A stretch of 64,000 nucleotides of DNA from an uncultured Varibaculum sp. GTDB taxonomy: Bacteria > Actinomycetota > Actinomycetes > Actinomycetales > Actinomycetaceae. The position numbers were made by a program, and so were the translations under genes. This document shows, in pieces, positions 1 through 64,000 of the stretch. Under the pieces are notes generated by a model, which ran no database searches, had not been told where the DNA came from, and saw nothing but the letters and a program-made list of their open reading frames with translations. The DNA lies in the NCBI GenBank assembly GCA_947255165.1, contig CAMYFZ010000001.1, forward strand, positions 1-64,000, written 5' to 3'. Position 1 is the first letter of the stretch. Every line of letters begins with the position of its first letter.

Positions 1-46
1 AGATCCTGAGATGTCTCGTGGGCTCGGAGATGTGTATAAGAGACAG
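1..46 (+). other. Illumina Nextera adapter and i7 index (contamination)
   Basis: Bases 13-46 match the Nextera Read 2 transposase adapter: GTCTCGTGGGCTCGG at 13-27, followed by the 19-base mosaic end AGATGTGTATAAGAGACAG at 28-46. Bases 1-4 (AGAT) fit the tail of the P7 primer. Bases 5-12 (CCTGAGAT) fit the 8-base i7 index slot and match, from memory, the N715 index. Translating this stretch gives the artefactual peptide [12 protein letters not shown], a known database contaminant. It is untrimmed library sequence, and genomic DNA starts at 47. Confidence 0.97.
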
Positions 47-271
47 GGACATGACTCTTTCAGTGTGGAGCGCCTGATCAAGTCCAATAACGGTCAGGTT
101 TTAACTCTGGGGCAGCGCGTGATCGGCATTGAACTAGCGCGGCGCCTGGTTAATGAATGGCTAGGTTACGAGTTTGACCCCCAGTCCAACTCGGCGCGTA
201 AAGTCCAGTTAATCTGCGACTACGAAGTACCGGAGACCGACGGGGAAACCACTCCTGGTTCCTGCGGATAA
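47..271 (+). CDS. RpiB/LacAB-type sugar-phosphate isomerase, C-terminal fragment
   Basis: Only about 74 C-terminal residues remain, because the reading frame runs in from adapter sequence at the contig edge. The visible segment ([11 protein letters not shown], then [22 protein letters not shown]) is typical of the C-terminal half of the RpiB/LacA/LacB family. These enzymes interconvert aldose and ketose phosphates, for example ribose-5-phosphate/ribulose-5-phosphate or D-erythrulose-4-phosphate/erythrose-4-phosphate. Its place at the head of a kinase/AraD operon suggests it isomerises a phosphorylated intermediate of that pathway. The exact substrate cannot be read from the fragment. The gene is truncated by assembly; there is no sign of pseudogenisation. 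Confidence 0.8.
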
Positions 272-326
272 CCAGTACTTCAGTAAAATGTCGGCTGAAG
301 TGAGTGCTTGAGTCGAACTTTGAAAA

Positions 327-346
327 GTTTGGCAATGTTGCCAAAC
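327..346 (+). promoter_or_regulatory. Perfect 20-base palindrome upstream of membrane protein gene
   Basis: GTTTGGCAATGTTGCCAAAC is a near-perfect inverted repeat with 9-base arms around TG. It lies between the RpiB-type fragment and the membrane protein, 26 bases before the proposed start codon. It could be an operator for a sugar regulator (LacI-type sites are of this size) or an intercistronic RNA hairpin. No regulator gene is present in the window to support either reading. Confidence 0.5.
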
Positions 347-372
347 GCTATCTAAATAAAGGTATTAAAAAT

Positions 373-1407
373 ATGATCGAAACAATACAAATGGCGGCAA
401 GTGCCAGCGACTTTGTAAACTCGTTTGGTCCCTCAGCCGGATTTTCACTGTTTTGGGCAATCTGCGCCATTGGCGGTGGAATCATCGGGGCTGCGATCGG
501 CGGTAACTGGGCCTTCGTAATGACCGGTTTCTCGGTATTTCTGGGCTTCGCGGTAGCTGCTAGCACGGGAAGCGATATTGTCCTTAACTACATGGCATTC
601 GGGCCGGTATTTGGTCCCCACATTTGCTTCGCAGGTGGAGCTGCAGCCCATGCTTACGCCGGTAAACTTGGCCTAAACGGAGAGAAAAAGGGCAAGGATA
701 TTGATACCTCGCCTGCCGGGTTTGGTAATCCCACCATGCTCTGGATCGGTGCAATCTTCGGCTTGGGCGGCTACCTATTAGAACGCTGCATCCGCTTGAT
801 TCCTTGGTTTGGTCACAACACCGACACCGTGGCATTAACGGTTCTGATATCTGGTTTGCTAGTCCGCCTGATCTTCGGTAAGACCGGAATCTTTAACTGG
901 ACTTCGCAGCTCACCGATAAGGAATGCTGGCTGCGCTGGCAGGAAAAGCCCTCCCAGTGGTTAACCATCGGGATAGGAGCTTCGATATTTGCCGGGGGAC
1001 TAGCTTTAAGCGTTGCCCACCTACTCCCCTACCTGAGCCCAGACATCGAGAAAGCGTTGCTTGGAAATGCTCAGGCTCTGCCCTTCGGTATTTCTGCCAT
1101 CACCATTTTGATGCTGATTCTCGGCTTCAAGATTCCCGTCACCCACCACATTACGATTACCGCTGGTCTAGCGGCCATGGTTTGGTTCCCAATTTTAGGA
1201 AACAGCCTGTATTTGGCGCTGCTAGCCTCCGTAGTATTTGGAGTGATGGCTGCGGGCTTGGCCGAATTTGCGCAAAGGCTGATGTACGCCCGGGGCGATA
1301 CTCATATTGACCCCCCGGCAGCTGCTATTTGGCTCTCCCACACCGTGGTTAAGGGTTCGGCTCTGCTGGTAGTTGCCGCTGGCCTGGTACCGGCACCGCA
1401 GGTCTAA
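373..1407 (+). CDS. Multi-pass membrane protein, candidate sugar/polyol permease
   Basis: I do not recognise this family. The 344-residue product is strongly hydrophobic, with roughly eight to nine membrane segments, for example around residues 24-45, 50-75, 125-145, 155-170, 200-225, 245-265, 272-305 and 325-340. One soluble loop near residues 100-115 is lysine- and glycine-rich. I chose the ATG at 373 because AAAGG lies about 10 bases upstream; an upstream in-frame TTG-type start near 304 has no ribosome site. It sits between an RpiB-type isomerase and an AraL-like phosphatase in a catabolic operon with no other transporter visible, so sugar or sugar-alcohol uptake is a reasonable inference. 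It is not a recognisable MFS, ABC or PTS component. Confidence 0.75.
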   Translation: MIETIQMAASASDFVNSFGPSAGFSLFWAICAIGGGIIGAAIGGNWAFVMTGFSVFLGFAVAASTGSDIVLNYMAFGPVFGPHICFAGGAAAHAYAGKLGLNGEKKGKDIDTSPAGFGNPTMLWIGAIFGLGGYLLERCIRLIPWFGHNTDTVALTVLISGLLVRLIFGKTGIFNWTSQLTDKECWLRWQEKPSQWLTIGIGASIFAGGLALSVAHLLPYLSPDIEKALLGNAQALPFGISAITILMLILGFKIPVTHHITITAGLAAMVWFPILGNSLYLALLASVVFGVMAAGLAEFAQRLMYARGDTHIDPPAAAIWLSHTVVKGSALLVVAAGLVPAPQV

Positions 1408-1421
1408 AATATAACTAAATG

Positions 1422-1455
1422 TTGGGGTGGAAAGCAGTTTTGCTTTCCACCCCAA
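1422..1455 (+). terminator. Intercistronic hairpin, 15-bp perfect stem
   Basis: Arms at 1422-1436 and 1441-1455 are exactly complementary around a four-base loop (GTTT), starting 14 bases after the membrane protein stop codon. No U-tract follows. It could be an actinobacterial U-less terminator giving partial read-through, or a stabilising or processing hairpin that sets different mRNA levels for the membrane protein and the enzymes downstream. A GTG inside the left arm (1427) extends the next reading frame but is not a credible start. Confidence 0.7.
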
Positions 1456-1483
1456 CCCCAATAAATACTGGAGAGGAAAACAA

Positions 1484-2344
1484 TTGGAAACAGGAAATGC
1501 TTTAAGGTTCCCCACTGAGTTCTATGATGCCTATATTTTCGATATGGATGGCACCATCTATCTGGGAGACCACCTATTACCCGGGGCTAAAAGACTAATC
1601 GAGGAACTGCGGCGTCGCGAGATTCCGGTACGTTTCCTGTCGAATAATCCCACCAAAGACCCCCATCTTTATGTAGACAAACTAGAGGGATTGGATATTC
1701 CCACTCCCCTAGAAGACATTGCCAACACCGTAGTCACTATGACCCGTTGGCTCAAAGATCACCACGCTGATAAGACCGTTTTTCCGATTGCGGAACAACC
1801 TTTGATTGATGCCCTGCATGACGCGGGCATCAAGATCAGTGATGATCCCAAAGAAATCGATATCGTCATCGCTTCGTATGACCGTACTTTTGACTATCGC
1901 AAGCTGCAGATAGCTTTCGATGCCATCTGGTTCCATAACCGCGCTATTCTGGTCGCTACTAACCCGGATCGTTACTGCCCCTTCCCCGGAGGGCGCGGAG
2001 AGCCAGACTGTGCTGCGATTATTGCCGCCATTGAAGCCTGCACTCAGACCAAGTGCCAGGTTATTACCGGCAAACCGGAGCCCGTAATGCTCGAGGTAGC
2101 GATTGAAGGTCTAGACGTTAACCCCCGGCACTGCATGATGGTGGGCGACCGGCTTTACACTGATATCGAAATGGCCAAGAAAACTGGAATGTTTTCCGCG
2201 ATGCCCCTTACCGGAGACTCCACTGCCAAAGAGGCTTTGGCGCTGCCCAAGGAGCATCAACCCGACTTTATACTCGATCGTGTTGACCGTCTGATTCCCG
2301 CTGCAGTATGGGAAGAAAACGGTTGGACCGCAGAAGATGACTAA
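1484..2344 (+). CDS. AraL-like HAD-IIA sugar phosphatase
   Basis: The 286-residue protein has the HAD phosphatase motifs in order: the DMDGT nucleophile loop near residues 18-22, SNN near 52-54, the GKPEP lysine segment near 195-200, and GDRLYTD near 222-228. The layout is that of the NagD/AraL (HAD-IIA, C2 cap) subfamily, which dephosphorylates sugar phosphates and related metabolites. In Bacillus subtilis AraL lies in the arabinose operon and is thought to limit sugar-phosphate toxicity; a similar job is inferred here. I take the TTG at 1484 as start because GGAGAGG lies 7 bases upstream, whereas the longer GTG frame begins inside a hairpin. Close to the next gene and co-directional. Confidence 0.85.
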   Translation: METGNALRFPTEFYDAYIFDMDGTIYLGDHLLPGAKRLIEELRRREIPVRFLSNNPTKDPHLYVDKLEGLDIPTPLEDIANTVVTMTRWLKDHHADKTVFPIAEQPLIDALHDAGIKISDDPKEIDIVIASYDRTFDYRKLQIAFDAIWFHNRAILVATNPDRYCPFPGGRGEPDCAAIIAAIEACTQTKCQVITGKPEPVMLEVAIEGLDVNPRHCMMVGDRLYTDIEMAKKTGMFSAMPLTGDSTAKEALALPKEHQPDFILDRVDRLIPAAVWEENGWTAEDD

Positions 2345-2450
2345 AACTAAATAAAACTGCTGAGCACCCTCAAAAATATTGAAATGCGCTCACTGCTGCG
2401 CGCAAAAGTCGCCGACAACGATGCCGGCGCAAAATTCAAGGAGAAAACAA

Positions 2451-4022
2451 ATGGTAGCACCCGGTTATGAAGGTCCTTACCTATTGGGAATCGACTACGG
2501 CACCGAATCTTGCCGGGCCGCAATTTTCGATCTGCGGGGCACTCCGATTGGCTTTGCCGCCACCGGATACCCCACCCATCACCCTCACCCCGGTTGGGCG
2601 GAACAAGATCCCTCCGACTGGTGGGAAGCGCTGGTAGCTTCGGTGAGAAAAGTCCTAGACCAGACTGGTGTTCCCGCCCGTCATATTGCAGGTATCAGCT
2701 ATGATGCCACCACGATGACCGTGGTTCCCATCAATAAGGAAGGCAAAGAAATTCGCCGGGCCATTATGTGGATGGACGTGCGCGCCACCAAACAGATGGA
2801 ACGGGTCATCGATATGGATCACTGGGCCCGCTTGTACAACGGGGGAAAGACCACTCCCCCAACTGCCGAATGGTATCCCTTCAAAGTTGCCTGGCTAAAA
2901 GAAAATGAGCCCGAAATTTTCAAAGAAGCCTACCGGATCGTAGATGCTCCCGACTGGCTAACCTATCGCCTGACCGGTGAATGGACCATTAACATCAACT
3001 CCGCCTCTATGCGGATGAACTACAACCGCGACTATGGCGGGTGGCCGGTAGATTACTATGAGGCAATCGGGGCCGGCGATGCCTTTGAGAAGATGCCGGA
3101 GCGGGTTGAAGACCTAGGGGTTCCCCTAGGTGGCTTGCTCCCCTCGGTGGCGCAGGAACTCGGTCTTTTGCCGGGTACTCCGGTCGCTCAGGGCTGTGCA
3201 GATGCTTGGGCCGGACAGATCGGCTTGGGTGCGGTAAAACCGGGACGAGTATCTCTTACCACCGGATCCTCCCACGTTATTGCCGGTCAGTCTGATAAGC
3301 CGGTTTATGGTAACGGCTTTATGGGCTCCTACACTGACGGGGTTATCCCCGGACAATACACCTTGGAAGGGTCCCTGGTTTCCTCTGGTTCTGTCCTGAA
3401 ATGGTTTAAGGAAGGTTTTTGTGAGCATCTGGTAAGAAGTGCCGAAGTCGTAGGGGTCAACCCCTACGAGATCCTGGATCGCAAGTGCGAAAACATTGGA
3501 CCTGGCTCTGACGGCTTGATTATTAACGAGTACTTCCAGGGCAACCGCACACCCTACACCGACTCTAAGGCGCGGGGAATTATGTGGGGTCTCTCGCTGT
3601 CGCACACCCCGCTGCACGTTTACCATGCAATTATGGAGGCAGTAGCTTTCGGTACTGCCTATAACTTCAAGAAGATGGAAGATGCCGGATTTAGGTTCGA
3701 TCAGGTAACTGTGTGCGGTGGGGCTACCAAGTCGCCGCTGTGGATGCAGATGCACGCCGATGTCTCCGGAAAGCCCTTAGTAAGGACGGAAGTTGGAGAT
3801 GCAGTAGTGCTCGGTACCTGTATTCTAGCGGCAGTCGGATCTGGCCAATATGCCAATATCCAAGAGGCGGCCGCCAATATGGTGCACGAAACCGAGCGGA
3901 TCGAACCCAACCCGGAAACCCACGAGGAATATCAGTTCTACCTGCAAAAATACATGGAAAGCTATCCAGCGATGCAGGATCTTACCCATCAGCTAGTCGA
4001 CCACGTGGCCGCCGGCGAATAA
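2451..4022 (+). CDS. FGGY-family carbohydrate kinase (ribulokinase-like)
   Basis: The 523-residue product has the FGGY N-terminal ATPase loop (GIDYGTESCRAAIFD, residues about 11-25), a central GCADAW segment holding the likely catalytic Asp, TTGSS, and the C-terminal CGGATKSPLWMQMHAD signature near residue 425. It phosphorylates a sugar or polyol, probably a ketopentose or tetrulose, using ATP. The ATG at 2451 has AAGGAG 7 bases upstream; the frame is open for 72 more bases, but that part is not conserved-looking. It is clearly different from the AraB two genes downstream, so the operon encodes two kinases with probably different substrates. The substrate cannot be assigned from sequence alone. 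Confidence 0.85.
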   Translation: MVAPGYEGPYLLGIDYGTESCRAAIFDLRGTPIGFAATGYPTHHPHPGWAEQDPSDWWEALVASVRKVLDQTGVPARHIAGISYDATTMTVVPINKEGKEIRRAIMWMDVRATKQMERVIDMDHWARLYNGGKTTPPTAEWYPFKVAWLKENEPEIFKEAYRIVDAPDWLTYRLTGEWTININSASMRMNYNRDYGGWPVDYYEAIGAGDAFEKMPERVEDLGVPLGGLLPSVAQELGLLPGTPVAQGCADAWAGQIGLGAVKPGRVSLTTGSSHVIAGQSDKPVYGNGFMGSYTDGVIPGQYTLEGSLVSSGSVLKWFKEGFCEHLVRSAEVVGVNPYEILDRKCENIGPGSDGLIINEYFQGNRTPYTDSKARGIMWGLSLSHTPLHVYHAIMEAVAFGTAYNFKKMEDAGFRFDQVTVCGGATKSPLWMQMHADVSGKPLVRTEVGDAVVLGTCILAAVGSGQYANIQEAAANMVHETERIEPNPETHEEYQFYLQKYMESYPAMQDLTHQLVDHVAAGE

Positions 4023-4049
4023 TCCTAGAAAATAAAGAAAGAAGTATAA

Positions 4050-5411
4050 ATGACAAACGAATTGATCGCGAAAGCACTAGAGACTGCTAGCGACACTAAA
4101 GATATTGAGTTCGGCGTTGGGGTACTAAAGAAAACTGGCCCGCTTTTTGCCCGCCTTTTTCCTGGTAAAAAAGCCCTGGTAGTCGCAGATGAAAACACCT
4201 TCGAGGCAGCTGGAAAGGGAGTAGTAGATTCCCTGAAGGAAGCTGGGGTCCCGATGCACGAGCCCTATATTTTCCCAGGTAAACCTACTTTGTATGCGGG
4301 CTACGAGAACGTAATTAAAGTTCGGGAAGTACTAAAAGATCTCGATGACACGGTGATTTGTTCTATTGCGGCCGGTACCCTAAATGACCTGGCTAAACTA
4401 GCCAGCGGAGAGCTGGGGCGCCCCTATATGAACGTATGTACCGCTGCCTCGGTAGATGGATATGCTGCCTTTGGCGCTTCCATTACCAAGGATGGATTCA
4501 AGATTACCCGTGATTGCCCCGCCCCGGTTGGCTTGGTGGCTGATCTGGATGTAATCGCTGCTGCTCCGCAACGCCTAACCGCGACCGGTTACGGGGACCT
4601 GATTGAAAAGATCCCCGCGGGAGCCGACTGGCTGCTGGCCGATCGCCTCGGGGTCGAAGCCGTAGATGACTACACCTGGTCCCTAGTACAAGGACCGCTA
4701 CGGGGAGCCCTATCCGATCCGGAAGGTGCTGCCAAGGGTGATCGTGATGCCATCGAAGGGCTGGCTGAAGGCAATATTATGTCCGGGCTCGCCATGCAGG
4801 CCCTATCATCTTCTCGCCCCGCCTCGGGTGCCGGTCACCAGTTCTCCCACACCTGGGAAATGGAAGGACACGGCCTCGACTGGGAGCCGCCGCTATCGCA
4901 CGGTTTCAAAGTGGGAGTCGGCACAGTAGCCTCCTTGGCGATTTGGGAAGAGTTCTTGGCAATGGATATTCCTAACCTGGACATTGACGAGATTGTTGCC
5001 AATGCCCCCAGTGAAGCGGATGTCTTGGCGAAGGTCGAAGAGCTAATCATTCCGAATATTCAGGATGAAGCGAAGAAGCACACTCTAAATAAGCATTTAG
5101 AGGGAGAAGCCCTGCGCAAACGCCTGGAACTGCTGAAGGAAAAATGGAGTGATATTAAAGAGGTTTGCTCTAAGCAGCTGATCTCTCCGGAGAAAGCGCA
5201 AGAAGACCTGCGTAAGGCCGGCGCCCCCTACCACCCCGAGATGATCAAGATTGATTGGGATCGTTTCCGCAAGACCCACCGCCAGGCGCAGATGATTCGT
5301 TCGCGCTACACGGTGTTGGACATCCTGATGGATCTTAACGCTCTCGACCAGGTAATCGATCATCTGTTTAGCCCGGAAGGATTCTGGGGTAAGCATCGGC
5401 ACGCTAACTAG
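4050..5411 (+). CDS. araM: AraM-like glycerol-1-phosphate dehydrogenase family protein
   Basis: The 453-residue protein belongs to the iron-dependent dehydrogenase/dehydroquinate-synthase-like fold, AraM/EgsA branch. Visible landmarks are the nucleotide-binding AAGTLNDLAKL segment near residue 110, SVDGYAAFGAS near 132, GYGDLIEKIPAGADW near 175, and the metal ligands in GAGHQFSHTWE and LSHGFKVG near 257-285. B. subtilis AraM reduces dihydroxyacetone phosphate to sn-glycerol-1-phosphate and sits in the arabinose operon next to AraL. The same partners are present here. Whether this copy makes glycerol-1-phosphate or oxidises a sugar-alcohol phosphate is open. A purine-rich ribosome site precedes the ATG. 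Confidence 0.85.
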   Translation: MTNELIAKALETASDTKDIEFGVGVLKKTGPLFARLFPGKKALVVADENTFEAAGKGVVDSLKEAGVPMHEPYIFPGKPTLYAGYENVIKVREVLKDLDDTVICSIAAGTLNDLAKLASGELGRPYMNVCTAASVDGYAAFGASITKDGFKITRDCPAPVGLVADLDVIAAAPQRLTATGYGDLIEKIPAGADWLLADRLGVEAVDDYTWSLVQGPLRGALSDPEGAAKGDRDAIEGLAEGNIMSGLAMQALSSSRPASGAGHQFSHTWEMEGHGLDWEPPLSHGFKVGVGTVASLAIWEEFLAMDIPNLDIDEIVANAPSEADVLAKVEELIIPNIQDEAKKHTLNKHLEGEALRKRLELLKEKWSDIKEVCSKQLISPEKAQEDLRKAGAPYHPEMIKIDWDRFRKTHRQAQMIRSRYTVLDILMDLNALDQVIDHLFSPEGFWGKHRHAN

Positions 5412-5472
5412 GTAAATAGTTAGTTGTTAAATTTCAAGACTCTTCTAAATTCGCAAAGCAATGGAGCCTGCA

Positions 5473-7137
5473 ATGGAAAATAAATATGTAATCGGAATAG
5501 ATTTCGGTACCCTGTCCGGTCGCGCGGTAGTGGTGCGGGTAAGTGATGGGGAAGTATTAGCTTCCGCCGTCACCGAGTACGCCCACGGAGTTATGGATAC
5601 AACTCTAACCGCGGGCGACGGGCAGGCACTGCCTCCTGAATTCGCCCTGGAGGTCCCAGCTGACTATATAAAAGTGCTGGCCACTGCGGTTCCGCGGGCA
5701 GTCAAAGAATCCGGAGTAGATCCTAAGGATGTGGTGGCTATCGGTCTAGACACTACCTCCGCTTCCCTCGTCGTTACCGACAAAGAAGGCACCCCGCTTT
5801 GTGAAAAGGAAGAGTTTAAGAATAACCCGCACGCCTATATCAAGCTGTGGAAACACCACGGCGGCCAAGACCAGGCAGACCGGATCGTAGCACTGGCAAA
5901 AGAGCGCAACGAACCCTGGCTTGGCCGCTATGGCGGGGTGCTTTCTTCTGAACTGGCATTACCGAAAATGCTAGAGCTTTTCGAAAAAGCCCCCGAGGTA
6001 TACCAGGCAGCTGAATCAATTACCGATGTAATGGATTGGCTAACCTGGAAAATGACCGGGGTACACACCCAAACCGCTGGTGCCAGCGGCTACAAGCGGA
6101 TGTACCAGGACGGCAAGTATCCGGATAAAGCATATCTAGAGGCGCTAGCGCCCGGATTCGGCAACGTATTCGAAGAAAAGATGTCGGCACCGATCGCGCC
6201 GCTAGGATCCAAAGTTGGCGAGCTTACGGAAGAAGCTGCTTCCCTGATGGGACTAAATGCAGGGATCACCGTCTGCTCTGGCAATATTGATGCCCATGTG
6301 CATGCTGCTGGTGTGGGTGCTACCGAAAACGGGGTACTAACCGCAATCGCTGGTACCTCTACCTGTTTCGTGGTTTCTGCCCATAACTACGCAGACGTAC
6401 CGGGAACTTTCGGGGTAGTCGATGGCGGTATTGTCGATGGCGAATGGGGCTTTGAGGCTGGTCAAACCGCAGTAGGAGATATTTTCTCTTGGTTTACCAC
6501 CCAGTGTATCCCCCCCAGCTATCGTGAAGAGGCCCAGAAGCGGGGCATCAATATCCATGACCTGCTGACTGAAAAAGCCGCGGAACAAAGAATTGGGGAA
6601 CACGGCCTATTAGCTTTGGATTGGTGGAACGGTAACCGTTCTATTCTGGCCGATGCGCGCCTATCGGGGATGATGCTGGGGATGACCCTCACCACTACCC
6701 CCGAGGAAATGTATCGCGCACTGCTAGAATCCACTATTTTCGGGGCGAAGGTCATTATCGACAACTTCGTTGAACACGGGGTCGATATTAACGAGATCGT
6801 AGTAGCCGGAGGGCTCCTAAAGAATAAGTTGTACATGCAGATGTATGCCGATATCACCGGTCTGCCCATTTCTATCTCCGCCACTGACCAAGCGGGAGCT
6901 TTGGGCTCTGCGGTGTTTGCGGCGGTTGCCGATGGACAATATCCCGACATTTTCGCGGCTTCGGCGGCTATGGGCAAGAAGATTTCTCATGCCTACGAAC
7001 CGATCCCTGAAAATGTGGAAGCCTATCGCGAAATTTACGCAGCCTTCAAAGAAATGCACGACTTCTTCGGTCGGGGCGGAACGGAAGTAATGCGTACCTT
7101 GAAAGCGATTCGAGCGCGAGTACACCGCGCTAACTAA
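5473..7137 (+). CDS. araB: L-ribulokinase AraB
   Basis: The 554-residue FGGY kinase has the AraB hallmarks: GIDFGTLSGRAVVV at the N-terminus, DTTSAS near residue 97, HAYIKLWKHH near 120, catalytic GNIDAHVHAAG near 271, and AGGLLKNKLYMQMYADITG near 447. Ribulokinase phosphorylates L-ribulose (and often other ketopentoses) to ribulose-5-phosphate for AraD. Two in-frame ATGs are possible, at 5461 and 5473; the second has GGAG 6 bases upstream and gives the usual short N-terminus, so I prefer it. It is followed 10 bases later by araD. Confidence 0.92.
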   Translation: MENKYVIGIDFGTLSGRAVVVRVSDGEVLASAVTEYAHGVMDTTLTAGDGQALPPEFALEVPADYIKVLATAVPRAVKESGVDPKDVVAIGLDTTSASLVVTDKEGTPLCEKEEFKNNPHAYIKLWKHHGGQDQADRIVALAKERNEPWLGRYGGVLSSELALPKMLELFEKAPEVYQAAESITDVMDWLTWKMTGVHTQTAGASGYKRMYQDGKYPDKAYLEALAPGFGNVFEEKMSAPIAPLGSKVGELTEEAASLMGLNAGITVCSGNIDAHVHAAGVGATENGVLTAIAGTSTCFVVSAHNYADVPGTFGVVDGGIVDGEWGFEAGQTAVGDIFSWFTTQCIPPSYREEAQKRGINIHDLLTEKAAEQRIGEHGLLALDWWNGNRSILADARLSGMMLGMTLTTTPEEMYRALLESTIFGAKVIIDNFVEHGVDINEIVVAGGLLKNKLYMQMYADITGLPISISATDQAGALGSAVFAAVADGQYPDIFAASAAMGKKISHAYEPIPENVEAYREIYAAFKEMHDFFGRGGTEVMRTLKAIRARVHRAN

Positions 7138-7147
7138 AGGAGCATAT

Positions 7148-7858
7148 ATGCCTCATGTAAATGAACTGCCGGCCGAGATCCGCAAGCAGGTTGCAGCTAC
7201 CCGCGAAGTGGTTGCGGCTTTACACGCGGAACTGCCGGCTAACGAGCTGGTAGTTTGGACTGCTGGGAACGTTTCGCAGCGGGTGGAGGGTGCCGATTTA
7301 TTCGTAATCAAACCTTCGGGGGTACGTTACGATGAGCTATCGGCCGATACCATGGTGGTCTGCGATCTAGATGGTAACAAACTGGATGATGATACCTCCG
7401 GGGAGCTACAGCCTTCTTCGGACACTGCGGCTCACGCCTATGTTTATCGACATATGAGTGAAGTGGGAGGGGTAGTGCATACCCACTCCCCCTATGCCAC
7501 GGCATTTGCTGCCGTGCAACAGCCGGTCCCCTGCGTGCTAACCATGATGGGAGACGAGTTCGGTGGCGAAGTACCGATCGGACCATTCGCGATAATCGGG
7601 GATGACTCCATTGGACGCGGAATCGTGGAAACCTTGAAAGATTCCCGCTCCCCCGCAGTGTTAATGGCAAATCATGGGCCGTTTACTATCGGCAAGGACG
7701 CTAAAGCCGCGGTGAAAGCCGCGGTAATGGTAGAGGAAGTAGCCAAGACGGTAGCAATCGCCCGCACCCTCGGGGAGTTGTGCCCGATTGAATCTAGACA
7801 TATAGATTCGCTATACGAGCGTTATCAAAACGTATACGGGCAACCTCCGGTTAAATAA
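7148..7858 (+). CDS. araD: L-ribulose-5-phosphate 4-epimerase AraD
   Basis: The 236-residue class II aldolase/epimerase converts L-ribulose-5-phosphate to D-xylulose-5-phosphate. It shows the substrate loop TAGNVSQR near residue 38, SSDTAAHAYVYRH near 84, the zinc histidines in VHTHSPYAT near 109-111 and in ANHGPFT near 177, and normal family length. AAAGGAG sits just before the ATG and overlaps the end of araB, so the two are translated together. It closes the operon and is followed by a strong hairpin. AraA (arabinose isomerase) is not in the window; it may lie beyond the contig end or be absent. Confidence 0.92.
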   Translation: MPHVNELPAEIRKQVAATREVVAALHAELPANELVVWTAGNVSQRVEGADLFVIKPSGVRYDELSADTMVVCDLDGNKLDDDTSGELQPSSDTAAHAYVYRHMSEVGGVVHTHSPYATAFAAVQQPVPCVLTMMGDEFGGEVPIGPFAIIGDDSIGRGIVETLKDSRSPAVLMANHGPFTIGKDAKAAVKAAVMVEEVAKTVAIARTLGELCPIESRHIDSLYERYQNVYGQPPVK

Positions 7859-7869
7859 AACTAAGTTTC

Positions 7870-7911
7870 GCCGGTGGGCAAAAGAGCACCTTAGCTTTTT
7901 TGCCCACCGGC
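7870..7911 (+). terminator. Terminator after araD
   Basis: Arms GCCGGTGGGCAAAA (7870-7883) and TTTTGCCCACCGGC (7898-7911) pair perfectly over 14 bases with a 14-base loop, 12 bases after the araD stop. The A/T base pairs at the top supply a short U-run within the stem. Confidence 0.8.
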
Positions 7912-7916
7912 TGAGC

Positions 7917-7925
7917 TGTTACAAT
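7917..7925 (+). promoter_or_regulatory. Extended -10 promoter for rbpA
   Basis: TGTTACAAT reads as an extended -10 element (TG, one base, TACAAT) 52 bases before the rbpA start codon. No convincing -35 hexamer is visible at the usual spacing; that region is occupied by the araD terminator stem. Confidence 0.5.
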
Positions 7926-7977
7926 AGGGCGGTATTTGCTGAGTTTTTAGGACGGGCATCAAAGAGAGGTTTTAACT

Positions 7978-8340
7978 ATGGCAGAGCGGGCACTACGCGG
8001 AACCAGTATCGGGTCGAAGAGCCTGGAGACAGAGGACGGCGTAGTATTCGCGGAAAGGCGTGAAAGCCTCTATGTTTGCCCGCAAGGACACCGTTTCCAC
8101 ATGACTTTTGCCGCCGAAGTCGCCGCTCCCGCCGAGTGGGAATGCAAATGCGGGGAAATGGGGGAACTGCAATATGAGGAACCCGCGGTAGAAGAGGACG
8201 CTAAACCGGTACGTCCTCAGCGTACCCACTGGGATATGCTCATGGAGCGTCGCAGTGAAGAAGAACTGCAAGTACTGTTGAAAGAACAACTCGAGGTGCT
8301 TCATTCCGGGGCGCTTATGGACGGGGTTCACTACCGCTAG
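7978..8340 (+). CDS. rbpA: RNA polymerase-binding protein RbpA
   Basis: RbpA is an actinobacterial transcription factor that binds RNA polymerase and principal sigma factors and stabilises the open complex. The 120-residue product has the family layout: N-terminal tail (RALRGTSIGS), a core domain with YVCPQGHRF and ECKCG that supplies metal-binding cysteines, a basic linker, and the C-terminal sigma-interaction segment (TRTHWDMLMERRS-like, residues about 80-95). AGAGAGG lies 8 bases before the ATG. It stands alone between two terminators. Its presence is one of the firmest lineage markers here. Confidence 0.96.
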   Translation: MAERALRGTSIGSKSLETEDGVVFAERRESLYVCPQGHRFHMTFAAEVAAPAEWECKCGEMGELQYEEPAVEEDAKPVRPQRTHWDMLMERRSEEELQVLLKEQLEVLHSGALMDGVHYR

Positions 8341-8382
8341 AGTATTACACCCTCTTTAATGGAAACTTTTCTCTACTGAGCA

Positions 8383-8404
8383 GGAGCAGCCCCGGGGCTG
8401 CTCC
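8383..8404 (+). terminator. Terminator after rbpA
   Basis: GGAGCAGCCCC and its exact complement form a 22-base palindrome 42 bases after the rbpA stop, followed by a short pyrimidine run with four Ts (8410-8413). It lies between two convergent genes (rbpA and ppm) and could serve both. Confidence 0.65.
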
Positions 8405-8445
8405 CCTACTTTTAAAGCCACTTTTACCCTCTCAAACCGGAGCTA

Positions 8446-9180
8446 TTATTTAGCAAATAATGCGTTAAACAGGTCGCTTACCCCCCAGCGGGTAACTTTA
8501 GCCAAAGCTTCCAAGATAATGGCACTGGACATTTTGGAGGCTCCGGCAGCCCTTTCTTGAAAAGTGATCGGCACTTCCACAATCTTGCCCCCGGCTCTAA
8601 CTGCCCGGCGGGTCATATCAATCTGGAAGCAATAGCCTCGCGAATCCAGATCCTCTAACCCTAAGCGGCTGAGGAAATCGAGCCGATAAACCCGGAAACC
8701 GGCAGTAGCATCCCCGATTCCCAGAAGCAGCATTGCCGCGATATAGGCATTACCACCCCGAGAAAGCGCCTCTCGAAGTCGGGACCAGCCCTGCAGCCGT
8801 CCTCCCCTGATCCAACGGGAACCAATCACCGCATCCGGCTCACTGGGCCACAGCCGCCGCGCCAATAATTTTTTCAAATCGCGCACCCGGTGAGAACCAT
8901 CCGCGTCCATCTGTACCACCCAGGTGTATCCCGCATCCTGCGCCCAGGAAAACGCCTCCAAATAGGCGGGCCCGAGTCCGGCTTTTTCGGCCCGGTGCAG
9001 CACTTTTACTCCCCGGTCTTGCCGGGCAAGCTCCTCGGCTAGCTGGCCGGTGCCATCTGGAGAATTATCATCTACAATCACCAGATCTGCTTGCGGGACT
9101 TCGGCGCGCAGTTTCGCCACCTGACGGGGCAGGGTTTCCTTTTCGTTATAGGTGGGAATGGCAATTACCGTATCTTTCAT
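8446..9180 (-). CDS. ppm1: Polyprenol monophosphomannose synthase (GT2)
   Basis: This family-2 glycosyltransferase moves mannose from GDP-mannose to polyprenyl phosphate, supplying the lipid-linked donor for lipoglycans and protein mannosylation. The 244-residue protein has VIVDDNSPDGT near residue 34 and QMDADGSH (DXD motif) near 89, and ends without membrane segments. It follows lnt without a spacer; in mycobacteria the two activities are fused in Ppm1 or adjacent, so membrane recruitment through Lnt is a reasonable inference. Confidence 0.9.
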   Translation of the reverse strand: MKDTVIAIPTYNEKETLPRQVAKLRAEVPQADLVIVDDNSPDGTGQLAEELARQDRGVKVLHRAEKAGLGPAYLEAFSWAQDAGYTWVVQMDADGSHRVRDLKKLLARRLWPSEPDAVIGSRWIRGGRLQGWSRLREALSRGGNAYIAAMLLLGIGDATAGFRVYRLDFLSRLGLEDLDSRGYCFQIDMTRRAVRAGGKIVEVPITFQERAAGASKMSSAIILEALAKVTRWGVSDLFNALFAK

Positions 9181-10785
9181 TTATTTTCCTTTTCCTTTTA
9201 AACCGCTCAATGCGCGCCCTCCCCTGGCTTCACCAGTGGCTTTTCGCCTTCTGCGGGCAGGCGTCGGCGAATGTTGGAAACTGCGTTCTTGTACTTTCAA
9301 AAAAATAAGCACTCCCCCAATCAAGGCTAACCCTACGAGCACTCCGAGCCGGAAGAAAGTGTTTATCCCCGCACCAAAGCGCGCCTGAACGGTAAGAGTG
9401 TCGCGCAACGGCAACGCCGCCTTTAAAGTATCGGCACGAAACAGCCCTGACTCTGCTAAAACCTCACCTTGCGGATTGACGAGCGCACTTACTCCCCCCA
9501 CGGCAACCTGCGCGGAAGAGCGATCATATTCGAGGGCGCGGAACCGGGCTATCTGTAGCTGCTGCCGGGACTGATAGGAGTATCCGAAAGACGAATTATT
9601 GGTGGGGAAATAAAGCAGATTTGCACCGGCATTTACGGTGTCGCGCACCAGCGAATCGATCGCCACCTCGAAACAGATATTTGCCCCCACTCGCGCCTCG
9701 CCAACTGGGGTAACACCGGGGTTTTTACCCGGTACCATGTCACGGGGCAGCATTTTTACTTGTTCGGGGAAAATCTTAGAGATTACAGGACGCCCGGGCA
9801 AGAACTCCCCAAAGGGTACTGGTTCCCGCTTGGTGTAAACCTGCGAAATTTTGCCGCCCTGAAACTTTAACACCTGGTTAGAGGTAGTTTTTTCCTTATA
9901 AACTAGGGTGCCAAGGATAAGGGGAATCTGCAGATCTTCTTGCCAGGATCTCAGTTTCTCACCCCACTGTTCATCGGAGCGAGGATCGATATCTGCGGCT
10001 TGCTCACCCCATAAAATCACTTGGGAACCGCGCAGATCACTGCTAGTACTTTGGGTAAGGTGACCGGACAAAATGGTGCCGGGATGGGAATAGGTAGCGC
10101 CAATCGGCCAAGAAACTCCCCCCTGTACCGCGGCTACCTGCATCTTTGGGGTGTCTTTGGAGTTTGGTAAGGAAGGGAGCCCCGTTCCCGAGGCAATCAC
10201 TACCAGCAGCGCCAGACCGGCAGTTACCAGATTGGGCATCGAGATTTTCCAGGTGACGCTAACTAGCGCCGCGAGTACTGCCACCATCAAGAAGGCCATC
10301 CCGTTTTCTCCCAGCAGCGGTATCCACCCCTTAATAGGGCTATCTACCTGCGTGAATCCCAACATTCCCCAAGGCATACCCGTCCAGGGAAAGGCGGCTC
10401 GCCAAGCCTCGATCCCGGCAAAAGAGAACGCCGTCCACAAAGTCCAGGCAGGACTAGTCAGTCGCCGCACTGCCAGTACGGACCCTGCCCACAGGGTTAA
10501 AAATAAGGTTTCGCAAAGGGCAAGGGCAATCCAGGGGGTAGAAAAACCAAGAGAAATGGAAACCCAACGGAAAAGTACTAGGAAAAATAGCAGGGAGGCG
10601 AGGATAGAAATTGCCAAGGCGTAGCGCCGGCGCGCGCGCCGCAGGATCAGCAGCCATAGCCCCAGAGCTAACCAGGCACTCAGCCAATATGATCCCCAGG
10701 CAGAAGGAAAAGCCAGCAGTAAGCCTAAAGCGATGGCGGCGGCAGCCAACAGTGCCCAAAAGCCTTTGATTAGACGTCCGACCAT
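9181..10785 (-). CDS. lnt: Apolipoprotein N-acyltransferase Lnt
   Basis: Lnt adds the third acyl chain to the N-terminal cysteine of lipoproteins at the membrane. The 534-residue product has five to six N-terminal membrane helices (residues about 5-200), then a nitrilase-like domain with the catalytic triad in context: Glu in LWGEQ near 265, Lys in YTKREPVPFGEF near 320, Cys in ANICFEVAI near 370. A C-terminal helix and a basic tail (PARRRRKATG) follow. Its start overlaps the helY end by 16 bases and its stop abuts ppm, so the three are co-translated. Confidence 0.93.
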   Translation of the reverse strand: MVGRLIKGFWALLAAAAIALGLLLAFPSAWGSYWLSAWLALGLWLLILRRARRRYALAISILASLLFFLVLFRWVSISLGFSTPWIALALCETLFLTLWAGSVLAVRRLTSPAWTLWTAFSFAGIEAWRAAFPWTGMPWGMLGFTQVDSPIKGWIPLLGENGMAFLMVAVLAALVSVTWKISMPNLVTAGLALLVVIASGTGLPSLPNSKDTPKMQVAAVQGGVSWPIGATYSHPGTILSGHLTQSTSSDLRGSQVILWGEQAADIDPRSDEQWGEKLRSWQEDLQIPLILGTLVYKEKTTSNQVLKFQGGKISQVYTKREPVPFGEFLPGRPVISKIFPEQVKMLPRDMVPGKNPGVTPVGEARVGANICFEVAIDSLVRDTVNAGANLLYFPTNNSSFGYSYQSRQQLQIARFRALEYDRSSAQVAVGGVSALVNPQGEVLAESGLFRADTLKAALPLRDTLTVQARFGAGINTFFRLGVLVGLALIGGVLIFLKVQERSFQHSPTPARRRRKATGEARGGRALSGLKGKGK

Positions 10786-13571
10786 GCCACCACTCCCCGC
10801 AGAATCAGTTTTTGGGCTTTTCGGGCGGTAGCGGAGCTTTCTACGCTGCCTACCATTTCTAGTTGGCGCAGGACATCAAGTAGCTGTTTCATCGCCCGCA
10901 CAAAATCCCCGGCTTCTAAGCCAGCGGCCTCTAAAGCCACCGCCAGGGGCTTGCCTTTAGCCCAGGAATAAGTGGCTGCTACCAGCGCAGACGAAGATTG
11001 GGGCATTTCCGGAGCCTTTAGCTCGGTTTGCAGCTGACGCAAATCAGTAGCCAAATATTCAATCTGGCTCACTACCGATTTCAGCGAGGAAGGTACCGGG
11101 GTGCCTGCTTCTTCTCGTCGCGCTTCATAACTAGCTGCCGAACAAGCCGCCGCTAGCTGAGCCGGAGTTAGCCCCGCGAAAATATTTTTTAGCACGCATT
11201 GGGCAATCAATAGGTCATATTCGCTGTAAATGCGGCAAAGCACCGCCCCGGATTCGGTCACTTCTCCCTGCGGATTTAGATAACCCAAGTTGGTTAAAAC
11301 TTTAACTACCCGGTCGAAAGTATCTACTAGCGCGCCCTCGGAAATATCTACCCGTTTCCGCAACCGGCTGGCCTGCCGCTCTAGGCGTGCCCAACGGGAA
11401 GCCTGCTTTAAGTGTCTATTTAGCTGGGGGCAACTAGCTACTGGGTGGGCGGCGAGCAACTGGGTTAGCTCTAATTCGCTAAGCTGCGAGAGCTCTCGGC
11501 CACCACTCTCCGCTAACGGCGAGGATATTTCCCGGGGGGAAAGTGCTGGTTTTTCGGGGGTAGGGGCCGCCTGCTCGCCGGGATGTTCTAAGGTTTCCGG
11601 ATCGGTAAATAGGCCGTCGCGTAAAGCGGCACGCAGCTTAGAGGCCAAGCGTTGCCGATCACGAGGTTTTCGCTCCGAATAATCCTTTACCCACATTTGT
11701 CCCACCAATGCTAGTCCGCCTGCAAAAGCATTAGTGGAAAAATCTCGTAGCTTGGCGTTATCTGCTAGCACCGTCAAAGTGGTTTCCCCGGTACGAGTGC
11801 CCGATTTCTTCATCACAATCCCGTGCCGGGCGCGGCGCCCATCTTGATATGCCAAAACATCCCCGCGCTTGAGGGAACTAAAAAGTTCACTGCGGCGCCG
11901 AGCCTGCTCGCGGGCAAGCAGTTGAGCGCGACGGGCATCGCGAGCCTCTAACTCGTTTTGAAGCCGCACATATTCGTAAATATCCCCAAAAGAGCATTCT
12001 AAAGTTTTTGCAGCGACAATTTCATCAGCAGCTCTTTGCTTTTCCGCGGCTTGCTGGGCTTTTCCGACCACTGAACGATCCGCCTGAAACTGCGCAAAAG
12101 AGCGCCGAAGGACATCACGAGTATCCTTTAGAGAGCCTCGCTCCAACAGGTTAACCGCCATATTATAGGTGGGAGTAAAAGCTGATTTAAGCGGATAGGT
12201 ACGTTTGGAGGCTAGCGCCGCCACCATAGCCGGATCCATGCCGGGACGGAAGATTACGATTCCGTGGCCTAAAGTATCGATCCCGCGCCGTCCGGCTCTT
12301 CCCGTCAACTGGGTATATTGCCCCGCAGAAAGCATTACGAACTCATGACCATCCCATTTGCGCAGCGATTCAATCACCACCGAACGTGCCGGCATATTGA
12401 TACCTAGCGCCAAAGTTTCGGTAGCGAGCACCACTTTCAGCAGTCCCGCCGCAAACATTTTCTCTACTGCTTCTTTAACTACCGGTAGCAAGCCAGCATG
12501 GTGCACCGCTATTCCGCGCAATAGTCCCGCAAACAGGGAGTCGAATCCCAGAGTAAAGATGTCACCGGCCGGAATGTTTTCACTTATTTCCTCTAGCCGG
12601 GTCTGGATTTGTCGCTTTTCCTCCGCAGTAGTCAGGTCAATTCCGGCTGCCACCAGTTGTTTTTGCCCCTCGGAGCAGCGGGCACGAGAAAAAATAAATA
12701 CTATCGCTGGCAGTAATCCGCCATTGTTTAACTCCTCGACCGCTGCCGGTAAAGAAGTGTGGTGACCCCGGCGTGTCTGCCCCAGCGAGTGACGGGTCCT
12801 AGCCAATAAAGCGGGGTTGAGTTTGGTTTTACCACCAGAAGATTTTACTTCTAGGTCAAACAGTCGCCCACCAACCAACATATGCTGGTAGAGAGGAACT
12901 GGACGTTTTTCGGAAACCACAATCTCTACATCCCCGCGCACCTGCCGTAGCCACTGTCCGAACTCTTCGGCGTTAGATACCGTCGCAGACAGCGCGATTA
13001 CTCTCACCGCCGGGTCCAGATGCAAAATTACTTCTTCCCAAACCGGTCCTCGGTAGCGATCAGCCAGGTAGTGCACCTCATCGAGGACTACAAACCCTAG
13101 ATCATCCAGGCGCCCGTCCTGACGGTAAAGCATATTTCGGAGTACTTCGGTAGTCATTACTACCAGGGAAGCCCCCGGGTTAACGGATACGTCTCCGGTC
13201 AAGAGCCCTACATTATCGCTGCCATAAGCCGCGCAAAAATCCCGAAACTTTTGGTTAGAAAGCGCCTTAATCGGAGTAGTATAAAAGGCTCTCACCCCGC
13301 GTTTTAACGCTAAGAACAGCGAGAACTCTCCCACTAAAGTTTTACCGGATCCGGTAGGGGCAGCCACTAGTACCGATTTTTTATCTTCCAGGGCGCGGAT
13401 AGCGCGAAGTTGAAAATCATCAAAGGGAAAATCAAAACGCGCAGCGAAACTAGCAGTCTCGCTATTTATCTGGTTACGTTTAAAAGTGGCTAACTTTTCT
13501 GCCGCACTAAGAGAATCCCAGTCATCTGGGCCCTTCGCGGTGAGTTTTTTTCGTTTACGCCTGCGCGGCAC
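10770..13571 (-). CDS. helY: Ski2/Mtr4-type DEAD/H-box RNA helicase HelY
   Basis: The 933-residue helicase has motif I APTGSGKT near residue 70, DEVH near 165, SAT near 195, and motif VI TGRAGRRGID near 425, followed by the long C-terminal Ski2/DOB1-like region (about 640-933). Homologues are widespread in actinobacteria and are proposed RNA helicases in RNA turnover. It starts with GTG directly after the stop of the small membrane protein gene upstream and overlaps lnt at its end. The intact motifs argue for an active ATPase; the RNA target is unknown. Confidence 0.9.
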   Translation of the reverse strand: MPRRRKRKKLTAKGPDDWDSLSAAEKLATFKRNQINSETASFAARFDFPFDDFQLRAIRALEDKKSVLVAAPTGSGKTLVGEFSLFLALKRGVRAFYTTPIKALSNQKFRDFCAAYGSDNVGLLTGDVSVNPGASLVVMTTEVLRNMLYRQDGRLDDLGFVVLDEVHYLADRYRGPVWEEVILHLDPAVRVIALSATVSNAEEFGQWLRQVRGDVEIVVSEKRPVPLYQHMLVGGRLFDLEVKSSGGKTKLNPALLARTRHSLGQTRRGHHTSLPAAVEELNNGGLLPAIVFIFSRARCSEGQKQLVAAGIDLTTAEEKRQIQTRLEEISENIPAGDIFTLGFDSLFAGLLRGIAVHHAGLLPVVKEAVEKMFAAGLLKVVLATETLALGINMPARSVVIESLRKWDGHEFVMLSAGQYTQLTGRAGRRGIDTLGHGIVIFRPGMDPAMVAALASKRTYPLKSAFTPTYNMAVNLLERGSLKDTRDVLRRSFAQFQADRSVVGKAQQAAEKQRAADEIVAAKTLECSFGDIYEYVRLQNELEARDARRAQLLAREQARRRSELFSSLKRGDVLAYQDGRRARHGIVMKKSGTRTGETTLTVLADNAKLRDFSTNAFAGGLALVGQMWVKDYSERKPRDRQRLASKLRAALRDGLFTDPETLEHPGEQAAPTPEKPALSPREISSPLAESGGRELSQLSELELTQLLAAHPVASCPQLNRHLKQASRWARLERQASRLRKRVDISEGALVDTFDRVVKVLTNLGYLNPQGEVTESGAVLCRIYSEYDLLIAQCVLKNIFAGLTPAQLAAACSAASYEARREEAGTPVPSSLKSVVSQIEYLATDLRQLQTELKAPEMPQSSSALVAATYSWAKGKPLAVALEAAGLEAGDFVRAMKQLLDVLRQLEMVGSVESSATARKAQKLILRGVVAWSDV

Positions 13572-13898
13572 CTACACCAGCCCCAATTTCTCCCAGCGTG
13601 CCTTGGCTGCTGCTAGGCGGGCGTAGCGACGAGTGCGCCGAGTGGCAGCTACCTCAGCGCGCACCTGGCGAGCCTGCGCAAGTACCTGGGGATCACCGCT
13701 GGCTCCCGCCGGGCGTAGCTGCGGAAGGTCTGAAGCTTCCCCCAGGTTATCTAGCGGGGCGGTTACGGCCGCTGTCTGCTCCCCGAAAAGATTAATAGTC
13801 GCATTGGCCTTGCGAAATAGCCAGATAAACATCACGATTGGGCAAACAATCGCCGCGAGAATCCCCAGCGTCCACAGCGCAAACAAAAACCAATACAT
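13572..13898 (-). CDS. Small single-pass membrane protein, unknown function
   Basis: The 108-residue protein has one N-terminal membrane segment (about residues 3-28), a short middle region, and an arginine/alanine-rich C-terminal half likely to be helical and cytoplasmic (RRTRRYARLAAAKARW). I do not recognise it. Its stop codon touches the GTG start of helY, so it probably shares the transcript. Nothing more can be said about its job. Confidence 0.75.
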   Translation of the reverse strand: MYWFLFALWTLGILAAIVCPIVMFIWLFRKANATINLFGEQTAAVTAPLDNLGEASDLPQLRPAGASGDPQVLAQARQVRAEVAATRRTRRYARLAAAKARWEKLGLV

Positions 13899-13961
13899 AC
13901 TCTTAGCCTACCTGTTTATGCGCCCGGCGGTCACCTGGCAAAGGCAGCTAGAATAAAAGGC

Positions 13962-15092
13962 ATGATGTTACGGGAAGGACAAGTCGAAGCTGTCCGCAAC
14001 TTTAAAGCCACGCAAGAACTGACAGTTAAGATCTCCGCTAACCCTAGCGGGGCAACCCAGTTTTTAACCGGGGAAACCCTACGAGCCTTGAACTATCCGG
14101 CTCTAACCGGGGAAATAAAAGAGGGCGAAAAGGTACGTTTCGACTGTTCTCCCCTGCAAAAAAATCTCGGTACCGGCGGGTTCGCGTTGGCAACCGCTCT
14201 TTGTGGACGTCTTCCAGAAGATGTGCTGCCTGCCCACGACGGTCACATTATGAAGGCACGATACACTCCCAGCCAATACATGGTTTCCTCCGTTGAAGAA
14301 CAAGAATCTCCCTTCCACGAGCAGATGCGGCAGGCAGAAGACCTGGAGGGAATGCCGGTAGTAGGCATCGATTTGCATTCCCAGCTACCCGCAGTGATCG
14401 CGGGAATCAGAGCGGAAAAACCGGCGGCTAAAATTGTCTACATTTATACCGATGGTGGGGCGCTGCCGGCATTATTTTCTCGCAACATTACTTCACTGCG
14501 CGATAGCGGATGGCTAGCTGCAGTGATTACTGCCGGTCAGGCTTTCGGGGGTGACTTGGAAGCTATCAATACTTTTTCTGCGCTCCTTGCTGCCCGCCAC
14601 GTCTTATCCGCCGATATTGCGATCGTGGGACAGGGCCCGGGAAACGCCGGCTCCGGCACCCCCTATGGTTATTCAGGCTTCGATCTATCAGCCTTTTTAA
14701 CCCAGGCAGCTTTAGGGGGCGGCAAAGCTATTTGCGCCCTGCGGATGTCAGCTGCCGATCCGCGCCCTCGCCACCAGGGAATCTCCCACCACAGCCTGCG
14801 GATCCTTTCCGGCTTTAGTCCGGTTCCGCTGCTGGTGCCACTTCCCGATTTCACTAATGAGGGCGAAGGGCAAAAGTCTCTCTTAAACCGCGAGTTTGCC
14901 CAGTTACTAGCTTCGCAAGTGAAACAGATTAGTGCTCGGCATCAGGTACAAAAATGCGCAACCGCCGGACTCTACCAAGAATTAGATAACTGTCCGGTCA
15001 AACTGTCTACGATGCGTCGCTCCCTAGCTGAAGACGCCGCTCCATTCCTGGCAGCAGCGGTAGCCGGCCGCCTCGCCGCCCAAATGCTTTAA
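13962..15092 (+). CDS. DUF3866 family protein
   Basis: The 376-residue product matches the actinobacterial DUF3866 family as I know it, with conserved stretches GTGGFAL, HDGHIMKARYTPSQ, VGIDLHSQ, YTDGGALPA, GPGNAGSGTPYGYSG and DPRPRHQGISHHS. It is soluble and has no signal peptide. Function is not established. It stands alone on the plus strand, divergent from the small membrane protein gene and convergent with hisG. Two adjacent ATGs at 13962 and 13965 are both possible. Confidence 0.85.
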   Translation: MMLREGQVEAVRNFKATQELTVKISANPSGATQFLTGETLRALNYPALTGEIKEGEKVRFDCSPLQKNLGTGGFALATALCGRLPEDVLPAHDGHIMKARYTPSQYMVSSVEEQESPFHEQMRQAEDLEGMPVVGIDLHSQLPAVIAGIRAEKPAAKIVYIYTDGGALPALFSRNITSLRDSGWLAAVITAGQAFGGDLEAINTFSALLAARHVLSADIAIVGQGPGNAGSGTPYGYSGFDLSAFLTQAALGGGKAICALRMSAADPRPRHQGISHHSLRILSGFSPVPLLVPLPDFTNEGEGQKSLLNREFAQLLASQVKQISARHQVQKCATAGLYQELDNCPVKLSTMRRSLAEDAAPFLAAAVAGRLAAQML

Positions 15093-15157
15093 GCTGTGTC
15101 TGAGACCGATCTACGCCAGACCACTAGCCTCACAACTAAATAGGGGTCTCCCCCTGG

Positions 15158-16003
15158 TTAGATCCGTGCCGATAGCAGCTGGGTAACTAAAATTCCTTCC
15201 GCCCCCAGGGCATGGAGCTTATCGACTACTCCGTGAACCTCAGAGCGTTGGCACAGGGCGCGCACGGCCAGCCAATGACTGTCTCGCAGGGAAGAAATGG
15301 TAGGGGAAGATATTCCCGGTGTATAGCGTACTGCCTGATCTAAGAGGTCGCGATGTACGTTGTAGTCCACCAACACATAGTTGCGGGCATTGAGCACCCC
15401 TAGTAGGCGCTGCTCCAGCACTTCCAGCACCGCGTTTCCAGCTGCCTGCGGATTAGCGATTAGCACTGCCTCTGATTGCATCAGCGGCTCGCCAAAAACT
15501 TCCAGTCCTGCTGCTCGCAGCGTATTGCCAGTTTCTACTACGTCGGCGATGGCATCGGCTACCCCCAGGCGTACCGAGGATTCTACTGCTCCGTCCAGGT
15601 GGACAGTAGTGGCTTTCACCTGCTGCCGGGCCAAATAATCTTGCACAATCCGGTCAAAGGAAGTAGCAATCCGTTTGCCTTCCAAATCTTGAACTGAGCT
15701 CATAGTGCCTTGAGGGGCCGCAAAGCGGAAAGTAGAGGCTCCGAACCCCAGTTCGAGCACTTCATCGGCTTTAACTCCGGAATCAGCTAGCAGATCGCGT
15801 CCGGTAATTCCCGCTTGGATAAAACCGGCACCAACGTATTGGGCAATATCGCGAGGACGGAGAAAAAATACTTCCACCTGATTGGTTTGGTCGGTAATAT
15901 GTAGTTCTCGCCCCCGGCGCCGGGTACGATATCCGGCTTCCGAAAGCAATCTGATGGCCGGATCCGACAGGCCACCTTTATTGGGAACAGCGATACGTAA
16001 CAT
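15158..16003 (-). CDS. hisG: ATP phosphoribosyltransferase HisG (long form)
   Basis: HisG condenses ATP and PRPP in the first step of histidine synthesis. The 281-residue length and C-terminal ACT-like end (VVDKLHALGAEGILVTQLLSARI-type) mark the long, HisZ-independent, histidine-feedback-sensitive form. The start at 16003 gives the standard MLRIAVPNKG N-terminus and has AGGGG upstream; a longer frame to 16054 runs back into hisE and is not used. It follows hisE with only 7 bases between, so both are co-transcribed. Confidence 0.94.
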   Translation of the reverse strand: MLRIAVPNKGGLSDPAIRLLSEAGYRTRRRGRELHITDQTNQVEVFFLRPRDIAQYVGAGFIQAGITGRDLLADSGVKADEVLELGFGASTFRFAAPQGTMSSVQDLEGKRIATSFDRIVQDYLARQQVKATTVHLDGAVESSVRLGVADAIADVVETGNTLRAAGLEVFGEPLMQSEAVLIANPQAAGNAVLEVLEQRLLGVLNARNYVLVDYNVHRDLLDQAVRYTPGISSPTISSLRDSHWLAVRALCQRSEVHGVVDKLHALGAEGILVTQLLSARI

Positions 16004-16010
16004 TTTTCCC

Positions 16011-16274
16011 CTAGAGTTTGCGGTAGACATCTTCGAGGCTGACCCCTTTAGCAATCATCATCACTTGGGCGTGATAAAGCAGCTGGGAAACCTCTAAACA
16101 AAAATCATCGTGGCTTTCATATTCGGCGGCCATCCAAGTTTCCGCCGCCTCTTCCACAATCTTTTTCCCGATAGCGTGCACCCCGGCGTCTAACTCTTTA
16201 ACTGTGCCAGAACCTTCCGGACGGGTGCTAGCTTTCGCTTGCAGCTCCGCAAATAGCTCGTCAAAAGTTTTCAT
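16011..16274 (-). CDS. hisE: Phosphoribosyl-ATP pyrophosphatase HisE
   Basis: HisE hydrolyses PR-ATP to PR-AMP, the second histidine step. The 87-residue protein starts at [11 protein letters not shown] and has the all-alpha MazG-like helices with [14 protein letters not shown] and [14 protein letters not shown], which hold the metal-binding acidic residues. A longer open frame upstream (to 16343) lacks homology. It pairs with hisG; HisI is separate and not in this window. Confidence 0.93.
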
Positions 16275-16404
16275 AGCTTTAAGGTTAGTGGCTTTTGAAA
16301 AAACTTGCCTGCTGGCTCCAGCTAGTAGACGCACACTGCCCATGGAAGGCGGGAGCTAAATCTGAGGAGGCCGGCTCTTTTCCAGCTGAAAACGCCGCTG
16401 AATT

Positions 16405-17064
16405 TTAGCAGTGGGACTGGGCGATCTTGCGCAGTTCCTCTATCTCTGCATAGGCATCTTCAGCTTTATAAACCGCCGAGCCGGCTACGAAAACATCGGC
16501 GCCGGCCTCGGCCGCAACGCTAATAGTTTCGCGGGTGATTCCCCCATCCACTTGCACCGATACCTGCAGGTTGGCGGCAGAAATAGCTTCGCGAGTGCGG
16601 CGAACTTTCGCCATCATCGACTCTAGGAACGACTGGCCTCCGAAACCAGGCTCCACCGTCATCACTAACAACATATCGATTTCGGGAAGGATATCAATAT
16701 AGGGTGCAATATCGGTGGCGGGGCGCAGCGCCATTCCCACTTTCGCTCCTTGGCGATGGATTTCGCGCGCCAGACGAATCGGGGCGGCGGCCGCCTCGGC
16801 ATGGAAGGTAACGGAGGCGCATCCGGCCTCCGCGTAGGTAGGCGCCCACCGGTCTGCGTCCTCAATCATCAAATGGGCATCCACCGGCACAATATTTTGG
16901 CGGATCACCGCTTCCACCACCGGTAGCCCCCAGGAAAGATTCGGGACAAAATGGTTATCCATCACATCCACATGCGCGTAATCTGCGTTCTTTATCTTTT
17001 CAATTTCGCTAGCTAGGTTAGCGATGTCGCAGTTAAGAATCGATGGAGAAATAGTTACGCCCAT
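16405..17064 (-). CDS. rpe: Ribulose-phosphate 3-epimerase
   Basis: Rpe interconverts ribulose-5-phosphate and xylulose-5-phosphate in the pentose phosphate pathway. The 219-residue TIM barrel begins [13 protein letters not shown] and shows [16 protein letters not shown] near residue 36, VDAHLMIED near 68, [12 protein letters not shown] near 140, VQVDGGI near 177 and FVAGSAVY near 197. The start at 17064 was chosen on homology; upstream codons overlap rsmB. It lies 2 bases from the rsmB stop, so translation is probably coupled. Confidence 0.95.
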
Positions 17065-17066
17065 GA

Positions 17067-18593
17067 TTAGTTGCCTTTCTGGTTTTTGGTGATCACTACT
17101 GCAAACATAGCATCGCTGGCGTGAATATGGGGCCAAAGTTGTAAGTATTTGTCAGCGCACCCGAGTCCCTGCGGCCAGGCTTCGGGGTCGATTAGTTGCT
17201 TAAGCACGGGAGCAAGTTCCAGAAGCTGGGCGTCCCCATGCTCTTGCAATACTCGCTGCACCAGAAAAGTAGTTTCTGCCGGGTGGGGCGAGCAGGTGGC
17301 ATAAACCACCAGGCCGCCGGGTCGGCAAACTTCCAAGGCTCGATGTAACAATCGGGCCTGCAAATCAGTAACGTCCGGAATGGTTTCGTTCCGGGAACGA
17401 TAACGCGACTCGGGGTGACGGCGCAGCGCCCCTAACCCGGTGCAAGGAGCATCCACTAATACCCGGTCGAAGCCGGTCTCTGGAAGCGGAAATTGGGTGC
17501 CATCCTCGCAAATAACCTGCACATTATCGAGGGCTTTCACCGAATCCTCTACCAGTTTGGCTCGATGATTACTTACTTCATTGGCGATCAGTTGGGCGCC
17601 CCGCTGGCGTCCTAATGCCGCCATTAGCGCGGCCTTTCCCCCGGGGCCCGCACACAAATCTAGCCACTTTTGGTCAGAACCTTCCAGCGGATATTGCGCG
17701 GCAATTCCGGCCACCAGTTGCGATCCTTGATCTTCTACTCCCGCGCGAGCCGCAGCGACATCCTCTAAAATCGCGGGGTCGCCCCCGGAAACAATCAGTC
17801 CCCAAGGACTCAGCGTTGAATAAGCTACGTCCTGGCCGCTATCTTCCACCGCATCGGCAAGAGCTTCCCGATCCACTAGGCCCGGGCGCGCCACCAGGTT
17901 GATATAGGGGGCACGGTTGTTTTCCGCCAATAAGGCTGTCAAAGAATCATCATCACTGGGAATCTGGGCCCCCAATTTTGCTTGTTCGCTCAAGGCAGCG
18001 CGGTAAGCGGCAATAATCCAGGCGGGATGGGAATACTCGATTGCCAGGCGGCGAGATTTGCTAAGTGCTTCTAGACGGCCGTCTAGCTCTCCGCTCTCGG
18101 CCAGGCGCACCGCTTGCCGCAATACCCCGTTTACTAGCCCGGCGGCGCCCTCATTAGCTTCTTGTTTAGTCAGATTAACCGATTCGCTAACCGCCGCGTG
18201 AGTAGGCACCCGCATATTAAGCAGTTGATGCAGGCCCATCCGTAAAATAATTAGTACTTCTTTTTCCAAGGTTGCTACCGGGCGAGTAGAACACTCATCG
18301 ATTATCCAGTCATAGTAGCCTTGGCTTCGCAGGGTCCCATAAGTTAGTTCGGTAGCGAAACCGGCGTCACGCCCACTGATCCGGGTGCGAGTCAGTCGCG
18401 GAGGAAGCAGCAGGTTGGCATAGGAATCCCGGGTTTCTACCGCCAATAGCACCTGATAAACCAGAGTACGAACCCGATCGGTTTGGGGGCGCCACCCGTC
18501 CTTTGGGGGGCGACTTTCACGGTGCCCAGCACGCTGATTATTCCGGGGTGACTTCCTCGCCGAATACTTTTTTTGAGGACGCTCTCGCTGCAC
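17067..18593 (-). CDS. rsmB: 16S rRNA m5C967 methyltransferase RsmB
   Basis: The 508-residue protein has an N-terminal basic tail, a NusB-like RNA-binding domain (about residues 40-180) and a C-terminal SAM domain with [11 protein letters not shown] near 318 and the two catalytic cysteines in [15 protein letters not shown] near 388 and [11 protein letters not shown] near 445. It makes 5-methylcytosine in 16S rRNA. The GTG start shares one base with the fmt stop codon, and GAGG lies 7 bases before it. Confidence 0.93.
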
Positions 18594-19546
18594 TAGTTAT
18601 CCTCACTTTCGCTGGGAAGCTTAAAGAAGAACTCTTCCCCGAATCGCTGTCCCCGCCCCCAGGCGTCGGCCGTCATCTCCCGTTTTCCGGCTGGAGTGAC
18701 AAAAGTTAGTTTCACGTCATTACTGCCGGTGCCCACGGTGACCTCGTGTTTGGTGACCCGCACCTGTCCCGGCTGCAGGGTGCACTGGTCTTTCATTTCA
18801 ATCACCGGGTAGATACTGATCCGACTGCCATCGGGAAGCATGGTCCAAGCTCCTGGCTGAGAGGTAAACGCGAAGATCATATTAGCTACCTGCGTGGCGT
18901 CTTTGGTCCACGGTATCTGGGCATCTGCCTTGGTAAGTAAGGGGGCATAGCTGGCTCCCTCACTAGGTTGGGGGTGAGCTTTAGCTTTTCCGGCCTCCAA
19001 AGCCCCGAGCACGTGGGGTAACAGCTTGATTCCGGTGTCGGTTAGGCGTTGCAGCAACAAATCTGCAGTGGTTTGGGGGGCTACCCGGATAGGATCAACT
19101 GCGTAGATCGGCCCGGTGTCCATCCCCTCGTCAATCCGGAAGATGGTAACTCCGGTGATTTCTTCCCCAGCGATGCGCGAATGTTGTACCGGGGAGGCCC
19201 CCCTCCATTTGGGCAGCAACGAATAGTGTAGGTTAATCCAGCCATGCGGGAAGACCTGCAACAAATCTTGCGGAATGAGCAGCCCGTAGGCAACTACTAC
19301 TGCCACCTCTGCGTCCAAGGCCTTAAAATCCGGGCGTTGGTTTTCGCCCCTTAGAGAAGTGGGAGTATATACCGGCAGCCCGGCTTTCTCGGCTAGCTGC
19401 GCCACTGGTGAAGGCGTAAGTTTGCGCCCTCTACCGGAGCGGGCAGGAGGGCGAGTAAGCACTCCCACTACTTCATGTTCCGAGTCCAGTAAATACTTCA
19501 GGACAGGTACCGCAGAGTCGGGGGTACCGGCAAATAAGACACGCAT
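18593..19546 (-). CDS. fmt: Methionyl-tRNA formyltransferase
   Basis: Fmt formylates initiator Met-tRNA using 10-formyl-THF. The 317-residue enzyme starts MRVLFAGTPDSAVPVL and has the catalytic Asn-His-Asp set in INLHYSLLPKWRGASPVQ near residue 104 and DEGMDTG near 139, followed by the C-terminal tRNA-binding domain. It sits between priA and rsmB, a common bacterial order. Confidence 0.96.
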   Translation of the reverse strand: MRVLFAGTPDSAVPVLKYLLDSEHEVVGVLTRPPARSGRGRKLTPSPVAQLAEKAGLPVYTPTSLRGENQRPDFKALDAEVAVVVAYGLLIPQDLLQVFPHGWINLHYSLLPKWRGASPVQHSRIAGEEITGVTIFRIDEGMDTGPIYAVDPIRVAPQTTADLLLQRLTDTGIKLLPHVLGALEAGKAKAHPQPSEGASYAPLLTKADAQIPWTKDATQVANMIFAFTSQPGAWTMLPDGSRISIYPVIEMKDQCTLQPGQVRVTKHEVTVGTGSNDVKLTFVTPAGKREMTADAWGRGQRFGEEFFFKLPSESEDN

Positions 19547-19588
19547 AAAGAAAATCCTATCAGTTATAGGGGTCTATCACTGGAAACA

Positions 19589-21667
19589 TTAAAGCTCGTG
19601 GGGATCGATCTGTACCTGGAGCGCCCCCCACTTTCTTCGGGATGCCACTGCTTGTAGGCGGCGCAACTCCTCTCGTAGCCGTTCGCCATGCTCGAGGCGG
19701 GAGCGTACTAACAATTGGAAGTTAGTCGCGTTCTTAACCGGCCCAATCACCTGAGTATCTTCAAAGTCCGCGGAGGCCAGAAGCTTCTGGAGAGTATCTT
19801 TACCCCCGCGAATCAGCGCTAAGGCGGCGGTGGGTGGGATTCCCACTTCCGCGCGCTCTAGTAGCTCCTGGCTGGCCCACTTACTAAAGCTTCGGGCTTT
19901 AAAAGTTTCAGCTAGCCGCTCCCCCGGATCGCCGGTGAGCATCACCCCACCGCCAGGAGCAACTTTTGCGGCGGTATTTGCCCAACGGCGCAAAGCTTCT
20001 TCAGCTGCCCAGATTCGATCCAGACTCAAGAGCATCCCCGCATCTAAGATTAAAGCTGCTGCGTAACCGCCGGTAGCGACCGGTTCCTGTTCCGTGGTAG
20101 CCACAATCAGCGCGGGTTTTGCGCTGATGTGGTCTAAAGGATTAGCCGCATCGCAGTTATAAACTGCCACCTTAGGGAAGGCAGCTGCAATTTCTCTCCC
20201 CACTTGTTGATGCCCGCGCACCCGGGCCCGCGTATTTTTCCCTCCGCAACGCGGACAAGAAAACTGGAAACTATGAGCGCAACTATTGCAGATAAATTTA
20301 CCGCGGAGCTGCTGTACTCGCCCTAGGCACTGCGGGCAGCGAACCGGGGCTAAACAATTGGCGCAGCTAAGGCTCCCCCGTCCACCTTTGCGGGGAGCCT
20401 GGATAAGTACCGGCCCCTTTTCTAGTCCGGCTCGTAAGAACTGCAGGGCAGTAGAAGATAGTTTGGTCTGCCCGATGGTGGGGTCGTCTCGATCTTCATA
20501 TTCGGGGATAAAAATTTTAGGAAGCAATATTTGATGCTTGCGGAAAGTAAGCTCGCGAGCCCAAGTGGACATTACCAAAGCTTGTGCCTGGGGTGAACGC
20601 GAAAAACTGCCCAGAATCAGAGAAGACTTTTCGCGCCTGCTGCGCAACATTGCCACTTGCCGGGTGTGCCAATAGGGGGCGGAGGGTTCCTGATAGGTTT
20701 CGGCGGCCTCGTCCCAAATCAAGAGTAAAGAGATTTTTTCTAAGGGAGTAAAAACAGCGGAGCGGGTCCCTACCACCAGACGTGGATGGTTAAAGCGAGA
20801 CTGCAAGAAGGCACGATAACGTTCATTCGCCCCTAGTTCGAAATGATATTCCAGGGGTGAAGGTGCCCCTGCCGGCGCGAACTGGCGCCAATAGGAACAA
20901 AACTCTTGCACCAATTTACTGGTGGGGAATAAACATAGCACCGAGCCGGGAGCGGCCAAGGAGCGGAAAATTAGCTGGCTGATCTGACTAAAGGGAGCAG
21001 GTCTATCTGGTTCTGGAAGCGCTTGCCACACTACTCGGTTGCCTCCGGCCTGTCCTAAGGACTCTAATAGCCCTTTACCTGCAGGATAGGAGGAAATCAG
21101 GGGTTCATTAGCGGTTAAATCCCAAGACTCCTCCCCTAATGTTGACTTCGCAGGCGTGGAGGCTGAGGAGGTAAAAGATTTGAAGAATTCTTTTTCAATA
21201 TTAGCCCGGCGCGGAGGAATCGCCTGGCGTAACACTGAAGATAAATTTCCGGCGTAACGCTTGGCTACTTGCTCTGCTAAATCGAAGCTGCTCTTTGAAA
21301 CCAAAGCCTGGGGGCTGAGTACCCTACTGATTGCGCGTAGACGTTGCTGCGTGGGTTCCGGGCCGCGAACACTCCTTACCCAACCACGGACCAGCTTGCC
21401 ACTAATTTTTATACTCACCAGGCATCCGGGCTGTACTTTTTCTAGTAGGCGGGCGGGAATCGTGTAATCTAAGCCCTCGGCCAAATGAAAGACAGGAGTG
21501 TCGGGAATAACTCGAGCAATCGGATCACTATTGTTCCATTTTCCGCGCGGCTTTGTCGGGATCCCCAATAATTCTTGTTGCTTTCCGGTTAATGTTTTCC
21601 CCTCTGGACGCGAGCGAATTTTCGCGAGGGGGTCTGTGCCGCTCCAACGCGGCATCTGGTCAATCAC
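19589..21667 (-). CDS. priA: Primosomal protein N' (PriA), helicase-degenerate
   Basis: The 692-residue protein keeps the PriA layout: 3'-DNA-binding domain near residues 50-150, helicase-like core, and a paired zinc cluster with eight cysteines near 435-475. The nucleotide-binding motifs are lost: the expected Walker A segment after GNRVVW reads QALPEPDR, and the DEAH box is DEAAE. Actinobacterial PriA proteins are known to be predicted helicase-dead, so it is likely a structural replication-restart factor. Its GTG start overlaps the coaBC stop by 4 bases. Confidence 0.88.
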   Translation of the reverse strand: MIDQMPRWSGTDPLAKIRSRPEGKTLTGKQQELLGIPTKPRGKWNNSDPIARVIPDTPVFHLAEGLDYTIPARLLEKVQPGCLVSIKISGKLVRGWVRSVRGPEPTQQRLRAISRVLSPQALVSKSSFDLAEQVAKRYAGNLSSVLRQAIPPRRANIEKEFFKSFTSSASTPAKSTLGEESWDLTANEPLISSYPAGKGLLESLGQAGGNRVVWQALPEPDRPAPFSQISQLIFRSLAAPGSVLCLFPTSKLVQEFCSYWRQFAPAGAPSPLEYHFELGANERYRAFLQSRFNHPRLVVGTRSAVFTPLEKISLLLIWDEAAETYQEPSAPYWHTRQVAMLRSRREKSSLILGSFSRSPQAQALVMSTWARELTFRKHQILLPKIFIPEYEDRDDPTIGQTKLSSTALQFLRAGLEKGPVLIQAPRKGGRGSLSCANCLAPVRCPQCLGRVQQLRGKFICNSCAHSFQFSCPRCGGKNTRARVRGHQQVGREIAAAFPKVAVYNCDAANPLDHISAKPALIVATTEQEPVATGGYAAALILDAGMLLSLDRIWAAEEALRRWANTAAKVAPGGGVMLTGDPGERLAETFKARSFSKWASQELLERAEVGIPPTAALALIRGGKDTLQKLLASADFEDTQVIGPVKNATNFQLLVRSRLEHGERLREELRRLQAVASRRKWGALQVQIDPHEL

Positions 21668-22875
21668 TTTACCTGCTGGCGCACCAGCGTCACTATCTTG
21701 GCCGCCACCTGGGGTTTAGTCCCGGAGAATTGCCCGATTTCCATACCTAGGTGGTCGACTGCGCAAACCTTAGTCGAGATATCGCCGAAGCCACTGCTCT
21801 CGCCTACTTGGTTAATAAAAATAATGTCGGCCCCTTTACGGCGGGCTTTTTCTTTCCCGAGCTGCAATACCTGTTCCCAGCTGCCTGTTTCTGCAGCAAA
21901 GCCGGCAACAAGCTGATCGGGACGTTTTTTGGTGGCTAAATCCGCCAAAATATCGGCGGTGGGCCGCAGCTGCAAAGAAAACTGATCTTGATCCGGGTTT
22001 TTCTTCATCTTTTCGGCGTGAAATTCCACTGGCTCATAGTCAGCTACCGCGGCAGCCATCACCGCCACCTGAGCCTGCGGAAAATACTTAAGTGCAGCCT
22101 GATGCATCTGCGCAGCGCTAGGAGTGGAAACTACTGCTACCGATGCCGGTAAAGAAGCAAGTAGCGCGGAATCAATATTCGCGGCCAATAAAGTTACCTG
22201 TGCTCCCTGCCAGGCAAACTGGCGAGCAATCTCTACCCCAAAACGCCCGGAGGAGCGGTTGCCTAAGAATCGAACCGGATCAAGGTTCTCGCGGGTTCCT
22301 CCCGCGCTTACTAAGACCTTTTTCCCTTGCCATTGGCCTGCGGATAAAATCTCGAATATCTCGGCACAAATATCTGCTTCTACCGCCAAGCGCCCTAACC
22401 CCTGGTCGCCACTAGAAAGCGCCCCGGCTACCGGACCGATAAAGCGGGCTCCCCTACTGCATAAGGTTTGAACATTGTCGCGGGTAGCCGAGTTTTGCCA
22501 CATATTAGTATGCATTGCCGGCGCCAACAATAACGGACAGTTAGCCGCCAAAATCACGTTGGTGAGCATATCGTCGGCAATGCCGTGTGCTATTCGCGCT
22601 AACAGATCAGCGGTGGCGGGAACAACGACAATTGCGCAGGCCTGTCGAGCCAATTCAATATGTCCGGCCCCACTTGGGGGTGCATCTACCTGCGTGTAGA
22701 CAGGATTTCCGGAAAGCGCCTGCCAGGTAACCGCTCCCACCATTTTCAACGAGGCGGGGGTAGGAACCACCCAGACGTCATAGTCGGCTTTAACCAAGGT
22801 CCGCACCACGTTCGTGGCTTTATAGGCGGCGATCCCTGCCCCTACCCCGACTACAATTTGGCGGCGCTGCGACAT
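21664..22875 (-). CDS. coaBC: Bifunctional phosphopantothenoylcysteine decarboxylase/synthase CoaBC
   Basis: CoaBC makes phosphopantothenoylcysteine and decarboxylates it in coenzyme A synthesis. The 403-residue protein has the N-terminal flavin-dependent CoaC domain (GVGAGIAAYKA near residue 8, LAPAMHTNMW near 118) and the C-terminal CoaB domain (SAGGTRENLDPVRFLGNRSSG near 191, AAAVADYEP near 270, GFAAETG near 325). It lies between rpoZ and priA, a standard actinobacterial arrangement. Confidence 0.95.
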   Translation of the reverse strand: MSQRRQIVVGVGAGIAAYKATNVVRTLVKADYDVWVVPTPASLKMVGAVTWQALSGNPVYTQVDAPPSGAGHIELARQACAIVVVPATADLLARIAHGIADDMLTNVILAANCPLLLAPAMHTNMWQNSATRDNVQTLCSRGARFIGPVAGALSSGDQGLGRLAVEADICAEIFEILSAGQWQGKKVLVSAGGTRENLDPVRFLGNRSSGRFGVEIARQFAWQGAQVTLLAANIDSALLASLPASVAVVSTPSAAQMHQAALKYFPQAQVAVMAAAVADYEPVEFHAEKMKKNPDQDQFSLQLRPTADILADLATKKRPDQLVAGFAAETGSWEQVLQLGKEKARRKGADIIFINQVGESSGFGDISTKVCAVDHLGMEIGQFSGTKPQVAAKIVTLVRQQVK

Positions 22876-22882
22876 GATTTAG

Positions 22883-23158
22883 CTAGTCCTGTGAAGACTC
22901 GTCATGTTCTTTCAGATTCAATACCCCCTGATCGATCTCTCGTAAGGCAATGCTGAGAGCCTTGTCTTCCGGATTAGAGTCAATCAGCGGACCAGGAGTG
23001 GAAAACATTCCCTCCGCAATCTCCAAATTGTAAGTGTTAATCTGGCGTGCCCGTTTGGCGGCATAGACCACTAACGCATACTTGGACTCCACCTTTTCCA
23101 ATAAATCATCTATTGGGGGGTTGGTGATCCCCTCGGGGCTAGCAACAGTACCCGACAT
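22883..23158 (-). CDS. rpoZ: RNA polymerase omega subunit
   Basis: The 91-residue omega subunit helps assemble RNA polymerase. It has the family core [27 protein letters not shown] (residues about 17-43 in two parts) and a conserved ALREI segment near 75. Gene order gmk-rpoZ-coaBC-priA-fmt is typical of actinobacteria. The stop is 7 bases before the coaBC start. Confidence 0.95.
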
Positions 23159-23213
23159 ATTGTCCTCTCATTTCTTTTTCCAGCGACGTAAAGCCGCCTC
23201 TTCACGAAGAATC

Positions 23214-23765
23214 TTACGCTATTCCCATTAGGGCGGCTAGTTCCCCAGCCGCTTGATCAGGGTGATTATTTACTACCACGTGCTCAAATTCTCCAGCTGC
23301 CGCGATTTCGATTTCTGCGGTTTTTAAGCGACGCGCTACCTCGGCTTCTCCCTCGGTTCCCCTTCCTCGCAAACGCTCTTGCAAAATCTTTTTGCTAGGC
23401 GCTTGCAAGAAAATAAAACAGGCATCGGGATTAGTACGCCGCACTTGGCGTGCCCCGGTGAGATCGATTTCTAAAATTACGTCCTCGCCCCGGGTGATAT
23501 ATTTTTCTACTTCTGAGCGCAGCGTTCCATAGCGCGCTTGGCCATGAACTAATGCCCACTCAACAAAGCCATTAGTGTTCACCAGCTCATCAAACTGGGC
23601 TTCACTTAAAAAGTGATAGTCGATGCCATCGCGTTCACCCGGACGCGGAGCGCGGGTAGTAGCGGAAACGGCTACTTTTACCTGTGGATGTGCCTTTCGT
23701 AAGGCTTTAACCACAGTTCCTTTCCCTACTCCGGAAGGGCCGACCAATACATAAAGGCGTGACAT
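23214..23765 (-). CDS. gmk: Guanylate kinase
   Basis: Gmk phosphorylates GMP/dGMP. The 183-residue enzyme has the P-loop VGPSGVGKGTV near residue 8, the GMP-binding TTRAPRPGERDGIDYHF near 36, and the VILEIDLTGARQVR segment near 95. It is separated from mihF by a terminator-like hairpin and leads into rpoZ. Confidence 0.96.
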   Translation of the reverse strand: MSRLYVLVGPSGVGKGTVVKALRKAHPQVKVAVSATTRAPRPGERDGIDYHFLSEAQFDELVNTNGFVEWALVHGQARYGTLRSEVEKYITRGEDVILEIDLTGARQVRRTNPDACFIFLQAPSKKILQERLRGRGTEGEAEVARRLKTAEIEIAAAGEFEHVVVNNHPDQAAGELAALMGIA

Positions 23766-23803
23766 TGGAAAACCTGTCCACTTCTAATTTTGACCTGAAA
23801 ATA

Positions 23804-23838
23804 ACAGTATGGGACCCAAATATTGGGCCCCATACTGT
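23804..23838 (-). terminator. Hairpin after mihF
   Basis: ACAGTATGGG pairs with CCCATACTGT, and inside it CCCAA pairs with TTGGG around a 3-base loop; one A/C mismatch separates the two helices. It lies 19 bases after the mihF stop on the minus strand and is followed there by TATTTTC. It probably terminates mihF, or attenuates read-through into gmk. Confidence 0.75.
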
Positions 23839-23856
23839 AATTAGTTTGCGATTTTA

Positions 23857-24168
23857 CTAGCCGAAGCGGCGAACCAGTTCGGCGCGCTGGTGCTCACCGA
23901 GACCGCGAATACGACGAGACTTGGCAATGCCAATCTCTTCCATAACCGCAGCAGCAGTGGTGGCGCCTACGCGAGGTAGGGCCTCCAGCAGAGCCTGAAC
24001 CTTCATTTTGCCCAAGTAAGGATCATCCTGAGCCTTCTTGATTACTTCGGACAAGGTTAGTTCCCGATTCTTCAGCTTCGCCTTGGTTTCCGCGCGAGCC
24101 TTACGAGCCTGAGCAGCTTTTTCCAGAGCCTGTGCGCGCTGTTCGGGAGTTAAAGAAGGAAGTGCCAT
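23857..24168 (-). CDS. mihF: Integration host factor, actinobacterial type
   Basis: MihF is a small nucleoid protein specific to actinobacteria. The 103-residue product has a helical N-terminus and a helix-two-turn-helix-like DNA-binding region with VQALLEALPRVGATTAAAVMEEIGI split around residues 58-82 and the C-terminal RRIRGLGEHQRAELVRRF. It lies upstream of gmk, the usual position. A 100-base intergenic region precedes it and should hold its promoter. Confidence 0.95.
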   Translation of the reverse strand: MALPSLTPEQRAQALEKAAQARKARAETKAKLKNRELTLSEVIKKAQDDPYLGKMKVQALLEALPRVGATTAAAVMEEIGIAKSRRIRGLGEHQRAELVRRFG

Positions 24169-24268
24169 TTAGTATTTACCTCTTCATCTAGATTTATGGG
24201 TTAACAACACGAAAAAGATTAGTTCTTTTCTTCCATTTAAGCCAACCTAACGAGTAAGTTTTGCCAGT

Positions 24269-25123
24269 TCAGTTGCGAAAAATATCACTCATTTGCTCGT
24301 TTATTTGCCTTGCTGCTGCTTGCAAAGAAGTAATCTTCGGACCGGCGGAAGAGATTCCCCGCGAAGTCGATGCCAGGACTCGACAGGCACTTTTTCCGAA
24401 AATATTATGTATATCCGCTGGTCCAGCCCCTTGGGCACCGATTCCAGGTGATAAAACCGACCCCGAAAATGCGGAAAAATCGATCCCCAAGTCTTTTGCA
24501 GCGTTTCCGGTGGTGGCGCCGACAACCAACCCCACATCGCCAATATGACCTTCATCACTACCGGCTTTATTCGTCTGTTCTGCCTGCGAAATTATGTCGG
24601 CCGCCACGCTTTTACCATTGGCGCATTTTGCATGTTGCACCTGGAAACCTTCCGGATTGGATGTAAGTGCCAGTACGTAGAGGCCTTTCCCATTGCTTTT
24701 TGCTAAGTCCAGGGCCGGTGTCAGCGAGCCATATCCGAGGTAGGGCGAAAGCGTAATCGCATCGGCAGCCAAGGGAGAATCGGGGCTTAAATATGCCTGC
24801 GCATAACCGGCCATAGTAGAGCCAATATCACCACGTTTAACATCCAAGATGGTGAGTAGCCCCGCCTGCCGACAAGCCGCCAGCACTTCCTCCAGCACCT
24901 TGATCCCTTGGGAACCAAAGCGTTCGAAAAAAGCCGACTGTGGTTTTACTACCGGAACCTGTCCGGCCATTGCTTCCACCAAGGTCAGGGAAAAGCTCCG
25001 CAGCCCTTGAATATTGTCATCCAGCCCCCAGGCGGCAAGCTGTGAGGGATGAGGATCGATTCCTACGCACACATTGCCGAACTTTTTCATCGCCTGCGCC
25101 AGGCGCACTCCGTAGCGATTCAT
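24269..25123 (-). CDS. pyrF: Orotidine-5'-phosphate decarboxylase (group 2)
   Basis: PyrF makes UMP from OMP. The 284-residue length and the VCVGIDPHPSQL start mark the longer group-2 (mycobacterial-type) enzyme; the catalytic Asp-Lys-Asp network is in LDVKRGDIGST near residue 90. PyrC precedes it by 18 bases, and AAGGAGG lies in that gap. The remaining pyr genes are not in the window. Confidence 0.94.
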   Translation of the reverse strand: MNRYGVRLAQAMKKFGNVCVGIDPHPSQLAAWGLDDNIQGLRSFSLTLVEAMAGQVPVVKPQSAFFERFGSQGIKVLEEVLAACRQAGLLTILDVKRGDIGSTMAGYAQAYLSPDSPLAADAITLSPYLGYGSLTPALDLAKSNGKGLYVLALTSNPEGFQVQHAKCANGKSVAADIISQAEQTNKAGSDEGHIGDVGLVVGATTGNAAKDLGIDFSAFSGSVLSPGIGAQGAGPADIHNIFGKSACRVLASTSRGISSAGPKITSLQAAARQINEQMSDIFRN

Positions 25124-25141
25124 AAAACCTTTAGTTCCTCC

Positions 25142-26440
25142 TTAAAACTGCAACTGTCCAGCAAGTACCGTCAGTTTCCCGCGGTAGCAGGTGTGTCGTA
25201 CCTGCCCCACCAGTTCCTTGCCTACAAAGGGGGTGTTATCGGAACGCGAAACTTGGCTCTCGCGGTTAACTATCCAAGAGGCATCGGGGGCTACGAAACA
25301 AAGATTCGCAGTAGAGCCGGCAGCAATCTCCTCACCTTGACCTTTTGCTTTCCCAATTTTTGCCGGGGTAACCGACATTACCCGGGCCAAATCCCGCCAA
25401 GCCATTTTTCCGCTTTGCACCATAGTGGTGGCAACCACTGGCAGCGCAGTTTCCAGCCCAATCATCCCGAAAGCGCCACACTCAAAATCACAGTCTTTGA
25501 GCCGGCGTGGATGGGGAGCATGATCCGTCCCCACCAGGTCAATCGTACCGTCAGCTAATCCGGCTCGTACTGCCGCAACGTCTTTTTGGGAGCGCAGCGG
25601 CGGATTTACTTTAAACAGCGGATCGCGCCCTCGTAGTTCTTCCTCCGTTAAAAACAGGTGATGGGGAGTAACTTCCGCGCTGATACGCGCGCCTTGGGAC
25701 TTACCCCAACGTACCAGTTCCACTGCGGTGGCACTGGAAAGATGACAAACATGAACCCTCACGTCCAAGTAGGCAGACAGCAAAATATCGCGGGCAATAA
25801 TCATTTCTTCCGCAACGGTTGGCCACCCCTTCAATCCCAGCTCTTGCGCCAGGTAGGATTCGTTCATTTGCGAGTCGGCGGTTAGACGTGGCTCTTGGGA
25901 ATGTTGGGCAATTACCCCGTCAAAATCACGAACGATCTCTAGGGCTTGACGCATCAGCAGCGGATCAAAAACACATTTACCGTCGTCACTAAACACATTT
26001 ACCGCTGCGCGAGAATTGTGCATTGCCCGCAGATCAGAGAGCTCTTTACCCGCCAGATTCTTAGTTACTGCCCCCACCGGATACACGTCCACTCGACCTG
26101 CCTGATGTCCTAGGTCCAGCACCTGCTCTACTACCGCAGGACAATCTTGGGTGGGGGTAGTGTTCGCCATCGCGAATACGCAGGTATATCCGCCTTTAGC
26201 CGCGGCTGCGGTGCCGGTATCAACAGTTTCGGCATCAGATCCGCCCGGCTCGCGCAAATGAGTGTGCAGATCCACCAGTCCTGGTAACGCCACCAGGCCG
26301 CGCGCATCTACTTCCTGTACCCCGCTGCCAGCACTTAGCGGTAAATCCGTACCCACCTGGCGGATTTGTGCGCCTTCAACCAAAATATCGGCGCGCTGTT
26401 CCCCCAGAATATTTGCGTCGCGAAAAAGAAATGCGCTCAT
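25142..26440 (-). CDS. pyrC: Dihydroorotase
   Basis: PyrC cyclises carbamoyl aspartate to dihydroorotate. The 432-residue class I enzyme has the zinc-binding HTHLREPG near residue 60, further metal His in CHLSSA near 238 and the catalytic Asp in TDHAPHP near 310. It is co-directional with pyrF, and together they form part of the pyrimidine pathway. Confidence 0.95.
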   Translation of the reverse strand: MSAFLFRDANILGEQRADILVEGAQIRQVGTDLPLSAGSGVQEVDARGLVALPGLVDLHTHLREPGGSDAETVDTGTAAAAKGGYTCVFAMANTTPTQDCPAVVEQVLDLGHQAGRVDVYPVGAVTKNLAGKELSDLRAMHNSRAAVNVFSDDGKCVFDPLLMRQALEIVRDFDGVIAQHSQEPRLTADSQMNESYLAQELGLKGWPTVAEEMIIARDILLSAYLDVRVHVCHLSSATAVELVRWGKSQGARISAEVTPHHLFLTEEELRGRDPLFKVNPPLRSQKDVAAVRAGLADGTIDLVGTDHAPHPRRLKDCDFECGAFGMIGLETALPVVATTMVQSGKMAWRDLARVMSVTPAKIGKAKGQGEEIAAGSTANLCFVAPDASWIVNRESQVSRSDNTPFVGKELVGQVRHTCYRGKLTVLAGQLQF

Positions 26441-26507
26441 AGCTACCTCCTAAAATCTGAGTGTAGCCTCGCGGGCGCGAACGTATCCGTCCCTTCAGTT
26501 CTGTTGG

Positions 26508-26960
26508 CTACTGCTCACTTGAGTTATTGTCGGTGGAGTGCCCGATGGCATCTAACACTGCGTTAACAAAGTCGGGAGATTCCGGAGTCGAAATCGCACG
26601 CGCGGTACCAACGGCTTCATCAACCGCAATCTTCCAGGGAACATCGTCATTGTAAAGGATTTCCCATACTCCGCAGCGTAAAATCGCCAGATCCGGTTTA
26701 GGCATCCGATCGAGTGCCCAGGCCCGAGAATACTGACTGAGCATCATGTCAATATCGAATAGGTGGTCAGCTACTCCCTGTGCAATCTCCGCCGCGTAAT
26801 CCGGCAAAGTAGTCTGCGCGGTACTTAAACGCTGCCTCTCAGCCACCAGCTCCCGCAAATCTTCGGGATCTTGATCTAAACCTTTTAGATTCGCCTCATA
26901 AAGGGTATCAACCGCCCGTCGACGTGCTTTAGTACGCCGCGATAGCCGATTTTTTGCCAC
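26508..26960 (-). CDS. nusB: Transcription antitermination factor NusB
   Basis: NusB binds boxA RNA with S10 for rRNA antitermination. The 150-residue all-helical protein begins with a basic segment (NRLSRRTKARRRAVDTLYEA) and contains the conserved LDRMPKPDLAILRCGVWEI near residue 95 and AVGTARAISTPESPDFVNAVLD near 120. It starts with GTG 6 bases after the efp stop, with AAGGAA upstream; efp-nusB adjacency is common. Confidence 0.95.
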   Translation of the reverse strand: MAKNRLSRRTKARRRAVDTLYEANLKGLDQDPEDLRELVAERQRLSTAQTTLPDYAAEIAQGVADHLFDIDMMLSQYSRAWALDRMPKPDLAILRCGVWEILYNDDVPWKIAVDEAVGTARAISTPESPDFVNAVLDAIGHSTDNNSSEQ

Positions 26961-26966
26961 TGTCGG

Positions 26967-27530
26967 TTATTCCTTAACCCGAGAAATATAATCGCCAGAG
27001 CGGGTGTCGACCTTGATCTTCTCGCCCTCTTCCACAAAGAGCGGAACTTGTACTTCATACCCGGTTTCAACGGTAGCCGGTTTGGTTCCCGCCGAAGAAC
27101 GGTTACCCTGCAGCCACGGTTCCGTATGGGTAATCTGCATAATTACCGAGGCCGGCAGCTCCAGGAATAATACCTGGTCGTCGTGGAAAGCTACCACCGC
27201 GCGCTGATTCTCGATCAAGAAGTTTTTGGCGTCTCCTACGATTTCCGCAGTGATCATCACCTGTTCATAGGTGTCATCATCCATAAACACAAAATCAGTA
27301 CCATCTTGGTACAGGTAGGTCATATCTCGACGATCAACCGTCGCGGTCTCAACTTTCACCCCCGCATTGAAGGTGCGATCCACAGTTTTGCCGCTAAGTA
27401 CGTTCTTGATCTTGGTACGCACAAACGCCGGGCCTTTCCCCGGTTTCACATGCTGAAACTCAACAACCTGCCATAACTGGTTATCCAGCTTTAGTACCAG
27501 ACCGTTCTTCAAATCATTTGTTGTCGCCAA
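26967..27530 (-). CDS. efp: Elongation factor P
   Basis: EF-P rescues ribosomes stalled at polyproline. The 187-residue protein has the N-terminal KOW-like domain with the tip loop KPGKGPAF (Lys about residue 32) and two OB-type domains. The start codon is TTG (27528-27530), giving the expected [10 protein letters not shown] start, with a G-rich site about 7 bases upstream. No modification gene for the loop lysine is visible nearby. Confidence 0.95.
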
Positions 27531-27614
27531 CTTATAACCCCCAAGTCAAAATCAATCGTCTCTACTTTACTTTAATCGCGCGGCGGGGGAAAATATCGCC
27601 TCTAAGCGGCGCTT

Positions 27615-28142
27615 TTAGCCCCGGAAGTTAAGGCAATCTGCTACTTTTTCCACCACTTGCGTCAGTGATAAACCCGAGACTTCCACTGCTAGCGGAGCTA
27701 ATATCTGCCAGCCTTCGCGCCGCTCTTGCCCCATTTGCCGCAGCCAAGCCCTCGGCATTCCCAATCCCAGAGAGCGGGGACGGTTCAGCCCGGCGCGATC
27801 CGCCATAGTGGACAGGTCAATCACTAGCTCTATTATTTCTCTGCCAGGAAGTTCAGCTAGTTCTTGTCGGGTTTGCAGGTTATCCAGCGCCCCGGAACCC
27901 ATAGCTACAATAGTGTCCTCGGCCGGCATTTGTTTTAAAAGGGCGATCACAACTTCCCGCTCTACCTGCCGATATCTTTTTTCACCGGCGCTAATCACCG
28001 CAGTAGCCAGTGGCACTCCCAACTTTGCGGCTACCAGGGTGTCCGTATCTACCAATTTCCAACCGAATCTTTTGGCTAGGGCCGTGGCAATGCTAGATTT
28101 TCCGCTACCGGGCAGACCAATTAAGAAAACTTTCCTAGCCAA
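27615..28142 (-). CDS. Divergent shikimate-kinase-like P-loop kinase
   Basis: The 175-residue protein has the shikimate kinase fold: P-loop GLPGSGKSS near residue 8, the DTD substrate motif near 32 and GEKRYRQVE near 55. The canonical GGG substrate loop is GSG (IVAMGSGALD near 80) and the lid differs. A true AroK domain already exists in the neighbouring fused gene, so this is either a second shikimate kinase or a kinase with another substrate. I chose TTG at 28142: it overlaps the aroKB stop, has GGAGAG upstream and gives a normal N-terminus. A longer frame to 28199 lies inside aroKB. Confidence 0.75.
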   Translation of the reverse strand: MARKVFLIGLPGSGKSSIATALAKRFGWKLVDTDTLVAAKLGVPLATAVISAGEKRYRQVEREVVIALLKQMPAEDTIVAMGSGALDNLQTRQELAELPGREIIELVIDLSTMADRAGLNRPRSLGLGMPRAWLRQMGQERREGWQILAPLAVEVSGLSLTQVVEKVADCLNFRG

Positions 28143-29844
28143 CTTCGCTCTCTCCGTCGCTAGGATTTTCGGGGTCACTCCCGGCAGTCCTGCCTTCATT
28201 TATGGAGTTAAAAGCACTTTGCAGTAGCTGGTAGTCGCTAACGGGAACCACGCTTACCTGTCCGTCACCGCCAGTTAATACCATCCGAATAATTCCCCCG
28301 CGCACTTTCTTATCCGAGGCCATAATTTTTACTAGCTGCTCGAAAGAATATTGCGGGCAGCTAGTCGGCAACCCTAGCGCGGCGATCTGGCGACGTTGAC
28401 TTTCCATTTGTGCGGGCGTAAGTATATCCATTTCTACTGCCACCTGGGCGGCAAAGACCATTCCCATCGCTACCGCCTCGCCGTGTAAGACCTGGTAGGA
28501 GCTGGCTTTCTCAATCGCGTGCGCCAGTGTGTGCCCATAATTAAGGCACTCACGCAATCCACTTTCGCGCAGGTCTTGACTAACCACAGCGGCTTTTACT
28601 TGGATAGCGCGACTAATGACTTCTTCTAATATCGCCTCGGAGGACAGCAGTTCTTCTACGCTGCCCGCGGCTAGTAGTTCCAAGATTTTATGGTCGGCGA
28701 TAAAACCGCATTTGATAACTTCCGCCAAACCGGCGCGCAGCTGGCGCGGGGGCAAAGTTTGCAGATAATCGAGGTCGCAAATTACTGCGCTAGGGGGATA
28801 AAAAGAGCCCACTAGATTCTTTCCCAGGGACGTATTTATTCCGGTTTTCCCCCCGACTGCCGCATCGACCATCGCTAACAGGGAAGTAGGCACATTGATC
28901 AGTTCGATCCCCCGTAGCCAAGTCGCGGCCACGAAACCTCCCATATCAGTGGTTGCCCCGCCTCCTAGTGCCACTACTGTGTCTTCGCGCGAAAAATGGT
29001 ATTCTCCCAGGAGCCGCCAGGCATCTTCAACTACTCTAATGTTCTTGGCCGCTTCCCCATCGGGATGCGGAAAAATTTTGACTACCTGGCCGGCTTGAGT
29101 CAAAGATTGTGCCAAGTCACGAGCCTCTTTTTCGAGGGGAGCCGGGCAGATCAAGAACAGGTTGCGGGGACGACCTTGCAGTATCTGTCCGATTCGGGAG
29201 CTAAAGTTGCTGCCTACGCTGATTTGGTATCCATTGCCAGAAGTCACCGGAATCTGCCGAATTTTTTCTGGAGTTTGTTTCGGCAGCGCGCCCAAGGAAC
29301 TTAAATCGTAGTGAGATACCGGTCGGGTTTCTTCTAGTTTCAAACCTCGAATTACGGCAGTGGCTACCTCGCTGAGGCTGCCATCTGCGGGCACGCTTAA
29401 AGTGGCTGCTTCCAGGTAATTTGCGCGTCGTTGTTGTTCGAGCTTTGCAATTTGATGACCGGGATTCTCACTTGCCTGCAAGAGGGGGCGCATGGAATCC
29501 TTCCCCACTCTCGCCCCGGCAACAGTGGGAGAAACATCTAAGAAAACTACCTCTTTATCTGCGAGGGCAGCGGCGGTTTCGGGGCGAGTGAGTGCCCCTC
29601 CCCCGAGGGCTAGCACTTCGATATTTGAGCGTAAAAGCTCATCGATCACCTTGACCTCTAAATCCCTAAAAGCATCCTCACCGCGGGTAGTAAAAATTTC
29701 GGGGATAGACATTTGTGCCTGCCGAGAAATTTCTTGGTCGGCGTCAATAAAAGCACGCCCTAAACGTGCGGCTACCAGGCTTCCTACCGAGGTTTTCCCG
29801 CTGCCTGGCAAGCCGATAAATACTATTTGTTTTTTGGCATTCAT
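28135..29844 (-). CDS. aroKB: Fused shikimate kinase / 3-dehydroquinate synthase
   Basis: The 569-residue protein joins an AroK domain (residues about 1-170: GLPGSGKTSV, DADQEISRQ, ALGGGAL, MRPLL lid) to an AroB domain (about 200-545: GGGATTDMGGFVAATWLRG, AEVIKCG, LNYGHTLAHAIE, HGEAVAMGM, which supply NAD- and zinc-binding residues). It catalyses shikimate steps 2 and 5. Such fusions are known, for example in bifidobacteria. Both domains look complete. It starts in a 4-base overlap with aroC. Confidence 0.93.
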   Translation of the reverse strand: MNAKKQIVFIGLPGSGKTSVGSLVAARLGRAFIDADQEISRQAQMSIPEIFTTRGEDAFRDLEVKVIDELLRSNIEVLALGGGALTRPETAAALADKEVVFLDVSPTVAGARVGKDSMRPLLQASENPGHQIAKLEQQRRANYLEAATLSVPADGSLSEVATAVIRGLKLEETRPVSHYDLSSLGALPKQTPEKIRQIPVTSGNGYQISVGSNFSSRIGQILQGRPRNLFLICPAPLEKEARDLAQSLTQAGQVVKIFPHPDGEAAKNIRVVEDAWRLLGEYHFSREDTVVALGGGATTDMGGFVAATWLRGIELINVPTSLLAMVDAAVGGKTGINTSLGKNLVGSFYPPSAVICDLDYLQTLPPRQLRAGLAEVIKCGFIADHKILELLAAGSVEELLSSEAILEEVISRAIQVKAAVVSQDLRESGLRECLNYGHTLAHAIEKASSYQVLHGEAVAMGMVFAAQVAVEMDILTPAQMESQRRQIAALGLPTSCPQYSFEQLVKIMASDKKVRGGIIRMVLTGGDGQVSVVPVSDYQLLQSAFNSINEGRTAGSDPENPSDGESEVG

Positions 29845-31052
29845 AGTCGCGCCTCCACTCGCTGTTGGTATGCCTGCAGATTTTCACGCACCTGGGCCAG
29901 CGAATACCCGCCTACGTGTTCTAAAAGTGCATCTGCCAGTACCAAAGCTACCTGTGCCTGGGCAATAACTGCTCCTGGCACTACCGCGCAAGTATCGGAG
30001 CGTTGATGAATCGCCGGGCTGACTTCCCCGCTGGCCAAATCAATGCTGCGCAAAGCCCGGGGTACGGTTGAGATCGGTTTAAAGGCACAACTGACCCGAA
30101 TTAGTTGCCCATTCGACATGCCACCTTCAATCCCGCCGGCATGGTTGGAGGCCCGGGTTATTTCTCCTTCCTCCCCGCGTACGATCTCGTCATGCGCTGC
30201 CGAGCCCGGCAGATACGGCTGGGTACCATCTCCTATTTTCACGGTTTTCACTGCGGGGATCGACATCAGGGCGGCCGCTAAGCGAGTGTCTAGCCGGCGA
30301 TCTGCAGCTACATGACTACCTAGCCCGATCGGCACCCCGTAGGCTGCAACCTCCACGCTTCCCCCAATAGTGTCCCCATTCTTCTTCGCGGTATCGATCT
30401 GGGAAATCATTTGCTCACTGACTTTTTCGTCCGGACACCGCACCGGGTTTTCAGCGAGTTTTTGCTGCTCGGTTAACGGCGGTATTGGGTGAGCTTCCTC
30501 GAGGCTGGCGTGTCCGATTTGGGTTACATAGGAAATCAGTTCGATCCCACCCGCCTGTTTCAAGAACTCGTGGGCGAAAGCTCCCAGACCCACCCGCATC
30601 GCGGTTTCCCGGGCACTCGCCCGCTCTAACACCGGGCGAGCCTCCTCTAAATCATAGGCGAGCATCCCCGCCAGATCCGCGTGTCCGGGCCGAGGACGAG
30701 TTAAGGGGCGATTGCGGGCCACTTCTCGTTGGTCGCCTTTGCCGGCATCAATTTGTAAATCCTGCGGATCCACTGGATCGGGGCTCATCACGGTTTTCCA
30801 TTTTGGCCATTCGCTATTCTCAATAACCAATGCGATTGGGGCTCCGGTGGTTTTGCCCCTGATTACCCCACCTACTAGATGGACCCGATCTTGCTCAAAT
30901 TTTTGGCGGGCCCCACGTCCGTAACCGGCTCGCCGACTGGCCAGGTATTCCGCCACTTTAGCGGTGGTAATCTCCACTCCCGCGGGCATTCCTTCGAGAA
31001 TTCCCACCAGGGCAGCTCCATGTGATTCACCTGCGCTCATCCATCTCAACAT
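29841..31052 (-). CDS. aroC: Chorismate synthase
   Basis: AroC converts EPSP to chorismate using reduced FMN. The 403-residue protein starts MLRWMSAGESHG and has the conserved GRGARQKFE, RPGHADLAG and RSDTCAVVPGAVIAQAQVA segments in the usual order. The ATGA overlap with aroKB implies coupled translation. Its upstream neighbour is the prepilin peptidase gene on the same strand. Confidence 0.96.
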   Translation of the reverse strand: MLRWMSAGESHGAALVGILEGMPAGVEITTAKVAEYLASRRAGYGRGARQKFEQDRVHLVGGVIRGKTTGAPIALVIENSEWPKWKTVMSPDPVDPQDLQIDAGKGDQREVARNRPLTRPRPGHADLAGMLAYDLEEARPVLERASARETAMRVGLGAFAHEFLKQAGGIELISYVTQIGHASLEEAHPIPPLTEQQKLAENPVRCPDEKVSEQMISQIDTAKKNGDTIGGSVEVAAYGVPIGLGSHVAADRRLDTRLAAALMSIPAVKTVKIGDGTQPYLPGSAAHDEIVRGEEGEITRASNHAGGIEGGMSNGQLIRVSCAFKPISTVPRALRSIDLASGEVSPAIHQRSDTCAVVPGAVIAQAQVALVLADALLEHVGGYSLAQVRENLQAYQQRVEARL

Positions 31053-31137
31053 AGATTCATTGTTTCATGGAACTATTTTTTGCGTTTTAAGCTTCCACTC
31101 CTAAAAATCCCGCGAAGCGGTAAAAAATAGCCGAGCG

Positions 31138-31788
31138 CTAACGGGGAACGACTAGGAGTGCAATATAGGTGGCCATTAGTAGCCACGGCCCGAATGCTAG
31201 CCGGGTAGAGCCGCTAGCTTTCTTCGCTACCACCAAGTAGAGCGCCCAGAGCCCGCTGCCGACCACCGATAGTATTCCCATTAACAACAGGCAGTGCCAA
31301 GAAGAGCAGGTAGCTAAGCCCACCAAAAGTGGAGCTAGGCGTAAATCCCCCACCCCGATACCGTTTCGAACAAAAGTTCCGGGAAGCAGCAAAATGAAAG
31401 TTCCTAAAGCTACGATCAGGGCATATGCCGGTTTTACCCACTGTCCGGTAACGAACCCGGCCAGGATAACCGCCACTAACACCAGCACCAAGACAGCTGC
31501 CGTCATAGAGCGCGGCAGCCGTTGGGTACCGGCATCAATGACAGTTAGTACCGTCCCCAGAGTCAGTAGCGGAAATAATAGCAGCAAGTTAATCGAGCCG
31601 TAACGTAAAATCACTGCCGCAGCAACCGCCAGCATCGAAACTATCCCTATTGCCCAGGCCTGATTCCAATACGCTCTTGACCGTCCCGACAGTCGGAAGT
31701 ACTTTTCCACCTTGGGCAGCCCGTAGACTAAGTTTCCAATTCCCGCAAATACCAGCGCTATTAGCAAAACTAGTAGTTGCATTTTCAT
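31138..31788 (-). CDS. A24-family prepilin peptidase (short form)
   Basis: The 216-residue, about seven-helix membrane protein has both catalytic aspartates of the A24 family: VIDAGTQRLP near residue 85 and GIGVGDLRLAPLLVG (GxGD-type motif) near 145. It lacks the N-terminal cysteine and methylase domain of full PilD, as in TadV/FlaK-type enzymes. It cleaves leader peptides of type IV pilin-like proteins. No pilin or assembly gene is in the window, so its substrates are elsewhere. It lies between aroE and aroC, 4 bases after aroE's start-side neighbour ends. Confidence 0.82.
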   Translation of the reverse strand: MKMQLLVLLIALVFAGIGNLVYGLPKVEKYFRLSGRSRAYWNQAWAIGIVSMLAVAAAVILRYGSINLLLLFPLLTLGTVLTVIDAGTQRLPRSMTAAVLVLVLVAVILAGFVTGQWVKPAYALIVALGTFILLLPGTFVRNGIGVGDLRLAPLLVGLATCSSWHCLLLMGILSVVGSGLWALYLVVAKKASGSTRLAFGPWLLMATYIALLVVPR

Positions 31789-31792
31789 GGCG

Positions 31793-32626
31793 TTAGGCCT
31801 CCTTAAGAGCCATTTGCATTACATCCAAGCTGGGCGTGCGAGAAGTAAACAACTTCACCTGCATCAGGGCCTGATGTAGCAACATGGATTTCCCGGAAAT
31901 GATGGTAGCTTGCTGGCGTTGAGCTGATTTTACCAGTTCGCTAGGCCAGGGGTCATAGACGATATCTAATACCGTTTGACTAGCATTAAAGGAGATAGAT
32001 TTATAAAAATCATCAAGTACTTCGCGAGGAACAGTTGAGATAATCAAATCTGCATTCTCGATAGTTTTCCGGGCTTTATCTGTGGCTGTCAAGGGAACAT
32101 AACCAGGATCTATCCCCAGTCGGGTAGCCGCCTGCACTGCATTACCGGCTCCGGAAACTCGGCGGGCCAGCAGATTAATTTGCGTTACTTCCAGTTCTGT
32201 TAGGGCTGCTAGGGCCGAGGACGCGGTAGCACCCGATCCCACAATCACCGCTTTTTCGGGACTGAAATCTTTGCCCTTTTCTTCCCTTATTGCCGCTACC
32301 AACCCATAAACATCAGTATTAAATCCGGCGGTCACTCCCCCTGGAAACGGCACCACGGTGTTTACGGCTCCTACTGCTTTAGCTAAACCATCTACCTGGG
32401 AAAGCAGGGGGATGATCACTTGTTTTAAAGGCATAGTAACCGAAAGACCCACCAAATTTTCGGGCCAGCGGGCGAGGAAAGAACCCAGAGTATCCGGGGT
32501 AACCTCGATCCTCCGATAGTCGATATTCAGCCCTAAATCCCGATAAGCTGCCAGGTGCAGTACCGGGGATAAAGAATGCTGGATTGGAGATCCGATTACC
32601 GCCGCCCAGGGGCTTAACGCTTGCAT
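31793..32626 (-). CDS. aroE: Shikimate dehydrogenase
   Basis: AroE reduces 3-dehydroshikimate with NADPH. The 277-residue protein has GSPIQHSLSP near residue 12, the catalytic Lys in VTMPLKQ near 68, the Asp in GFNTDVYG near 106 and the NADP loop GSGATASSAL near 128. I use ATG at 32626, giving a 13-base overlap with mltG; an in-frame GTG at 32650 has a poor ribosome site. Confidence 0.92.
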   Translation of the reverse strand: MQALSPWAAVIGSPIQHSLSPVLHLAAYRDLGLNIDYRRIEVTPDTLGSFLARWPENLVGLSVTMPLKQVIIPLLSQVDGLAKAVGAVNTVVPFPGGVTAGFNTDVYGLVAAIREEKGKDFSPEKAVIVGSGATASSALAALTELEVTQINLLARRVSGAGNAVQAATRLGIDPGYVPLTATDKARKTIENADLIISTVPREVLDDFYKSISFNASQTVLDIVYDPWPSELVKSAQRQQATIISGKSMLLHQALMQVKLFTSRTPSLDVMQMALKEA

Positions 32627-33870
32627 TTTCCTTGGTTTTGCTGACACCACTGTTTCAGTTCTTCGATGCTCTTATTCTGCTCTGCTAGCGTAAGCGCGAA
32701 TTTAGTTTCTCCGGTATCCAGGTTAACCGTGGTGAAGTAGAGCCATTTCCCATCCGCCGGTTTCACTGCAGCCGCCAGAGCCTTGGGCCCTACGGTACCG
32801 ATAGCGGTGGGAGGCAGCCCTTTGTGTTTATAGGTGTTATAGGGGGTATCTTTTTTAAGCTCTTCCGAACTGGGAATTCCCCCCGAGCGACCCAGGCCAT
32901 AAACCACCGTAGAATCCATTTGCAAGAATCCGTGGGTATCTGGATTATCCTGCAGGCGATTCTCAATTACCCTGGCTACTTGGGGATAGTATTTATCCAG
33001 GTTGACTTCTTTTTCTAGGATCGAAGCCTTAATTAACACGGCTGCTCGCTGAGCGGGGGCAACTCCGGCCTGATCTAGTCGTTTTATCTGGGCATCCACC
33101 ATGATCTTCACTAAATCGGTAGCGGTCTGCTTAGTGGAGACCGTATAGGTATCGGGTGCCAACCAGCCTTCAAAAGATTCTTCACTTTGCCCCGGTATCC
33201 CGTAAGCTTCGGGGTCCGAAAAAGCTTCAGCTACTTGATCGGCACTAAACCCGACAGTTTCTTGCAAACGCGCCTTAATCTGTTTAACCGTGAATCCGGG
33301 AGGAATAGTTACCTTGATATCCGCTTTGGAGGTGGGATCTAATAGCATCGCTAAGGCCTCGCGAGAAGACATCCGTTTATGTAGCCTAAACCGCCCCGCC
33401 TGCACTCCTTGTGCTAAGGAATTTTTCTTGAAAATATCGGCGAATACTTCGGCATCGGCGATAACCCCGTGTTTCTCTAAGATCGCGCCGATAGTTTTAC
33501 CCGAGGCGCCCTCAGGAATCTCTACGATTACTTCCCCAGAGCCCTTCCCTTGGTAGTCTTCTCCGCCAGAGATTATTCCGCTAATTCCGCCCAGCTCTTT
33601 GGCTGCGATCAAGGAAGCGCCGGCGATTAAGCCGACGACCACCAAAATCACGATGGCCGCAATCGTACGTTTCTTACGCCGGGCTTTGCGCCGCGCACTG
33701 CGTCCAGTAACGGCTAGTTTTGGGTGCGCGGGACTTGCCGCTTCTTCTTCCCAGTAGTTATCAAGGTTAGTGGGGTTATCACTTTGCGAAGGATCAGCGT
33801 TAGCTTTTTTATCGGCGCGGCGGGATGGAAAATGCCGCTTGGGCGGATTGTTTTCTGGCTCCCGGCTCAT
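32614..33870 (-). CDS. mltG: Endolytic murein transglycosylase MltG
   Basis: MltG cuts nascent glycan strands in the cell wall. The 418-residue protein has a charged cytoplasmic N-terminus (about 1-70), one membrane helix (about 71-95), a LysM-like region (VEIPEGASGKTIGAILEKHGV) and the YceG catalytic domain with the Glu in ASILEKEV near residue 290 and QMDSTVVYGLG near 325. It is coupled to ruvX through TGATG and overlaps aroE, a conserved actinobacterial series. Confidence 0.93.
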   Translation of the reverse strand: MSREPENNPPKRHFPSRRADKKANADPSQSDNPTNLDNYWEEEAASPAHPKLAVTGRSARRKARRKKRTIAAIVILVVVGLIAGASLIAAKELGGISGIISGGEDYQGKGSGEVIVEIPEGASGKTIGAILEKHGVIADAEVFADIFKKNSLAQGVQAGRFRLHKRMSSREALAMLLDPTSKADIKVTIPPGFTVKQIKARLQETVGFSADQVAEAFSDPEAYGIPGQSEESFEGWLAPDTYTVSTKQTATDLVKIMVDAQIKRLDQAGVAPAQRAAVLIKASILEKEVNLDKYYPQVARVIENRLQDNPDTHGFLQMDSTVVYGLGRSGGIPSSEELKKDTPYNTYKHKGLPPTAIGTVGPKALAAAVKPADGKWLYFTTVNLDTGETKFALTLAEQNKSIEELKQWCQQNQGKCKR

Positions 33871-34346
33871 CAGGCCTCCTCGCTTTCGGATCCGTTGCCC
33901 AGCGGTACTCCCGGAGCTTTTCCGGTTCGCCGCTCTATTTCTAACGCCTGCTCCAAGATTAACACTGCAGCCTGTTGGTCGACGACGCTTTTGTGCTCGC
34001 GCCCGCCCAGTCCGGCCGAACGCAGTTGTTGATGAGCACTTACCGAGGTAAGACGCTCATCCACAAGTCTTATATTACAAGTTGGTAACAGCTGTTCCAA
34101 CTCGGCACCCCAGGCACGTACGTCAGCAGCATTTTTTCCTTCCTTTCCGCTCATTAAACAAGGAAGGCCAATGACGACTTCTCTAGCTTCATACTCAGCA
34201 ACCAGTTCAGCGATGCGGTATAGTTCTTGTCCGCCTGCCCGGTAAACCGTTTCCACTGGCAGCGCTAAAGTCCCCGCCGCATCGGAACGTGCCACTCCAA
34301 TCCGGCGAGTACCAAGATCAATCCCAATCCGTACCCCGGGGCGCAT
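33870..34346 (-). CDS. ruvX: RuvX/YqgF pre-16S rRNA nuclease
   Basis: YqgF-family RNase-H-fold nuclease that in other bacteria processes the 16S rRNA 5' end. The 158-residue protein has GIDLGTRRIGVARSD near residue 8, VIGLPCLMSGKEG near 58 and VDERLTSVSA near 99, which provide the acidic active-site residues. It shares one base with the alaS stop (TAATG) and one with mltG (TGATG), so translation is coupled on both sides. Confidence 0.93.
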   Translation of the reverse strand: MRPGVRIGIDLGTRRIGVARSDAAGTLALPVETVYRAGGQELYRIAELVAEYEAREVVIGLPCLMSGKEGKNAADVRAWGAELEQLLPTCNIRLVDERLTSVSAHQQLRSAGLGGREHKSVVDQQAAVLILEQALEIERRTGKAPGVPLGNGSESEEA

Positions 34347-37027
34347 TATTTTCGCGCAATCTCCTGGGCGATGGCTTCTAAAGCGTCACCAAGTTTCGTG
34401 GCATCCTTACCCCCGCCTTGCGCCAGATCCGGGCGTCCGCCGCCGCCGCCTCCCATAGTTTGCGCAGCTATCTTTACCAGGTTGCCCGCCTTCAAACCGT
34501 TGTCTCTGGCTTGCCTCGTGGTAGCCACAATCACCTGGGGACGGTCTTTAGCAATCCCACCTACGCTAATGACGGAGTTGGTATCTTCGAGCCTTTGCCT
34601 TAAAGATTGCGCCAGAGTACGCAAGGCGTCGGCAGATACCTCTCCGGCGTTAAAAGTAATCACGCGAGTGCCATGAATATCTTTAGCCGAGGCCGCAATT
34701 TCCCCTACCCGGGAAAGTAACGATTCTTCCTGCAGTTTTGCCAGTTTCTTTTGTGCCTGCTTCAAACGCAGCAAAGCATCATCGATCCGTGCCGGAATCT
34801 CTTCCGGCTTAGTCCCCATAATCGAAGCTACCTGAGAAACCAGGGCGTGTTCCTTGGCTTGGAATTCATTGGCTTCATCGGCGACCAAAGCTTCTATCCT
34901 CCGCACCCCCGAACCGATAGAGTTCTCCCCCATCAGGACGACTTGTCCCAGATAACCGGTAGAAGGCATATGGGTTCCGCCGCAGAATTCGCGATCCCAA
35001 CCATCACCAATATCAACCACCCGCACTACCGAACCGTATTTTTCTCCAAACAGGGCGGTAGCTCCGGACTTTTTGGCTTCTTCAATCGGCATAACCTCGG
35101 TGTTTACTTGCAGGTTATCGCGCAGGCGGTCATTGATACGATCAGAAATCGCCGCCATTTGCTCCCCGCTGAGGGCGCGAGTGTGGTGGAAATCGAAGCG
35201 CAGCCGATTTTCATTGTTTTCTGAGCCTGCCTGAGTGGCTTGCGCCCCCAGGTTCTCTTGTAGGGCTTTATGCAACATATGGGTAGCGGTATGGGCGCGG
35301 GCAATAGCTTTGCGCCTTGCGGTATCGATCGCCGCTACTACCTCATCTCCTACGGTTAGTTGCCCTTGCTCTAAGGTTCCCCGGTGGACCCGCAGACCCG
35401 CTACCGGACTTTGTACGTCCTCGACTTTGAACTTGGCGCCCTGGAAGGAACGGATTACTCCATGGTCAGCCAGCTGCCCGCCCATTTCCGCATAGAAGGG
35501 AGTGGTATCGAGGACGACTTCAACTTTGCTGCCTGCCGCGGCAGTGGGAACTGCCTGGCCCTCTGATAGCAGCCCAATAACTTTGGCATTACAGCTGTCT
35601 TCGCTGTAGCCCACGAACTGGACGTCGTGACCTAGTTCCGCCTCGAGCTCGTGGTAGACGCGGGCATCTACATGTCCAGTCTTCTTGGCCCGCGCATCTT
35701 CACGGGCACGATCCTTTTGCTCTTGCATTAGCTGGGTGAACTTGTCGCGATCAACCTTAATGCCGTGTTCCTCGGCCATCTCGATAGTTAGGTCAATCGG
35801 GAAGCCGTAAGTATCGTGCAAGGTGAATGCGTCTTTACCAGACAACTGGCTTTCGTGGCGTTTCTTAACCTGGCTCACTGCCTGGTCAAAAATCAAAGTA
35901 CCCGACTCTAAGGTGCGCCTAAAGGCATCTTCTTCTTCGTAGGCAACCGTAGAAATAGTTTTCCAGTCCCTGTCTAATTCCGGATAGGAATCCGCCATTA
36001 CCTGTTTTGAGACGGGAAGCAAATCCGGGAATACCGGCTTTTTAACTCCCAATAAGCGCATAGCGCGCACTACCCGGCGAATCAGGCGGCGCAAAACGTA
36101 TCCGCGTCCATCGTTTCCAGGCCGTACCCCGTCCCCAATCAGCATCAGGGCGCTGCGCACATGGTCAGCGACTACCCGCATCCGAATATCATTAGGATCT
36201 TTCGAGGTTTTACCTTGGGTATACTGCTTTCCCGACAGTTCCTGCGCTTTCTCAATTACCGGGAATACCTGGTCAATCTCGTACATATTGTCCTTGCCTT
36301 GCAGCAAGAACGCTAGTCGCTCTAATCCCAACCCAGTATCGATACATTTCTTGTCCAGCTCGCCCAGCAGCGGATAGTCTTTACCGGTTCCTTCTCCCCG
36401 TAGGTACTGGTCGAACACCAGGTTCCATAGCTCGAGGTAGCGATCCCCACCGGTATCTACTTCCGGGCCGCCCTCGGGTCCGTAAGCGCTACCGCGGTCG
36501 AAATGGATTTCGGCACAAGGACCGGCCGGTCCCGGCTGCCCGGTATCCCAAAAGATTTCTTCCCGGGGGAGCTTTTGTAGGTGAAGGGGATCCAGGCCGA
36601 TCTGGTTTAGCCACACGTCCTCGGCCTCGTCATCCTCTTCCCAAATCGTCACCCAGAGTTTGTCTCCGTCCAGGCCGTATTTGCCTTCTTCCACGGAGCC
36701 GGTGAGCAGATCCCAAGCCATGGTTGAGGCGCCCTGCTTGAAGTAGTCACCGAAACTAAAGTTCCCGCACATCTGAAAGAAAGTACCGTGCCGAGTGGTT
36801 TTGCCGACCTCTTCAATATCGTTAGTGCGGATGCACTTTTGCACACTGGCAGCTCGCGGCCAAGGTGCCGGTTCCGTACCTACAATATAGGGAATGAACG
36901 GCACCATTCCCGCAATAGTAAACAGAATCGACTTATCGGGAGACACCAGGGGAACTGATGGTGCCAAATGATGTCCCTGCTTCGCAAAATAGTCTAACCA
37001 GCGGGAACGAATTTCAGATGTTTGCAT
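34346..37027 (-). CDS. alaS: Alanyl-tRNA synthetase
   Basis: The 893-residue enzyme has the class II aminoacylation core at the N-terminus (RSRWLDYFAKQGH; FTIAGMVPF), the editing domain with the zinc-binding HTATHMLH near residue 590 and CGGTHMPSTG near 690, a helical linker, and the C-Ala glycine-rich tail (MGGGGGGRPDLAQGGG) near 860-875. It heads the ruvX-mltG-aroE series. Confidence 0.97.
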   Translation of the reverse strand: MQTSEIRSRWLDYFAKQGHHLAPSVPLVSPDKSILFTIAGMVPFIPYIVGTEPAPWPRAASVQKCIRTNDIEEVGKTTRHGTFFQMCGNFSFGDYFKQGASTMAWDLLTGSVEEGKYGLDGDKLWVTIWEEDDEAEDVWLNQIGLDPLHLQKLPREEIFWDTGQPGPAGPCAEIHFDRGSAYGPEGGPEVDTGGDRYLELWNLVFDQYLRGEGTGKDYPLLGELDKKCIDTGLGLERLAFLLQGKDNMYEIDQVFPVIEKAQELSGKQYTQGKTSKDPNDIRMRVVADHVRSALMLIGDGVRPGNDGRGYVLRRLIRRVVRAMRLLGVKKPVFPDLLPVSKQVMADSYPELDRDWKTISTVAYEEEDAFRRTLESGTLIFDQAVSQVKKRHESQLSGKDAFTLHDTYGFPIDLTIEMAEEHGIKVDRDKFTQLMQEQKDRAREDARAKKTGHVDARVYHELEAELGHDVQFVGYSEDSCNAKVIGLLSEGQAVPTAAAGSKVEVVLDTTPFYAEMGGQLADHGVIRSFQGAKFKVEDVQSPVAGLRVHRGTLEQGQLTVGDEVVAAIDTARRKAIARAHTATHMLHKALQENLGAQATQAGSENNENRLRFDFHHTRALSGEQMAAISDRINDRLRDNLQVNTEVMPIEEAKKSGATALFGEKYGSVVRVVDIGDGWDREFCGGTHMPSTGYLGQVVLMGENSIGSGVRRIEALVADEANEFQAKEHALVSQVASIMGTKPEEIPARIDDALLRLKQAQKKLAKLQEESLLSRVGEIAASAKDIHGTRVITFNAGEVSADALRTLAQSLRQRLEDTNSVISVGGIAKDRPQVIVATTRQARDNGLKAGNLVKIAAQTMGGGGGGRPDLAQGGGKDATKLGDALEAIAQEIARK

Positions 37028-37077
37028 TATGCCTCTAAATCTTTATGAGGAGGAGCTACCTCCTAGTTGAAAAGCGA

Positions 37078-37254
37078 TTAACTTAAGGGGGTGGTTTCGG
37101 GCATTAGCGCCGCACGCAGCTGCCGCTCCCTATTCTCAAAATCCTCTTGGAAAGAGGCGTAAGCGGCCTGCATCCGCTCCCGTACCGGCGGAATCGAGTA
37201 GGCGATAGCGCCTACTACTGCTACTGTAATCCCTAGCTTCACCAGTTTCTTCAT
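37078..37254 (-). CDS. 58-residue single-pass membrane protein
   Basis: This small reading frame runs from ATG at 37254 to TAA at 37078. The product starts MKKLVKLGITVAVVGAIAYS, one hydrophobic segment after a lysine-rich start, then a charged helical part (PPVRERMQAAYASFQEDF, then ENRERQLRAAL). GGAAAGG lies about 10 bases before the ATG, and the DUF948 gene ends 2 bases upstream, so both are translated from one message. Other actinobacteria carry a small protein (DUF6167-like) at this exact spot between DUF948 and alaS; equivalence is inferred from position. Confidence 0.7.
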   Translation of the reverse strand: MKKLVKLGITVAVVGAIAYSIPPVRERMQAAYASFQEDFENRERQLRAALMPETTPLS

Positions 37255-37256
37255 GG

Positions 37257-37607
37257 TTACTGACCTTTCCTGTTAAACATTTTGCGGGCCGCATAGGAAA
37301 AGGCCGAGAGTTTAATCAGCGGGCCGGCGAAGGTGGAAGAAACCAAGGTCGAAACCGCAGAAACATCTTGAGCGACTTGCGCAGCCGAGGTAGTGACCGC
37401 ATCGACCCGCACCAGTTGGGCGTTGGCGTCCCTGACCGTTTGGGAAACCTCTTTAACGGTGTCGCCGGTATCGGCTGCTACCTGCTTAATGGATCCTTGA
37501 AGCTGGTCAAAAACTTTCCCCAGTTTCCACAGTGGTATCGCTAGAAACACCACTAGCAGTAAAAACGCTAAAGCGGCGATTAATGAAGCTACCTCACCAA
37601 CGCTCAT
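37257..37607 (-). CDS. DUF948 family membrane protein
   Basis: The 116-residue protein has one N-terminal membrane helix (about residues 8-30) followed by an amphipathic coiled-coil-like region (QLQGSIKQVAADTGDTVKE onward) and a basic end. This matches the DUF948 family, found in actinobacteria and firmicutes next to rpsD/alaS. Function is unknown; a membrane-anchored coiled coil acting with the 58-residue partner is inference. Confidence 0.85.
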   Translation of the reverse strand: MSVGEVASLIAALAFLLLVVFLAIPLWKLGKVFDQLQGSIKQVAADTGDTVKEVSQTVRDANAQLVRVDAVTTSAAQVAQDVSAVSTLVSSTFAGPLIKLSAFSYAARKMFNRKGQ

Positions 37608-37692
37608 TGTTCTTCCTTCCCTAAGAAATGCTTATATCGCTGAATTTTACCCTACCGAGCACCTAAGCCTAGAACCAAGCCGGATATATGGG

Positions 37693-37722
37693 TGATGCCT
37701 CCCGAAAAATCGGGAGGCATCA
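37693..37722 (-). terminator. Hairpin after rpsD, 13-bp stem
   Basis: Thirteen-base arms built on TGATGCCTCCCGA pair perfectly around an AAAA loop, 18 bases after the rpsD stop. No U-tract follows on the minus strand. It is likely the rpsD transcript end or a partial terminator before DUF948. Confidence 0.7.
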
Positions 37723-37740
37723 GACCAAAAGTTTTTAAGC

Positions 37741-38364
37741 TTAACGCGAGTAGTGCTCAACGACCATCTGGAGGTCGCAGACTACCGGGATTTCATCGCG
37801 CTTAGGCAGACGCACATAGGTGGCCTGGAGTTGTTCCAGGTTAACATCCAAATATGCGGGTACATCCGGGAGGACGTCGCGGTGAGAGCCGGCCGCCGCT
37901 ACGATAAAGGGATCCTTGGTCTGGGACTTGGGGCGAATCTGGATAACCTGTCCCGGCTTTACCCGGTAGGAGGGACGGTCAACCAGTTTTCCATCTACCA
38001 GGACGTGACGGTGAACTACCGTCTGGCGAGCTTGGGGCATAGTGCGAGCGAAGCCCGAGCGCAATACCAACGCATCCAGCCGGGACTCCAGTAGCACAAT
38101 CAGGTTGTCACCGGTCATCCCTTTAACGCTCTGCGCCTCTTCGAATAGGCGGTGCATCTGGGCCTCGCGAATATTGTATTGAGCGCGCAAACGCTGTTTT
38201 TCCTTCAAACGGATAGCGTAGTCAGATTCGCTGCGACGCCGAGCACGACCATGCTCGCCGGGCCCGTAGGGACGCCGGTCAAAGTAGCGCTGAGCTTTGG
38301 GAGTTAAGGCAATCCCCAAAGCACGAGATAGCCGAACCTGTTTACGCGAACGTTTATTTCCCAT
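37741..38364 (-). CDS. rpsD: 30S ribosomal protein S4
   Basis: The 207-residue primary 16S rRNA-binding protein starts GNKRSRKQVRLSRALG and shows the S4 domain (LESRLDALVLRSGFARTMPQARQTVVHRHVLVDGKLVDRPSYRV, residues about 92-140). There is no zinc-binding cysteine quartet near the N-terminus, so it is the Cys-less form. AGGAG precedes the ATG. It stands apart from the ribosomal operons, next to alaS, as in other actinobacteria. Confidence 0.96.
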   Translation of the reverse strand: MGNKRSRKQVRLSRALGIALTPKAQRYFDRRPYGPGEHGRARRRSESDYAIRLKEKQRLRAQYNIREAQMHRLFEEAQSVKGMTGDNLIVLLESRLDALVLRSGFARTMPQARQTVVHRHVLVDGKLVDRPSYRVKPGQVIQIRPKSQTKDPFIVAAAGSHRDVLPDVPAYLDVNLEQLQATYVRLPKRDEIPVVCDLQMVVEHYSR

Positions 38365-38402
38365 TTAGTTTTCTCCTGTATGTGTTCTTCTATTTTCATT
38401 TC

Positions 38403-38465
38403 ACCGGATATGCCGGTGGGGTCACCACGCGGGCTAAGACCCCAGGGTTGCCTGTAGACAACAGG
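38403..38465 (-). promoter_or_regulatory. Structured 5' leader of rpsD (three stem-loops)
   Basis: Three consecutive inverted repeats lie in the 113 bases before rpsD: ACCGG/CCGGT at 38403-38417, TGGGGTC/GACCCCA at 38417-38444 and CCTGT/ACAGG at 38451-38465. Ribosomal protein mRNAs often carry leaders that bind their own product; S4 regulates itself in several bacteria. This leader does not match an S4 leader I know, so autoregulation is a hypothesis. Confidence 0.35.
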
Positions 38466-38477
38466 TTTTAGATTAGC

Positions 38478-39830
38478 CTATTTTGGTTCACCTTTGCCAT
38501 CGGCCAAGATGCCGCGAATGGTGCGCAGCCGCTTAGATACCAACTCCTCATACCCATTGTCAGTGGGATGGTAATACTGAGTACCAACTAAAGATGCAGG
38601 TAGATAAGTTTGCTTAACAATATGGTGCGGATAATCGTGAGCATATTTGTAGCCGGACACTCCCAAATCTGAGGCGCCAGGGTAATGAGAATCACGCAGC
38701 GGGACAGGTACCGCGTCACTTTTTCCGGCGCGCACATCTTTAATTGCGGTTTCAATTCCCAAATAGGACGCATTCGATTTCGGGGCGGTGGCTACTGCCA
38801 CTGCGGCTTGCGCTAAGATAATCCGCCCCTCGGGCATCCCAATCATCTGTACTGCTTGCGCGGCAGCCACCGCAATTTCTAAGGCTTTCGGATCTGCCAT
38901 CCCCACGTCTTCGCTGGCACAAATCATGATTCTGCGAGCGATAAAGCGGGGATCTTCTCCCCCTTCGATCATGCGTGCCAAATAATGCAAAGTGGCATCC
39001 ACATCGGATCCGCGCATGGATTTAATAAAAGCACTAATCACGTCATAGTGATCGTCACGGTCATATTTCACTACTGCACTGTCGGCAGCGCGAGCAATAT
39101 CTTCTGTGGTCAAAGTGCTGCGCCCCGCCGATACCGCTCCCTCGGCGGCAGCCTCTAGTAAGGTCAGCGCTTTGCGGCCATCGGCTCCCCCCAAATCTGC
39201 CAGGCGGGTCAGTGCCTCCTCGTCTGCTGTTACCTTGCCTTTAAGCCCGCGTTCATCGCTGAGGGCGCGGCGCAGCAACTGTTTCACGTCCTCACTGTTT
39301 AAGGGGTTTAAAGTTAGCAGTAAAGACCGCGACAGCAACGGGGAGACGATCGAGAACGAAGGATTTTCGGTGGTGGCGGCCACCAGAATTACCCAGGAGT
39401 TTTCTACTGCCGGGAGCAAGGCATCTTGCTGGGACTTAGAAAAGCGATGTACCTCGTCCACAAAAAGCACTGTTTGTTTCCCGGTTGCGCGCAGCTGCTC
39501 GCGCGCCTCTTTAATAACTGCGCGTACCTCTTTTACCCCGGCCGAAACCGCGCTAACTTCCACAAAGTTTCGTTTTGAGGCCGTGGCTACCAAATAGGCA
39601 AGGGTAGTTTTCCCAGTTCCCGGCGGTCCCCAAAAAATAATGGAACTCACCGCCCCGGCGCTGCCTTGGGGCTCCAATAGCCGGCGCAAAGGAGAGCCGG
39701 GTTCGAGCAAGTGGGATTGCCCCACCACCTCGTCAATATTGAGCGGGCGCATCCGCACTGCCAGGGGCGCAGAGTCTGAAAAAGCGGGAATCCCCTGTTC
39801 GTTAAGCGAGGCCTGCTGAAAAAGATCCAC
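38478..39830 (-). CDS. rarA: Replication-associated recombination protein A (RarA/MgsA)
   Basis: AAA+ ATPase acting at stalled forks. The 450-residue protein has Walker A FWGPPGTGKTTLA near residue 67, Walker B LFVDEVHRFSKSQQD near 122, and the C-terminal tetramerisation region (IKSMRGSDVDATLHYLARM near 265; YLPASLVGTQYYHPTDNGYE near 410). The GTG start shares a base with the stop codon of the Sua5-like gene. Confidence 0.93.
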   Translation of the reverse strand: MDLFQQASLNEQGIPAFSDSAPLAVRMRPLNIDEVVGQSHLLEPGSPLRRLLEPQGSAGAVSSIIFWGPPGTGKTTLAYLVATASKRNFVEVSAVSAGVKEVRAVIKEAREQLRATGKQTVLFVDEVHRFSKSQQDALLPAVENSWVILVAATTENPSFSIVSPLLSRSLLLTLNPLNSEDVKQLLRRALSDERGLKGKVTADEEALTRLADLGGADGRKALTLLEAAAEGAVSAGRSTLTTEDIARAADSAVVKYDRDDHYDVISAFIKSMRGSDVDATLHYLARMIEGGEDPRFIARRIMICASEDVGMADPKALEIAVAAAQAVQMIGMPEGRIILAQAAVAVATAPKSNASYLGIETAIKDVRAGKSDAVPVPLRDSHYPGASDLGVSGYKYAHDYPHHIVKQTYLPASLVGTQYYHPTDNGYEELVSKRLRTIRGILADGKGEPK

Positions 39831-40453
39831 TAGAGCATAACGTCCGAGAGATCACCGGCGCCCTGGCGAACCACCTGGGGAACTTCCCCGGTGAGATCGA
39901 TGACCGTAGTGGGCCGGGCTTCATCTACCGGCCCTTCAATAACCGCATCTAGTAGGTAGCCAATCTCGTCACGGATTTCCCAACCGTTAGCTTCTGGAAC
40001 ATCCTTATCCGGCAAAATCAAAGTAGAGGACATCAGAGGCTCCCCCAATTCTTCTACCAGCGCCAGGGTGGTTACATGATTGGGAATGCGCGCCCCCACC
40101 GTCTTTTTCTTGGGATTAACCATGATCCGCGGCACTGCCTTATCCCCTTTCATAATGAAGGTGTAGGGACCGGGAGTGAGCCGATTTATCAGCTTAAACG
40201 CCGAATTGTCAACGATTACCAGCTTCCCTAATTGCTTAAAATCGTGGCAAATGAGGGTGAAGTTGTGGGTTTTAGGAAGTTTGCGGATAGTTTGGATCCG
40301 TTCTAGTCCCGCTTTATTCCCAAGTTTGCACCCCAGGGCATAACCCGAATCAGTGGGATAGGCGATTACGCCCCCGTCACGAATAATGTCAGCGGCCTTA
40401 GTAATTAGCCGGGCTTGCGGATTAACTGGGTGAATATCTATATAGGCAACCAT
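39830..40453 (-). CDS. Sua5/YciO/YrdC family protein
   Basis: The 207-residue protein has the YrdC-like fold: ADIIRDGGVIAYPTDSGYALGC near residue 22 with the KxR-type and S/T motifs, RKLPKTHNFTLIC near 58, and TPGPYTFI near 92. The family includes TsaC/Sua5 threonylcarbamoyl-AMP synthases for t6A tRNA modification. The sequence pattern (HPVNPQARLI start) is closer to YciO, whose role is less clear, so I do not assign tsaC. Confidence 0.83.
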   Translation of the reverse strand: MVAYIDIHPVNPQARLITKAADIIRDGGVIAYPTDSGYALGCKLGNKAGLERIQTIRKLPKTHNFTLICHDFKQLGKLVIVDNSAFKLINRLTPGPYTFIMKGDKAVPRIMVNPKKKTVGARIPNHVTTLALVEELGEPLMSSTLILPDKDVPEANGWEIRDEIGYLLDAVIEGPVDEARPTTVIDLTGEVPQVVRQGAGDLSDVML

Positions 40454-40562
40454 GCCTTTAGTTTAGCAACCTCTAGAAAATCGGCAGCCCCCTTGCCGTT
40501 TTAGATTCATAAACTAGCGCCTTGCTTTTCGGTCAGCGGGCGCCTTTAGGTATTATTGACCC

Positions 40563-40914
40563 GGATCAGTCGGCCGGGCGGCCGCGGCTAGTAATAGTCG
40601 AGGAAAGTCCGGGCTCCACAGGACAGGATGATGGCTAACAGCCACCCGGGGCGACCCGCGGGCTAGTGCCGCAGAAAATAAACCGCCACGCGCTCGCGTT
40701 GGTAAGGGTGAAAAGGCGGTGTAAGAGACCACCAGTGGTCAAGGTGACTTGACCAGCTAGGTAAACCCCATCCGGAGCAAGACCAAGCAGCAAGTTGGGT
40801 GGTCCGCCTTTAGCTTGCGGGTAGGTTGCTGCAGGCGTGCGGTAACGTACGTCGTAGATAGATGGTCGCCGCTGGCTTCGCCAGTACAGAACCCGGCTTA
40901 TAGGCCGGCTGATC
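40563..40914 (+). ncRNA. rnpB: RNase P RNA, class A
   Basis: Ribozyme subunit of RNase P, which matures tRNA 5' ends. The conserved 5' core GAGGAAAGTCCGGGCTCC lies at about 40600-40617, the internal GGTAAGGGTGAAAAGG near 40700, and the 3' core ACAGAACCCGGCTTATAG at 40886-40903. P1 is formed by GATCAGTCGGCC (40564-40575) pairing with GGCCGGCTGATC (40903-40914). TATTAT at 40551-40556 is a plausible -10 element. The 3' end is 3 bases from the stop codon of the convergent acyl-CoA synthetase gene; a T-rich run at 40918-40927 may serve as its terminator. Ends are accurate to a few bases. Confidence 0.96.
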
Positions 40915-40916
40915 TG

Positions 40917-42734
40917 CTATTTTTCTTGCCGCTTAGTAAATAAATCTTCGATTTGTTCCCCGTAAACGGCGCGAATCCGATTGCGCTTTATTTTCATAGA
41001 GGGGGTCAGCATCCCGTTTTCAGTCGTCCAATCGGTGGTAAGAATCTTGATTTTGCGGATCGATTCTGCCCGCGACACCGCCCGGTTAGTCCGCTGGACT
41101 GCCCGCTGTAAAGCTTCCAGCACCCGCGGATCCCTAGCTGCCCGGGTGATATCCATCTGTTCCATCCCGTGATTCTTCAGCCAGGTGGGTAACATTTCTT
41201 GATCCAGGGTAACCAGCGCCGCCACAAAGGGTTTATTATCCCCTACTACCATTACCTGTGAGATTAGCGGATGTCCTTTCAAACGTTCCTCTAGGTACTC
41301 GGGAGCTACGTTTTTCCCGCCGGCGGTCACAATAATTTCTTTGGCGCGCCCGGTGATTTTAACGTTGCCATCAGCATCGATTTGCGCAATATCCCCAGTT
41401 TTCAACCAGCCGTCCGCGGTGAAAGCTTCCCGAGTAAGCTCTGGTTCCCCGTAGTAACCCCGCATAATCGAGCCGCCGCGTGCCTGCAGTTCGCCGCCCT
41501 CGCCCAGGCGCACTTGGTTACAAAGCAGGGGTCGGCCTACGTATCCGGTTTTGTTTCCAATCCGCTCAGACATAGTAAGCGGTCCGGTAGTTTCGGTAGC
41601 GCCGTAGCCTTGCAAAACTTCGATGCCGCACCCAATAAAGAAGTGGCCGAGCCGCTCAGCCATGGGCGCTCCCCCAGATACGATTCCCTGCAGGTTTCCG
41701 CCCATAAGTTTTTGGATCTTATTAAGGACTAACTTCCGAGCTAGAGCAATCTTTAGCTTTTGCCCAAACGAAATTTCTTTCCCTAAGTCTTGTGTGCGTG
41801 CCCACTGTTCCGCAGTATGGGCAGCCAAACGGAAAATCCGCAGCTTAATCCCGGAACCTGCGGTAGCATCGGCGGCATTATAGATTTTTTCCAGCACCCG
41901 CGGCACTACTAGCAGAGCATTTGGTTTAAAAGTCTGCATATCCTGGACTATGGTCTTGGGGTTGGGTAAAAATGCGGCGGTGCCGTGACCTACCAGTTGC
42001 TGATAACCCAGGAAACGAGCCATTACGTGGGCTACCGGCAGGAAGTAAATTACCCGGGCACCGGGGTCGAAAACCCATTCGTTCCAACTGCCCCGCTCGA
42101 TGACAGCATTTAGGGGGCGCAGGAAGTTTCCGTGGGTAATTTCTACCCCTTTGGGGCGTCCGGTGGTCCCGGAAGTAAAAACAATGGTGCAAAGGTCATC
42201 AAGTTTTATCTGTTCTAAGCGTTCATCTAGTTCCGAGGGGGAAATAGTGCGTCCGTGTTCTAAAAGACGGGTTAAGCCCGAATCGTCTAAAGAAAACACT
42301 GCCGAGATTTGTCCGGCGAGTTCAGGTTCCTTATCCAGCTGACGAATCATATTCGCCTGCGCCGTAGAATCGGTAATTACTGCCTTTATCTGGGCTTTTT
42401 GGGCAATCCACTTTACCTGTTCATAGGAGTCGGTTTCATAGATGGGCACGGTAACTAGCCCAGCTGCTTGCGCTCCCAGATCCATAATCATCCATTCGTA
42501 GGAGGTGGATCCCAGAATGGAGACTGCATCTCCGGGTTTTAACCCCAGACCGATCCACCCTAAACCGGCTGCCCGGATCGCGTCTCCCAAGGAAGCTGCA
42601 GAGATTTTTTCCCACGCGGCTCCCAACGCGGAGGGACGCTCAACTGCGATTTCTCGCGCCCGATTACTGGCGCGATCCAGTACCGCTGCGGCCACCGAAG
42701 TGAATTGCATTAGATCGATAGCGGGAGCTCCCAT
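40917..42734 (-). CDS. Long-chain acyl-CoA synthetase (FadD15-like) 1
   Basis: The 605-residue adenylate-forming enzyme activates fatty acids as CoA thioesters. It has the AMP-binding signature IVFTSGTTGRPKGVEITHGN near residue 190, GYGATETTG near 373, the TGD motif in WLKTGDIAQID near 445 and the catalytic Lys region in NGMLTPSMKIKR near 578. GGAG lies 8 bases before the ATG. It closely resembles the second copy at 52255-54171. The N-terminal ~45 residues before SLGDAI are not conserved between copies. Confidence 0.9.
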   Translation of the reverse strand: MGAPAIDLMQFTSVAAAVLDRASNRAREIAVERPSALGAAWEKISAASLGDAIRAAGLGWIGLGLKPGDAVSILGSTSYEWMIMDLGAQAAGLVTVPIYETDSYEQVKWIAQKAQIKAVITDSTAQANMIRQLDKEPELAGQISAVFSLDDSGLTRLLEHGRTISPSELDERLEQIKLDDLCTIVFTSGTTGRPKGVEITHGNFLRPLNAVIERGSWNEWVFDPGARVIYFLPVAHVMARFLGYQQLVGHGTAAFLPNPKTIVQDMQTFKPNALLVVPRVLEKIYNAADATAGSGIKLRIFRLAAHTAEQWARTQDLGKEISFGQKLKIALARKLVLNKIQKLMGGNLQGIVSGGAPMAERLGHFFIGCGIEVLQGYGATETTGPLTMSERIGNKTGYVGRPLLCNQVRLGEGGELQARGGSIMRGYYGEPELTREAFTADGWLKTGDIAQIDADGNVKITGRAKEIIVTAGGKNVAPEYLEERLKGHPLISQVMVVGDNKPFVAALVTLDQEMLPTWLKNHGMEQMDITRAARDPRVLEALQRAVQRTNRAVSRAESIRKIKILTTDWTTENGMLTPSMKIKRNRIRAVYGEQIEDLFTKRQEK

Positions 42735-42849
42735 TGGCGAATCTCCAATTCAAAATAGGTTTCTCTTGTCCGTAGGTTAACACAGCAGAAAAACAAAAAT
42801 GGCTAATCCTCGTGGATCGGGCTCACTTGCACAGATACCACAGCTACTG

Positions 42850-45684
42850 TCACTTTAAAATCTTGCTTAAGTACTGCCCGGTGTAGGAGGCTTTCACTTT
42901 CGCTACTTGCTCCGGGGTTCCTTGCGCCACCAGAGTTCCCCCGCCGTCTCCGCCCTCGGGACCTAAATCGATCACCCAGTCGGCGCACTTGATCACATCA
43001 AGATTATGCTCGATCACGATCACCGAGTTGCCCTTGTCGACCAGCGACTGCAACACCAGCATTAACTTGCGAATATCTTCCAGATGTAGGCCGGTGGTGG
43101 GCTCATCCAGTACATAAATGGTGCGCCCATTGGACCTACGCTGCAGCTCACTGGCAAGTTTCACCCGCTGAGCTTCTCCCCCGGAAAGAGTAGTAGCACT
43201 TTGCCCCAGACGCAGATACCCGAGCCCCACTTCTACCAAGGTGTTGAGGTGCCGGGAAATTTTACCGATGGGAGCGAAAAACTCTGCCGCTTCACTGATC
43301 GGCATATCGAGCACATCGGCTACCGATTTGTCACGATATTTGACCTGTAGGGTTTCCTGGTTATAGCGCGCGCCTCCGCACACTTCGCAAGGTACATATA
43401 CATCGGGCAGGAAGTTCATCTCGATCTTGAGGGTGCCGTCTCCCTTGCAAGCTTCACAGCGTCCCCCTTTGACGTTAAATGAGAACCGTCCGGGTCCGTA
43501 GCCTCGGAGCTGTGCCTCTTGAGTTTGGGCAAAGAGGGAGCGGACTGCATCCCAGACCCCGGTATAGGTGGCCGGGTTTGAGCGGGGGTTACGTCCAATC
43601 GGACTTTGATCTACGTGCACCACCTTGTCCAGATGCTCCAGTCCCTCGATAGCTTTATGACGCCCGGGAACCACTCTTTTTCTCTGCAGTTGCGCCGCTA
43701 AAGCCTGGTACATCACCTGGTTGATCAGTGTCGATTTACCCGAACCAGAAACTCCGGTGACCAGGACCAACTTACCTAAAGGAATCGAAACATTCAGGTT
43801 CTGTAGGTTGTTTTCTCGCGCCCCAATAATTTTTAGCTGCCGATCTTTCTCAATTTTGCGCCGTTTTTTAGGAACTGCAATCTGCTTTTTACCCGACAAA
43901 TACTGCCCAGTAAGGGAGCGCTTACAATCAGCGATCCCCGGTACTGGACCGGAATAAAGGACTTCTCCCCCATTTTCCCCGGCTGCCGGGCCGATATCGA
44001 CTATCCAGTCACTAGCCCGAATGGTGTCCTCGTCATGTTCGACCACCAGTAAGGTATTCCCTAAATCGCGCAGCTTCTTTAGCGTCTCGATTAGTTTGTG
44101 GTTATCGCGCTGGTGCAACCCAATTGAGGGTTCATCCAGGACATAAAGTACTCCGACTAGCCCGGATCCTATCTGGGTGGCCAAGCGAATCCGCTGGGCT
44201 TCGCCCCCCGATAAGGTGGCAGCTCCCCGCGCTAGAGTTAAATATCCCAAGCCCACGTCTTGTAGGAACTGCAGGCGCACCTGCACTTCTTTCAAAATCG
44301 GTTCGGCGATCTTTTTCGCCGGCCCGGTGAGTTCTACTTGCGCCAGGTATTTACCACTGGCGGAAATAGCTAGCTTCGTTAGCTCCGCGATATTTAGGTT
44401 CCCGATTTTTACCGCCAGTACTTCCGGTTTTAGACGGTCGCCATGGCAGGTAGAACAGGGAACTTGGCGCATGTAGCCCTCGTAACGCGCCCTCATTATT
44501 TCGGACTCGGTTTCTTCCCGTTTGCGCATGATCCAAGGGATTGCGCCCTCGAATCCGGAAGAGTAGGTGCGCATCCGCCCCCAACGATTCCGGAACTTTA
44601 CTTTCACTCGATAGTCGCGCCCGCGTAAAAGGGCTTTCTTTTGGGAGGCCGATAGCTTACGGAAAGGAGTCTCTAGGTCAAAGTCGAGCTCCTCCCCCAG
44701 GCCGGCAACCATATTCATCAAATATTTATTTTTGGTGGACCAGGGGCGAATTGCACCTTCGGAGATAGATAGCTCCGGATTGGGCACCACTAGCTCCGGG
44801 TCTACTTCCAGATGGGAACCAAGACCGGAGCAGTCTGGGCAAGCCCCATAGGGGGCATTGAAGGAAAAAGTACGCGGCTCGATTTCCTCTAGCTGCAGCG
44901 GGTGATCATTGGGGCAGGCACGATTTTCAGAAAAACGGCGGGAACGCTCGGGATCCGATTCATCTCGGTCCACAAAATCTATTACTACCAGCCCGTCTGC
45001 AAGTTTAAGGGCGGTCTCAATCGAGTCGGAGAGCCGGGTACGTACCCCCTCTTTCATCACTAGGCGATCGACGCGCACAAAAATATCGTGTTTGATTTTG
45101 CGTTCCAGCTTGGGGGGCTGGGTAAGGCGCACGGTTTCCCCGTCCACCACTGCCGCTGAGAACCCCTGGGTAACTAGGTCTGCAAAAAGCTCGGTGTATT
45201 CTCCTTTGCGTCCGCGCACCACCGGAGCCAAAATCTGGAATCGGGTTTTTTCCGGCAGGGTTAGCAGGCGATCCACGATTTGCTGGGCAGTTTGCGCCTG
45301 GATTTTTTCCCCACACACCGGGCAGTAAGCCTGCCCGGCGCGGGCATACAGCAACCGTAAGTAGTCGTAGACCTCGGTAATAGTACCGACGGTAGAACGC
45401 GGGTTCCGGGAGGTAGATTTTTGATCTATAGAAACCGCCGGCGACAGCCCGGCAATAAAATCTACGTCTGGTTTGTCCAGGCGCCCGAGAAACTGGCGGG
45501 CATAAGAGGACAGGGACTCTACATAGCGGCGCTGTCCTTCGGCGAAAATGGTATCGAAAGCCAGGGAAGACTTCCCCGATCCCGAAAGTCCGGTAAACAC
45601 CACCATCTGGTCGCGGGGAATCTCGATGGCCACGTTACGCAGGTTGTGTTCCCGCGCCCCTTTAACTACCAGTTTTTCATCCAC
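42850..45684 (-). CDS. uvrA: UvrABC excinuclease subunit A
   Basis: Damage-recognition ATPase of nucleotide excision repair. The 944-residue protein has two ABC modules: Walker [13 protein letters not shown] near residue 32 and [13 protein letters not shown] near 640, two ABC signatures [14 protein letters not shown] and [14 protein letters not shown], and zinc-finger cysteines in CPDCSGLG near 280 and CEACKGDG / CEVCGG near 735-765. It is a lone gene between the acyl-CoA synthetase and the membrane protein locus. uvrB and uvrC are not in the window. Confidence 0.97.
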
Positions 45685-45731
45685 ATTCCTATCCTACGAA
45701 CAAACGTTCTATTTTGCATTTCTGCAGGCGG

Positions 45732-47078
45732 TTACGCTTCCTTTGACTTGGTGACGTCCCAGCGGGGATCAGATTTGATCCCCTTTTCTACCAACTTAGG
45801 GTCGGCAGACAGTGGGGTACGCGGCTTCGGATAGCGTTTGTCTTGTTTCCACCAAGGCATCCAACCCACATATCCGTCTACCGGCGGGGTTGCAGATTTG
45901 GGTTCGAAGCCTAGCTGCGTGGGAGTCTCGAGGATAAAGTCGGTCAAGAAATATTTGTCTTTATCATCCGCGTAGAGCTTTACTACTTTTCTAAAGGCTC
46001 CCAGTTCGAAGAAGAGGCAGTTTGTCCAGGGATTGCGGTGATGTTTGGTTATCTTGTATAGCCAATAGATAAACAGCGCCACATTAGAAATCAGTGCCAG
46101 CCAAGCACAAACGATATTCGCCACCGGGTTCATCGTGGCGTAGTTGGTCATTATGGAGGGCCTCACTAGCAACTCCGGCAAAATGTTGTTAGCTGCTATC
46201 CAGAACATCAAGGTGAAACAGCGGAACCAGATCCATTGCCCTTTTGCCCAAGTAAAAGCGGGAACCGTACACGCGAGCAGCAATGCCAAGGTGCAGTACC
46301 AGGTGTAGTCCGCGAGTGAGTTATATAGGAAGGAATGGTTCCACAGGTCATAGGCAATAATCCACGGCCAGGCCATATCTGCCCAAATCAGCCCTTGTAC
46401 TTTCCCTTTCTTTGCCGAAGAAATAAAGATTTTTCCCAGGCCGGTGATGGTAATGATGTTTAGTAGCCCGGCGGCGGCCGACAGCAGATTCCAGTATCCG
46501 CCGATAGTGCGGAACCCGGTGGCCGGGTCGATCCCTACTCCACTGGCTTTAAAGGCATCGGCAGCCGCTTGATACCAGGCGACAGAGCCACTGGCAGCGG
46601 TGATTCCGCGGGTTTCGGGTAGCCCCTCGATCATCGAGATCGAGCGGGAGGAATCAATATCCATCAGGCATTGAAAGTTCGTGGCGCAGGCGCGGTAAGT
46701 GTCGGCTTCAAAGTAGATGGTCAGGTCACGAATATTGGCTTCCATAATGTTTACTGCCAGGCCGATCCAGAGGGCAACGCCAAACCAGATAGCGTAGCGA
46801 CGGGCCTTTAAGGGATTGCGTTTACCCCAATGCAGCAGGAAAGCAGTCATGGTGGCGGTGGCCAGCATGATGATGAATTTTCCGAAAGGGAACCACCCCA
46901 CCATAGGAACCCCGTGAATGATGACATAGGGAATCAGTAAAACTCCACCGACTGTCCAGACGGCGAAGGCGGTCCAAGTCCAGCGGCGATGCATTTCTGC
47001 CACTAACATTTGGAGAGCAAAAATTAGAATCCAGAAAAGGTAGACCCAGATTGGGCCGACTTCCCATAAAAATCCCAT
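45732..47078 (-). CDS. Multi-pass membrane protein, DUF5692-like, paralogue 1
   Basis: The 448-residue protein has about nine membrane helices between residues 10 and 345 and a long soluble C-terminal tail (about 355-448) rich in Pro, Lys and Asp. A stretch near residue 230-300 ([43 protein letters not shown]) is shared almost position by position with the protein at 48333. I assign it tentatively to DUF5692, a family of unknown function. It also has an extra loop (about residues 125-200) with a CATNFQCL pair of cysteines that the paralogue lacks. AAGGAA precedes the ATG. It is divergent from the SRPBCC-like gene. Confidence 0.75.
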
Positions 47079-47199
47079 GACTGTTCCTTTTAAACCGAGC
47101 GACGCTGCCCGGTCGTTTTGAGCTTACCTATTGTCTTTTAAATTGAGTACTATCTGCGAATATGACGCTATTTTTCTCTTTAAAAGAGGCCGCTATTCT

Positions 47200-47217
47200 T
47201 AATACAGTAGTGTATTA
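47200..47217. promoter_or_regulatory. 18-base palindrome in divergent promoter region
   Basis: TAATACAGTAGTGTATTA has 7-base arms around GTAG. It lies 66 bases before the SRPBCC-like start codon in the 204-base region between two divergent genes and overlaps a possible -10 element (TATTAT, 47213-47218). Size and symmetry suit a TetR- or GntR-type operator. No regulator gene is adjacent. Confidence 0.5.
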
Positions 47218-47234
47218 TATGTTAACGCAAGGAC

Positions 47235-47255
47235 GACAACGATGTTGTCTTTTTT
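47235..47255 (+). promoter_or_regulatory. Leader palindrome followed by T-run (attenuator-like)
   Basis: GACAAC-GAT-GTTGTC at 47235-47249 is a perfect 6-base inverted repeat followed directly by six Ts (47250-47255), 28 bases before the SRPBCC-like start. The stem is short, so as a terminator it would be weak; it could instead be a second operator. Confidence 0.4.
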
Positions 47256-47282
47256 AAAAGAAATAACCTACGGAGAAGATCA

Positions 47283-48329
47283 ATGTCTGCTAACCACAGT
47301 CGAATTGGAAAAATATTGCGCCTCGGCGCTTTCGGGGGCAGCGTCGCCCTCGGCGGAATGCTGGGCTTCAGTCAGTTTTCGGGGAAAGCCACCGCAGAGG
47401 AAAACGAATGGCACTACCCTTCCGATGATTTAATCGACCGTTGCTATTCCAATGGTCGCTCCTCAACCTACGCCATTAATATTGACGCTCCCGCCTATGC
47501 GGTTTATCGGCACCTAAAACAGCTAGGTTGCGACAAGGCAGGCTCTTATTCTTCCGAATTCTTGGAACGCACTTTTGCGCGTCTACCTTTCTTCAACTCT
47601 TACGAAATTCAAGAACAGTGGCAAGGTGAAGACGCTCTGAAACCCGGAGATATCGCCGCCTTTGACTTCACCGGGATGTCTATGGAATGGGCGGATGTAG
47701 TACCGGGGAAGTATCTTTCCCAATGGGTTGATACCAAGCATCCACCGCGGGCTCCCGGATCCTTCGCATTCCGCTACCCAGGGATGAAGCATTACGCGGC
47801 CGCCTGGTGTTTTTACCTGATTCCCCTCAAAGGAGAACGCTGTCGATTAATCAACCATTGGCGTATCGGTTTTGAACCCGATACCAAGTTTGCGGCTGCC
47901 ATCAACTGGATAAACATTGAACTGATCGGCGGATGCATGGCGCATCTGCAAAACCTCTATGTTAAGCGGGTAGCGGAGTTCCGGAAGAAACCGCAATGGC
48001 AAGGACGGATTAAGCGGGCAGTACTGGGAGGCAAGCTCTTCGGATATGACACTCCCGCGGGACGCTGGGACGGCACCGAACTCTACGAAGAGACCCACAA
48101 CCAGTGGCTGCGCTATGGCCGCCAAGACCCTGCGGTAAACGAGGTACGCCCTCCGGTAACCGATAATCCCACTTGGCCTCCTACCTCCTCCGATTCCCCG
48201 TGGGCGCAGGATATTGATAGTGAATATTTCACTGATTGGGAAGAACCGGAGTTTTCCTGGGAGGAGCAAATCCGGCAAAAGAAAGAGAAAACCTATCTTC
48301 CTGGCTGGGGCAAAAAGGCGGCGAAATAA
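47283..48329 (+). CDS. Exported SRPBCC/START-like protein, unknown function
   Basis: The 348-residue protein starts with a basic stretch and a weak hydrophobic segment (LGAFGGSVALGGMLGF, residues about 14-29) ending near GKATAEE, consistent with export or a membrane anchor. Residues about 60-215 resemble SRPBCC lipid-binding folds: INIDAPAYAVYRHLKQLGCDKAGSYSSEFLERTF, then LKPGDIAAF, AAAWCFYLIPL and CRLINHWRIGF. The tail (about 265-348) is acidic, Trp- and Pro-rich. GGAG precedes the ATG. Its stop is 3 bases before the next gene, so the two are co-translated. A hydrophobic ligand is inferred; no function is known to me. Confidence 0.72.
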   Translation: MSANHSRIGKILRLGAFGGSVALGGMLGFSQFSGKATAEENEWHYPSDDLIDRCYSNGRSSTYAINIDAPAYAVYRHLKQLGCDKAGSYSSEFLERTFARLPFFNSYEIQEQWQGEDALKPGDIAAFDFTGMSMEWADVVPGKYLSQWVDTKHPPRAPGSFAFRYPGMKHYAAAWCFYLIPLKGERCRLINHWRIGFEPDTKFAAAINWINIELIGGCMAHLQNLYVKRVAEFRKKPQWQGRIKRAVLGGKLFGYDTPAGRWDGTELYEETHNQWLRYGRQDPAVNEVRPPVTDNPTWPPTSSDSPWAQDIDSEYFTDWEEPEFSWEEQIRQKKEKTYLPGWGKKAAK

Positions 48330-48332
48330 CTG

Positions 48333-49295
48333 ATGAAACCAGACTATCCCACCCTATTCTTCTTTGAACTTGGCCAGTGGTACGACTATTTGATGCTAGT
48401 GGTAGTGATCGCGGGGCTCGCGGTACTGGCCTGGCTAGCGATCCGTTACAAATGGGTTGCGATTGCAGTATTCATCGTGATCCCGGTGGCGCTCACTATT
48501 TTTTGGTGGCCCTATTCGCGGGCCGGTACTAACTCTGATGGCTGGTTCCCGATAGTGAAACAATATTCCGCGCTAATCGGGTCGTTGTCGCTGGTGGCGC
48601 TACAATATTTCCCGAAGCTGCGTGATAAGCGCTGGTACCTTTGTATTCCCCCGTTCATTTTGGCGATAAATATTATCGAGGCCGTGATTCGTGACTTCCA
48701 GTGCTACGGCATCCACGGGGTGGATCCCTCGCAAGGGATGGTTACCTGGGGCGGCCCCTGGAACATCATGAATGGTATTGCCGGAATCCTAAACTTCCTG
48801 ATGATTTCGGGCTGGATGGGTATTTACGTATCCAAAGGCAAGAACAAACAGATTATTTGGGGCGATCTGACTATTGGTTGGATTATTGCCTACGATCTGT
48901 GGAATGTAGCCTACGTTTACAACTGTCTAGCTGACCGCGCCTGGTATTCGGGAGTGGCCTTGCTGGCATCTTGTACCATCCCGGCCTTCCTAGCCTTCGG
49001 GAAAGGTGCCTGGATTCAATACCGCGCCTACACCTTGACCTTCTGGTCAGCGATAGTGCTAACCTTCCCGCACTTTATGCAAGATTCCATGTTCGCCCAC
49101 CGCAGCGCTCACAACCCCACTGCGATGTTTTTGCTTTCGGCAGCAGCGCTAGTGGCCAATGTGGTGGTGTTCGGATACCACATCTATAAGGTGCGTTCCA
49201 CCGGACGTAATCCCTTTAAACAGGAAGTTTATTGGGACACTCCCTACAATTTGCAGATTGCTCGCGAAAACGGCGGGAAAATTCAACATAGTTAG
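48333..49295 (+). CDS. Multi-pass membrane protein, DUF5692-like, paralogue 2
   Basis: The 320-residue protein has eight to nine membrane helices (about 17-37, 42-58, 75-95, 110-126, 147-166, 178-198, 206-225, 233-250, 268-288) and a short cytoplasmic tail. The block [49 protein letters not shown] matches the divergent protein at 45732-47078, so the two share ancestry. The N-terminus starts DYPTLFFFELGQWYDY, and the tail of paralogue 1 contains a matching LFFELGAF piece. It may act with the SRPBCC-like protein just upstream. DUF5692 membership is from memory. Confidence 0.75.
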   Translation: MKPDYPTLFFFELGQWYDYLMLVVVIAGLAVLAWLAIRYKWVAIAVFIVIPVALTIFWWPYSRAGTNSDGWFPIVKQYSALIGSLSLVALQYFPKLRDKRWYLCIPPFILAINIIEAVIRDFQCYGIHGVDPSQGMVTWGGPWNIMNGIAGILNFLMISGWMGIYVSKGKNKQIIWGDLTIGWIIAYDLWNVAYVYNCLADRAWYSGVALLASCTIPAFLAFGKGAWIQYRAYTLTFWSAIVLTFPHFMQDSMFAHRSAHNPTAMFLLSAAALVANVVVFGYHIYKVRSTGRNPFKQEVYWDTPYNLQIARENGGKIQHS

Positions 49296-49324
49296 CAGCT
49301 GTTTGTTGAGGCATTTGCAGCAGA

Positions 49325-49375
49325 GCCTGCCACCCGATTTTGATCTTTGCTGAAGATTTCGGGTGGCGGGCTTTT
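49325..49375 (+). terminator. Terminator after the SRPBCC/membrane protein pair
   Basis: GCCTGCCACCCGA (49325-49337) pairs with TCGGGTGGCGGGC (49359-49371) with one G-T pair, an inner ATCTT/AAGAT extension, and TTTT at 49372-49375. It is a canonical intrinsic terminator 30 bases after the stop. Confidence 0.88.
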
Positions 49376-49546
49376 CCTAAAACAGCTGCGTTTCCAATGC
49401 TTAAGGTACCTCGAAAGAGTGGAACTAGATTTTGGGGTTGGCCTGGTAAACCGAGTAGTTTAGTAAGGTATATAAACGCCAGTTACTGTCCTGCGATATA
49501 GAAGAACAGGCGGTAAACAGGAAAAAGATGAAATAGGAGATGGCCG

Positions 49547-52234
49547 ATGAGTAATCCCCATGATCACCGGGATTTAGCAGATCTGAACTTACCCGCCCCC
49601 CAGGTTCCGGGCCGAGTAAGTGTAGACGGCCTCGAAGAACGCTGGGCCGAGGCTTGGGAAGAACAACAGGTTTATGCTTTCGACCGCGAGGCGCAGCGCG
49701 AGCAGGTGTTCTCGATTGATACTCCCCCGCCTACGGCTTCCGGATCGCTGCACGTAGGCCACGTGTTCTCCTATACTCACACCGATTGCCTGGCGCGCTA
49801 CCAGCGGATGCAGGGCAAAGCAGTGTTTTACCCCATGGGCTGGGACGATAACGGGCTGCCTACCGAGCGTCGTGCCCAAAACTATTATGGAGTCCGCTGC
49901 GACCCTACCCTGCCCTACGACCCGGATTTTGTGCCGCCTCATCACGGAGATTCCAAATCGGTAAAGGCCCGCGATCAAGTGCCGATTTCCCGTAAGAACT
50001 TTATTGAACTGTGCGAAGAGCTGACCAAAGAGGACGAGAAGTCTTTTGAGGCACTCTGGCGCCGCCTGGGGCTCAGTGTCGATTGGAAACATCAGTACCA
50101 AACCATTTCTAAGGATTCCCAAAAAGTTGCGCAAACTGCGTTTTTGCGGAACTTAAAACGCGGCGAAGCCTATCAATCGGCAGCACCCGGTCTATGGGAT
50201 GTAACTTTCCAAACCGCGGTTGCCCAGGCGGAACTAGAGGCGCGTGACTATCCCGGTTTTTACCATGCGCTCGCTTTCCATCTACCGGATGGACAGGACG
50301 TGATTATTGAAACTACCCGTCCCGAACTGCTGGCAGCCTGCTGCTGCCTGGTAGCGCACCCGGATGACCAGCGTTACCAGCACCTATTTGGTAAAACCGT
50401 AACTAGCCCCGGCTTTAACGTTGAGGTTCCGGTGTTAGCCCACCCGGCGGCGGAAATGGATAAGGGCGCCGGCATCGCCATGTGCTGTACCTTCGGCGAT
50501 GTTACCGATGTGGAATGGTGGCGCGACCTAGAACTACCCACCCGGGTGATTCTGGCTAAAGATGGGCGGATCACTCACGAAGCTACCGATTGGATCACTG
50601 ATCCGGCAGGTATTGAACTTATGGATGCTATCCGCGGTAAAACCACTTTCACCGCGCGGCAAATCGTCGTGGATGCCCTCAAAGAGAGCGGAGAACTGCA
50701 GGGAGAACCGCAGAAAACCATGCGGCAAACCAACTTCTTTGAAAAAGGTGACCGCCCCCTAGAAATCGTGATGTCCCGGCAATGGTATATCCGCAATGGC
50801 GGCAGTGACTACACACTGAGTGGACACCGCGACAACCTCAATAGTGAGCTGCTAGCCCGTGGTGAAGAACTAAAGTTCCACCCAGATTTCATGAAGGTGC
50901 GCTACTCAAACTGGGTACATGGTCTACATAATGACTGGCTGGTTTCCCGCCAGCGCTTCTTCGGGGTGCCGATCCCGCTTTGGTATCACGTTGACCAGAA
51001 TGGCGAAGTCGATTACGACCAGGTGATCATGCCCGCGGAAGAAACCTTGCCGATTGATCCCACCAGCGATGTTCCTCAAGGTTTTACGGAGGATCAACGA
51101 GGTGAACCGGGCGGGTTTGCCGCCGAAGTCGATATTTTAGACACTTGGGCCACCTCTTCGCTGACCCCGCAGATTGCGGGCGGTTGGCTGCGAGATAATA
51201 ATCTCTTTAAACGGGTCTATCCCATGGACGTGCGTCCTCAAGGCCAAGATATTATCCGCACCTGGCTGTTTTCTACCATGGTGCGTGCCCATTTGGAGTT
51301 CGATGCCCTTCCCTTTAAGAACGCTGCAATTTCCGGCTGGATTCTAGATCCGGATCGCAAGAAGATGTCGAAATCTAAAGGCAATGTCGTTACTCCCATG
51401 GGGCTGCTAGAAAAACACGGCTCAGATTCGGTGCGTTACTGGGCAGCTGCGGCTCGCCTAGGTACCGATACTGCTTTTGAAGAAGCACAAATGAAGATCG
51501 GGCGACGCCTGGCAATGAAACTGCTCAATGCCTCTAAGTTTGCTTTGTCGATGACCGAGGATGCCGGTTTGTGTTTAGACCCCGCAAAGGTAACTACTCC
51601 CTTAGATAAAGCGGTAATCGCCCGGCTAAATGAGGTCATTACCACCGCTACCAGCGCGTTTGAAAACTATGACCATACCCGGGCGCTAGAGCAAACCGAG
51701 TCTTTCTTCTGGGATTTTTGTGATAACTACCTGGAGCTGGTTAAAGATCGCGCCCATAACTTCGCCGGGAGCTGGGACAGCGGCGTGCAGGATTCTGCCC
51801 GCACCGCCCTCGCCCTCGTGGTTGATAACGTGACCCGGCTGCTGGCTCCCTTCCTGCCCTACGCGGCAGAGGAAGTTTGGTCCTGGTACCGCACCGGCAG
51901 CGTTCATACTGCTCCTTGGCCGCAGGTAACCGCTGCTTTGCAGGCAGCAGCGGGAGATGCAGACTTGTTGAAACTAGCGGGCGACACGCTGAGCGTCCTG
52001 CGCAAGGTAAAGTCCGAAGCGAAGGTAGGCCAGCGTACTCCGTTCGAGCAGGTAACTATTATTTACTCCGATGAGTGGTCAGCAGAGAACCTGCCGGCAG
52101 TGCGCGCCGATTTAGATGCGGCTGCTTCACTAACTGGAACGGTAACCGTCCAGGTTAATAAAGATGCCGAGGCGCAGGTCATTACTCAGGATGCGATTTT
52201 AGGCACCCCTCCGCCAAAGAAACCGCGCAAGTAA
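49547..52234 (+). CDS. valS: Valyl-tRNA synthetase
   Basis: The 895-residue class I enzyme has the HIGH-type motif GSLHVGHVFS near residue 65, the editing domain (about 220-410), a DTWATSSLTPQ segment near 530 and KMSKSKGNV near 608. Conserved NGLPTERRAQNYYGVRCDP marks the ValS subtype found in a subset of actinobacteria. The C-terminal arm is short and ends in a basic tail (PPPKKPRK). AGGAG precedes the ATG. The 171-base leader after the upstream terminator shows no convincing T-box. Confidence 0.95.
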   Translation: MSNPHDHRDLADLNLPAPQVPGRVSVDGLEERWAEAWEEQQVYAFDREAQREQVFSIDTPPPTASGSLHVGHVFSYTHTDCLARYQRMQGKAVFYPMGWDDNGLPTERRAQNYYGVRCDPTLPYDPDFVPPHHGDSKSVKARDQVPISRKNFIELCEELTKEDEKSFEALWRRLGLSVDWKHQYQTISKDSQKVAQTAFLRNLKRGEAYQSAAPGLWDVTFQTAVAQAELEARDYPGFYHALAFHLPDGQDVIIETTRPELLAACCCLVAHPDDQRYQHLFGKTVTSPGFNVEVPVLAHPAAEMDKGAGIAMCCTFGDVTDVEWWRDLELPTRVILAKDGRITHEATDWITDPAGIELMDAIRGKTTFTARQIVVDALKESGELQGEPQKTMRQTNFFEKGDRPLEIVMSRQWYIRNGGSDYTLSGHRDNLNSELLARGEELKFHPDFMKVRYSNWVHGLHNDWLVSRQRFFGVPIPLWYHVDQNGEVDYDQVIMPAEETLPIDPTSDVPQGFTEDQRGEPGGFAAEVDILDTWATSSLTPQIAGGWLRDNNLFKRVYPMDVRPQGQDIIRTWLFSTMVRAHLEFDALPFKNAAISGWILDPDRKKMSKSKGNVVTPMGLLEKHGSDSVRYWAAAARLGTDTAFEEAQMKIGRRLAMKLLNASKFALSMTEDAGLCLDPAKVTTPLDKAVIARLNEVITTATSAFENYDHTRALEQTESFFWDFCDNYLELVKDRAHNFAGSWDSGVQDSARTALALVVDNVTRLLAPFLPYAAEEVWSWYRTGSVHTAPWPQVTAALQAAAGDADLLKLAGDTLSVLRKVKSEAKVGQRTPFEQVTIIYSDEWSAENLPAVRADLDAAASLTGTVTVQVNKDAEAQVITQDAILGTPPPKKPRK

Positions 52235-52254
52235 CTGTAAGGTAGGCTAAAAGC

Positions 52255-54171
52255 GTGACTAACTGGTTCAATCAGAAGCAAGAAACCAACGTGGAAAAGG
52301 AAATTACCTTCCCACCAGGAACGATTGCGGTGGCCGGGAAAACTCCCGGCACCTTGACAGAGTTTTCCATGCCGGCGACCAAGATACGCGCCGAACACGA
52401 CAATGTTGTCTCCCTGTTTCGCCGTCGCGTGACTCAAGATCCCACGCAGACGGTTATTGAGCAAAAAACGATGCTCGGGGAACAGTGGCGCAAAGTTTCT
52501 GCCGGAGAGTTCTGGGATGAAATCAGTTCGGTAGCGCGGGGACTACTCGGTATCGGCTTAAAGCCCGGCGACCGCTTAGCCTTGCATGGTCCTACTTCCT
52601 ATGAGTGGACACTGATTGATATGGCAGCGCTAGCAATCGGGATCGTTACCGTCCCGATTTATGAAACGGATTCTGCCGCGCAAATCGAATGGATCTTGCA
52701 GGACTCCGATATTCGCTACGCAATCGCTGCTAACCAGTCGGCTCAGGAGCTAATCCAGGCAGTAGCGGCACGAGCAGACCGCAAATGCCGCATATATTCC
52801 CTGGCTGCCGGGGATCTACTGACTATTATTGAGGCGGGACGCCAGATTGCACCGGCAGTGATTGACTCCTATAACGCCCAGATCACCGGCGACACTATTG
52901 CCACCATTATTTACACTTCCGGAACGACCGGCCGCCCTAAAGGCACGATTATCACTCAGCGGAATGCTACGGCCTTGCTACCGAATCTTCTGGACTATTT
53001 GGCGGAGATCGGGTTGCAGAAAACCACCCGTTGCCTGCTATTCCTACCGGTAGCGCACGCCCTTGCCCGCTTAGTTTCCTGGGGAGCGTTAGTCGGGCCG
53101 GGGGTACTAGGCCTAGTGCCGGACACCAAGAACCTGCTGGCAGATTTAGCTGCTTTTAAGCCCTCCTATCTGCTGGCCGTCCCCCGCGTCCTGGAAAAAA
53201 TCTACAATGCCGCCGATGCCTCGGCGGGAACCGGGATAAAACTGCGTTTATTCCGCCTGGCTGCAAAATCTGCGATTGACTATTCCAAAGCCTTAGACAC
53301 TCCTGAAGGGCCATCACGAGCCTTGAAGGTACGTCGGCAAGTCTTTTACCAACTGGTGTTGTCCCGGTTGACCAGCCTTTTGGGAGGAAACGCCAAATAT
53401 ATTATTTCTGGGGGCGGTCCCCTTTCAGTACGTCTTGGTCATTTCTTCCGCGGTATTGGCGTCACGGTTTGCGAAGGCTACGGTTTGACCGAAACTTTAG
53501 GCCCGGCTACCGTGAATGTACCTGACCGCGCCAAGATCGGTTCGGTGGGGCAGCCAGTGCCTGGGATTGCTGTACGCGTCTCTGAGCAGGGTGAAGTACA
53601 GTTCCAGGGCGATCCCATGTCCCCGGGATACCTGAATCTAAAGGAAGAATCCGCTGGGCTTTATACCGAGGACGGTTGGCTACGTACTGAAGATAAAGGC
53701 TGGATTGATTCCGAAGGTTTCGTACATATCACCGGTCGCATGAAAGAAATTATTGTTACTGCCGGTGGCAAGAATGTTTCTCCAGAAATTCTCGAGGACG
53801 GTCTGCGTGGACACCCCCTCATATCAAATGTGGTGGTAGTTGGGGATCGTCGTCCTTTCATTGCCGCGTTGGTAACTCTGGACGCCGAGATGCTTCCGGG
53901 CTGGCTGCGGAACCACAACTTGCCGCCTATGGATATTTCCGGCGCTGCCCGCCACCCCGCGGTCTTAAAGGCTTTGGAGCGAGCAGTGGCGCGCGCTAAT
54001 CAAAAGGTTTCCCGCGCCGAATCTATCCGTAAAATCCGGGTATTAACCATCGATTTCTCTTTAGAAAACGGCACCATGACCCCCTCGCTAAAGGTAAAAC
54101 GTTCGGTAGTGCTAAAGCGTTTTGAAAACGAAATTAACGCTATCTACGGCGGCCCTCTAGAAGAGGAATAA
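52255..54171 (+). CDS. Long-chain acyl-CoA synthetase (FadD15-like) 2
   Basis: The 638-residue protein has the AMP-binding signature IIYTSGTTGRPKGTIITQRN near residue 218, GYGLTETLGPA near 405, WLRTEDKGWID near 478 (TED in place of TGD) and NGTMTPSLKVKR near 610. It shares long stretches with copy 1, for example VLEKIYNAADA and GIKLRLFRLAAKSA. The GTG start follows valS by 20 bases with AAGGTAGG upstream, so it is probably read from the valS promoter. Physiological substrate is unknown. Confidence 0.9.
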   Translation: MTNWFNQKQETNVEKEITFPPGTIAVAGKTPGTLTEFSMPATKIRAEHDNVVSLFRRRVTQDPTQTVIEQKTMLGEQWRKVSAGEFWDEISSVARGLLGIGLKPGDRLALHGPTSYEWTLIDMAALAIGIVTVPIYETDSAAQIEWILQDSDIRYAIAANQSAQELIQAVAARADRKCRIYSLAAGDLLTIIEAGRQIAPAVIDSYNAQITGDTIATIIYTSGTTGRPKGTIITQRNATALLPNLLDYLAEIGLQKTTRCLLFLPVAHALARLVSWGALVGPGVLGLVPDTKNLLADLAAFKPSYLLAVPRVLEKIYNAADASAGTGIKLRLFRLAAKSAIDYSKALDTPEGPSRALKVRRQVFYQLVLSRLTSLLGGNAKYIISGGGPLSVRLGHFFRGIGVTVCEGYGLTETLGPATVNVPDRAKIGSVGQPVPGIAVRVSEQGEVQFQGDPMSPGYLNLKEESAGLYTEDGWLRTEDKGWIDSEGFVHITGRMKEIIVTAGGKNVSPEILEDGLRGHPLISNVVVVGDRRPFIAALVTLDAEMLPGWLRNHNLPPMDISGAARHPAVLKALERAVARANQKVSRAESIRKIRVLTIDFSLENGTMTPSLKVKRSVVLKRFENEINAIYGGPLEEE

Positions 54172-54180
54172 GTAGTTAGG

Positions 54181-54205
54181 CGGGTCCCCACCCGGCGAAT
54201 TTTTT
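54181..54205 (+). terminator. Terminator after second acyl-CoA synthetase
   Basis: CGGGT-CCCC-ACCCG (54181-54194) is a compact GC hairpin followed by GCGAA and six Ts (54200-54205), 10 bases after the stop codon and between convergent genes. Confidence 0.6.
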
Positions 54206-54225
54206 ATAGCCACTCTTAAGCGCGG

Positions 54226-54549
54226 TTAGCTCCGCTGTTGTTCCGCGATATCGATATGGTGGCGGATAACTTCCTCTACGATGAAGTTCAAGAACTTTTC
54301 CGCAAACACCGGGTCCAGTCCCGCCTCTTCCGCCAAAGCTCGCAGCCTGGCCACCTGTTGCTGTTCCCTACCCTTATCCTCCGGGTTAAGACCGAGATTC
54401 GCTTTTAGGTACCCAACCTTTTTGGTGCATTTGAAACGTTCCGCCAAAATATGGATTAGCGCCGCATCGATATTATCGATAGTGGCGCGTGCCTGTGCTA
54501 ACTCTGGCGGAATAGAACCACTGTTTGCTGGGCGCTGCTCTTTAGTCAT
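54226..54549 (-). CDS. Chorismate mutase, AroQ type
   Basis: Chorismate mutase turns chorismate into prephenate for Phe/Tyr. The 107-residue all-helical protein has ARATIDNIDAALIHILAERFKCTKKVGYLKA near residues 19-50 (conserved Arg and Lys) and EKFLNFIVEEVIRHH near 83. This is the stand-alone actinobacterial form that may need DAHP synthase for full activity, as in mycobacteria. It sits downstream of clpX on the same strand, away from the other aro genes. Confidence 0.92.
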   Translation of the reverse strand: MTKEQRPANSGSIPPELAQARATIDNIDAALIHILAERFKCTKKVGYLKANLGLNPEDKGREQQQVARLRALAEEAGLDPVFAEKFLNFIVEEVIRHHIDIAEQQRS

Positions 54550-54596
54550 GTTTTCAGAATAAAGGAGGGCGCGGGCAAGAGCGAGTACTGTCCACG

Positions 54597-55838
54597 CTAG
54601 GCGGTCTTCGAATTGGAAACAGCTTCTAACAAGGTGGGTTTAGCCCCCTGCTTCACGACTTCTTCGGTAATGGTAACTGAGCGCACATCAGGTTGCGAGG
54701 GTACCTCGAACATAGTTTCTTTTAAAACTGCCTCCATAATGGAGGAAAGTGCTCGCGCCCCAGTGCCTCGCTCTTGCGCCATGCGGGCCATCGCGTGAAT
54801 CGCCCCATCGGTAAAATGCAAGTCAATCCCATCTAGTTCAAATAGCGAACAATACTGGGTAACCAGAGAATTTTCGGGCTCTACTAGTACTCGCACCAAA
54901 TCTGCCTCGGTAAGTTCTTTTACCGAAGTTAAGACTGGTAAACGCCCAATAAATTCGGGGATGAGCCCGAAACGATGTAGATCATCGGCACTGACCTGGG
55001 CATACAGGTCACCGTGTTCAGCAGCAGATTTCAAGGAGGAGCCAAACCCGGTAGAATGTTGGCCCAGCCGAGACTTAACGATCTCATCAATCCCGGCAAA
55101 AGCACCCGCCGCGATAAACAGAATCGAATTGGTGTCAATCTCTAGATACTCTTGATGCGGATGTTTCCGTCCCCCTTGCGGAGGTACCGACGCGACCGTG
55201 CCCTCAATAATTTTTAGGAGCGCCTGCTGGACGCCTTCCCCCGACACGTCTCGGGTGATCGAGGCATTCTCGGCTTTGCGGGAAATTTTATCGATCTCAT
55301 CGATATAAATAATCCCGCGTTCTGCCCGTTTAATATCTCCGTCAGCAGCGTTTATCAGCTTGAGCAGGATGTTTTCGACGTCCTCGCCCACGTACCCAGC
55401 TTCGGTTAATGCAGTGGCATCCACGATGGCAAACGGGACGTTGAGTAGTTTCGCTAAGGACCGCGCCAAATGAGTTTTACCGCAGCCGGTGGGACCTAGC
55501 AGCAAGATATTCGACTTGGTCAGAGACATATCGATGTTCTGACCGCGCTCTTTTGCCTGTACCCGTTTGTAATGGTTATAAACCGCTACTGAAAGTGCGC
55601 GTTTGGCCTGTTCTTGGCCGATAACGTAGTGATTGAGGAAGTCAAATATTTCTTTTGGCTTCGGTAGGGGTTTAGCTTTAGAACGTGAATGCTTCGCGCT
55701 GTCCTCTTCCATAATCTCGTTACAGAGATCAACGCACTCATTACAGATATAGACCGCGGGCCCGGCAATAAGCTTGCGCACCTGCCGTTGGGTCTTTCCA
55801 CAAAACGAGCACTTTAACAGCTCGGCCTCGTCCTCCAC
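54597..55838 (-). CDS. clpX: ATP-dependent protease ATPase subunit ClpX
   Basis: The 413-residue unfoldase feeds substrates to ClpP. It has the N-terminal zinc domain [10 protein letters not shown]...CNECVDLC (residues about 10-38), Walker [12 protein letters not shown] near 113, Walker [11 protein letters not shown] near 175, the pore loop GYVGEDVE near 147 and the ClpP-binding LGF-type loop (GFGSSLKS region near 261) in recognisable form. The start is GTG with AGGAGG upstream. It lies 84 bases downstream of clpP2. Confidence 0.97.
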
Positions 55839-55922
55839 CCAGTTCCTCCTAAATCAAACCTGCATCTCTTAGCCTAAACGTATTTTTGCAGCTTGGCAGC
55901 GCCAACACGCTTACTAAGGGTG

Positions 55923-56588
55923 CTAGGGTTTTAGCGGGCTTTTACGGGACTCCAAAACCTGGTCAATCAGGCCGTATTCTTTAGCTGCCGGGGCCGTCAG
56001 GATCTTATCGCGCTCGATATCCTTCCGCACCTGCTCGGCGGTCTGTCCCGAATGCTTGGCGATAGTATCTTCCAGCCAAGTACGCATCCGATCGATCTCT
56101 TCCGCAATAATTTCAATGTCGGTAGCCTGCCCTTGCGAACCCTGCATTGACGGCTGGTGAATCACAATCCGGGCATTGGGCAAAGCCAAACGGCTTCCGG
56201 CAGAGCCTCCGGCTAGCAGCACTGCCGCCGCCGAAGCCGCCTGCCCCAAACAAACCGTCTGGATCTGCGGCTTAACATACTGCATAGTGTCGTAGATAGC
56301 AGTCATAGCGGTAAAGGAACCACCGGGAGAGTTAATATACATGGTGATTAGAGAATCGGGATCTTGCGATTCCAATACCAGTAGCTGCGCCATCACATCA
56401 TCGGCAGAAGAATCATCTACCTGCACCCCCAGGAAAATGATGCGCTCATCAAAGAGTTTGGTATAGGGGTTTTGACGCTTGAAACCGTAGGAGGTACGTT
56501 CTTCAAACTCGGGAAGCACGTAGCGGTCAATCGGCATATTTGCAGCTAGACGCGGGGCGCCCGCCGGATATAAAGGTGAAAAAGCCAT
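55923..56588 (-). CDS. clpP2: ATP-dependent Clp protease subunit ClpP2
   Basis: The 221-residue serine peptidase subunit has the catalytic Ser in [11 protein letters not shown] near residue 110 and His in [10 protein letters not shown] near 135, with the Asp near 186. A longer N-terminus ([18 protein letters not shown]) precedes the conserved [13 protein letters not shown]. It starts 3 bases after clpP1, so the two are made together and should form the mixed ClpP1P2 particle typical of actinobacteria. Confidence 0.95.
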
Positions 56589-56591
56589 TGT

Positions 56592-57209
56592 TTACAGTTC
56601 CTTTCCATCAGCGCCGAGGTTGCGAGCCGACTCGATAACATGGTCGATAAAACCGTATTCGAGCGCCTCTTGAGCCGTGAACCAATGGTCACGTTCCGAA
56701 TCTTCTCGGATTCTTTCGACTGATTTGCCGGTACGTTGCGCGTTTATTTCTGCCAGTTCCTGCTTCATCTGCAAAATCAAGTTGGCATTAATCCGAATAT
56801 CAGAGGCAGTACCCCCCACTCCCCCCGAGGGTTGGTGCATCAAAATGCGGGCATGAGGGGTCGCGTAGCGCTTACCGGGAGTACCGGCAGTAAGGAGCAG
56901 CTGTCCCATTGAGGCTGCCATGCCCAGCGCCACGGTTACTACCTCGGGTTGGATATATTGCATGGTGTCGTAGATAGCCATGCCGGCAGTTACTGAGCCA
57001 CCCGGCGAGTTGATATAGAGGAAAATCGGCTTTTCCGGGTCTTGCGCCGCCAGCAACATCATCTGGGCGCAAATCTGGTTGGCGTTTTCCTCCGCAACTT
57101 CTGACCCCAACCAAATAATCCGTTCTTTTAACAGCTTATTGAAAACATGGTCACCTAAAGCTAGGGAGCTAGGCTGGTCTCCCTCATTTCTTACTGGCGC
57201 AGTTTGCAC
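56592..57209 (-). CDS. clpP1: ATP-dependent Clp protease subunit ClpP1
   Basis: The 205-residue subunit has Ser in [11 protein letters not shown] near residue 97, His in [12 protein letters not shown] near 122 and Asp in the RDHWF region near 171. It opens [14 protein letters not shown]. The GTG start has AAGGAA about 8 bases upstream. It is first in the clpP1-clpP2-clpX series downstream of tig. Confidence 0.95.
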
Positions 57210-57297
57210 AGGTTTTTCCTTATCTATGGGACTAAAAATACTTCTCTATCAAACTACCGTCTTTAGGGACGGTTTTCTTCCTATACATGCCCATTTA

Positions 57298-57308
57298 CGC
57301 TTTTAGCG
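57298..57308 (-). promoter_or_regulatory. Candidate ClgR-type operator upstream of clpP1
   Basis: On the minus strand the sequence reads CGCTAAAAGCG, fitting the core CGC-N5-GCG of ClgR sites as I recall them (CGCYNANRGCG) 89 bases before clpP1. ClgR activates clpP genes in several actinobacteria. The outer consensus bases do not match, and clgR itself is not in the window. Confidence 0.45.
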
Positions 57309-57360
57309 CAGGACAATCTGATGCTTGATCCATCTTCATCAAGAGTATCTGTGGTAAATG

Positions 57361-57398
57361 CTGGTGGGGCAAAAAGCTTCCGCTTCCTGCCCCACCAG
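57361..57398 (-). terminator. Hairpin between tig and clpP1
   Basis: CTGGTGGGGC (57361-57370) and GCCCCACCAG (57389-57398) pair perfectly, with a smaller AAGC/GCTT pairing inside the loop, 32 bases after the tig stop. No U-tract follows on the minus strand. It probably separates tig from the clpP transcript. Confidence 0.7.
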
Positions 57399-57429
57399 AT
57401 CTAAAAGGTTAACTGATCCCTAAAGAGAA

Positions 57430-58788
57430 CTAGTTCTCTTGGTCCTGATTTTCTTCTGCACTCGCTTCATTTTCAGCGGTGTCAGAGGCCTCGGCCGCAG
57501 CCTTGGCCGCCGCTTCGGCACGAGCCTCCGCCGGGTCCTTAGTGAACTCCGAAAGGTCAATTTCGGTGCCGTCTTCGTCCTTAACAGTTACTTCCCGTAG
57601 TGCCGACACCAAGGCGCGGTTACGGCGCAGATCTTGTCCCATCGCAGCCACCTGGTTCTGGTCCTGCAGCATCTGCATCGGATCAACCCCATACATCTGG
57701 GCAATCTCGAAGATGGACTGGTAAAGCTCATTGGGGTCAATCTCGACCTCACGCTCATTAGCGATCCGGTCTCCCAGAATTTGCTGCTTGGCTTGCTTCG
57801 TTACCGACTCGGCGATTTCATCGCGGTCAGCGTCTTCTTTACCTTCGGCTAGGCGATCAACCTCGCCGTCAACAAAGCGCTGCGGCAGCGGGAAATCCGT
57901 GTTTTCTACCAGGTAGTCTTGTAGTTTCTCCCGGGCTTCGAGCGCCTGCTGCTGGCGACGCATCTTCTCAACATTGCCCCGCAAGTCGCTACGGAGCTCT
58001 CCAATCGTGTCGAATTCGGAAGCCATCTGGGCAAAATCATCATCGGCCTCGGGCAGTTCCCGCTCTTTAACTTTATGGAGGGTTAAGGTCACATCAGCTT
58101 CTTCGCCTTCGTGGTCTCCGCCCTTCAAGGTGGATTTAAACTCGGTAGTTTCTTCTGCGCTCATTCCGGTCAGGGCTTCATCCATCCCGGCGAGCATAGA
58201 CTGGGAACCAATCTGGTAGGAAACCCCGGAAACTGAGTCGATTTCCTCGTCTCCAATCTTGGCAACCATATCAATAGAGGTGAAGTCCCCGTCTTGAGCG
58301 GGTCGCTCTACGGTCTTCAGGGAAGCGAAACGGTCACGCAGCTGGTCGAGTTCTTTTTCGACGTCCTCGTCACTTACTTCCAGCTTCGCTACCTCTAAAG
58401 TAACGTCATCCAGGGAGGGCAGCTCAAAATCGGGGACAATATCAACTTCCGCCGTGAACTTAAGATCCCCACCGGGTTTGCCCTCAACTGCGGGAGTTTC
58501 TACCACCTCAACCTCGGGCTGGCCCAGGGGAGTTAGCTCCGCTTCGTTTAACGCCCGGCCGTAAAAGTCCCCCAGACGCTCATTTATGGCCTGTTCGAGT
58601 ACGTAGCCACGTCCGATCCGCTGGTCAATAATCTGATTCGGGATATGTCCAGGGCGGAATCCTGGAACAGCAACCTGTTTACCTAGTTGCTTATATACCT
58701 TATCGATCTCGGGTTTGAGATCTTCGTAGGGTACCTGAACGGTTAGTTTCGCCCTGGTTTCTTCCAGCTTTTCCACGTCTGTTTTCAC
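57430..58788 (-). CDS. tig: Trigger factor
   Basis: Ribosome-bound chaperone with prolyl isomerase activity. The 452-residue protein has the N-terminal ribosome-binding GFRPGHIP near residue 42, an FKBP-like domain (about 160-240: QDGDFTSIDMVAKIGDEE) and a C-terminal chaperone region, ending in an acidic Ala/Glu-rich tail. I use GTG at 58788, with GGGAG 7 bases upstream; the frame is open for 96 more bases without homology. Confidence 0.95.
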   Translation of the reverse strand: MKTDVEKLEETRAKLTVQVPYEDLKPEIDKVYKQLGKQVAVPGFRPGHIPNQIIDQRIGRGYVLEQAINERLGDFYGRALNEAELTPLGQPEVEVVETPAVEGKPGGDLKFTAEVDIVPDFELPSLDDVTLEVAKLEVSDEDVEKELDQLRDRFASLKTVERPAQDGDFTSIDMVAKIGDEEIDSVSGVSYQIGSQSMLAGMDEALTGMSAEETTEFKSTLKGGDHEGEEADVTLTLHKVKERELPEADDDFAQMASEFDTIGELRSDLRGNVEKMRRQQQALEAREKLQDYLVENTDFPLPQRFVDGEVDRLAEGKEDADRDEIAESVTKQAKQQILGDRIANEREVEIDPNELYQSIFEIAQMYGVDPMQMLQDQNQVAAMGQDLRRNRALVSALREVTVKDEDGTEIDLSEFTKDPAEARAEAAAKAAAEASDTAENEASAEENQDQEN

Positions 58789-58993
58789 AAATACGCTCCC
58801 GCGGTTTGTATTCGGGGGGTTGCCTGTATACGGCAGATTTCCCCTTTTCGGATAAATTGCAACGCTGATAATCTTAGGGCACAACGCGTTATTCTGGAAA
58901 TGAGAGCGCTCCAGATGTGAGCTAGCGTACCGAAAAGATTAAGCTCCGCCTCTGCTAAGCGATTTTTACTACCTAAACCCAGTGAGGATGGTT

Positions 58994-60307
58994 TTAGCTA
59001 TTTAGCGGTTTCACCTGGGCAGTAGAATCAGCGGTAGGGGGCGTCTTTAGCTCCGTAGCCTGATTCTCGGTGACTTTACGCAGATTATCCAAATAGCGAG
59101 CGGCCGTAGCTTTACTCAAGGTCGTGCCAGCTCCCTCGGAAGTCTCGTAAAGGTATCCCGGAACTACCTGCAAAGTAGCCCGATCCATAATCAGGGGCAC
59201 CCAACCTGCAGCCGAAACGTAGGGTTTACCGCTCGCCGGTAAAGTAATGGTGGGAAAAGCGATCTGGCCGGCCTGGGTACCGGCACCCTGCCCGGGATTC
59301 ATCGCCGAAAGCAAGTTGCCTACTCCGTAGTAAACCCACATTCCTTTACCATCTACCCCACCTGGGAATTTTCGAATTGGTTGCGGAACGTGCACATGAT
59401 GCCCCAGGTAGAGATCAACTTGCCCCGAATCAGCTAGAGTCTTGGCGATCCGTTCTTGCTCGGCAGAGGGAGGTGAGCTATATTCCACCCCCGAATGGAT
59501 AGAGGCAACTACAAAGTCAGCGCCATCTGCGCGCGCCTGCTTGGCTATATCCACAATAATTTTGCCATCGGTAGTGAGGTTGACCAGCCAGGGATTTTGC
59601 TTATAGACGGGGATTTCTCCCTGATTCAAGCCATAGGCGGCAGAAATTTGAGCTAACTTAAACGAGCGTCCCTCTTTAGTTATCTCGTACATTTGGTAAC
59701 GGCGCGCATCAGCACTTTCAGCGGATCCGGTTGCCCCCAGACCGGCGGCACGAAGCGTCTGAATGGTATGCGCGACCCCATCGCGCCCTTGATCTAAAGT
59801 GTGGTTAGAGGCGGTAGAACACCCGTCATATCCCAGTTCTTTAGTATCTTTCGCCCAACCGATTGGCGCTTTAAACACGGGATATCCCTGGGAATCTTTA
59901 TCAGATTTTCCGAAAGGAATTTCTTGATGGCACAGAGCAATATCAGCTCCCGCAATCCAGGGGCGAATCTTTTCAATCAGTGGTGCGTAATGACTGCCGT
60001 TCCCGTGCTTCCAGCTATTCTCTACCACAGGTCCATGTGCCAGCACATCCCCCGTCGCTGCCAGAGTTATTTGTACTTCTTTCGGCGGAGGCGGAGTCGT
60101 GGGGCTCGGAGATTTTACCGTAACCTTAGAAGCACTGGTAGCTTTCGGTTGGTTAACTTTGCCCGCTTGATACATGGAGTATCCGAAGACTCCCCCCACC
60201 GCAATCAGTGCGATCAGAGTAAAGGCACCTAAGGCTGCTAGAACTTTCCTCCAAGAAAATTTAGAGCGCCGGCGGTGAGAAGGACTGGTTTCATTTTCAC
60301 GGGTCAT
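58994..60307 (-). CDS. CapA-family membrane-anchored metallophosphatase-like protein
   Basis: The 437-residue protein has a short basic cytoplasmic end, one membrane helix (about residues 22-46), a Pro/Thr linker (SPSPTTPPPPKE) and an extracellular CapA domain with TGDVLAHGPV near 80, ADIALCHQEIPFG near 115, ASNHTLDQGRDG near 155, SIHSGVEY near 265 and LGHHVHVPQP near 300. CapA proteins are linked to poly-gamma-glutamate capsules, but no capBC synthase gene is nearby, so the substrate is open. I use ATG 60307, with AAAGG 8 bases upstream. Confidence 0.85.
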   Translation of the reverse strand: MTRENETSPSHRRRSKFSWRKVLAALGAFTLIALIAVGGVFGYSMYQAGKVNQPKATSASKVTVKSPSPTTPPPPKEVQITLAATGDVLAHGPVVENSWKHGNGSHYAPLIEKIRPWIAGADIALCHQEIPFGKSDKDSQGYPVFKAPIGWAKDTKELGYDGCSTASNHTLDQGRDGVAHTIQTLRAAGLGATGSAESADARRYQMYEITKEGRSFKLAQISAAYGLNQGEIPVYKQNPWLVNLTTDGKIIVDIAKQARADGADFVVASIHSGVEYSSPPSAEQERIAKTLADSGQVDLYLGHHVHVPQPIRKFPGGVDGKGMWVYYGVGNLLSAMNPGQGAGTQAGQIAFPTITLPASGKPYVSAAGWVPLIMDRATLQVVPGYLYETSEGAGTTLSKATAARYLDNLRKVTENQATELKTPPTADSTAQVKPLNS

Positions 60308-60349
60308 GGGGAACACCTTTATCTAGAAATCGTTTTATCCGGTTAGAAT

Positions 60350-60598
60350 TTATGAAAATATTCTCGGCAAAAGCCCCAGAACAATCACGCTAATTAGCCA
60401 AATAATGGCGGTCACGATAGTGATCCGATTGAGGTTACGCATGGCAACCCCCGAAGAGCCAGCGCTAGAAGTCAGACCTCCTCCGAACATGTCAGATAGG
60501 CCTCCACCTGAGCCTTTATGCATCAAGATGGTGAGAATCAGGAACAAACTGGATAGCACCAGCACTACTTGCGCGATAATCTCAATTACGGTTTGCAC
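60350..60598 (-). CDS. secG: Preprotein translocase subunit SecG
   Basis: The 82-residue protein has two membrane segments (about residues 3-25 and 58-78) joined by the conserved KGSGGGLSDMFGGG loop and the RNLNRITI stretch. It is part of SecYEG. It lies downstream of tpiA, as usual in actinobacteria, and starts with GTG. Confidence 0.94.
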   Translation of the reverse strand: MQTVIEIIAQVVLVLSSLFLILTILMHKGSGGGLSDMFGGGLTSSAGSSGVAMRNLNRITIVTAIIWLISVIVLGLLPRIFS

Positions 60599-60643
60599 TA
60601 AATTATTCTCCCAGTAATATACGAACAGCCCTAACTATAGCGT

Positions 60644-60677
60644 ATTGGCGGCGGGTCACAGTAGACCCGCCGCCAAT
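60644..60677 (-). terminator. Hairpin between tpiA and secG, 14-bp stem
   Basis: ATTGGCGGCGGGTC and its exact complement flank a six-base loop (ACAGTA), 49 bases after the tpiA stop. No U-tract follows on the minus strand. It may end most glycolytic transcripts before secG. Confidence 0.7.
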
Positions 60678-60726
60678 CGTTAGCAACTTCACCGCCTAGC
60701 AGCGAAAAAATCAGTTGCAGAACTCG

Positions 60727-61500
60727 CTAGTCATCGAAACGAGCGATCTTCGAAAATTCTTCAGCTTTCAGGGAGGCTCCCCCAACTAGGGCGCCGTCCA
60801 CATTCGGCTTCGCCATAATCTCGGCTACATTCGCCGATTTTACCGAGCCACCATAGAGAACCCGGATCGACTCGGCTACGTCAGCGGAATACAGCTCCGC
60901 TAGTTTTTCCCGGATGGCTCCGCATACTTCTTCGGCGTCTTCGGGAGTGGCGGTTTCCCCGGTACCGATTGCCCAGATCGGTTCGTAAGCTACCACAGTA
61001 TTAACCGCATCATCAGCGGAAATACCCTGGTAGGCACCTTCAATCTGCTTTACCACATGGGCAACGTGCTGACCGGCTTTACGTATTTCCAGACCTTCAC
61101 CACAGCAAATAATCGGGGTCATGCCTGCTTCCAAGGCCACCTCGGCTTTTTGCCCCACCAGTTCATCAGTCTCGTTATGGTATTCGCGGCGTTCGGAGTG
61201 TCCGACTACCACCCAAGAACAGCCCAGCTTGGTTAGCATGGAGGCGGAGATTTCCCCGGTGTAGGCACCGGATTCGTGCACGGACACGTCCTGTGCCCCG
61301 TAGGTGATCTTCAAGTTGTCAGATTCGACCACAGTTTGCACCGAACGAATATCGGTGAACGGGGGAATCACTACGACATCATTACGGTAGTCGAAGCGGT
61401 GATCTTGCAGATCTAGAGCCAGTTCTTGAACCAGACGAGTTGCCTCCAGGTGGTTCATATTCATTTTCCAGTTGCCAGCTAGCAAGGGAGTACGAGTCAT
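60727..61500 (-). CDS. tpiA: Triosephosphate isomerase
   Basis: The 257-residue TIM barrel interconverts DHAP and G3P. It has GNWKMN near residue 10, the catalytic His in VVGHSERR near 98, Glu in [11 protein letters not shown] near 168 and the phosphate-binding YGGSVK near 215. It starts 2 bases after pgk, so both come from one message. Confidence 0.97.
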
Positions 61501-61502
61501 GA

Positions 61503-62699
61503 TTAATCCTCCAATACAGCAATACCCGGAAGGGTTTTGCCTTCTAATAGTTCCAAAGAAGCTCCGCCACCGGTAGAAATATGGCTGAACTTGGTTTCAT
61601 CAAATCCTAGGGTACGCACGGCAGCGGCAGAATCTCCCCCACCGATCACGCTAAAGCATTCGGAGTCGGCAAGCGCTTGCGCTACCGCTTTGGTGCCTTC
61701 ACTAAAGGCAGCGAATTCGAATACCCCCATGGGGCCGTTCCACGCCACCGTCTTCGCAGACTCAATCTTGTCCGCAAACAGTTCGGCGGTCTTGGGTCCA
61801 ATATCGAGTCCCATCTGGCCGCTGGGCATCTGGTCGCAGTCAACCAAAGTTGCCGGGGCATCTGCGGAAAATTCCGGGGCCACTAGGGTATCAACCGGCA
61901 GCAACAGGTCTACTCCCCGCTCCTCGGCTTTTTCCATATAACCTTTAACGGTCTCGATCTGGTCAGTTTCTAGTAGCGAAGTGCCTACCTCATAACCTTT
62001 GGCAGCTAAGAAAGTGTAGGCCATACCGCCGCCAATTGCCAGGAAGTCCGCTTTTTCCAGCAGATTAGCAATCACACCCAGCTTGTCTGAAACCTTAGAG
62101 CCGCCCAGGATCACTCCGTAAGGACGCTCCGGATTATCGGTTGCCCGGCGTAAAGATTCGATTTCTTTGACCACCAGGAATCCGGCCGCGGAGGGCAGAA
62201 GTTTAGCAATGTCATATACCGAGGCTTGCTTGCGGTGTACTACCCCGAAACCATCAGAAACAAAGCAGTCAGCTAGCTGAGCGTATTCTTTGGCTAGAGC
62301 CTCGCGCTCCGCATCATCTTTGGAGTTTTCCCGCCCGTCGAAACGCACATTTTCCAGTAATAAGACCTGTCCCTCTTTGAGGGCGGCCGCCTGAGCCTTG
62401 GCATCCTCGCCAACGGTGTCTTTCGCCAAGACCACGTCTTGCCCTAGTAGTTCTCCTAGCCGTTTTGCCACCGGCGCTAAAGAAAACTCCGGGTTAACCT
62501 GACCCTTCGGGCGACCCAGGTGAGCCATCACCACAACTTTCGCTTTGGCATCCACCAGAGCTTTCAGGGTGGGCAATGCCGCACGGATACGCCCATCATC
62601 TGTAATTTTGCCGTCTTTTAACGGCACGTTAAAGTCGGAGCGTACCAGGACTTTACGTCCCGCTAAATCTCCTAAAGACTCAATATTTCGTAGAGCCAT
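61503..62699 (-). CDS. pgk: Phosphoglycerate kinase
   Basis: The 398-residue enzyme shows the N-terminal substrate domain ([12 protein letters not shown] near residue 18, MAHLGRPKG near 58) and the nucleotide-binding domain ([11 protein letters not shown] near 200, GPMGVFE near 325, GGGDSAAAV near 355). It is co-directional with gap and tpiA; a strong hairpin separates it from gap. Confidence 0.97.
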
Positions 62700-62749
62700 T
62701 GTTTACTTAACCTTCCTGCCCCGGCGGGCATAAAGCGAACAATAAGACT

Positions 62750-62782
62750 ATGCCCGCCTGCCTGAAACAGGCAGGCGGGCAT
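62750..62782 (-). terminator. Hairpin between gap and pgk, 15-bp stem
   Basis: ATGCCCGCCTGCCTG pairs perfectly with its complement around an AAA loop, 26 bases after the gap stop; only scattered Ts follow on the minus strand. It probably lets part of the transcription through, giving more gap than pgk-tpiA message. Confidence 0.75.
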
Positions 62783-62807
62783 ACCTTATGCGTCACGTCG
62801 CATTAGT

Positions 62808-63938
<1,131 letters not shown>

Positions 63939-64000
63939 CTAGTTTACACGGGATGGGACTCTTACGCTTAGGCCTATTGTCGTTATTTACTAAGATTTTA

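Follow-up and report, generated by a model that had tools for sequence, protein, structure and literature searches.

The SRPBCC/Bet v 1-like fold is best known for hydrophobic ligands and binds many classes of ligand. For membrane proteins of the DUF5692 family (PF18948) we found no function in the literature searched, which included few subscription journals. The available parts of PMC10134865 name the family only as a gene neighbour, listing it among the neighbours of 988 IsrA homologs with a co-occurrence of 0.4, and this agrees with the original prediction, which knew of no described function. In the same excerpts the named relative of the IsrA-like reductases is a putative isoprene reductase, and in two Acetobacterium species an oleate hydratase has a TetR-type regulator on one side and a hypothetical protein on the other (PMC10134865). 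A further described system that concerns us here is PAI, the polyunsaturated fatty acid isomerase of P. acnes, treated in the accessible text of PMC3124536 and PMC13365329. Among the publications searched, again with few subscription journals, none was found to join SRPBCC proteins with a fatty acid isomerase, and we treat the cassette presented below as undescribed there.

The window analysed here is a stretch of 64,000 nucleotides from an uncultured Varibaculum sp. In it two DUF5692 genes, A and C, lie on either side of a gene, B, for an SRPBCC-fold protein. All three open reading frames that had been predicted are present, and the locus has the following features:

45732-47078, minus strand: gene A, DUF5692 membrane protein of 448 aa (ORF list, Pfam)
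45735-46004, minus strand: C-terminal extension of A, residues 359-448 (consensus of 13 A proteins)
47079-47282, no strand: divergent A/B intergenic region of 204 bp, in which an inverted repeat at 47235-47249 is imperfectly conserved
47283-48329, plus strand: gene B, membrane-anchored SRPBCC-fold protein of 348 aa (ORF list, conserved columns, model, fold comparison)
47295-47381, plus strand: predicted N-terminal membrane helix of B (signal-anchor, N-in), residues 5-33 (model, charge)
47445-47993, plus strand: SRPBCC/START helix-grip domain of B, residues 55-237 (model and fold comparison)
47994-48326, plus strand: conserved Trp/Pro-rich tail of B (RxPVTDNPxWPP...), residues 238-348 (66 sequences)
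48333-49295, plus strand: gene C, DUF5692 membrane protein of 320 aa (ORF list, Pfam, model)
49326-49370, plus strand: hairpin followed by CUUUUCC, probable B-C terminator (folding energy against shuffles)

A and C score 201 and 400 bits, respectively, against PF18948 (curated cut-off 27), and they align to each other with 32% identity (E 7e-40) in an alignment that includes the [20 protein letters not shown] and KG.WI blocks, which bears out the prediction of two related multi-pass proteins with a shared core. A carries an insert of about 55-60 residues that is absent from C and that homology to C would place outside, together with a C-terminal extension (consensus in 13 A proteins: [30 protein letters not shown]) that C also lacks and that is predicted to be cytoplasmic from the charge pattern measured on the homologous C. 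The predicted structure of C alone (pLDDT 90.4) has nine longer helices. With loop boundaries set by hand from this model, the net loop charges of C alternate in sign across ten loops, three outer values being near zero, and because of this alternation an N-out/C-in topology is supported by prediction. When 65 A, 64 C and 38 single DUF5692 proteins were compared, one residue was found to be shared at >=85% within each of the three groups at 40 positions, including K76, N113, D121, N144, N154, D178, D188, N191, R231, T234 and N276; at some other columns the single DUF5692 group shows low conservation, perhaps owing to misalignment. By our reading of the predicted topology, the shared residues would span the bundle from its outer to its inner side. 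Comparison of the C model with the PDB (Foldseek, VIA-align) returned mainly 7-TM receptor and rhodopsin-like rows with chance-like scores, which we do not use as evidence, and an assignment of C to PF02322 (E 0.038) fell below the cut-off. No PDB sequence matched the A and C profile up to E 1.

B had been predicted to be START/SRPBCC-like, and this is clear at the level of the fold: structural comparison of the model of B alone identifies it as SRPBCC/Bet v 1-like, with the helix-grip fold and long C-terminal helix, though the model is weak at residues 83-107 and no Pfam or NCBIfam match was obtained up to E 1. One relative, at L143, reaches PF10604 at E 0.009, below the cut-off. A net positive charge precedes the N-terminal helix in 57 of the 60 scorable sequences (66 in the set) and a conserved FSQxxGKATxEE follows it, for which reasons we read the N-terminus as a signal-anchor, with N-in anchoring supported by prediction. 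For the export-type N-terminus proposed earlier, a signal-anchor thus fits better than a cleaved signal peptide. The tail of B has columns that are invariant across 66 sequences, and a related tail occurs in B-like proteins; it is probably a partner-binding segment.

B and C are on the same strand, separated by 3 bases, so co-transcription is likely, while the co-translation suggested by the original prediction goes beyond that evidence. The hairpin 3′ of C (-28.2 kcal/mol, z -5.8 against 200 shuffles) is the probable terminator of the B-C transcript, as had been anticipated; its stem is visible too in four Varibaculum-type relatives, but a simple terminator scan did not list it. In the 204-bp A/B intergenic region a promoter scan gave no sigma-70-like site, and the short inverted repeat is kept only partly in four Varibaculum-type relatives; we therefore regard the divergent control region proposed for the cassette as plausible rather than established. 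In the window the flanks consist of uvrA and a gene for a class I tRNA synthetase, and B shows 94% identity to proteins in Varibaculum records. Two acyl-CoA ligase-like genes also flank the cassette in the window. Across 69 cassette loci such flanks were found at only 7 (L203 and six loci of the Varibaculum type), and we give them little weight as a clue to fatty acids.

Inheritance of the three genes as a unit is near-obligate. Both A and C are present at all 17 genome loci found with B, 14 of which have the gene order of the window, the others being L007, L015 (A-C-B+) and L017. Among 213 genomes of the family to which G001 belongs, the B profile has strong matches (E 1.3e-58 or better) in 61 and only weaker matches, to other SRPBCC-like proteins, in 26 more; strong A matches (E 1e-120 or better) fall in exactly the same 61 genomes (Fisher p 6.6e-55 for strong matches, uncorrected for kinship). 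All 61 have A and C and are among the 87 genomes with PF18948, and in one of them, G471, B is only a fragment of 121 positions. A matches weaker than about 1e-120 were omitted from this count, which leaves out G546 (1.2e-66), where 204 residues of A and 107 of C survive, and G547 (3.7e-54), where part of A survives, split across two frames. Neither has a B match, and both cassettes look decayed. In the neighbourhood survey for which the original prediction had called, every genome with a strong B match thus has DUF5692 genes as well.

All 68 B genes are adjacent to A, and 67 have C within the 8 kb limit applied, one C gene being 5.5 kb away. Adjacency is kept through four gene orders (A-B+C+ for 49 B genes, A-B+C- for 15, C-A-B+ for 2 and A+B+C+ for 1, with A-B+ for the one remaining). 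Neighbours were compared at 68 loci, some of them places fetched twice: the most frequent outside cluster lies near only 14 loci, the next near 6. The gene caller found no B in five of these loci; six-frame ORFs give a B match in 67 of the 68. As only A, B and C stay together while their neighbours vary, the cassette is indeed the self-contained module that had been proposed. An extra A/C pair without B occurs once, in G531. The A, B and C distance matrices correlate over 55 loci (r 0.70, 0.69 and 0.59, values reached by 0 of 500 permutations; eight near-duplicates had been removed manually), which may come from shared descent alone, as the comparison has no outside control gene. Seven genomes carry two B genes; in the four compared, divergence between the paired copies of each protein is 18-44%, and the nearest relative lay in another genome in 24 of 24 comparisons. 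Strong B matches were also found in 2 of 301 sampled genomes from the family of G007, which is the genome that holds the Corynebacterium locus L015; plasmid and phage collections gave no B relatives at E 1e-5. The cassette is dispensable in some strains, since B has in-frame stops at L003 and L004, one counted stop occurs in 5 of 68 B matches, and remnants of A or C persist without B in G546 and G547. On the whole, a three-part membrane system is well supported.

How could such a system work? We suggest that A, B and C form one membrane system in which A would pair with C as a heteromer of two related nine-helix proteins, while the N-terminal helix would hold B at the outer face. The SRPBCC pocket of B could then carry a hydrophobic ligand, probably an unsaturated fatty acid or else a comparable lipid with an alkene group, and the conserved tail could dock on A/C, so that B would exchange its ligand with A/C and these would move it across or along the membrane. 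The cassette may, in other words, handle fatty-acid-like compounds at the cell surface. That an A/C heteromer moves an unsaturated lipid with B as its external carrier is our best mechanism, though tentative and somewhat less likely than not; we infer the heteromer, the docking, the ligand class, the direction and transport itself. The C model has no clear match to a transporter fold, which counts against the transport reading.

The SRPBCC fold, together with the genomic contexts in which relatives occur, points to an unsaturated, fatty-acid-like or alkene ligand. The original prediction had suggested that such a system might handle or sense a lipid, steroid or polyketide. The closest relatives of B outside the cassette are found in G495 (E 9.7e-35) and G553 (E 1.5e-29). 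The B-like protein of G495 (locus L141) aligns with B over 268 residues at 32% identity and carries a tail of the same type; its gene ends about 10 bases before that of a flavoenzyme matching PDB 2b9w over nearly its whole length (E 2.8e-141). This PDB entry is labelled putative aminooxidase and is presumably PAI itself. The accessible text of PMC8515934 uses 2B9W as an FAD control. In G553 a B-like and a 2b9w-type gene abut (76% identity); each match breaks off at the junction, and that to the enzyme spans 167 residues, so this pair looks degraded. At E 1e-40 a 2b9w-type enzyme occurs only in these two of the 213 genomes, neither with a strong B, and as G495 has no DUF5692 match the link concerns the family of B and not the cassette. 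A class-wide search of 394 genomes gave only two distant 2b9w-type matches (29-31%), with no B-like gene by tblastn in the 4 kb loci around them. A flavin amine oxidoreductase after A at L104 resembled the fatty-acid isomerase by length only and was dropped; it matches amine oxidases and similar proteins over at most about its first 90 residues (best 60 of 92 PDB rows). The P. acnes isomerase is moreover listed as soluble in PMC13365329, whereas B is predicted to be outside, so that cooperation between the two is hard to picture, a point against our reading.

The second context is that of single DUF5692 genes. An IsrA-like protein of about 930 aa is encoded within 2 kb of such a gene at 6 of 31 loci, all six of which hold HypA or HypB cluster members, and also at L247 (Subdoligranulum); FAD_binding_2-type reductases lie within the same 15 kb as DUF5692 at nine loci. 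The ligand clue from both contexts is one of guilt by association: neither an IsrA-like nor a 2b9w-type gene was found at E 1e-20 in any of the 68 cassette loci, the window included. At L091, L098 and L107 the DUF5692 gene has beside it a gene for another, highly divergent DUF5692-like protein (26.4-27.9 bits against the cut-off of 27). Since each of these loci holds such a second member, pairing within the family may not be limited to the cassette.

The same parts could serve another ligand, namely an isoprenoid, quinone, steroid or aromatic compound in place of a fatty acid. The breadth of ligands bound by the fold would allow this, the FAD_binding_2 reductases resemble vinyl phenol reductase and ketosteroid dehydrogenases at scores below the cut-off, and the IsrA-like neighbours recall isoprene, but the enzyme directly beside a full-length relative of B is of the 2b9w type, and we consider this alternative unlikely. 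Slightly less probable still is that A/C constitute an integral lipid-modifying enzyme (e.g., an isomerase, hydratase or acyltransferase) to which B presents the substrate. The many conserved charged and aromatic residues of DUF5692 would suit a membrane enzyme, as would the presence of B's family beside a probable lipid-modifying enzyme; on the other hand, no catalytic motif or enzyme fold was recognised by Pfam, structure or PDB profile, an absence that excludes nothing. A role in efflux or protection, in which toxic fatty acids from the host or from microbes would be exported or sequestered at the cell surface, is quite improbable. A TetR neighbour is a common arrangement for exporters, and a TetR-like gene, counted by the profile of a cluster whose representative is TetR_N, lies within 1 kb of DUF5692 without B at 28 of 40 loci, several from the same genomes, but that profile has no match at E 1e-5 in any of the 68 cassette loci, again including the window. 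Chance adjacency of three unrelated genes, for which the A/C pair of G531 and the two genomes with B-less remnants speak weakly, has a negligible probability given the constant company of A, B and C through changing gene orders.

Returning to an exported carrier that feeds a membrane heteromer, we can extend the proposal to the whole family: DUF5692 could represent a novel class of membrane proteins that carry unsaturated hydrophobic compounds or act on them as enzymes, working in Actinomycetaceae and some corynebacteria as a heteromer with an exported SRPBCC shuttle, and elsewhere often single and TetR-linked, in some genomes beside alkene or fatty-acid reductases. We regard this joint reading as doubtful. 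In any case DUF5692, a family for which we found no published function, now has a tightly linked partner whose fold can be interpreted, a defined distribution of genomes with or without the cassette and a ligand class that can be tested. Were the proposal right, we would learn in what way Varibaculum, Arcanobacterium, Mobiluncus and related bacteria trade unsaturated lipids with their environment, and lipid-binding assays and gene deletions would offer a direct test of DUF5692.

The cassette has likenesses to several systems. Single DUF5692 genes with TetR belong to the same family as A and C and share the 40 residues, but the cassette is without TetR, has two family members and an SRPBCC partner, and its A carries an insert and a tail not found in C. 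The neighbourhoods of IsrA clade 9, TetR and DUF5692, as given in the excerpts of PMC10134865, have DUF5692 in common with the cassette, which has no IsrA-like gene at E 1e-20. The 2b9w-type operon of L141 has a protein like B, including the tail, but its partner is a flavoenzyme and not DUF5692. SRPBCC-like proteins of 226-236 aa at L145-L148 have a predicted N-terminal helix as in B and the pattern LPGD(D/E)L...I.APP..VWPW..QLG...GFYSF, of which B has its own form; B differs from them in having about 110 additional C-terminal residues and in being tied to two DUF5692 proteins. Finally, the cassette can be set beside a known kind of system, lipid handling by an exported binding protein and a membrane machine. 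Binding-protein-dependent lipid import (Mce, BstABC and similar systems) would work on this principle, with an exported protein that binds the lipid and supplies a membrane complex, whereas the cassette has no Mce or ATPase gene among its three and uses another family of membrane proteins. If the wider proposal for the family is true, DUF5692 with its SRPBCC shuttle would constitute a previously undescribed type of lipid-handling machine.

The cassette, in which a gene for a predicted membrane-anchored SRPBCC-fold protein (B) lies between genes for two related DUF5692 membrane proteins (A and C), is flanked in the window by an acyl-CoA ligase-like gene on either side:

40917-42734, minus strand, acyl-CoA ligase-like protein, on one side of the cassette
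52255-54171, plus strand, acyl-CoA ligase-like protein, on the other side

The two proteins are 47% identical to each other, and such flanking genes are present in only 7 of the 69 cassette loci. Elsewhere in the window, a same-strand gene run at 304-7858 encodes, as judged by eye, putative sugar kinases, a phosphatase, a dehydrogenase, an aldolase-type enzyme and a membrane protein.

Among the four Varibaculum-type loci, L003 and L004 (both at 8001-9047) have a B gene whose reading frame is interrupted by a stop, at a different codon in each. Two further genomes contain what look like decaying cassettes that lack B:

L248, 4936-5758, remnants of A and C
L249, 5185-5821, remnant of A

The record FQLW01000005.1 (L002) is titled Tissierella sp. 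Marseille-P2918 but has the gene order of Varibaculum and a B that is 94% identical, and therefore looks mislabelled or contaminated.

DUF5692 genes also occur in other arrangements. Four DUF5692 ORFs form an array in genome G551 (L155, 4811-9084), two of them scoring equally and one being short. Very divergent DUF5692-like proteins adjoin a DUF5692 gene outside any cassette at three loci:

L091, 5837-6808
L098, 7962-9089
L107, 5854-6768

Finally, at 2593-6825 of L247, a Subdoligranulum variabile plasmid (OY725877.1) for which the plasmid collection's gene table has no features at that stretch, we find a 925-aa protein resembling IsrA, a putative isoprene reductase, with a DUF5692 gene downstream on the same strand.
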